IMG/VR virus record: IMGVR_UViG_3300017757_004291
Span: 1-20,657 of that record
Origin: a virus
Length of the DNA: 20,657 nucleotides
Strand: one strand, 5' to 3'
Part shown: positions 1-20,657 of the stretch, one piece after another
Layout of the letters: each line of letters opens with the position of its first letter
How positions within the stretch are numbered: the stretch's first letter is position 1
Notes under the pieces: generated by a model
What the model was told of the DNA's origin: nothing
Seen by the model: only the letters and a program-made list of their open reading frames with translations
Database searches by the model: none
Program-made: the position numbers and the translations under genes

Positions 1-396
1 ATAAACTGTAGTAAACCTTAAACCAACTTGATTTGGCATTGCGGTTTCTTCATTTACTTTTTTGCTTGTACCATACGGTGATAACCACCATTGATGTATA
101 CACGATGAAGATGCATATAATAATGGTATGTTATTATAACCACATATTTTTTGTATACGTGTAGTATTTTCTACATTATTAGTCCAGTATTTTTGTGGTT
201 CTTTAAGACTTTGTCTTACATCAGCGTATGCAGCTAAATGCACAACATGTGTTACATCGCCAGGACTAAAGTCTTCTATATCCTTTGATGGTTCTTGCCT
301 TAAATCCCATTCAACTACTTCATGGCCTTCTATGTCAAGCTTGGTTTTTAAGTGGCTACCAATAAAACCACGTGATCCTGTAATTGCTACTTTCAT
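1..396 (-). CDS. NAD-dependent epimerase/dehydratase, extended SDR (partial, C-terminus off window)
   Basis: This is a sugar-nucleotide epimerase or dehydratase of the extended short-chain dehydrogenase family. 132 codons are readable from the ATG at 396 with no stop before the window edge, so the C-terminal part is missing. The N-terminus MKVAITGSRGFIGSHL is the Rossmann NAD-binding motif (TGxxGFIG). HLAAYADV around residue 53-60 matches the usual HLAA segment. SSSCIHQ followed by YGTSK (about residue 108-112) gives the catalytic Ser and YxxxK pair. The start overlaps the stop of the glucosyltransferase gene by ATGA, and its ribosome site lies inside that gene's last codons, so the two are probably translationally coupled. 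I infer that it makes or changes the sugar donor for the neighbouring glycosyltransferase. The substrate cannot be read from this fragment. Confidence 0.85.
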   Translation of the reverse strand, partial: MKVAITGSRGFIGSHLKTKLDIEGHEVVEWDLRQEPSKDIEDFSPGDVTHVVHLAAYADVRQSLKEPQKYWTNNVENTTRIQKICGYNNIPLLYASSSCIHQWWLSPYGTSKKVNEETAMPNQVGLRFTTVY

Positions 397-1673
397 ACGA
401 AAAAATCCTCCAGTGTTGTGTTATTAACGTTGTACTTTTCATTATAATTTAATGTACTACTTATGATGTCATTATATACCGTTTCAGCATCACAGTGTTC
501 TTTCCAAAACTCATACATCATGTTTCTCCATTCATCTCTCATTACTTTATCATTTGCAAGGATAATCATTTGAGAACAAACTGCTTGTGCATTTGATGCA
601 TCAACAGCTAATGTGCCTGTATCTTTACATTGACTTATAGGCTTACCTTGCTTTCTATGTATCACATGATCACAGAAGTGTTTATGGAATAATGGTATTA
701 CACCTGCTGCAAATGAATCAGTGTGGCAGTACTCTACGTTATCACCATATATGTCTTCTTTAAAATACATAAGGTCAGAACCAAATCCACCTAAACTCAT
801 TCTTTCCATCATTTCACTATGTGTATATGCACCATATAAATACGCACCTTGATTTGTTGTTTCAGCACCGTACTCTGGATGTTTACCAGTGTTATCAATA
901 CCTTTTTCAGGTCTAAAATAATTCACCACTTGTCTTCTATCAGTCATTTCTTTTGGATTCTTATAAAGAACAGCAGGATAATTTATCGAAGCTTCTAATC
1001 CTTCAAGTATTGTAATGAAATGATTTTTACGAAGCTGATCATTATGGAAATCAATCATTACATCCGGTCCTTTCCACATAGCGGTACGACCAACCCATCT
1101 TACTAAGTAAGGGTTCTGTTGTTCAATAGGTTTCCAATACTCTTTATTGAAGTTAAAACCTACTTGCATATTAGTTAGCGGTGTTTTGATATTATTCTTT
1201 TTAACCCATTTACCAAAAGGATTGTCAATATAGTGACACATTAGTACATCGACTTTAGAACATATTTCAGCTAAGCCGGCATTCCTATTTATAGAATGTA
1301 TTTTATGGTCTACTTGAACTAAAGACTTACGTACTTTAATTTCATCCATCATTTTTATAAAGTTACTTATACAATCTTCTGGATGTGATTTAGATGGTAC
1401 GCTCCAAACAATACACATGTCGAGTTGATTGATTCTTTCAATAACCTTTGAACATGTTAATAAGTCTGGAAATTTCTTTGATGGCTTACTAACCTCATCC
1501 CAATCTGTACCTCTAAAGTAGTTTACTTTAAAGTCCATAGAGTTCATTCTTTGCCATAGTTTATCAATAGTAGCAAATACTTCTACGCCAGGGAAAAGCT
1601 TTTGAAACTCAACTACATTCTTAGTTAAGCCTACGCCTTCAACACCTCTACCTAATAAGACACCTACTTTCAT
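393..1673 (-). CDS. agt: DNA alpha-glucosyltransferase (T4 AGT-like) with C-terminal clamp-binding-like peptide
   Basis: This probably transfers glucose, or another sugar, from a nucleotide donor to 5-hydroxymethylcytosine in DNA. The 426-aa protein aligns along its length with T4 AGT as I remember it: N-terminal GRGVEGVGLTK (T4 ARGLEGCGVTK), SVPSKS about residue 91, VDHKIHSINRN about 121-131, RWVGRTAMWKG 192-202, ILEGLEAS 222-229 and HSEMMERMSLGGFG 284-297. In T4 the stretch at 121 reads HDHS; here the first His is Val while Asp-His remain, which may alter catalysis. The last residues, NTTLEDFFV, resemble a sliding-clamp-binding (PIP-type) motif and equal the DNA polymerase tail. T4 AGT is reported to bind gp45. 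An AAGGAG site lies 8 nt before the ATG, and the start overlaps the UDG-like gene's stop (ATGA). Family assignment is strong; the sugar is unknown. Confidence 0.85.
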   Translation of the reverse strand: MKVGVLLGRGVEGVGLTKNVVEFQKLFPGVEVFATIDKLWQRMNSMDFKVNYFRGTDWDEVSKPSKKFPDLLTCSKVIERINQLDMCIVWSVPSKSHPEDCISNFIKMMDEIKVRKSLVQVDHKIHSINRNAGLAEICSKVDVLMCHYIDNPFGKWVKKNNIKTPLTNMQVGFNFNKEYWKPIEQQNPYLVRWVGRTAMWKGPDVMIDFHNDQLRKNHFITILEGLEASINYPAVLYKNPKEMTDRRQVVNYFRPEKGIDNTGKHPEYGAETTNQGAYLYGAYTHSEMMERMSLGGFGSDLMYFKEDIYGDNVEYCHTDSFAAGVIPLFHKHFCDHVIHRKQGKPISQCKDTGTLAVDASNAQAVCSQMIILANDKVMRDEWRNMMYEFWKEHCDAETVYNDIISSTLNYNEKYNVNNTTLEDFFV

Positions 1674-2047
1674 TTTAAATACTCCTTCAATTGGTTTACA
1701 ACCATAGGTTCATATGATTTATTATTAAACTTTCTATTACGTGGCGAAGGGTGTGGAGCAGCAAAGTGTTTTATACCCCTTTTAGTGAAATAATGTGACA
1801 CAAAACCGCCTAATGTTATAATTTTATTATAATTTTCGGCTATTTTAGAGACATATATTCCATCGATATCGGCTATTTTCAGAGATTCCTTGTGGTGTGC
1901 ATAGATGTTACTGAAGCTGTATAGATCTACCTCACATGCATCGAGCCAACGATTAAGTCTATTTAATGTTGGTGAACCATTCTTACGTTTATTTATGGGT
2001 GTCTTACCCGGACTATGTCCAATGACTAATACTTTATCCAATCCCAT
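1670..2047 (-). CDS. Uracil-DNA glycosylase superfamily-like protein
   Basis: This small 125-aa protein has the two signature segments of the UDG fold. An N-terminal strand plus loop VLVIGHSPGK (about residue 6-15) sits in the place of GQDPY, GINPG or GEAPG, and PHPSPRNRKF (about residue 98-107) sits in the place of the HPSP DNA-intercalation motif. The acidic or Asn catalytic residue of motif 1 is not obvious: the loop reads G-H-S-P-G, with Ser where MUG/TDG proteins have Asn. Classical uracil excision is therefore uncertain. It is shorter than most UDGs (about 200 aa). The gene follows dCMP deaminase after a 41-nt gap and overlaps the glucosyltransferase start by 4 nt. This suggests a role in the modified-cytosine pathway or in base surveillance, but that is inference. 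Confidence 0.55.
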   Translation of the reverse strand: MGLDKVLVIGHSPGKTPINKRKNGSPTLNRLNRWLDACEVDLYSFSNIYAHHKESLKIADIDGIYVSKIAENYNKIITLGGFVSHYFTKRGIKHFAAPHPSPRNRKFNNKSYEPMVVNQLKEYLK

Positions 2048-2088
2048 ACTACACCTGCTTCTTTAAACATTGATATTGCACTTGATAT

Positions 2089-2490
2089 TTAATCCTGCCA
2101 GTTTTCTGGTATCTCTTGTTCTGGAGTTACAACTCTGGTTATACCGGCTTGAATTAAACCTTTTGCGCAATCATGACATATTGGTAAACCTATTACATAG
2201 ATTGTAGAACCTTTTAATGATACACCATTTTCCGCTGCATTATAAATTGCATTCATTTCTGCATGTACTATACGTTTATATTTTATTGCTCTATTCAAAT
2301 AATATAATTCATGATCATCAACACCTCTAGGAAAACCGTTATAACCTTGAGCTATAACAGTTCTATTTCTTACGGCAACTGAGCCGACTTGTGTTGAAGG
2401 ATCTTTAGACCATGACGCTACAAGTTTAGCCATTTCTAAAAATCTTATATCCCATTTATTTGACAAGATGAAAATGCCTTTCGTAAACAT
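2089..2490 (-). CDS. dCMP deaminase
   Basis: This is a zinc-dependent deoxycytidylate deaminase converting dCMP to dUMP in the cytoplasm. The core KWDIRFLEMAKLVASWSKDPSTQVGSV is typical of bacterial and phage dCMP deaminases. HAEMNA (about residue 77-82) supplies a zinc ligand and the catalytic Glu. CHDC (about residue 104-107) supplies the two Cys ligands, preceded by PI rather than the common PP or P. The ATG at 2490 overlaps the upstream hydroxymethylase by 35 nt and adds nine residues before the usual N-terminus. A TTG at 2466 with GAAAGG upstream would start right at SNKWD and is a credible alternative. It sits beside dCMP hydroxymethylase, so both enzymes compete for dCMP, as in T4. Confidence 0.9.
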   Translation of the reverse strand: MFTKGIFILSNKWDIRFLEMAKLVASWSKDPSTQVGSVAVRNRTVIAQGYNGFPRGVDDHELYYLNRAIKYKRIVHAEMNAIYNAAENGVSLKGSTIYVIGLPICHDCAKGLIQAGITRVVTPEQEIPENWQD

Positions 2491-3148
2491 GCAAGTTTTG
2501 TACTTGCCAGATTATGTCACCAACTTTTAATTCTGGTGTACCATCTTCTTTACAGTCATTATAGTCTTTTATCATTTGTTCTAAAACATAAAGCTGCCAA
2601 GCATAATCATTCTTGTATCCGAACACAACATCGTTTGAGCGCATTTGTACCACGGACTGTAAGTAATTATCGCGTATGTAATAAGTAACGGCGTTAGTAC
2701 ATATAAAATCATTTTTACCATCTTCATTATATTCCATCCATATACTAGGTCTTGTGTAAATCATTGAAGCTCTACGGCCATCTGGATTTGTTAGTAATTC
2801 ATCAAGCACTTGACCATACTGATGATGATACTTATCAGAATAAATTAAATGACCATAGTTAGAATTGATTTGACCAAAATCATTTGATGATGCTAGCCAA
2901 GCTTCAGGTACATTTCGATTATAATTTTCTTTAATCCAATTGACATTTGTTGATTGGCTTTCATACCATGCTTTTTCTATTTCTATATATGATTTGTTTG
3001 GTGTACCAAATATTGCTGGTTGATCAGCAAAGAAACTGGCACCGATAAGTTCAATAGTTTTTTGACCTGACCTATCCATAACAAAATCTTCTTTGTCCAA
3101 AGCATTAATAAAGTAATGTTTTATATCGCTTGTATTTTCTTGTATCAT
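2456..3148 (-). CDS. 42: Deoxycytidylate 5-hydroxymethylase (T4 gp42-like)
   Basis: This is a thymidylate-synthase-fold enzyme that puts a hydroxymethyl group on dCMP using methylene-tetrahydrofolate. The 230-aa sequence tracks T4 gp42 closely: DFVMDRSGQKTIELIGASF (residue 21-39), the IFG segment, GQINSNYG (92-99), RRASMIYTRPS (125-135), DFICTN with catalytic Cys150, and MRSNDVVFGYKNDYAW (169-184). Asp181 occupies the position where thymidylate synthases have the dUMP-selecting Asn; in T4 gp42 this residue (Asp179) goes with cytosine specificity. It is therefore a hydroxymethylase rather than a thymidylate synthase. The start overlaps the DUF1599-like gene by ATGA and has a strong GGAGGAAGGG upstream. 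The product would feed hmdCMP to kinases and gp43, giving hmC DNA that the downstream glucosyltransferase could modify. Confidence 0.92.
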   Translation of the reverse strand: MIQENTSDIKHYFINALDKEDFVMDRSGQKTIELIGASFFADQPAIFGTPNKSYIEIEKAWYESQSTNVNWIKENYNRNVPEAWLASSNDFGQINSNYGHLIYSDKYHHQYGQVLDELLTNPDGRRASMIYTRPSIWMEYNEDGKNDFICTNAVTYYIRDNYLQSVVQMRSNDVVFGYKNDYAWQLYVLEQMIKDYNDCKEDGTPELKVGDIIWQVQNLHVYERHFHLVK

Positions 3149-3522
3149 TTTACTGCCCTTCCTCCAACACCAGAGAAACCACCATTTGTACTGGCTGTTG
3201 GTTTATTAAACATATCTCTACCAGATTGTTGGCCGTCCATTTTACCACGCATATATGATACTGCAAATGATGCATAGTTAATCATATCTTTGTAAGTATC
3301 TTCGAGTGATTCGAAGTTTGGATCATTACCTGATTCAATTAATGATGTAGCACGCATAAGCTTACCGATAATGATGTCATGGATTGTATCCACACCTCTA
3401 CGGTAATGCATTGATTGTGTTACGTTAGATGTATCGCTTTGATAATCTTTGGATTTTCTGAGTTGTAAGTCCATACATTCTTGTAAGACTGCAACTGATT
3501 CTTTTCTATCTATTTTCGGCAT
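3145..3522 (-). CDS. DUF1599-like (nucleotide-modification-associated domain 1) protein
   Basis: This 125-aa protein resembles the DUF1599 / Nmad1 family often found beside phage pyrimidine-modification enzymes. Visible conserved parts are RKSKDYQ (about residue 22-28), MHYRRGVDTIHDIIIGKLMRATSLIESG (about 38-65) and the helix FESLEDTYKDMINYASFAVSYMRG. Charged residues on helices are reminiscent of the all-alpha NTP-pyrophosphohydrolase group. The last 20 residues are Gly/Ser-rich and probably disordered. It overlaps the 73-aa gene by 13 nt and the dCMP hydroxymethylase by 4 nt, so it belongs to the modified-nucleotide operon. No enzymatic activity can be claimed from sequence; a nucleotide-handling role is inferred from family and position. 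Confidence 0.6.
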   Translation of the reverse strand: MPKIDRKESVAVLQECMDLQLRKSKDYQSDTSNVTQSMHYRRGVDTIHDIIIGKLMRATSLIESGNDPNFESLEDTYKDMINYASFAVSYMRGKMDGQQSGRDMFNKPTASTNGGFSGVGGRAVK

Positions 3523-3731
3523 AATTCTACCTCATCTCCATATACAAAATGTTTGTTATCTAGATCTATTATACAATAGTTTTTCATATTTGTAAACATT
3601 TTTTTTACATCAATTCCACACTTAGAGTAATGTCTTGGCTCAGGCATTAACTCTATCTTCTTAATCTTATTTAGACCGTATTTAGTTTCTACGGTATCAC
3701 CTACATAAAATATATTATCAAACTTAACCAT
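3510..3731 (-). CDS. Hypothetical small protein, beta-rich
   Basis: I do not recognise this 73-residue protein. It alternates short beta-like stretches (IFYVGDTVETKYG, NYCIIDLDNKHFVYGDEVEL), which would suit a small SH3-like or KOW-like barrel. It has no membrane segment or signal peptide. The ATG at 3731 touches the stop of the preceding gene (TAATG), and its end overlaps the DUF1599-like gene, so it is translated as part of the early operon from the 4340-4368 promoter. Function unknown. Confidence 0.65.
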   Translation of the reverse strand: MVKFDNIFYVGDTVETKYGLNKIKKIELMPEPRHYSKCGIDVKKMFTNMKNYCIIDLDNKHFVYGDEVELCRK

Positions 3732-3949
3732 TATAAACTTTCCTCCATTTCAACTCTATAACCTTTACCTTCAAGCTTTTTTACTTGAGCGACAGCATCT
3801 TCTTTTTTAATATGGCCAGAAGCGCATACCATCATTTCATCAAACCATTTATATCTTTTTCCATCTGACTTAATGTTACTATCAAGAACTTCCATTCCGG
3901 TAGTCATATCAATTATAATATCACTTTTAAAAGCATCAACATAATACAT
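3731..3949 (-). CDS. Hypothetical small protein
   Basis: This unrecognised 72-aa protein begins MYYVDAFKSDIIIDMTTGMEVLD and ends in a lysine/glutamate-rich helix (KKEDAVAQVKKLEGKGYRVEMEESL) suggestive of a small alpha/beta fold. It overlaps both neighbours by single-base TAATG junctions, so it is very likely expressed with them. Reading frame, codon use and tight packing support a real gene. There is no clue to function. Confidence 0.65.
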   Translation of the reverse strand: MYYVDAFKSDIIIDMTTGMEVLDSNIKSDGKRYKWFDEMMVCASGHIKKEDAVAQVKKLEGKGYRVEMEESL

Positions 3950-4305
3950 TACTTAACTCCTTGTTCTTTAGCCGCAGCCTGTATGATTGGTGTCATAACT
4001 TCTTCGACCATGTTTTCCCAATGTGTCCATGTATCTTTATTAGAATAATGTACATTACTTTGAGTTGGTGCAAAACCAAATATATTATTGAATTGACCTC
4101 TTCTGTTACAAAGGCCATTATTGAAAAGATCATAAGCTGCATTTTGAGCTCTTCTGAACTTATCTAAATATTTATTTTTTGATTGTGAAAATTCACACTT
4201 ACCTTGAAGAGGTACTAAACCGTGTAACTCGTCCGCTAACCTTTTGAAACCTGAGTTGATACCCCAGCTGTTAGTAAATAATTCAAATTGATAACCTTTA
4301 TACAT
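3949..4305 (-). CDS. Conserved-looking hypothetical protein, first gene of the modification operon
   Basis: This 118-aa soluble protein has several aromatic and Asn-rich stretches (FELFTNSWGINSGFKRLADEL, NNIFGFAPTQSN). I do not recognise its family. The ATG at 4305 has GGAG 8 nt upstream and lies about 35 nt downstream of a strong sigma70-like promoter (4340-4368), so it is the first cistron of the operon running to the epimerase at the left edge. Plus-strand reading frames over the same stretch look like shadows. Confidence 0.7.
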   Translation of the reverse strand: MYKGYQFELFTNSWGINSGFKRLADELHGLVPLQGKCEFSQSKNKYLDKFRRAQNAAYDLFNNGLCNRRGQFNNIFGFAPTQSNVHYSNKDTWTHWENMVEEVMTPIIQAAAKEQGVK

Positions 4306-4339
4306 ATTTTATTCTCCGCTTTTTTAATTTTATAGATAT

Positions 4340-4368
4340 ATTATACCATACTTTTTATGGTTTGTAAA
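4340..4368 (-). promoter_or_regulatory. Early sigma70-like promoter P1
   Basis: On the minus strand it reads TTTACA (4368-4363), a 17-nt spacer and TATAAT (4345-4340), with TGG before the -10 (extended -10). It immediately follows a hairpin and T-run and drives the operon from 4305 leftward. The -35 fits the T4 early-promoter type (GTTTAC-like). Confidence 0.85.
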
Positions 4369-4370
4369 GG

Positions 4371-4398
4371 AAAAAATGCACTTAAATGAAAAAAAGTG
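4371..4398 (-). terminator. Imperfect rho-independent terminator after the SWIM gene
   Basis: In the minus-strand transcript CACTT pairs with AAGTG around a 10-nt loop, extended by three A-T pairs past a bulged C, and followed by TTTTTT. It is a degenerate copy of the perfect terminator at 4865-4897, and the next promoter's -35 follows at once. Confidence 0.6.
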
Positions 4399-4407
4399 AT
4401 TAACATA

Positions 4408-4599
4408 TTAATCATTTGGCACAATCTTTTCTTCTACTTCTTTGATGTGTTTACATTTTCTGAATGCAATACAGTCACAATCAAATCCACTATCACGCAT
4501 AGTGACGGTATATTGATCACCTTTAGATCCAGTCACCGGCCATTTAATGCCGACGAATGGATGTTTGTAAGTATTTATGATTTCAGATTCATGAGCCAT
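4408..4599 (-). CDS. Small SWIM-type zinc-finger protein
   Basis: This 63-aa protein contains a SWIM-like zinc motif. After a beta strand (YTVTMRDSGF) comes C-D-C, six residues, then C-K-H (about residues 41-52), which fits CxC(xn)CxH. SWIM domains bind DNA or proteins, but the partner here is unknown. The ATG lies 2 nt after the stop of the 65-aa gene, so the two form a bicistron. The pair is bracketed by two nearly identical terminator-promoter modules. An 18-nt palindrome (4397-4414) overlaps the stop codon. Confidence 0.75.
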   Translation of the reverse strand: MAHESEIINTYKHPFVGIKWPVTGSKGDQYTVTMRDSGFDCDCIAFRKCKHIKEVEEKIVPND

Positions 4600-4601
4600 T
4601 A

Positions 4602-4799
4602 TTATGCACCATACTTTATAAAACCGTGATTACGTAATTGCAAGGCAACCCATTCTTTTTGGAGAATACCTAATCTTTGCTGTCCAAAATCATTAGGCCA
4701 TTTACCATTTCGTGGAAAAGCTTTAGGTTGTTTGTTTGGAGAACGATTAGCGTTAGACCTAGATGGTGCGTTTTGAGTAGTGTTGAATTTAGTAGACAT
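4602..4799 (-). CDS. Hypothetical small basic protein
   Basis: This is a 65-aa protein. The first half is Asn/Ser/Pro/Arg-rich and likely disordered (TQNAPSRSNANRSPNKQPKAF). The second half, FGQQRLGILQKEWVALQLRNHGFIKYG, could form one amphipathic helix. It is positively charged, so nucleic-acid or protein binding is possible but unproven. It is the first gene after promoter P2, with GGGAG about 12 nt upstream. Confidence 0.6.
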   Translation of the reverse strand: MSTKFNTTQNAPSRSNANRSPNKQPKAFPRNGKWPNDFGQQRLGILQKEWVALQLRNHGFIKYGA

Positions 4800-4833
4800 A
4801 ATATAAAAACTCCCTTTTTAATTTTATAGTACT

Positions 4834-4862
4834 ATTATACCATAGAAATTAGAGAATGTAAA
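4834..4862 (-). promoter_or_regulatory. Early sigma70-like promoter P2
   Basis: Minus strand TTTACA (4862-4857), 17-nt spacer, TATAAT (4839-4834), with TGG before the -10. It drives the 65-aa and SWIM genes. Confidence 0.85.
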
Positions 4863-4864
4863 GG

Positions 4865-4897
4865 AAAAAATGCACTTAAATGAAAAAAAGTGCATTT
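4865..4897 (-). terminator. Rho-independent terminator after the ParB-like gene
   Basis: A perfect 10-bp stem (4868-4877 with 4888-4897), 10-nt loop and T-run of six on the minus strand. The plus-strand side also ends in a T-rich run, so it could work both ways. It lies directly before promoter P2. Confidence 0.8.
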
Positions 4898-4909
4898 TAT
4901 TTTTTAAGC

Positions 4910-5827
4910 TTATAATTCAGCGTTTACTTTTAAATGATCTAAAACTATAATATTTTGAGAACAATTAAAAGCTTTTGCAAAATTCTTCATAACTTTTTTA
5001 TGTTTAGCTTCCCAATAATCATTCCATTCTGTCATGGCTGGATGATCTGGATGATGAACTATTACACAAATTTCAGTATATGGATTATCATCGTCAATGG
5101 CATCCGATAATTTAAATATCATTTTATCATAACTAAAATTACCAGATGACATTGAAACTACTAAAGCTCCTGGCTTTTTCTTTTTTTCAACTTCTTTTTG
5201 AAGATCACCATTTTCTTTCCAGTTTCTAAAAACAAAATTTCTAGAAAGAGAACCAAGATAATCTTGTTGTTGTTTAATTTTTTCACCTTTACTCATCAAA
5301 GACTTTACTTCTCTTTTAGTATATCCAAAAGTAGCTAAGATAAAAGGTAAATCTTCAATAGGTTGTTTATCGGCAAAATATTTAAACATGAAATTTTTAG
5401 CATCATTCTTATTTAAAACAAGTTGTCTTTTTACTGGATGAGCATTGTAAGCTAATCCCAGTTGGTTTATAACCATAGGATTTGCATAATACTCCCAAAC
5501 ATCTTTAGTTACATATACTACGTCTAAGCTTTTACCATACTTAGATTCGATACATGCTTGTCTTCTATGATTTCCTTCTACAATCAAGTGTTCTTCCGGA
5601 CCATAAAAATCCTTAAAAACTATTATAGGATCTAGTTTAACACCAGAGTCTATTAGTTCTACTAAATGATCTATATGTTCTTGAATTGTAGAGTGAAGTC
5701 TAGTTTGCACATGTTTCCACACTTTAATAGTCTCAATACCAACTGGTACTGAATCGATATGTGCAATGTGTTCTTGAAAGCTTTTTAGGAATTTACGCGG
5801 GTCGCGTACTATTTCTGATAGTGTCAT
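4910..5827 (-). CDS. ParB/sulfiredoxin-fold protein
   Basis: This 305-aa protein has a ParB/Srx-type N-terminal domain: strands around LDPIIVFKDF followed by HLIVEGNHRRQACIE (about residue 80-94), which matches the ParB motif (D/E)GxHRxxA. Proteins of this fold bind or cut nucleic acid, or have NTPase or phosphate-transfer activity. The middle contains a lysine-rich segment (EKKKKPGALV) and the C-terminal third (VCVIVHHPDHPAM-like strands) is not recognised. It is monocistronic, with its own promoter P5, an unusual GC-rich 5' leader hairpin and a perfect terminator. SD AAGGAG precedes the ATG. Its job in the phage (regulator, segregation or nuclease) is open. Confidence 0.7.
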   Translation of the reverse strand: MTLSEIVRDPRKFLKSFQEHIAHIDSVPVGIETIKVWKHVQTRLHSTIQEHIDHLVELIDSGVKLDPIIVFKDFYGPEEHLIVEGNHRRQACIESKYGKSLDVVYVTKDVWEYYANPMVINQLGLAYNAHPVKRQLVLNKNDAKNFMFKYFADKQPIEDLPFILATFGYTKREVKSLMSKGEKIKQQQDYLGSLSRNFVFRNWKENGDLQKEVEKKKKPGALVVSMSSGNFSYDKMIFKLSDAIDDDNPYTEICVIVHHPDHPAMTEWNDYWEAKHKKVMKNFAKAFNCSQNIIVLDHLKVNAEL

Positions 5828-5849
5828 ATGTATCTCCTTGATAATGACT

Positions 5850-5877
5850 AAGCCGCGGAAGGATTTCCGCCTGGCTT
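5850..5877 (-). promoter_or_regulatory. GC-rich 5'-leader hairpin upstream of the ParB-like gene
   Basis: In the minus-strand transcript AAGCC-AG-GCGGAA-ATCC-TTCCGC-GGCTT forms an 11-bp hairpin with a 2-nt bulge and tetraloop. It lies in the roughly 58-nt leader between promoter P5 and the SD. No T-run follows, so it is probably not a terminator. It could be an mRNA stabiliser or a protein-binding site. Confidence 0.6.
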
Positions 5878-5891
5878 TATTTTATATATTT

Positions 5892-5920
5892 ATTATACAC
5901 TAAAAAAGTAGAAAAGTAAA
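5892..5920 (-). promoter_or_regulatory. Early sigma70-like promoter P5
   Basis: Minus strand TTTACT (5920-5915), 17-nt spacer, TATAAT (5897-5892). The spacer is also the 3' arm of the tRNA operon's terminator hairpin. Drives the ParB-like gene. Confidence 0.85.
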
Positions 5921-5938
5921 GGATTAAATTTTCTACTT
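5906..5938 (-). terminator. Rho-independent terminator after the tRNA
   Basis: AAGTAGAAAA (5938-5929) pairs perfectly with TTTTCTACTT (5915-5906) around a 13-nt loop, followed by more T residues. A further CACT/AGTG match lies outside it. It ends the synthetase-tRNA transcript and overlaps promoter P5. Confidence 0.7.
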
Positions 5939-5950
5939 AGTGTAAATTAT

Positions 5951-6035
5951 TGGCTGTTGGGGCAGGAGTCGAACCTGCACGCATTTCAGCACACGAGAAA
6001 CAATCGTGCGTGTCTACCAATTCCACCACCCAACA
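5951..6035 (-). tRNA. tRNA with long variable arm and GUU anticodon (Asn?)
   Basis: An 85-nt cloverleaf. The acceptor TGTTGGG pairs with CCCAACA, discriminator G, CCA encoded. The D arm is GTG-GAATTGGTAGA-CAC, of the leucine-tRNA type. The anticodon stem CACGA/TCGTG holds the loop TTGTTTC, so U33 is followed by GUU, reading AAU/AAC (Asn). The variable region is 13 nt with a 3-bp stem (TGC/GCG). The T arm is GCAGG-TTCGACT-CCTGC. A long variable arm is normal for Leu, Ser and bacterial Tyr tRNAs, not for Asn, while U1-A72 and G73 suit bacterial Asn tRNA. Position 37 is a pyrimidine, which is rare. It lies 6 nt after the stop of the synthetase-like gene and is surely co-transcribed with it, so RNase P must release it. 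Confidence 0.85.
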
Positions 6036-6041
6036 ATAAAC

Positions 6042-6857
6042 CTATATGGTCTCTAAAGCCGGGATCATTCTTGTTATTCCAATTCCTCCACCAACTCTTG
6101 GAAAGAAATCAAACTTTAAGAATTCTTCTAACTCTGCTTCTACTCTTTCTTTACCGAATAAATCAAATAAAAGATTAGCATAAGCACCTTCAGTTATTGT
6201 ATGAAATGTATCACGCATTTGATCCACATCAGTTGATCTTTCTGCTGATCCTATTGTTTCCATACCTCCAAGAATAACATCAATCTTTTTAGAATGTATT
6301 CCATCTTCATATCGACTCATATTCCAAAATGGACTCGTAAACTCTGGAAAGTCAGTAATCATTGTTGTTGTGTAATCATCAAACATCTTACCTTCATGCT
6401 CTGCAGTAAGTTCTCCATCAACACCATACTCTTTTTGCCATTCAGAATATTTCTTTTCTATTGGCTTTTTAAATCCTAAGTATTCAACGAGTTCATATTC
6501 CATTCTTGCAAGATCATATATGTTACCCGGCATTTCAAATTCAAACATCGGAAAGATTATATCGTGTCTTCCGGGTATTGCATTTGGTTCTTGCCTATAC
6601 GAAGTGGAGACACAAAAAAACCCCTTAGAATCAGGGGCGGATAATAATTCGTGTTCTAACCACATTTGACCTGTTTGTGGCAGTGGCCATACTTGGCCTG
6701 CATAATTGTAAGTTGCAACATTGAATGGATCTTCGCATGCTGCAAGGATAGATAATCTATTTTGAGTGTGTACTTCTAAAAAACCTTTATCTAAAAAAAA
6801 TGACCTTAAAAGGCCAACTGTGTCTGTGAATTTTTGGGGTGATATGAGTTGTGTCAT
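6042..6857 (-). CDS. Class II aminoacyl-tRNA synthetase core protein, Asp/Asn type, lacking anticodon domain
   Basis: This 271-aa protein is a class II (D/K/N group) catalytic core. Motif 1 is near KGFLEVHTQ. The amino-acid pocket loop WPLPQTGQMWLE recalls AspRS/AsnRS. Motif 2 is SYRQEPNAIPGRHDIIFPMFEFEM. The segment DVILGGMETIGSAERS matches the ETIG/GGSxR region, and motif 3 GGGIGITRM lies at the C-terminus. There is no N-terminal OB-fold anticodon-binding domain, so it is about 150-200 residues shorter than AsnRS or AspRS. It could be a minimal tRNA ligase, an AsnA-like asparagine synthetase or an amino-acid ligase acting on another target. The longer frame starts with TTG at 6887; I prefer the ATG at 6857, with AAGGAA 5 nt upstream. 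The tRNA with anticodon GUU follows at once. Confidence 0.8.
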   Translation of the reverse strand: MTQLISPQKFTDTVGLLRSFFLDKGFLEVHTQNRLSILAACEDPFNVATYNYAGQVWPLPQTGQMWLEHELLSAPDSKGFFCVSTSYRQEPNAIPGRHDIIFPMFEFEMPGNIYDLARMEYELVEYLGFKKPIEKKYSEWQKEYGVDGELTAEHEGKMFDDYTTTMITDFPEFTSPFWNMSRYEDGIHSKKIDVILGGMETIGSAERSTDVDQMRDTFHTITEGAYANLLFDLFGKERVEAELEEFLKFDFFPRVGGGIGITRMIPALETI

Positions 6858-6891
6858 GATAATTCCTTCATCTGTTTTTACACGCAATTGT

Positions 6892-6920
6892 AATATATAT
6901 ACGAGTTATACGTGTTTCAA
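6892..6920 (-). promoter_or_regulatory. Sigma70-like promoter P6
   Basis: Minus strand TTGAAA (6920-6915), 17-nt spacer, TATATT (6897-6892). It lies in the 72-nt gap between the primase-like gene and the synthetase-like gene and would drive the latter plus the tRNA. It is weaker than the TATAAT promoters and differs from them in the -35. Confidence 0.6.
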
Positions 6921-6929
6921 GTAATTTAT

Positions 6930-7856
6930 TTAAATATTTTTATATACGTATTCTAAAGCACGATCAGCTTCTTTTTCTAATGGACGGGACTTATACCAAT
7001 TACCAGTTTCCACATCAAGTTCTCTACATAGGTTAGTAATTTCTTGTGCGGTAATTGGATATTTGTTTTTAACTGCATTACCAGCTGTGGCAACCATGAT
7101 CTGATACATTTTATGATACCAACCAGCGCTACTTATCATTCGATATTCTTTTTCCAATTGTTTTGGAAAGAAAGGACAATCCCTATATGATGACCAATTT
7201 ATATTTGTATTATCAAGTTTAGACTTACGATGTTGTATAATTTCTTTTTGCATATCTTCAGGTAATCTATCAAAGAAACTATTAGTTGCTTTTTCTCGAT
7301 ACGGGTACTTATTCATAACCATATCTGGATCGATATAATCGCCACTGTTACTAAAGATAAAATTAAAAGCATTATCATATTTTGCTGGTATATAATACAT
7401 GCGAGATAGATCCTTGGTTTGTTTATCTCCGAGGTCGCCGAGTTCCGTTTGGAGAGCAAACCAAAAGTGTCGAATCTTTTCAGCCGGAACGTTTTTTGTA
7501 AGAGGGAAGACAAGACGAAACTTTGGAAAAGATTGTGTAGAGCTAGCAGTAGAGTAACAAACGAACTTATAATTACCAAACCGTGCACGTAAATTTCCAT
7601 ATAAATCTCCTTCAAATTTAAAATCATCAACATCAACTGCACACCAGCTTGACCACATTGTAACATTATCGTTCTTACGTGTGGTGTCAGGCTTGTAGCA
7701 AGCTGGTGACATTAGGGGAGCTTCTTTCTTTGATTTTATTCTACGTTCAGACAAACCATATAAAGCTTTTTCAAAACTATCAAAGTCTTTAAATGTAAGC
7801 TTTTGGCCAGTCTTATTATCAAATATACTATTGAAAAGAGTCAGTGATATTTCCAT
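6930..7856 (-). CDS. AEP-type (archaeo-eukaryotic) primase/primase-polymerase-like protein
   Basis: This 308-aa protein has the marks of the AEP fold: WCAVDVDDF (about residue 71-79) as the metal-binding hhhDhD motif, YSTASSTQSFPKFRLVFPL (about 101-119) as the following strand pair, and KDLSRMYYIPAKY (about 147-159) as the third motif region. The C-terminal half (SYRDCPFFPKQLEKEYR, WYHKMYQIMVATAGNAVK) is helical and resembles the accessory part of phage primases. It would make or extend primers for gp43. It starts inside the end of the MazG-like gene (29-nt overlap) with AAGGT upstream, in the polymerase operon. T4 itself uses a DnaG-like primase gp61; this is a different family. Family call is good; exact activity is not shown. 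Confidence 0.7.
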   Translation of the reverse strand: MEISLTLFNSIFDNKTGQKLTFKDFDSFEKALYGLSERRIKSKKEAPLMSPACYKPDTTRKNDNVTMWSSWCAVDVDDFKFEGDLYGNLRARFGNYKFVCYSTASSTQSFPKFRLVFPLTKNVPAEKIRHFWFALQTELGDLGDKQTKDLSRMYYIPAKYDNAFNFIFSNSGDYIDPDMVMNKYPYREKATNSFFDRLPEDMQKEIIQHRKSKLDNTNINWSSYRDCPFFPKQLEKEYRMISSAGWYHKMYQIMVATAGNAVKNKYPITAQEITNLCRELDVETGNWYKSRPLEKEADRALEYVYKNI

Positions 7857-8253
7857 GATTACCTTCGTGATCTGGACCTTCCCAACCTTCTGGCTTTACC
7901 AAGTCTGGTAATCCAAGTGGATTAGGTCGGCCTTCTTTAATTCCAACTTCTTTTGACATGTTGGCTCTATATACTTCATCCCATGCTTTATTGGCATCAA
8001 CACCGAATACTTCGAGCGTACCGATTGCAAAAACACATAAGTCAATAATACCATCAACCATTTCTTCTGCATCTTTTTTCTCAAAGGCATTCTTTGTTTC
8101 ATCAAGTTCTTCTTGCATCATACCAATTCTAAATTGCATGAACTTATTAATTTTTCTCCAGTCTACATCAGACTGCATCTCAGCTTGCATCCATTTGTTG
8201 ACTCCATATTTTTTATGCATATCTTGCATATCTTTAAACCAGTTTGTACTCAT
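7828..8253 (-). CDS. MazG-like nucleotide pyrophosphohydrolase
   Basis: This 141-aa all-alpha NTP-pyrophosphatase-like protein has the metal-binding pattern EELDE (residue 48-52) followed by EEMVDGIIDL (63-72), that is EExxE...ExxD, typical of MazG, dCTPase and phosphoribosyl-ATP pyrophosphatases. The C-terminal 35 residues are Gly/Pro-rich (NPLGLPDLVKPEGWEGPDHEG), as in several phage homologues. It overlaps the polymerase stop by ATGA, and its ribosome site is inside the last polymerase codons. In a phage that makes hmC, dCTP must be removed (T4 gp56 does this), so dCTP or dUTP hydrolysis is an attractive inferred role. (p)ppGpp or general NTP hydrolysis is equally possible by family. Confidence 0.8.
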   Translation of the reverse strand: MSTNWFKDMQDMHKKYGVNKWMQAEMQSDVDWRKINKFMQFRIGMMQEELDETKNAFEKKDAEEMVDGIIDLCVFAIGTLEVFGVDANKAWDEVYRANMSKEVGIKEGRPNPLGLPDLVKPEGWEGPDHEGNHGNITDSFQ

Positions 8254-10772
8254 ACGAAAAAATCCTCCAATGTTGCTTGTTCTTCGGCGGTCCAGCCGAT
8301 TGGGTTGAGTATTAAATTTAGTGGTTCGATAAATGTTTTTTCGAACTGTAAATCATAGTTAATATAGTTATGTAATTTTAATTCTTTTGGCAATACATCT
8401 TTAAATGATACTACATTTTGCTTTATAGAGTTTGGCATCTTTAAATAAACGAATTTAATTCTATCACCATTTGTTATAAGTTCATATTTATTATTTAGTT
8501 TATTTTGTTTAAGATAATAATTATGTAAGAGAGATCCTCTAACATGTATTGGACAACTCTTTTTGAATATTGTTTTTCTATCATGCCAATCCGTAATGTT
8601 TGTAACTCTACGTGGAAAAGCTACTTCTTCTGGTTGTAATGTTTTAAACTCTGCTTTAAAGTTAGCAATAAACTTTTGTGTTTCGGCTTCAGTACCAGAT
8701 ATTATAAGTTTAAATGCTTCTTTAAATTTATTACGAACTATTTCAGGTGTTGATGACTTAATTGCTTCAATACCCATAATCTTAAGTTTTGGTTCTGAAT
8801 ATTGAACACCTTCATTATTATGTACATTAAGAATATATCTTTTCTTTGCAGTCCAAATACCAACATCTGATATTGCTTCTCTTGCCATGACCATTCTATT
8901 TTTATATGCATTATGCATGAGGTAAAACTCGTGATAAGCCTTTTCTATAGCAGGTTCAAAATGTTTCTTACAAATTTCATCTAAGAATAAAACTGGATTC
9001 TTTGGTGCAAATTTCTCTACGAGTGGACCAAAGTTAACGTATAAAGAATCCGTATCAATTGCTATAACATAATCTTTATCTGTCTTAAGTAAATTGTTTA
9101 ATTCTCTATTCATAGTTTGTTCAGCCCACTTAATTGCTTTTTGGCCTGTAAGAGTAACACCTTCAGCAAGTGCTGGTCTGAAATATAAAAAGTGTTTGTT
9201 AGCAAGTGCACCATATAAACTATTAAGCAAGATTTTAATAGCTACTTGACGATTTTCAAGAGTGTTTATCTCTTTATCAAGTTCAACTGTATAACCTTTT
9301 TGCATTTGAGTTTTAGCTGCTAACATCATCTTCTTTACTGATACACGTTCATCATAATATTCTTCAATAATCTGTGGAAGTACACCTTGAAAGTCTTTAC
9401 GATAATATGTTTCATTAGCAGCTCTAACGTATTTATCGGGATCATCAATATGGTTTACTATAGTTTCTGGTGACATGTTGTTTTGAACAATAATGTTAGG
9501 ATATAGAGAATTCAAATCAAATGATACTACCCATTGATATTTTTTAGGGATTGGATCTTTTACATAACCGCCGGCGATATGATGTTTTTTACCTTGTTCA
9601 CGAAAAGCTGGTGATGGATTCTTTTTAGATGTGTCAGTTGCACCAATGATTTGATAATCATCAAAGTCTTGAGTAAGAGGAGTTATAATATTGTGTTGAC
9701 TTAATTTTTTACAAATAATAGATTCCCATATTGCTGTAACACCGAATGTGTCTTGATAATTAACACCACCCTTATAAGCTACAGTAATAGCTAAAGTAAT
9801 CAATCCAAGTTTTTCTTCAAGTCTATCAACTAATTGAATATCTTTCATATTATAATCGATGTACTTTTGATAATCATCTTTATAAAGATTTTTAAGCGAA
9901 CCTGATTCTTCATATGAAAGTTTCTTTTCGCCAAGTACAACATAAGCAATATGATTCAATGCATATGATTCTTGCGGACCGTATGTATAACCAAACTTTT
10001 GAAATAATTCCATGTAATCAAGTGTTTGTATTCCAGGAATCTCATAAACCATATTTTCTTTACCACGACTTGGTACCATTCTTGGAGGTGGTATTTGTAA
10101 TCCATAAGGAGAAAACTTTGATAGCCATTCAATACCTAAGACTTTAGAAACACGATTAATAATATACGGTATATCAAAAAATCTTGTATTCCAACCTGTT
10201 ATAATATCAGGCGTGATATCCGGATGAGACCAGAATTCTATAAACTTAGTGAGAAGTTCTTCTTCACTGTTACACCGAGTGTATTTAACATCTTTTATAA
10301 GAGAAGCTTCAGTATCAAAATCTCCATAGCCCCACACATGATATGTTGAATATTTACTTGACTTATACGATATTGATAATATAGTATGAGCAGCTTGGTC
10401 TGGATATGGAAAACCATCATCATAATCTGTTTCAATATCAAACGTACCAACGTTAATCATATTACGATTAAATTGAATATCTTGTGGAAACTTATCCATT
10501 GTGTATTGTGTAGTAAATCTTTTGTTACCGTATATACTTCTACCTGATACTTCAATATTGTCTTTAAACCATTGGCCGGCTTCATACATGCTATTAAATT
10601 CTATAGGTCCAACATAATTTCCATCTAAACTTTTAAATTTAGTTTTAGTATTTGATGTGACGTAGAACTTTGGTTTGTAATGTTCTTTTTTAATAACTCT
10701 ATCGCCGTTATCAGAATAACCACGATACAAAATATTATTTTTGTATCGTAATACGTTGGTGTAAAATGACAT
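8250..10772 (-). CDS. 43: Family B DNA polymerase (T4 gp43-like)
   Basis: This is the replicative DNA polymerase with 3'-5' exonuclease, 840 aa (T4 gp43 is 898). Exo I is FDIETD (D112, E114), Exo II is NTRFFDIPY (about 195-203), and Exo III is YNMKDIQLVD (about 307-316). Polymerase motif A is SFDLNSLYPNII (D419 region), motif B is KILLNSLYGALAN (513-525) and motif C is IDTDSLYVNF (572-581); KKRY follows. The C-terminus EEQATLEDFFV fits the consensus QxxLxxFF, the peptide with which T4-like polymerases grip the sliding clamp gp45. The same nucleotides contain the GGAGG for the MazG-like gene. The start follows the stop of the 60-aa gene directly with only a weak SD, so translational coupling is likely. 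Confidence 0.97.
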   Translation of the reverse strand: MSFYTNVLRYKNNILYRGYSDNGDRVIKKEHYKPKFYVTSNTKTKFKSLDGNYVGPIEFNSMYEAGQWFKDNIEVSGRSIYGNKRFTTQYTMDKFPQDIQFNRNMINVGTFDIETDYDDGFPYPDQAAHTILSISYKSSKYSTYHVWGYGDFDTEASLIKDVKYTRCNSEEELLTKFIEFWSHPDITPDIITGWNTRFFDIPYIINRVSKVLGIEWLSKFSPYGLQIPPPRMVPSRGKENMVYEIPGIQTLDYMELFQKFGYTYGPQESYALNHIAYVVLGEKKLSYEESGSLKNLYKDDYQKYIDYNMKDIQLVDRLEEKLGLITLAITVAYKGGVNYQDTFGVTAIWESIICKKLSQHNIITPLTQDFDDYQIIGATDTSKKNPSPAFREQGKKHHIAGGYVKDPIPKKYQWVVSFDLNSLYPNIIVQNNMSPETIVNHIDDPDKYVRAANETYYRKDFQGVLPQIIEEYYDERVSVKKMMLAAKTQMQKGYTVELDKEINTLENRQVAIKILLNSLYGALANKHFLYFRPALAEGVTLTGQKAIKWAEQTMNRELNNLLKTDKDYVIAIDTDSLYVNFGPLVEKFAPKNPVLFLDEICKKHFEPAIEKAYHEFYLMHNAYKNRMVMAREAISDVGIWTAKKRYILNVHNNEGVQYSEPKLKIMGIEAIKSSTPEIVRNKFKEAFKLIISGTEAETQKFIANFKAEFKTLQPEEVAFPRRVTNITDWHDRKTIFKKSCPIHVRGSLLHNYYLKQNKLNNKYELITNGDRIKFVYLKMPNSIKQNVVSFKDVLPKELKLHNYINYDLQFEKTFIEPLNLILNPIGWTAEEQATLEDFFV

Positions 10773-10955
10773 TTAGTTTTGGTCCGGTTTAGGTTGGTTC
10801 CATGGCCATTGATTTGTAGTCCAGGCCTTGATGAGATTAGGTACGTTTATATTGAATTGTGATAATTCGTTTTGGTTTTGTTGTAAATATAAAATTTTAT
10901 GTGGTATTGTTGGTTGTGATTGAAAATTAATATAGTGTTGTTGTAATTTAGTCAT
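10773..10955 (-). CDS. Hypothetical small protein upstream of gp43
   Basis: This is a Gln/Asn-rich protein of 60 residues (MTKLQQHYINFQSQPTIPHK to NQWPWNQPKPDQN) with no recognised family. I chose the ATG at 10955 because GAAGGAG lies 5-6 nt upstream. A longer frame would begin with GTG at 10988 inside the -10 region of promoter P3 and cannot be translated from that promoter. Its stop abuts the gp43 start, so it may act mainly as a leader cistron that delivers ribosomes to gp43. Confidence 0.6.
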   Translation of the reverse strand: MTKLQQHYINFQSQPTIPHKILYLQQNQNELSQFNINVPNLIKAWTTNQWPWNQPKPDQN

Positions 10956-10979
10956 AAGCTCTCCTTCAATTATAGATCT

Positions 10980-11008
10980 ATTATACACTAGTTTTCAGCA
11001 AATGTAAA
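10980..11008 (-). promoter_or_regulatory. Early sigma70-like promoter P3
   Basis: Minus strand TTTACA (11008-11003), 17-nt spacer, TATAAT (10985-10980). It drives the 60-aa gene, gp43, the MazG-like gene and the primase-like gene. Confidence 0.85.
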
Positions 11009-11010
11009 GG

Positions 11011-11027
11011 AAAAAATGATATTTTTT
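11011..11027 (-). terminator. Weak A/T hairpin with T-run after the IscA-like gene
   Basis: AAAAAA-TATCA-TTTTTT in the minus-strand transcript, immediately before the -35 of P3. It occupies the place of the terminator in the other terminator-promoter modules but has no GC pairs, so read-through into the polymerase operon is likely. Confidence 0.35.
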
Positions 11028-11036
11028 GAAATAAAA

Positions 11037-11342
11037 TTATACGGCGAAAGATTCGCCACAACCACAGGATGCAACTGCATTTGGATTTATAACTTTTAAA
11101 TATGAGCCGCCTAGTTCAGTAACATAATCTATTGTACAACCTGCTACAAACATTTCGGCCATTGGATCGAGAACTAAACAATCTTCGTATGGTTGACTCC
11201 ATTTTACATTAGGCCAGTTTTTCTTATAATCCCAGACATACTGAAATCCAGAGCAGCCTCCTCCATTAACACCAAGAGTAATGTAATCATCCTTTTTAAT
11301 ATCAGTTAGATATTTTTTTGCGTTTTCAGTTAGCTTAATCAT
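11037..11342 (-). CDS. A-type iron-sulfur carrier (IscA/ErpA/HesB-like)
   Basis: This 101-aa Fe-S cluster carrier has the three conserved cysteines: GGGCSGF (Cys30) and SCGCGESF (Cys93, Cys95). It accepts clusters from a scaffold and passes them to apoproteins in the cytoplasm. A TTG six bases further up would add two residues. I chose the ATG at 11342 because it forms an ATGA overlap with the SufT-like gene. It is the last gene of the operon that begins at 14715. A-type carriers are known in marine T4-like phages. Which Fe-S enzyme it serves is not visible in this window. Confidence 0.92.
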   Translation of the reverse strand: MIKLTENAKKYLTDIKKDDYITLGVNGGGCSGFQYVWDYKKNWPNVKWSQPYEDCLVLDPMAEMFVAGCTIDYVTELGGSYLKVINPNAVASCGCGESFAV

Positions 11343-11656
11343 GTCCAACCCATAGCCATTTTAGTTTCTTCCGGAACCATGTCCATACTGAATGGTGGTT
11401 GAAAAGTACAATTGGCTATACTTTCTTTTATTCCTTCTACCATTCCAGCTTGTTGAATATTTTGATTTATTTCATCTGCCATTGGACAGAAAGCACTTGT
11501 AAGTGTATGTGTAATTTTAACCACTGTATTATTTTCTAATATTTCTATATCATAAATTAAACCCAAATGTATGACAGAAATACTTGGCATCTCAGGATCG
11601 TATACCTGTTCTAAGTTCTTTACAACTTGAGCCATTATTTTATTTTTATCATTCAT
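11339..11656 (-). CDS. SufT/MIP18 (DUF59) family Fe-S assembly protein
   Basis: This 105-aa protein has the DUF59 pattern: YDPEMPSISVIHLGLIYDIEI (about residue 19-39) and VKITHTLTSAFCPMADEI with the conserved Cys57. Family members help mature Fe-S proteins. It overlaps the APT gene by 8 nt and the A-type carrier by 4 nt, so the two Fe-S factors are made together. The C-terminus (FSMDMVPEETKMAMGW) resembles the end of PaaD/SufT-type proteins. Having both factors on a phage suggests a demand for Fe-S cluster delivery during infection; this is inference. Confidence 0.85.
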   Translation of the reverse strand: MNDKNKIMAQVVKNLEQVYDPEMPSISVIHLGLIYDIEILENNTVVKITHTLTSAFCPMADEINQNIQQAGMVEGIKESIANCTFQPPFSMDMVPEETKMAMGWT

Positions 11657-12179
11657 ATGATACCGCGTTATAAAATGGAATATTTCTTTCTTTTATTTTT
11701 GTAGATCCACCAAGCTTAGGTAAATCTATAACACATAAGACTGCTACAACTTTAGCTGATACACTTTCAACAATATCAATAGTTGCTTTCATTGTTCCGC
11801 CAGTGGCACAAAGATCATCTACAATAATTACGCGATCTTTATTACTAATACTGTCTTTTTGTATCTGTAACGTAGATGTACCATATTCTAAATCATATGT
11901 TTTAGATATTACTGGTCCGGGAAGCTTACCTTCTTTTCTTGCTAAAACTAAAGGTATAGACGAATTATGAGCTAAGGGCGCTGCAAATATAAAACCTCTT
12001 GCATCTATTCCTATAATTTTATCAGTATAGCTTTCACTAGTATACTTTATTAATTTTTTAAATATAAAATCATTTGTGAGTTTAAACCCGTCACCATTAC
12101 ATAAACCTGCGGTGTCTTTAAAACTTACACCTTTAACAGGCCAATCTTCAAAACTTCTAATGTAATCTTTTATTTTCAT
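11649..12179 (-). CDS. apt: Adenine phosphoribosyltransferase
   Basis: This type I phosphoribosyltransferase turns adenine plus PRPP into AMP. The 176-aa length is normal for APT. WPVKGVSFKD (about residue 13-22) is the APT-specific N-terminal signature. GIDARGFIFAAPLA (57-70) and ARKEGKLPG (80-88) match the active-site loops. VIIVDDLCATGGTM (117-130) is the PRPP-binding motif with two acidic residues. The start overlaps the oxygenase stop by ATGA. It sits after a BMP-family purine-binding protein and an oxygenase, which supports a salvage role for imported or released adenine. APT is uncommon on phages. Confidence 0.92.
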   Translation of the reverse strand: MKIKDYIRSFEDWPVKGVSFKDTAGLCNGDGFKLTNDFIFKKLIKYTSESYTDKIIGIDARGFIFAAPLAHNSSIPLVLARKEGKLPGPVISKTYDLEYGTSTLQIQKDSISNKDRVIIVDDLCATGGTMKATIDIVESVSAKVVAVLCVIDLPKLGGSTKIKERNIPFYNAVSYE

Positions 12180-13036
12180 TTATAAGTTTGCTCTAATCTA
12201 AATTCCAAATATTCATCACTGAAAACTGGACGATACTTTGTTGGTGTGTCATGTATATTAACTACGGCTGTTCTCGGTTTAGGATCAACAAAATGTGGCA
12301 TACTATATCTTGGTAAATGTATGTGTGAATTTACAACTCTATGTTTTGTACTTACAAAATAATCATTAGTCCATCTTTGTAATAGATCACCGATGTTAAC
12401 AACGACTCCATCTTTTGCATAAGGAACTGGATGCCATTGGCCTTCTAAGTCTTGTACTTCCAACCCTGGTACATCATTAATCTGCCATAATAGTGTAATG
12501 GTACCGTAGTCAGAATGTTCACCTATTCTCAATTGTTTTGGTTCAATGTCACCTTCATATGCTGGATAGTGTATAAACCTTGTAGTACTATAGTTTTCTT
12601 TATGTGCATCAACAAGAACAGTACGGCTTTTCATTATATTATCAAATTTTTCTAATATATTAAGTGTAAGTCTATCTGCTATATCAATACTTTCTAAAGC
12701 GGATGGTTTAAAATCTTTTATTTCTGTTGGCCAGTTTGTAGTTCTTTTATCGTTATAATTAAAACTCTCTTTCATATCTTTTGGTGCGGTAGGATCCACG
12801 TTTTCTTTTAACCACATAGTGTAACCTATATTAGATTCAATACCTTCATATGCGTATTGCATCTTTTTTTCGAGAGATAAAGTAAAAAATTCTTTCATTT
12901 TCTCCGACCAAGCTTCCATTGAATCCTGCTCATGAGATGTTAGGCAATCAGTAAATACAGCGAAGCCTACAGTCGTGTAGGCTTCTTTAATTTTATCGAG
13001 GACGTTAGGCCCTTTAAAATCAATTACTGGTATCAT
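12176..13036 (-). CDS. 2-oxoglutarate/Fe(II)-dependent oxygenase, isopenicillin-N-synthase family
   Basis: This 286-aa cytoplasmic non-haem iron oxygenase has the facial triad H174-x-D176 (GEHSDYGTITLL) and H232 (STKHRVVN). The RxS motif RYSMPHF (243-249) binds the 2-oxoglutarate carboxylate. The N-terminal IPVIDF and GFAVFTD segments are the DIOX_N-type start. The substrate cannot be deduced from sequence. The ATGA overlaps with both the purine-binding protein and APT suggest that it acts on a purine or purine derivative, for instance oxidative dealkylation that frees adenine for APT. That is a hypothesis. Other uses, such as amino-acid or nucleobase hydroxylation, remain possible. Confidence 0.85.
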   Translation of the reverse strand: MIPVIDFKGPNVLDKIKEAYTTVGFAVFTDCLTSHEQDSMEAWSEKMKEFFTLSLEKKMQYAYEGIESNIGYTMWLKENVDPTAPKDMKESFNYNDKRTTNWPTEIKDFKPSALESIDIADRLTLNILEKFDNIMKSRTVLVDAHKENYSTTRFIHYPAYEGDIEPKQLRIGEHSDYGTITLLWQINDVPGLEVQDLEGQWHPVPYAKDGVVVNIGDLLQRWTNDYFVSTKHRVVNSHIHLPRYSMPHFVDPKPRTAVVNIHDTPTKYRPVFSDEYLEFRLEQTYK

Positions 13037-14100
13037 TTTGGCACCGTAGCGTCTATGCCTTCGACATAGTACATCATGCTATTTAAATGAGCATCACTAG
13101 CAATCTCTCCATCTTTTAATTGAAGTTTACCAGTGTTGTCTTTAATAGGTCCAGTGAAAGCAAAGTACTTACCATCTGTAATACCTTCTTTAATTTTCTG
13201 TGCAAATGCTTCAACATCTACAGGCATATTAGTAAATGGCGCCATTTGTACGACATCATCTTTCATATGACCAAAGTAATCTCCAGTTTTCCAATTACCA
13301 TCTATAACTGCTTGTACCTTTTCAATATAATAAGGAGACCAGTTATCGATAGTAGCAGTAAGCTGTGCTTTTGGTGCAAATCTTATTTGATCAGAAGCCT
13401 GACCAAAACCTGTTACACCATTTTTCTGTGCAGTTTGTAGAGGTGCAGGTGAATCAGTATGTTGAGCTACCATGTCACATCCTTCTGCAATCATAACCGC
13501 TGCAGCATCAGCTTCCTTAGGTGGATTGTACCAAGAGTTTACCCATACAATATCGATGTCAACTTTTGGATTCATTTTCTTTGCGCCTAAGTAGAAAGTA
13601 TTAATTTCTCTAATTACTTCAGGAATTGGAAATGCACCTACATAACAAATCTTATTTGTTTTAGTCATCATTCCAGCGATAATTCCTTGAACGTGTCTTG
13701 CTTGATATAATCTTAAACCATAGCTAGCCATGTTTTCAGATTGCTTGTAACCAGTTGCATGTTCAAATTTTACATTTGGAAATTCTTTAGCAACTTTTAA
13801 CATAGGTTCCATATAACCAAAAGATGTAGCGAATATAATATCAGCTCCGTCTTTTGCCATAGCCCTTATTGCTCTTTCGGCATCAGGTCCATACTTTACA
13901 CTTTCCATGTATATAGTTTCTACTTTATCACCAAAATGTTTTTCAACATCAAGTCGACCAATATCATGTCTGTAAGTCCAACCGTGGTCGCCGATAGGTC
14001 CTACGTATATAAATCCAACTTTCACCTTGTCAGCGTACGCTGACAAACAAAAAAACAAAGACAGTGTTGCCACTGCCATTGCGTGCAGTATCGATTTCAT
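13033..14100 (-). CDS. BMP-family ABC transporter periplasmic substrate-binding protein
   Basis: This exported 355-aa protein is of the Bmp/PnrA family, whose characterised members bind purine nucleosides. The N-terminus is a Sec signal peptide: Lys2, a hydrophobic run to about residue 20, then SAYA|DK as a signal-peptidase I site. There is no lipobox, so it is soluble in the periplasm. The mature part begins VKVGFIYVGPIGDHGWTYRHD, typical of BMP proteins. MVAQHTDSPAPLQTAQKNG and GFGQASDQIRFAPKAQLTATIDNW are family landmarks. No permease or ATPase is nearby, so it must use the host transporter. SD AAGGAG is 6 nt upstream of the ATG, and the stop overlaps the oxygenase (ATGA). A transporter-binding protein on a phage is unusual. 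Confidence 0.9.
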   Translation of the reverse strand: MKSILHAMAVATLSLFFCLSAYADKVKVGFIYVGPIGDHGWTYRHDIGRLDVEKHFGDKVETIYMESVKYGPDAERAIRAMAKDGADIIFATSFGYMEPMLKVAKEFPNVKFEHATGYKQSENMASYGLRLYQARHVQGIIAGMMTKTNKICYVGAFPIPEVIREINTFYLGAKKMNPKVDIDIVWVNSWYNPPKEADAAAVMIAEGCDMVAQHTDSPAPLQTAQKNGVTGFGQASDQIRFAPKAQLTATIDNWSPYYIEKVQAVIDGNWKTGDYFGHMKDDVVQMAPFTNMPVDVEAFAQKIKEGITDGKYFAFTGPIKDNTGKLQLKDGEIASDAHLNSMMYYVEGIDATVPK

Positions 14101-14109
14101 TTTTTCTCC

Positions 14110-14715
14110 TTATCTTACTCTTGAAACAGAGCCATTTGGTTTTGCCAAGAATGCTTCAAATGAAACATCCGGGTAGTCTTTTTGTAATGATAAAAAAACT
14201 TTAAGATTAGACTTAGCATCATCAAAAAGTCTTATTCTTTTATATATATTTTGATTTAAGTATTTTTTAAATATTACTCTTTTATTTTCTGCTGCTGGTC
14301 CACTACCTAAGTTACCAGCACGTTCAACATAGATTTTATCTATGTCGATCCCTTGTTTTCTAAATGTATCTAGAAATGTTTTCTTGTTATCAAAGTTAGG
14401 CCTTGCAGTTACGATAATAACTTTTGATCCTGCTCTTGTAGCATTCTTCAATATTGCCTTAACTTTGTTAATCATTCGTGCGATTGGCGTTGACGTCCGC
14501 TTAAATACTTCGGCGTTTTTGAATTCGCCGAAGTCATATTCTTCTCCAGCTTTTTTCTTATAAGTATTAAATTCTTGGTTATCAAGTTTCTTAATAACTT
14601 TACCATTTTTAACCACCTTTACTTTTGCTTTGGTTATAAACATAGTCTCATCAATATCAAAGATCGTTAAACCTTTTCCTTGAGCTTCTAATAAAAATGT
14701 TTTAAAATTTTCCAT
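14110..14715 (-). CDS. HAD-superfamily phosphatase with capsid-targeting-like N-terminus
   Basis: This 201-aa protein has HAD motif I FDIDET (about residue 19-24, DxDxT type), motif II around IIVTARP (about 99-105), a Lys-rich segment, and motif IV RLFDDAKSNL (about 162-171). It resembles the phosphatase part of phage polynucleotide kinases, so it may remove phosphates from nucleic acid ends or from small molecules. The first residues MENFKTFLLEA resemble the T4 capsid-targeting sequence of internal head proteins (MKTYQEFIAEA): both are 10 residues, ending in a gp21-type cleavage site (LxE, here LLE). No SD precedes the ATG, and the -10 of promoter P4 ends only 9 nt upstream, so the mRNA is probably leaderless. 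First gene of the operon down to 11037. Confidence 0.75.
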   Translation of the reverse strand: MENFKTFLLEAQGKGLTIFDIDETMFITKAKVKVVKNGKVIKKLDNQEFNTYKKKAGEEYDFGEFKNAEVFKRTSTPIARMINKVKAILKNATRAGSKVIIVTARPNFDNKKTFLDTFRKQGIDIDKIYVERAGNLGSGPAAENKRVIFKKYLNQNIYKRIRLFDDAKSNLKVFLSLQKDYPDVSFEAFLAKPNGSVSRVR

Positions 14716-14724
14716 TGTAGTTAT

Positions 14725-14753
14725 ATTATACCATAGTTTTTAGTAAAAGTAAA
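14725..14753 (-). promoter_or_regulatory. Early sigma70-like promoter P4, near-leaderless
   Basis: Minus strand TTTACT (14753-14748), 17-nt spacer, TATAAT (14730-14725), TGG before the -10. Only 9 nt separate the -10 from the ATG of the HAD gene, so the predicted start of transcription is 2-3 nt before the start codon. The -35 nearly touches the stop of the preceding gene. Confidence 0.8.
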
Positions 14754-14756
14754 GGA

Positions 14757-14999
14757 TTATTTTAAATAAATTTTCTGAATATGATCTTCAAATGCTTCTA
14801 CTTTCTCCAGCCTGTTTGGCCAAAGAATATATTCTTTTTCTGGATTTTTCTTTAAGTTAGTTAATAGCGGTGTGATTGCATTATAAAGCTTATCAAGTTT
14901 TTCTTGAGCGCCTTCTGCTGATACTTTAGTTTTTTGTACTGCTTCTAACTCATCTTCAGTTACAGCAGTAAAACCAAAATCGAAATCTAAATCTGACAT
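14757..14999 (-). CDS. Hypothetical small acidic-start protein
   Basis: This 80-aa protein begins MSDLDFDFGFTAVTEDELEAV and then appears as two helices (KVSAEGAQEKLDKLYNAITPLLTNLKK and PNRLEKVEAFEDHIQKIYLK) joined by PEKEYILWPNR. I believe similar proteins exist in marine T4-like phages but cannot name a function. The acidic-aromatic N-terminus could be a docking peptide for another phage protein. The start overlaps the lysozyme stop (TAATG), so it is co-expressed with lysozyme, probably late. There is no recognisable terminator before the next promoter. Confidence 0.65.
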   Translation of the reverse strand: MSDLDFDFGFTAVTEDELEAVQKTKVSAEGAQEKLDKLYNAITPLLTNLKKNPEKEYILWPNRLEKVEAFEDHIQKIYLK

Positions 15000-15442
15000 T
15001 ATGCTAATGCTCTCATTCTTTTAACAAGTCTACCTGCTCTATTTGGTACTTGTCTATACCATGCAGAGTCTATCATTTCATCTGCGGCTTTATTCCAATC
15101 TTTTGAATCTACTCCAGCCTTCATACCCTTAAACTTGGATAGACGCGGTCTTCCCATATTAAACATCATGTTAGCAATGATTAGTTTGCATTCTTCTGGC
15201 AAGACATTAAAGTCATTGTACAATCGCTCGCAATCTGAGAGCACGATTTGTACGTCTTTGTCAAAGGCTTCGATAACTCTATCTTCTGATACAGGAGTTC
15301 CAATTTCTTGTCCATGTTCTGGATCAGAATCAATAACCAAATGACCAATGCCAAAGGTAGGGTAACCAAGGTGATCTTTATATATTTCATATTTAACTCC
15401 TTCATCCACTTCAAGTTCTTTTCTTAACTGTTCTATATTCAT
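14999..15442 (-). CDS. e: T4-type lysozyme (GH24 muramidase)
   Basis: This peptidoglycan-cleaving endolysin has 147 aa (T4 lysozyme is 164). The catalytic residues fall exactly as in T4: Glu14 in VDEGVKYEIYKDH, Asp23, and Thr29 in YPTFGIGH, with the 9- and 6-residue spacing of T4 E11-D20-T26. NMMFNMGRPRLSKF and WYRQVPNRAGRLVKRM match the C-terminal lobe. There is no signal peptide, so a holin elsewhere is expected. SD AAGGAGG is about 7 nt upstream. A TATAAATA late-promoter element and a strong terminator lie just before it, so expression should be late. The shorter length comes from a smaller middle region. Confidence 0.95.
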   Translation of the reverse strand: MNIEQLRKELEVDEGVKYEIYKDHLGYPTFGIGHLVIDSDPEHGQEIGTPVSEDRVIEAFDKDVQIVLSDCERLYNDFNVLPEECKLIIANMMFNMGRPRLSKFKGMKAGVDSKDWNKAADEMIDSAWYRQVPNRAGRLVKRMRALA

Positions 15443-15464
15443 ATTATACCTCCTTATAATTAAC

Positions 15465-15472
15465 TATTTATA
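15465..15472 (-). promoter_or_regulatory. T4-type late promoter (TATAAATA)
   Basis: An exact TATAAATA on the minus strand, 22 nt before the lysozyme ATG, leaving a leader of roughly 16 nt that holds the SD AAGGAGG. T4 late promoters consist of just this octamer, read by gp55-RNA polymerase with clamp gp45. It begins two to three bases after the T-run of the preceding terminator. Confidence 0.75.
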
Positions 15473-15474
15473 AT

Positions 15475-15498
15475 AAAAAAGGCGGGAAGAACCCGCCT
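15475..15498 (-). terminator. Strong rho-independent terminator
   Basis: AGGCGGG-TTCTT-CCCGCCT followed by T residues in the minus-strand transcript: a 7-bp GC-rich stem with a 5-nt loop. It ends the Hsp20 transcript ahead of the lysozyme late promoter. Confidence 0.95.
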
Positions 15499-15512
15499 AA
15501 TTTTTGATTTGA

Positions 15513-15554
15513 TTATGATAAAAAATCGTTTTCTTCTTCAGTGTATGGCCACAT
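15513..15554 (-). CDS. Tiny ORF (13 aa, MWPYTEEENDFLS)
   Basis: A 13-codon ORF lies between the 76-aa gene and the terminator. An in-frame ATG at 15569 would make it 18 aa (MVSTN added) and overlap the upstream stop. No clear SD is present, so translation would rely on coupling. It fills the otherwise empty 40 nt, and the peptide ends just before the hairpin. It reminds me of very short WPYTxEE proteins in marine phages and bacteria, but I cannot prove this. Confidence 0.4.
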   Translation of the reverse strand: MWPYTEEENDFLS

Positions 15555-15555
15555 A

Positions 15556-15786
15556 TTAGTACTTACCATAATATTCATTAATAGTGCGATCATTCAACTG
15601 ACGGAGTATTTGATCATGCTCCTTCTGATGATTAAAGCCAAGACTTATAAGATCCTGAGCAACACGTCTATTGGCTGCCATTTGTCTATTGTATTGAATA
15701 TTTGATAGAGTGCGTTTGCCCCAGGCTGCAATTGCGTCGCATACCCGGCATGTGGCTGTACTTACAGCCTGAGTTAGAGTTGTCAT
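15556..15786 (-). CDS. Hypothetical small basic protein
   Basis: This 76-aa protein begins MTTLTQAVSTATCRVCDAIAAWGKRTLSNIQ, has a CxxC pair near the N-terminus (Cys13, Cys16) and a basic helical middle (QYNRQMAANRRVAQDLISLGFN). The middle loosely recalls DUF1127-type short helical proteins, but I would not assign it. The ATG has GAGG about 8 nt upstream, 16 nt after the Hsp20 stop, so it is expressed with Hsp20. Function unknown. Confidence 0.65.
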   Translation of the reverse strand: MTTLTQAVSTATCRVCDAIAAWGKRTLSNIQYNRQMAANRRVAQDLISLGFNHQKEHDQILRQLNDRTINEYYGKY

Positions 15787-15802
15787 TTATTTTTCCTCGT
15801 TA

Positions 15803-16213
15803 TTAATTAATTTTAATTTTACGAGGTCGCTTCTCTTCTGGTAGAACTACTTTAAGATTAACAGTAAGGATTCCATCCTGAATGTCGGCACCGTCTACTT
15901 CTGTATATTCAGACAGTCTAAATGACCTATTAAACTTTCGAGCACTGATACCTTTATGGACGTAAGCGTCTTGTTCTCTACGCTTTGGTCTATCACCAAT
16001 AATCGTTAACACATGATCTTTTATTTCAATATCGATATGATCTTTCTTGAAACCGGCTACTGCCATCTCAATCTCATATGTCATACTATCATGCTTAACT
16101 ACATTGTATGGTGGATAAGTATCTTTCGCGTGGCTATGAATATTTTCTAGCTGGTCGAAAATGTGATCGAAACCCAAAAAAGCGTTTCTTGGATAAATAA
16201 AGTTCTTAGTCAT
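15803..16213 (-). CDS. hsp20: Small heat-shock protein (Hsp20/IbpA family)
   Basis: This 136-aa ATP-independent holdase chaperone has an N-terminal arm (FIYPRNAFLGFDHIFDQLENI) and then the alpha-crystallin domain from YPPYNVVKHDSMTYEIEMAVAGFKKDHIDIEI to about residue 125. It includes LTIIGDRP, ISARKFNRSFRL (the conserved R-x-F-x-R-x-F-x-L region) and the signature DGILTVNL. The C-terminal EEKRPRKIKI carries the I-x-I type motif used for oligomerisation. Hsp20 genes are common in marine T4-like phages and probably protect phage or host proteins. SD AGGAGG is strong, and the leader has a short hairpin (16245-16266). Confidence 0.95.
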   Translation of the reverse strand: MTKNFIYPRNAFLGFDHIFDQLENIHSHAKDTYPPYNVVKHDSMTYEIEMAVAGFKKDHIDIEIKDHVLTIIGDRPKRREQDAYVHKGISARKFNRSFRLSEYTEVDGADIQDGILTVNLKVVLPEEKRPRKIKIN

Positions 16214-16244
16214 AATTGCCTCCTATTGACTAGCAAGGTTAAAC

Positions 16245-16266
16245 GAGTCCCGGTTATCGGCGACTC
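16245..16266 (-). promoter_or_regulatory. Leader hairpin of the Hsp20 gene
   Basis: GAGTC/GACTC plus CCG/CGG around the loop ATAAC with bulged G residues on the minus strand, in the 78-nt gap before Hsp20. An AT-rich tract (TATATTATATATATTATAG) just upstream could hold a -10 element. The SD lies outside the hairpin. Confidence 0.4.
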
Positions 16267-16291
16267 TATAATATATATAATATATTTTTTT

Positions 16292-16489
16292 TTAATTTAA
16301 ACCAGTAGGTCCAAATTTTTTTTTATAAGCTATTTCAAATGCTTCTTCTCTTACCCAAGCTTCTTGATTGTACCATAATCTTTTAAAGTAATTATCGTAA
16401 CATGCTAGAGCAGTATCGTCAGTAATGTCAAGATGACCTTTTACTAAAAAGAATATTCTATAAGCTTCTTTAATTTTACTTTGTTGCAT
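16292..16489 (-). CDS. Hypothetical small protein after RegA
   Basis: This 65-aa, mostly helical protein (KIKEAYRIFFLVKGHLDITDDTALACYDNYFKRLWYNQEAWVREEAFEIAYKKKFG) is of unknown family. A TTG six bases upstream exists, but the ATG at 16489 is simpler. The start overlaps the end of regA by 14 nt, so it is likely coupled to it. Confidence 0.65.
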   Translation of the reverse strand: MQQSKIKEAYRIFFLVKGHLDITDDTALACYDNYFKRLWYNQEAWVREEAFEIAYKKKFGPTGLN

Positions 16490-16892
16490 TACCAATATTG
16501 TATTTCGGACATAATTCCCATTGATCTTTATCTTTAAAAGAGATTATCTTAATTTGTCTTAGTGGTGCTATAGGTTGTAGCTGTTCTTTATTTTCTACAG
16601 TTAATAGACCCCAATCACTCATCAACGTAGCTATAGTATTTCTACGGCCAACATCGTTTTCTTCTAAGTTTGATTTTTTTCCATCTAATAAAAAGAGTTC
16701 TTTAAAATGCACAATGAAGTACCTACCCTGTTTATGTAAGATGTGACAAGACTGATAAAGTTTATTGTCTTTACGAGATGCGACTCCTATCCTAGTAAGA
16801 GTCTCTCTAATTTTAAGGAAATCGTCCGGCTCATTCAATGTCACCTCGAGCATGCTTGCTGGGTTCCATTCTACTATTTTATTTTCTTCCAC
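16476..16892 (-). CDS. regA: RegA translational repressor
   Basis: This mRNA-binding repressor of early T4-type genes is 138 aa long. From residue 14 it parallels T4 RegA: MLEVTLNEPDDFLKIRETLTRIG, LYQSCHILHKQGRYFIVHFKELF, the RRNTIA region, DWGLL and the C-terminal ISFKDKDQWELCPKYNIGN. The start is GTG at 16892, with AAGGTGG 6 nt upstream, giving 13 residues before the T4-equivalent Met. An ATG at residue 14 is the alternative. It overlaps gp62 by 14 nt. In T4, RegA represses clamp-loader and its own translation by occluding start sites, so feedback on this operon is expected. Confidence 0.95.
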   Translation of the reverse strand: MEENKIVEWNPASMLEVTLNEPDDFLKIRETLTRIGVASRKDNKLYQSCHILHKQGRYFIVHFKELFLLDGKKSNLEENDVGRRNTIATLMSDWGLLTVENKEQLQPIAPLRQIKIISFKDKDQWELCPKYNIGNATK

Positions 16893-17256
16893 CTTTAGCC
16901 ACCTTATTTTTCAATTCTTTTATATTATCAGTGGATAGGAGTGTTAAAACTTGACGGGCTTTTTCGTTGCTATAGCCATAATACTGTTTAACTACTTCCA
17001 AATCACTAATTTGTTCTGGTTTAAACCATTTAGAAAACCTTTTACGTTTTCTAATTATATTTATAAAAAAATCAAATTGAAGACGGTTATCAATATGATG
17101 GTTGCGGTTCATTTCATTTGCAGCTAAAACTGTATCTGGAAAGTAAGATAATTGTCTATTTACCATGTAAGATGAATATGCTTTTTCTGTGATATCATCT
17201 ATCATAATATTTTTCTTAGTGTAATTTATTGCATTGCAATACTCAAAGGGATTCAT
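16879..17256 (-). CDS. 62: Clamp loader small subunit (T4 gp62-like)
   Basis: This is the small subunit of the clamp loader, which with gp44 opens the gp45 ring. It is 125 aa, shorter than T4 gp62 (187). The stretch YMVNRQLSYFPDTVLAANEMN (about residue 30-50) aligns with the T4 segment around ALSQFPECMPAVYAMN. FFINIIRKRKRFSKW (about 63-77) aligns with PRGKRYGKW, and the following helices match the marine-phage form. Position between gp44 and regA is the classical T4 order. SD is weak; it overlaps its neighbours on both sides by 14 nt. Confidence 0.85.
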   Translation of the reverse strand: MNPFEYCNAINYTKKNIMIDDITEKAYSSYMVNRQLSYFPDTVLAANEMNRNHHIDNRLQFDFFINIIRKRKRFSKWFKPEQISDLEVVKQYYGYSNEKARQVLTLLSTDNIKELKNKVAKGGRK

Positions 17257-17476
17257 TTTTTTGTACCATTGATTGTAATTCTGTGACTATAGGAACTATT
17301 GTAGCATCCCACCATTTTATAAATTCATTGTAGTTATTATCGAAATATGATTCTTTTATAAAGTTTTCAACTTGTAAACATTCAAATGCCATAGATGGTT
17401 GTATTATACTATGTGCTGATAATAACTCACACATTGCAAGTTGATTTACAAATTGATTTAACATTTCTGTTTCCAT
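17243..17476 (-). CDS. Hypothetical small protein between the flavoprotein and gp62
   Basis: This unrecognised 77-aa helical protein begins METEMLNQFVNQLAMCELLSAHS and contains FIKWWDATIVPIVTELQSM. I chose the ATG at 17476, which has AAAGGA upstream and forms a TAATG junction with the oxidoreductase gene. The longer frame from 17524 overlaps that gene by 49 nt and is not needed. Confidence 0.65.
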   Translation of the reverse strand: METEMLNQFVNQLAMCELLSAHSIIQPSMAFECLQVENFIKESYFDNNYNEFIKWWDATIVPIVTELQSMVQKNESL

Positions 17477-18663
17477 TATATATCCTTTGTTAACTTTTCT
17501 GCTAGTGCCATTCCCATTGTCCAACCAAGATGACCGGCACCGCTATTAACCCATAAGCCTTTTACTTTACCAACAACAGGTAACATATTCGGTGTCATTG
17601 GTCTTAAGCATGACCATTTCTCATAATTATCTTTATCAACAAAAGTATTTTCTTTTACCCAGTCGGCTAAAGGTTTAATTCTGTCTTCCCTCATATCATG
17701 ATTCCAACCGGCAAGTTCTGCTGTACCTGCAACTCTAAATACATTATTACCAAAAGGCGAAGCTACTATTTTTCTATCGTCATCAAGCACAGATATAGTA
17801 GGAGCTTCATAAGCATTTTGATATGTTATAGAATAACCTTTGATTGGATATATATTTAAATTTGGTAAAAATGTTTTTGTATATGCACCTGCACATACTA
17901 TAACTTCATCATAATCTTTTTTAAGGGTATCGATACTTATTGCCATATCTCTTCGATTCGACCAATAGACTTCATCTTCATTACGAACAATTTTATTAAT
18001 ACGAAAACTATAATTATATTTTTTATCAGAAAGCATATGAGTTTGTAGTGCAGTACAAAAGGCATGTATATCACCAACTGAATCACCTTTAGTTATAGTA
18101 GCACCTACCACATCATTTGATTTAATATTATACTTTATAAGATTTGTTTTTGTTTTAACTCTACCCCAACCAGTGTCTTTAAATCTATCTAGAGTTCTTT
18201 GTGCTTTATCCCAAGACTTTTGATTTTTATATATGTGTAATATACCACAGTCATTATGATGAAAGTCAATGTCTATTTCTTTCATTAATTTTTTAAGTAA
18301 CTTACGAGATCTTAAACTATATTCAATAGTTCTACGTGTGTTATAATCGTACTTATTAGTTATGGTTGCACCAATAAAACCAGCAATCCATTTAATTTTA
18401 GACCAAGACCAATGATCTGGTCTAAAAGCAAGAGGTGCATCAGGTTGTGTTAACCATTTAACACCTTTGATTATATTATCGTAACTATTCCACACTTCTG
18501 CATTACATACAGAAAGTTGACCACCGTTTGCGTAACTACATTGTTCAGCCACACCGTTTGGATCAAATAATACTACTTTATATTTTTTAGCTAGGAAGTA
18601 TGCAGTGGTTATGCCAGCGACACCTCCACCGATAATGGCTATGCTCTTTTTAGAGTTCCCCAA
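17476..18663 (-). CDS. FAD-dependent D-amino-acid dehydrogenase-like oxidoreductase (DadA family)
   Basis: This 395-aa flavoenzyme of the DAO/DadA group oxidises an amine such as a D-amino acid. The N-terminal Rossmann motif IAIIGGGVAGITTAYFLAKK (residue 8-27) binds FAD. EQCSYANGGQLS (about 40-51) is the DadA-like flavin loop. VIVCAGAYT, RPMTPNMLPVVG and SGAGHLGWTMGMALAEKL at the C-terminus complete the FAD site. The start is TTG at 18663, with GGAG 7 nt upstream inside the glutaredoxin gene (25-nt overlap). No export signal is seen. It interrupts the T4 order gp44-gp62, so it appears to be an acquired metabolic gene carried in the core replication operon. Substrate unknown. Confidence 0.85.
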   Translation of the reverse strand: MGNSKKSIAIIGGGVAGITTAYFLAKKYKVVLFDPNGVAEQCSYANGGQLSVCNAEVWNSYDNIIKGVKWLTQPDAPLAFRPDHWSWSKIKWIAGFIGATITNKYDYNTRRTIEYSLRSRKLLKKLMKEIDIDFHHNDCGILHIYKNQKSWDKAQRTLDRFKDTGWGRVKTKTNLIKYNIKSNDVVGATITKGDSVGDIHAFCTALQTHMLSDKKYNYSFRINKIVRNEDEVYWSNRRDMAISIDTLKKDYDEVIVCAGAYTKTFLPNLNIYPIKGYSITYQNAYEAPTISVLDDDRKIVASPFGNNVFRVAGTAELAGWNHDMREDRIKPLADWVKENTFVDKDNYEKWSCLRPMTPNMLPVVGKVKGLWVNSGAGHLGWTMGMALAEKLTKDI

Positions 18664-18941
18664 TCTTCTACTCCACCCATGTAATTTTCATAATCAAGTT
18701 CGTCTATAATGTGTTGCTTGGTAAGCTCAGTAGTTGGAAGTTTATTTAAGTGTGTATTATTCCAATACAATTGAGGAACTGTTCTATGACCATTTGCTTT
18801 CATGAAATCTTTTGCAAACAAATCGTAACTGACATTAATTTCTCTATACCTAAAGTCCCATTCAGCGAGTTTCTTTTTTAAAAGATGACAATAACCACAA
18901 TCATCTTGAGTGTATAGTGTTAAATTAATTGAACTGAACAT
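18639..18941 (-). CDS. Glutaredoxin
   Basis: This 100-aa thiol-disulfide oxidoreductase has an N-terminal strand LTLYT followed by DDCGYCHLLKKKL (active-site Cys15-Gly-Tyr-Cys18) and the cis-proline motif TVPQ (54-57). A C-terminal extension, YENYMGGVEDWGTLKRA, runs into the next gene. It probably supplies electrons to a ribonucleotide reductase, as T4 NrdC does. It overlaps gp44 by 17 nt and the flavoprotein gene by 25 nt, so its translation is tied to both. Confidence 0.93.
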   Translation of the reverse strand: MFSSINLTLYTQDDCGYCHLLKKKLAEWDFRYREINVSYDLFAKDFMKANGHRTVPQLYWNNTHLNKLPTTELTKQHIIDELDYENYMGGVEDWGTLKRA

Positions 18942-19863
18942 CTGACATTACCTCCGTTAAACAAGCAACCACGTTAAGTTCGTGGTCAGCTACAAATGCA
19001 TTTTTATATTGGTAGTCTGCAAGCAGAAGAACCAGTTGTGGAATAGATTGTGGTGCAACTTTATTTGACATCCTATCATAAATGGCTCTAAAAATAGCGC
19101 TTGCATCTGTATCTATATTGTTTACAACCCAAGAACGCATACCTTTGAAATTTTTATTTTTTAAATGAGAGAATAAATCATCAAAGTTTTTATCTTGTAA
19201 AGTGTTAATAATACCAGAGTCGATCTTTCCATTAACAGAGTATCTTTGTAATTCATTTAATACTCTACGCCAATCTGGTGCAAACTTCATTATGAGTTCA
19301 GCAATTGCAGGATCATCATATTGAATATTTTCTTTGATTAAGATTGTTTGGCATCTTACCATAAAAGACTGACATAGTTCTGCCATATCTTTTTTTGAAG
19401 TATTAAATTCATATACACCACATCTTGAATGTAATGGCTCAATAATCCTGTTCTTAAAATTACATGTAAGTATGAACCTACAGTTTTTGGAGAACTCTTC
19501 AATGAATCCGCGCAATGCTGGTTGTGTGGATTGAGGATTTAAGTAATCTGCTTCATCGAGTATTACAACTTTATAGCCACCTTGTAGTGAGACGGATGAC
19601 GCAAATTGTTTTATCTTGGTTCTTAACGTATCAATGTTACCTTCCTCAGAACCATTAACTAATATATAATCGCAGCCGAGCTCATTACATAGAGCTCTGG
19701 CTACGGTAGTCTTACCTAGGCCGGCAGTACCAGTGAACAACATATTAGGAAGTTCTTTACTGTCAACAATCTTTTGGAAGGTTTGTTTTAAAGATTCAGG
19801 TAAGATCGTATCGGATATCTTTTGAGGCCTGTACTTTTCAACCCATAAAAAATCAGTACTCAT
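18925..19863 (-). CDS. 44: Clamp loader large subunit ATPase (T4 gp44-like)
   Basis: This AAA+ ATPase loads the gp45 clamp. It is 312 aa long (T4 gp44 is 319). WVEKYRP is the usual start of RFC-type loaders. Walker A is GTAGLGKT (45-52), Walker B is VILDEAD (100-106), and the sensor segment is ILTCNFKNRII (131-141) with the SRC motif at 146-148. The C-terminal collar domain follows. The ATG joins the upstream gene by TAATG; the SD is a purine-rich GAAGAAAAGAAG. The order gp45-gp44 is as in T4, with one small gene inserted. Confidence 0.97.
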   Translation of the reverse strand: MSTDFLWVEKYRPQKISDTILPESLKQTFQKIVDSKELPNMLFTGTAGLGKTTVARALCNELGCDYILVNGSEEGNIDTLRTKIKQFASSVSLQGGYKVVILDEADYLNPQSTQPALRGFIEEFSKNCRFILTCNFKNRIIEPLHSRCGVYEFNTSKKDMAELCQSFMVRCQTILIKENIQYDDPAIAELIMKFAPDWRRVLNELQRYSVNGKIDSGIINTLQDKNFDDLFSHLKNKNFKGMRSWVVNNIDTDASAIFRAIYDRMSNKVAPQSIPQLVLLLADYQYKNAFVADHELNVVACLTEVMSDVQFN

Positions 19864-20093
19864 TACTTCTTTTCTTCTGGTTTCTTTTGTTCACTCTTAT
19901 CATTCATTGCATCTTCTTGCTGAAGTGCCTCACTAATTTGAATGATTTGAATACATTGGTCTCTTAAGCTACCTATAGTGGAAAGCTCTTCGCCTTTGAA
20001 TCCACCTCTTTGAGTTACAGCATCAATTACTGCTACTGTACTTCTACTTGCTTTATTAGCAAGATCTTTTAATTGCGTTAAATTATCTGACAT
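19863..20093 (-). CDS. Hypothetical small protein between gp45 and gp44
   Basis: This 76-aa protein has a helical N-terminal part (MSDNLTQLKDLANKASRSTVAVIDAVTQRGGFKGEEL) and a charged, disordered tail of Lys/Glu (NDKSEQKKPEEKK). I do not recognise it. A longer frame from TTG at 20129 lies inside gp45. The ATG at 20093 follows the gp45 stop by one base and uses the GGAGC at the end of gp45. Its place in the replication operon suggests a replication-linked role, but there is no sequence evidence for one. Confidence 0.65.
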   Translation of the reverse strand: MSDNLTQLKDLANKASRSTVAVIDAVTQRGGFKGEELSTIGSLRDQCIQIIQISEALQQEDAMNDKSEQKKPEEKK

Positions 20094-20094
20094 G

Positions 20095-20657
20095 TCATGC
20101 TCCGTATGTTGAAGTTTTTTCAAGTGCAATCCAATATTTTAAAGGCATTTCTTTATGTTTGAATTGCGTTATTAATTTAGAAGATATTTCTACTTCATAA
20201 TCACCTGGAAGGATCTTAAGATTAGAAATACTTATAATAAAGTTAAAAACAGCGTCCTGTTTAAACTCGCCGTCTATATCAATAGAAAAAGCATTTGATG
20301 TTGCATTTTGATTTTCAACAACTGACAAACTCAATATGCCATCATTTGCTTTTATTGATACTTCGTTGTGACCTAGCGTTGATGCAGCTTTTTTTAATTT
20401 GTTAAGAGTATCATTATCTAATGTAAACTTAACATCTCCATCAGGCATATTCACATCTTTTGCAGGTGACGTTAATGTTTCTTCAGCAGCATAGAAATAT
20501 TTTACTTTAGATCTACCTGATGAATCAGAAACAGTAACAAAGTCATCTTCAAATTTTAAACTTGGAGTATCGACTAATCCCATTACTCCAATGAATTCAT
20601 TTAAATCGTATATGCCGAAATCTTTTTCGAAACTTTCGGTGACATCGGCAGTTGCCA
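20095..20657 (-). CDS. 45: Sliding clamp (T4 gp45-like), partial, N-terminus off window
   Basis: This is the trimeric DNA polymerase processivity clamp and, in T4, the late-transcription activator. The open frame runs past the internal Met at 20583 to the window edge: DFGIYDLNEFIGVMGLVD matches T4 FDVAIYDLNGFLGILSLV, so about 35-40 N-terminal residues are missing. Later landmarks are KYFYAAEETL, FTLDNDTLNKLKKAASTLG, FNFIISISNLKILPGDYEVEISS and the C-terminal FKHKEMPLKYWIALE. It would be the partner of the LEDFFV tails of gp43 and the AGT homologue. The translation shortened at 20583 is an artefact of the missing start. Confidence 0.95.
   Translation of the reverse strand, partial: ATADVTESFEKDFGIYDLNEFIGVMGLVDTPSLKFEDDFVTVSDSSGRSKVKYFYAAEETLTSPAKDVNMPDGDVKFTLDNDTLNKLKKAASTLGHNEVSIKANDGILSLSVVENQNATSNAFSIDIDGEFKQDAVFNFIISISNLKILPGDYEVEISSKLITQFKHKEMPLKYWIALEKTSTYGA

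Follow-up and report, generated by a model that had tools for sequence, protein, structure and literature searches.

A free-standing AsnRS-like core paired with an unusual tRNA-Asn in marine phages, and its possible role in pyrimidine synthesis

The closest described relative of the synthetase-like gene (RS) analysed here is AsnRS, which shares with RS the class IIb core and its motifs, gives the best match in sequence and fold, and carries the same Leu-Glu pocket motif. Unlike AsnRS, RS lacks the N-terminal OB-fold, scores far under the curated cut-offs, has an invariant Gln in place of the motif 1 proline throughout its family, and is found in pyrimidine operons. Archaeal asparagine synthetase A (AS-AR, PDB 3p8t) likewise stands alone as a core derived from AsnRS/AspRS, about 290 aa long, but its sequence is distant and, as far as is known, it is linked to neither a tRNA nor a pyr gene. 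EpmA/GenX and other repurposed aaRS paralogues also consist of a class IIb core without an anticodon domain; their substrates, however, are proteins and their chemistry that of lysine. Precedents for the use of aminoacyl-tRNA in small-molecule synthesis are the cyclodipeptide synthases, which are class I-like, and glutamyl-tRNA reductase (GluTR), although their folds are unrelated to RS and their products are different. The staphylococcal non-proteogenic tRNA-Gly has kept its identity anticodon without being meant for the ribosome, but it carries another amino acid and serves the cell wall. Defence-escape phage tRNAs of the T5 type include a tRNA-Asn(GUU) variant, like the tRNA studied here, but no linked synthetase or pyrimidine genes have been described for them (PMC12409363).

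The locus and its protein

The window, that is the whole stretch of DNA analysed, is a virus fragment of 20,657 bases (IMG/VR record IMGVR_UViG_3300017757_004291) with T4-like replication genes. The features of the locus are as follows.

6042-6857, minus strand: free-standing AsnRS-like class IIb catalytic core (Pfam, AF2 model, structural matches to AsnRS)
6036-6041, minus strand: spacer of 6 nt from stop codon to tRNA, presumably within one transcript
5951-6035, minus strand: class II tRNA (long variable arm) with GUU anticodon and encoded CCA (ARAGORN, Rfam)
5999-6001, minus strand: anticodon GUU, invariant in 154 loci scanned with no anticodon required
5998, minus strand: position 37, a U; a purine in other tRNAs of related phages
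5979-5991, minus strand: variable region of 13 nt, with a stem that covaries (range in relatives 11-38 nt)
5951-5954, minus strand: discriminator G73 and encoded CCA

From the 6-nt gap we infer that RS and the tRNA lie on one transcript. The open reading frame encodes 271 aa and begins MTQLI, a start that relatives support. Pfam tRNA-synt_2 covered residues 14-266 (E=1e-15) and no second Pfam domain was found in the protein, which belongs to phrog_29758, annotated 'unknown function'. The OB-fold anticodon-binding domain is absent: all 271 aa form the core, and homologues begin at about the same site. The first-pass annotation, made from the sequence alone, had described a 271-aa class II core of the Asp/Asn type without this domain, and the Pfam result agrees.

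The AF2 model of the protein had a mean pLDDT of 94.2 and a pTM of 0.91. Among known structures it was closest to AsnRS (Z 27.4, 2.1 A over 245 residues), followed by AspRS (Z 26.1), archaeal asparagine synthetase A (3rex/3p8t, 23.9) and GenX (23.6). The family profile also placed AsnRS on top at 6.6e-13, with AS-AR at 9.8e-5; the grouping with AsnA, which the first-pass annotation had named as grounds for giving up its reading, was not seen. With the best curated AsnRS/ND-AspRS model, whose cut-off is 353 bits, the window protein scored 26, and other members scored similarly. With the PRK06462 models the window protein had no match at 1e-3, and the scored matches of family members reached 19-26 bits, with cut-offs of 322-389. 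Membership of AsnA was dropped on these profile and curated-model scores.

The class II motifs 2 and 3 and the pocket, YRxE, GGGIGxxR and QTGQxxLE, are invariant or nearly so across the RS family. In alignments QTGQxxLE shares its Leu-Glu with AsnRS, and AspRS shows Lys-Gln instead; we take these to be the amino acid pocket residues of the AsnRS type. Phage and cellular members together have 51 invariant alignment columns, which argues for one chemistry. RS is a class IIb core derived from AsnRS.

Elsewhere in the window, genes for a DNA alpha-glucosyltransferase (393-1673), a dCMP deaminase (2089-2490) and a thymidylate-synthase-like protein, possibly a dCMP hydroxymethylase (2456-3148), perhaps point to glucosylated hydroxymethylcytosine DNA. 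Unusually for a phage, 13033-14100 encodes a PnrA-like (Bmp) ABC transporter substrate-binding protein, the start of which is signal-like. An isopenicillin N synthase-type 2OG-Fe(II) oxygenase is encoded at 12176-13036 and an FAD amino-acid oxidoreductase (DAO) at 17476-18663. An Rfam match to Entero_CRE at 8307-8364 was under the gathering score and was taken as chance.

The tRNA and its linkage to RS

The tRNA of 85 nt was called tRNA-Asn(GUU) by ARAGORN. A covariance-model search, of the kind suggested in the first-pass annotation, gave an Rfam tRNA match of 48.3 bits (gathering score 29, E=1e-7). The GUU long-arm tRNA 6 nt downstream of RS was confirmed by both programs, and U1-A72, G73, the Leu-like D arm and the 13-nt variable region were all as first described, with an encoded CCA in addition. 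In cellular genomes with RS the covariance model R1 retrieves tRNA-Leu first, which bears out the Leu-like body of the tRNA.

Related loci were collected from IMG/VR together with P-SSM7, P-SSM2 and P-SSM5; most of the phage loci are fragments. When the DNA downstream of RS was scanned for tRNAs with no anticodon required, a long-arm tRNA was observed near RS in 154 of 165 related marine-phage loci, mostly no more than 20 nt beyond the stop codon. All 154 had GUU and G73. Since adjacency and tRNA features recur in this way, the pairing is not due to chance. Many of these tRNAs are overlooked or misread by ARAGORN because the variable region is up to 38 nt long. The reverse scan of viral contigs for such tRNAs found RS in the contig for 40 of 43 real tRNAs, nearly always upstream of the tRNA on the same strand. 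Two of the remaining tRNAs lie in short fragments, and one, in the long contig L383, is a true exception. The adjacency that the first-pass annotation proposed to look for in other phages is therefore kept in both directions: an AsnRS-like gene with its own odd tRNA-Asn immediately after it is present in many ocean phages.

In the RS tree, which takes in some bins that are probably phage contigs, three separate groups have the long-arm GUU tRNA: L177, L174/L176 and the main marine clade. In L182, placed near L177, the tRNA-Asn at the end is of the ordinary kind. No tRNA was found near RS in four main-clade phages (L031, L068, L568 and L569), and the huge phages L084 and L085 have RS without a nearby tRNA and an ordinary tRNA-Asn elsewhere in the genome. 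Beyond RS and the tRNA, the gene neighbourhood differs from phage to phage.

The initial statement that no such phage system had been described holds for function only. The pair is carried by P-SSM2, P-SSM5 and P-SSM7, where it is annotated just as 'tRNA ligase' plus tRNA-Asn, and a literature search, preprints excepted, returned no description of the RS-tRNA system and none of a dihydroorotate synthase. In P-SSM2 (L082, NC_006883.2) the annotated tRNA-Asn, PSSM2_199, is misplaced by about 2 kb, inside PSSM2_205 (about 162,082 instead of 164,094-164,179); the true tRNA directly follows RS, which is consistent with the locus tag.

The anticodon loop in the window is UUGUUUC, with a U at position 37 that the first-pass annotation had overlooked. 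Loop statistics were taken from 110 distinct tRNAs, found with GUU required. Position 37 was a pyrimidine in 99 of these (U in 96, C in 3) and A in 11, and U33 was absent in 11, whereas the other tRNAs of the same phage loci had purine 37 and U33 in 59 of 59 cases. U1-A72 was present in 106/110. The stems of the distinct tRNAs vary freely with compensation, and in an alignment of 18 sequences 19 of 23 base pairs, the variable-arm stem included, had changed on both sides (0/500 shuffles). The RS-linked tRNAs have the GUU anticodon and G73 of an ordinary elongator tRNA-Asn; they depart from it in their variable region, which is 11-38 nt instead of short, in a purine 37 that is mostly lost and in a U33 that is not universal. 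Anticodon GUU and G73 constitute the identity set for Asn in bacteria (PMC9976931). A core that lacks the anticodon domain has no need of its own for GUU; its retention must be due to decoding or to a host enzyme that reads the anticodon. The lost purine 37 and U33 favour the host enzyme, although the strict GUU could equally be explained by decoding.

Cellular homologues and the pyrimidine neighbourhood

Cellular homologues with 40-51% identity occur in Patescibacteria, Woesearchaeota, Pacearchaeota, Dependentiae, Chlamydiota, Coatesbacteria, Pasteurella atlantica and others; the archaea that carry them belong to DPANN. An adjacent tRNA-Asn was found at none of the clearly cellular homologues, and the special long-arm tRNA-Asn was not found among the matches examined in cellular genomes with RS. 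In three such genomes the long-arm matches examined were tRNAs for Leu, Ser and Tyr, and an ordinary tRNA-Asn was present. P. atlantica has a full AsnRS besides its RS homologue. The use of a Bandiella genome as proof of RS as sole AsnRS was abandoned because the assembly has just 22 tRNAs and also lacks GlnRS and GatB; a general argument from the absence of AsnRS, GatB or AsnB was given up as well, there being no clear pattern in genomes with RS. Five sequences labelled as archaeal or bacterial MAGs (L283, L294, L295, L300 and L312) cluster with phage members or hold the phage pair and are probably phage contigs in bins; L294 and L312 have an adjacent tRNA-Asn and look like such contigs.

De novo pyrimidine synthesis starts with carbamoyl phosphate, aspartate transcarbamoylase and dihydroorotase, which is held to be the sole way. 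Among 262 neighbours of cellular homologues there were 15 PyrF, 12 phosphoribosyltransferases, largely of the PyrE type, and 5 PyrD, and PyrE models matched nine proteins in the first neighbour set. In P. atlantica the RS homologue lies between PyrD and PyrF. The early enzymes were scarce in the 42 genomes with a cellular homologue: PyrB was above the cut-off in 5, CarB in 4 and PyrC in 3, compared with 14/14, 14/14 and 11/14 in control genomes. Later pyrimidine steps are kept and earlier ones missing, but the loss of CarB and PyrB is partly the baseline of reduced genomes, a confounder. The PyrB cut-off was passed by one of 13 surveyed genomes with a pyr neighbour at the RS locus. The complete chromosome of P. 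atlantica contains no CarB and no PyrC, and its PyrB match, under the cut-off, is probably of the ornithine type. Two patescibacterial loci (L265 and L305) have RS beside PyrE-like, amidohydrolase-like and argininosuccinate-lyase-like proteins, and these extra neighbours are possibly a further part of the pathway.

In phages, PyrE or PyrD was found within 3 kb in 10 of 168 paired loci, and a pyr gene within that distance in none of 36 unpaired viral loci. PyrE was also present in 5/78 background loci, some of which contain RS. A scan for phage PyrD-like proteins gave 44 loci, 13 of them with RS within 3 kb. The operons observed were RS-tRNA-PyrF-PyrD (L599 and L600, the latter with DNA polymerase next), PyrD-RS-tRNA-PyrE-like (L566, L567 and L574, the last identical to L056), PyrD-RS-tRNA (L580-583 and L585), RS-PyrD (L568 and L569) and RS-tRNA-PyrE (L162); PyrE lies upstream of RS in L104, L109 and L126. 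Phage PyrD and PyrF were confirmed by Pfam. The phage PyrE proteins of 178-184 aa had weak Pfam matches to the phosphoribosyltransferase family; orotate phosphoribosyltransferase is the annotation given to the relatives of these proteins in P-SSM2, P-SSM5 and P-SSM7. The PyrE-like protein of 126-130 aa, called by a look at the sequence, had no Pfam match and is the weakest part of the phage pyrimidine link.

When 50,697 phage records were searched, the only named isolates with close PyrE homologues (>50% identity) were P-SSM2, P-SSM5 and P-SSM7, which are exactly the named isolates with RS. In cyanophages, pyrE has been described as a host gene that increases with depth, but not in relation to the RS-tRNA pair (PMC9983427). 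No pyr gene was seen in the window fragment; the conserved linkage to PyrD, PyrE and PyrF is a property of the RS family, for which the link to pyrimidine synthesis is well supported.

Possible roles of the pair

Gene neighbourhoods in phages and bacteria suggest that RS works in pyrimidine synthesis instead of, or besides, protein synthesis. Our preferred reading, held tentatively and at somewhat less than an even chance, is that the pair is a phage metabolic module, an AsnRS-derived alternative pyrimidine route with the tRNA as Asn carrier, rather than a simple translation pair. RS would bind asparagine and ATP and open pyrimidine synthesis by converting Asn (or Asp), with bicarbonate and ATP, to dihydroorotate or its immediate precursor. 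A possible chemistry would be carboxylation of the alpha-amine of Asn, activation of the resulting carbamate by ATP, and ring closure by the beta-amide nitrogen, which would become N3. With its Asn identity retained (GUU, G73 and mostly U1-A72), the phage tRNA would be charged with Asn, while the altered anticodon loop would exclude it from the ribosome; we infer a dedicated role for it as a private Asn carrier, which would serve RS while translation runs at full speed. The complete version, in which RS makes dihydroorotate from Asn, bicarbonate and ATP, bypassing CarAB, PyrB and PyrC, and phage Asn arrives on a dedicated tRNA excluded from the ribosome, is doubtful. Counted in favour of the metabolic module were the linkage, the Asn identity combined with an abnormal loop, the Pyr context, the missing early enzymes and the 51 invariant columns. 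Against it stand the cellular homologues without a special tRNA, main-clade phage RS genes without a nearby tRNA, the window without a pyr gene, the mere 10/168 paired loci with one, and the baseline loss of CarB and PyrB.

The first-pass annotation had proposed a self-contained orthogonal pair or a tRNA used outside translation. The latter agrees with the present reading; a plain orthogonal translation pair is weakened by a cellular family that lacks the special tRNA and often sits in pyrimidine operons, by phage pairs inside such operons, and by the lost purine 37 and sometimes U33. It is nevertheless the main rival, unlikely on balance: a minimal AsnRS would read the acceptor stem and long arm and load Asn onto the tRNA. 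AAY codons would then be served from a supply that gets round the cleavage of host tRNA-Asn (for example by PARIS or colicin-like nucleases) or the indirect Asp-tRNA/GatCAB route. The near-perfect linkage, the invariant GUU, AsnRS as best match in sequence and structure, and a pocket with Leu-Glu and not the Lys-Gln of AspRS all fit such a pair, as do L182, which joins the same protein to an ordinary tRNA-Asn, and the fact that tRNA-Asn(GUU) is a PARIS target rescued by phage tRNAs (PMC12409363). Linkage and GUU are covered in this way, but not the pyrimidine operons of cells and phages, nor a loop altered in the RS-linked tRNA only, and a full AsnRS is also present in cells like those of P. 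atlantica. Rather less probable is a pyrimidine enzyme acting on free Asn or Asp, for which the tRNA would not be a substrate and would be kept for regulation by Asn supply, for decoding or for escape from defence. Such an enzyme suits the strong pyrimidine link and the cellular and phage members without a linked tRNA; it does not account for a linkage of this tightness, found again in three parts of the RS tree and kept while the rest of the phage neighbourhood varies. An enzyme of the asparagine synthetase A type (the archaeal AS-AR kind), producing free Asn, is improbable. It shares the free-standing core, similar size and fold (3rex/3p8t, Z 23.9) and has weak PRK06462 model matches to its credit, but those with scores are far under the cut-off, its profile match is far weaker than that of AsnRS (9.8e-5 vs 6.6e-13), and the tRNA and the pyrimidine genes are left unexplained.

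If the metabolic module is correct, the tRNA would be a cofactor of nucleotide synthesis, and to our knowledge no tRNA has previously been linked to pyrimidine synthesis. A widespread aaRS-like family that occurs where the usual enzymes are absent, both in bacteria and archaea with minimal genomes and in abundant marine phages, would then be a new first step of the pathway and would account for the UMP made by genomes with only PyrD, PyrE and PyrF. A private translation pair would in turn be a new natural orthogonal pair of an anticodon-blind synthetase and a non-standard tRNA.

The long variable arm might hinder the host AsnRS, a point that counts against the metabolic module. In L018, L030, L051 and L080 the arm is 28-31 nt long and has a common GCAA-containing hairpin loop, which is a candidate recognition element. 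Long-arm tRNAs were also observed in other settings: with unexpected anticodons in other phages (L530, L514 and L515), as a tRNA-Asn and a tRNA-Thr of 84-86 nt in a 149-kb phage with RS elsewhere, and as a tRNA-Pro of 99 nt in a 484-kb phage.

Follow-up and report, generated by a model that had tools for sequence, protein, structure and literature searches.

A gene pair for a purine-binding-type protein and an oxygenase in marine viruses, with a possible role in purine use

The gene for a BMP-type binding protein and the gene for an Fe(II)/2-oxoglutarate (2OG) oxygenase form a conserved unit in viruses, to which a gene for adenine phosphoribosyltransferase (APT) is sometimes added. We estimate the probability at about 0.55 that this is a virus-borne module for the capture of purine bases via the host transporter, their oxidation (probably with removal of a side group) and, optionally, their salvage. 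The original prediction had described a cassette of three genes. The part concerning the binding protein and the oxygenase stands. Their pairing is near-invariant; APT has to be regarded as an optional third gene.

Gene organisation and linkage in viruses

The window, i.e. the entire stretch of DNA analysed, is the viral record IMGVR_UViG_3300017757_004291 (20,657 nucleotides, or 20.7 kb). It carries T4-like replication genes (a gp43-like DNA polymerase, a gp44-like clamp loader, a clamp-loader A subunit and a gp45-like clamp) as well as phage lysozyme and HSP20 genes. The cassette lies between the gp43-like DNA polymerase gene on one side and the clamp-loader and clamp genes on the other, and comprises the following features:

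14100-13033, minus strand: gene for a BMP/PnrA-type purine-binding protein, predicted to be exported (355 aa, PF02608, intact ORF)
13036-12176, minus strand: gene for an Fe(II)/2-oxoglutarate oxygenase, IPNS-like (286 aa, PF03171 and PF14226, intact ORF)
12179-11649, minus strand: gene for APT, the optional third member (176 aa, PF00156, NF002636)
13033-13036, minus strand: ATGA overlap of the BMP and oxygenase genes (4 bp, TCAT on the plus strand)
12176-12179, minus strand: ATGA overlap of the oxygenase and APT genes (4 bp, TCAT on the plus strand)
11656-11339, minus strand: SUF/PaaD-like gene, the fourth, overlapping the APT gene by 8 bp

All three cassette genes are complete minus-strand ORFs and both junctions read ATGA, confirming that the genes are joined in the way that had been described. 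Because of the 8-bp overlap of the APT gene with the fourth gene, overlaps alone cannot delimit a three-gene unit. In the manner of viral auxiliary metabolic genes, these metabolic genes lie among viral genes both here and on many IMG/VR contigs. In the phage collection, Phage C48C1 (recorded as Kyanoviridae) has the polymerase closest to that of the window, with 49.7% identity, and shares with the window the gene order clamp, clamp loader, Hsp20, polymerase. In Phage C48C1 two hypothetical proteins separate Hsp20 and the polymerase, whereas in the window the cassette and other genes are found there. The phage in the window also has DNA-modification genes, encoding an AGT glucosyltransferase, a protein with a thymidylate-synthase fold and a dCMP deaminase.

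The linkage of the genes was determined in IMG/VR from both sides. The BMP-side sample consisted of 21 oxygenase loci, the best 80 of 241 BMP loci and the present record, with 9 repeat contigs dropped. In this sample, which thus includes only the best 80 of the 241 BMP loci, the oxygenase gene directly followed the BMP gene in 81 of the 84 cases with a next ORF. One of the three exceptions is an extra BMP in L013, different from the first; in the other two, L018 and L093, BMP and oxygenase are separated by an NMT1-type ABC transporter and a gene resembling arylsulfotransferase. Loci L002-L005 are the same virus as the present record (oxygenase 100% identical), so the linkage counts are not all independent. 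For the oxygenase-side sample 80 of 223 loci were kept, partly the same loci as those of the BMP side. BMP was located immediately upstream of the oxygenase in 75 of 79, and one more locus was at a contig edge. The four loci with another arrangement were L413, with a transporter insertion as in L093; L426 and L436, with an apparent BMP gene one ORF farther upstream; and L434, in which the contig begins too near the oxygenase to judge the upstream gene.

Collapsing the 68 loci with usable BMP and oxygenase at 97% BMP identity left 47, among which the lowest pairwise identity was 64% for BMP and 59% for the oxygenase. The genes upstream of BMP in these 47 viral loci fell into 13 clusters. Since the arrangement recurs on several viral genome backbones, it is not due to chance. 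The BMP and oxygenase distance matrices were modestly correlated (r 0.37, a value reached in 0 of 2000 permutations), and common viral ancestry is still contained in this figure.

No BMP-type permease was found in the ORFs of the viral loci searched, in which the transporter ATPases matched were of the NMT1 type only, so the virus would depend on a host transporter. A complete BMP transporter was recognised by eye in SAR116 genome G001 (L268). Both observations agree with the predicted uptake through the transporter of the host, which the virus would put to use. Among the known phages (50,697 records), no relative with at least 60% identity was present. Matches in this collection numbered 12 for BMP and 1 for the oxygenase, all on unannotated faecal contigs.

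Predicted functions of the three proteins

The first protein matched PF02608 (Bmp) with an E value of 5.4e-53 (180.4 bits, cut-off 24.1), and its N terminus resembles a Sec signal by eye. PHROGs gave no match for it. Its best solved relatives are Brucella 3s99 (E 3e-119) and AtzT, 6pi5 (E 2.2e-101). According to the AtzT paper, AtzT contacts the purine by Tyr45, Ser97, Phe98, Glu165, Trp194, Asn218 and Asn220; its Kd is 0.11 uM for guanine and 2.5 uM for adenine, and thymine, cytosine and uracil are bound at 620 uM or weaker. The same paper states that adenine was modelled into the 3s99 structure. Pocket residues were carried over from AtzT by alignment (number in the paper = chain number + 5), giving W41, S93, F94, E161, W190, H214 and D216 in the phage protein. 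All 7 are identical to those of 3s99. Compared with AtzT, 5 of the 7 positions are alike, taking W41 as like Tyr45, and H214 and D216 differ. The seven-residue pocket was kept in 93 of 95 viral BMP rows (duplicate contigs included); the other two were a fragment without the first of the seven residues and the additional BMP of L013. In 27 bacterial BMPs from loci arranged like the rut-linked locus L137 (see below), Ser93 and Glu161 are lost, with A93 and Q, V, S or P at 161. It is well supported by these comparisons that the phage protein would bind a purine base, most like adenine. Pocket, solved homologues and bacterial operon context all favour the exported purine-type binder of the original prediction.

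The second protein matched PF03171 (5e-19) and PF14226 (5.6e-13). Its predicted metal ligands are H174, D176 and H232, and its predicted 2OG-binding residues R243 and S245. The catalytic residues HxD...H and RxS were found in all 77 viral oxygenase rows of at least 270 aa. Domains, intact catalytic residues and fold support the assignment as a 2OG-Fe(II) oxygenase; PHROGs placed the protein in a family of unknown function. The AlphaFold model (mean pLDDT 77.7) had thymine-7-hydroxylase (T7H) as top match in Foldseek (approximately 30% identity). VIA-align gave Z 26.9 (rmsd 2.7, 277 aligned) for T7H, about equal to the result for 3oox (Z 26.7, rmsd 2.5, 273 aligned). T7H is the nearest solved enzyme with a known substrate, and it acts on a free base, which is sandwiched between Tyr217 and Phe292 (PMC4787775). 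Four contact residues of T7H are kept in the phage oxygenase (Asn87=N69, Arg190=R153, Tyr217=Y177, Phe292=F249) and two are replaced (Glu122 by N93, Asn294 by D251); the protein is not classed as a T7H here. The T7H-like residues might be taken to prove that the substrate is a nucleobase, but this argument lost weight, as most bacterial oxygenase relatives of other genomic context also keep the Arg, Tyr/Phe and Phe positions. The aromatic pair and the Arg, being general in the family, are compatible with a flat ring substrate and do not prove one. Another T7H-like oxygenase, with an unproven role, is described in PMC9304392.

The third protein matched PF00156 (1.9e-16) and passed the APT models NF002636 (178.8 bits, cut-off 125) and NF002634 (172.5, cut-off 170), missing the stricter TIGR01090 (167.1, cut-off 185.85). 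Solved APTs matched it with E values of 1.5e-38 and below. The annotation as APT is supported by NF002636. In the oxygenase-side sample (80 of 223 loci), 75 loci had an ORF downstream of the oxygenase; the next ORF was APT in 27 of them, about one third, and not in the other 48. Viewed from APT (72 viral loci), the oxygenase was directly upstream in 33 and one gene farther in 4; 4 were at a contig edge and 31 had other neighbours, including, by eye, MTA/SAH nucleosidase- and IMPDH-like genes and once a MetK-like gene. Of 67 loci, 35 have an APT, PurA or PRPP-motif gene among the first four genes after the oxygenase. In L017 and L019 PurA is next after the oxygenase; the PurA of L017 scored 550 bits with NF002223 (cut-off 402) and was below the cut-off of the PurZ model. 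The gene after PurA in these loci belongs to a cluster from which one member was tested; it resembles xanthine phosphoribosyltransferase, with a score below the cut-off.

Bacterial relatives and probable movement between viruses and SAR116

Among the genomes sampled, 79 of 385 from Alphaproteobacteria and 27 of 369 from Gammaproteobacteria encode BMPs of the phage type (profile E 1e-100 or better). Many of the 59 bacterial BMP loci examined adjoin BMP-type permeases (by eye). Adenosine deaminase and 8-oxoguanine deaminase, over their cut-offs, were among the neighbours tested, as was XdhB in L273. In Oceanobacter G005 (L266), a BMP and an oxygenase with 51% and 31% identity, respectively, are adjacent in the same order as the phage pair. 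Downstream are genes for allantoicase and PuuE allantoinase (equivalog cut-offs passed) and for ureidoglycolate lyase (subfamily cut-off passed). Elsewhere in the same organism (L137) a different set of 2OG oxygenase, VOC, BMP, ATPase and permease genes adjoins rutA, rutB, rutD and rutR, of pyrimidine metabolism.

The original prediction had been made dependent on the oxygenase homologues of bacteria not belonging to an unrelated pathway. The relatives adjacent to BMP proved to be nucleobase-linked, as in the allantoin cluster of Oceanobacter, although their second context, the rut operon, is a pyrimidine one. As these relatives are tied to nucleobase pathways, the purine idea survives. XdhB was over cut-off in 10 of the 11 genomes tested, including 8 of the 9 with a co-directional BMP-oxygenase pair. 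Its presence in most pair-bearing genomes means that the oxygenase is more likely to add a step than to replace xanthine dehydrogenase, and the oxygenase as a substitute for that enzyme was accordingly lowered as a candidate.

The oxygenase family is mainly viral. The closest oxygenases in genome contigs (61-66%) come from SAR116, with five loci, and from one further alphaproteobacterial MAG; in every one of them BMP is the gene directly upstream. Next are two SAR324 relatives: L105 (43%), with no BMP in the locus, and L106 (47%), which ends at a contig edge. The close form was found in 6 of 136 genomes of the order of G001. In the oxygenase tree the SAR116 gene falls within viral diversity, grouping with two viral rows (100/97) and lying in a clade of 32 rows (97/94), 31 of them viral; the BMP tree did not resolve a nesting of SAR116 among viruses. 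The pair adjoins a tRNA-Arg gene in L099 and L101; two genomes of the SAR116 order that lack the close pair, G403 and G405, have a phage integrase flanking the same tRNA-Arg. In L103 a tRNA-Leu gene is located approximately 0.5 kb upstream of the pair. SAR116 therefore appears to have obtained the oxygenase from viruses at a tRNA integration site, and transfer from virus to bacterium is the simplest reading.

A xanthine phosphoribosyltransferase gene near the SAR116 pair (L099 and L101) was considered as a functional partner and rejected. Of the 12 SAR116-order genomes tested, 10 have this gene; it adjoins the same downstream gene even where the pair is missing (G403 and G405), and in G002 and G424 it and the pair are on separate contigs.

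Proposed role, alternatives and comparison with known systems

In the reading we prefer, the periplasmic phage protein would bind a purine base, most like adenine, and pass it to a BMP-type ABC transporter of the host. In the cytoplasm the Fe(II)/2OG oxygenase would then oxidise the imported base or a derivative; most probably an alkyl side group would be hydroxylated and then lost. Dealkylation is our hypothesis for the oxygenase. We favour it over hydroxylation of the ring because the genomes have XdhB already and because related oxygenases occur in both purine and pyrimidine clusters, and alkyl removal could suit both. Methylated or alkylated adenine, suggested in the original prediction, is a candidate substrate, and its product may enter phage DNA. 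In about one third of the viruses, including the present one, APT may convert free adenine to AMP; in a few others xanthine phosphoribosyltransferase-like or PurA genes nearby could take its place. Such a module would provide the phage with purine nucleotides, and perhaps with nitrogen, to make its DNA in seawater poor in nutrients. Against this explanation are the related oxygenase group in pyrimidine clusters, the absence of APT beside the pair in most viruses, the other neighbours of 31 of the 72 viral APT genes, the family-wide occurrence of the T7H-like aromatic and Arg positions, the replacement of Glu122 and Asn294, the indirect argument for loss of an alkyl group and the modest correlation of the distance matrices. 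A bolder version, which is possible but which we would not expect to hold in full, sees in the oxygenase a novel dealkylase of free purine bases that works with its own purine-catching protein. The module would have diversified in viruses, recovering adenine from modified seawater purines, and SAR116 would later have gained both genes from viruses, at tRNA integration sites, and retained them for its own purine use.

The closeness to T7H, with Asn87, Arg190, Tyr217 and Phe292 kept, could also mean that the oxygenase oxidises thymine or another pyrimidine supplied by the binder, and the related set beside rutABDR in Oceanobacter fits with this. We consider it improbable: AtzT binds pyrimidines very weakly (620 uM or weaker) and the phage pocket keeps the purine contacts, which differ in the rut-like sets; Glu122 and Asn294 of T7H are replaced, and in some viruses purine salvage genes lie downstream. 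There is a similarly small chance that the purine ring itself is hydroxylated and that the host urate/allantoin route frees the nitrogen, APT being incidental. The allantoin genes beside the Oceanobacter pair and the optional nature of APT would suit such nitrogen catabolism, but nearly all genomes tested already have XdhB, and salvage genes (APT, PurA) are commoner beside the phage pair than any recognised catabolic gene.

Finally, the genes could be neighbours serving separate pathways, with BMP importing a purine, the oxygenase acting elsewhere (e.g. in phage DNA base modification) and APT recycling adenine from SAM metabolism. The DNA-modification genes of the phage and the nucleosidase- and MetK-like neighbours of APT in other marine viruses point in this direction. 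Yet the linkage of BMP and oxygenase is nearly invariant in viruses, the pair recurs in SAR116 and, as distant homologues, in Oceanobacter and other bacteria, and a DNA-modifying oxygenase is not expected to track a periplasmic binding protein. We find this the hardest of the alternatives to believe.

No description of the cassette was found in the open-access literature searched. Other 2OG genes lie beside ferrochelatase in pelagiphages (PMC9599517), and APT is mentioned as a label only (PMC7785012). PMC11698098 reports purine use genes to be near-universal in SAR11 and present in about half of SAR116 genomes, and describes purine exudation by Prochlorococcus and a cross-feeding route among Prochlorococcus, SAR11 and SAR116; it makes no mention of phage, oxygenase, dioxygenase, bmp or 2-oxoglutarate. 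Likewise, PMC12636525, on SAR11 purine genes, does not mention oxygenase, BMP or phage.

The occurrence of the pair, sometimes with APT, in many viruses of marine bacteria suggests that viruses drive their hosts to scavenge and trim seawater purines. If the preferred reading is true, viruses alter which dissolved purines a marine bacterium takes up and uses, IPNS-like oxygenases beside BMP nucleobase transporters obtain their first substrate class, and the pair is an example of metabolic genes passing from viruses to bacteria.

Several known systems resemble parts of the module. AtzT and Brucella 3s99 belong to the same family as the phage BMP, with similarity along the whole mature protein and a purine pocket; unlike them, the phage protein is viral, is coupled to an oxygenase and has no permease or ATPase encoded alongside. 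Neurospora T7H shares with the phage oxygenase the IPNS-like 2OG fold, the metal and 2OG residues, the stacking pair, Asn87 and Arg190, whereas the phage enzyme is viral, has Glu122 and Asn294 replaced and is linked to a purine instead of a thymine binder. The Oceanobacter pair (L266) has both gene families in the same order, in a purine-degradation setting, but with only 51% (BMP) and 31% (oxygenase) identity, and no reported function of it was found. Cyanophage PstS is thought to serve the phosphate importer of the host in a like manner. In both cases the viral contribution is just the periplasmic binding protein, and the rest of the ABC importer belongs to the host; unlike PstS, which binds phosphate, the phage BMP is predicted to bind a purine and to be accompanied by an oxidative enzyme.

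DNA modification and metabolic genes in the window

Besides the purine cassette, the following genes were found in the window:

393-1673, DNA alpha-glucosyltransferase
2089-2490, dCMP deaminase
2456-3148, thymidylate-synthase-fold protein
11037-11348, Fe-S assembly-type gene, IscA/ErpA-like
11339-11656, Fe-S assembly-type gene, SUF/PaaD-like
17476-18663, D-amino acid dehydrogenase-like FAD enzyme, scoring below the DadA cut-offs

Based on the first three genes, the DNA of this phage may contain a glucosylated modified cytosine. The two Fe-S assembly-type genes form a run of overlapping genes with that for adenine phosphoribosyltransferase. The FAD enzyme gene is unusual for a virus, and is present in sister contigs too.

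Genes near the pair in other viral loci

In two viral contig loci, an NMT1/THI5-type ABC transporter and an arylsulfotransferase-like gene lie between the genes for the BMP-type binding protein and the oxygenase:

L018, 2383-5841
L093, 7111-10537

The transporter is whole in both (binding protein, ATPase and permease) and is a complete small-molecule importer carried by a virus.

In some viral loci GTP cyclohydrolase I is encoded immediately upstream of the binding protein; that of L093 scored above the Pfam cut-off. Weak QueD-like (L010) and QueE-like (L018) genes, both below cut-off, are sited elsewhere. Together, these genes hint at deazaguanine DNA modification.

Bacterial loci

The tRNA sites of five SAR116 loci (L099, L101, L103, L355 and L357) were occupied by the binding protein-oxygenase pair or by a phage integrase; the tRNA is tRNA-Arg in L099 and L101, and tRNA-Leu in L103.

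A function was sought for the 2OG oxygenase and the glyoxalase-like protein of the Oceanobacter locus L137 and similar gammaproteobacterial loci, and none was found for either. In these loci, both belong to a conserved set with a BMP-type binding protein, an ATPase and permeases, which adjoins the rut pyrimidine operon.
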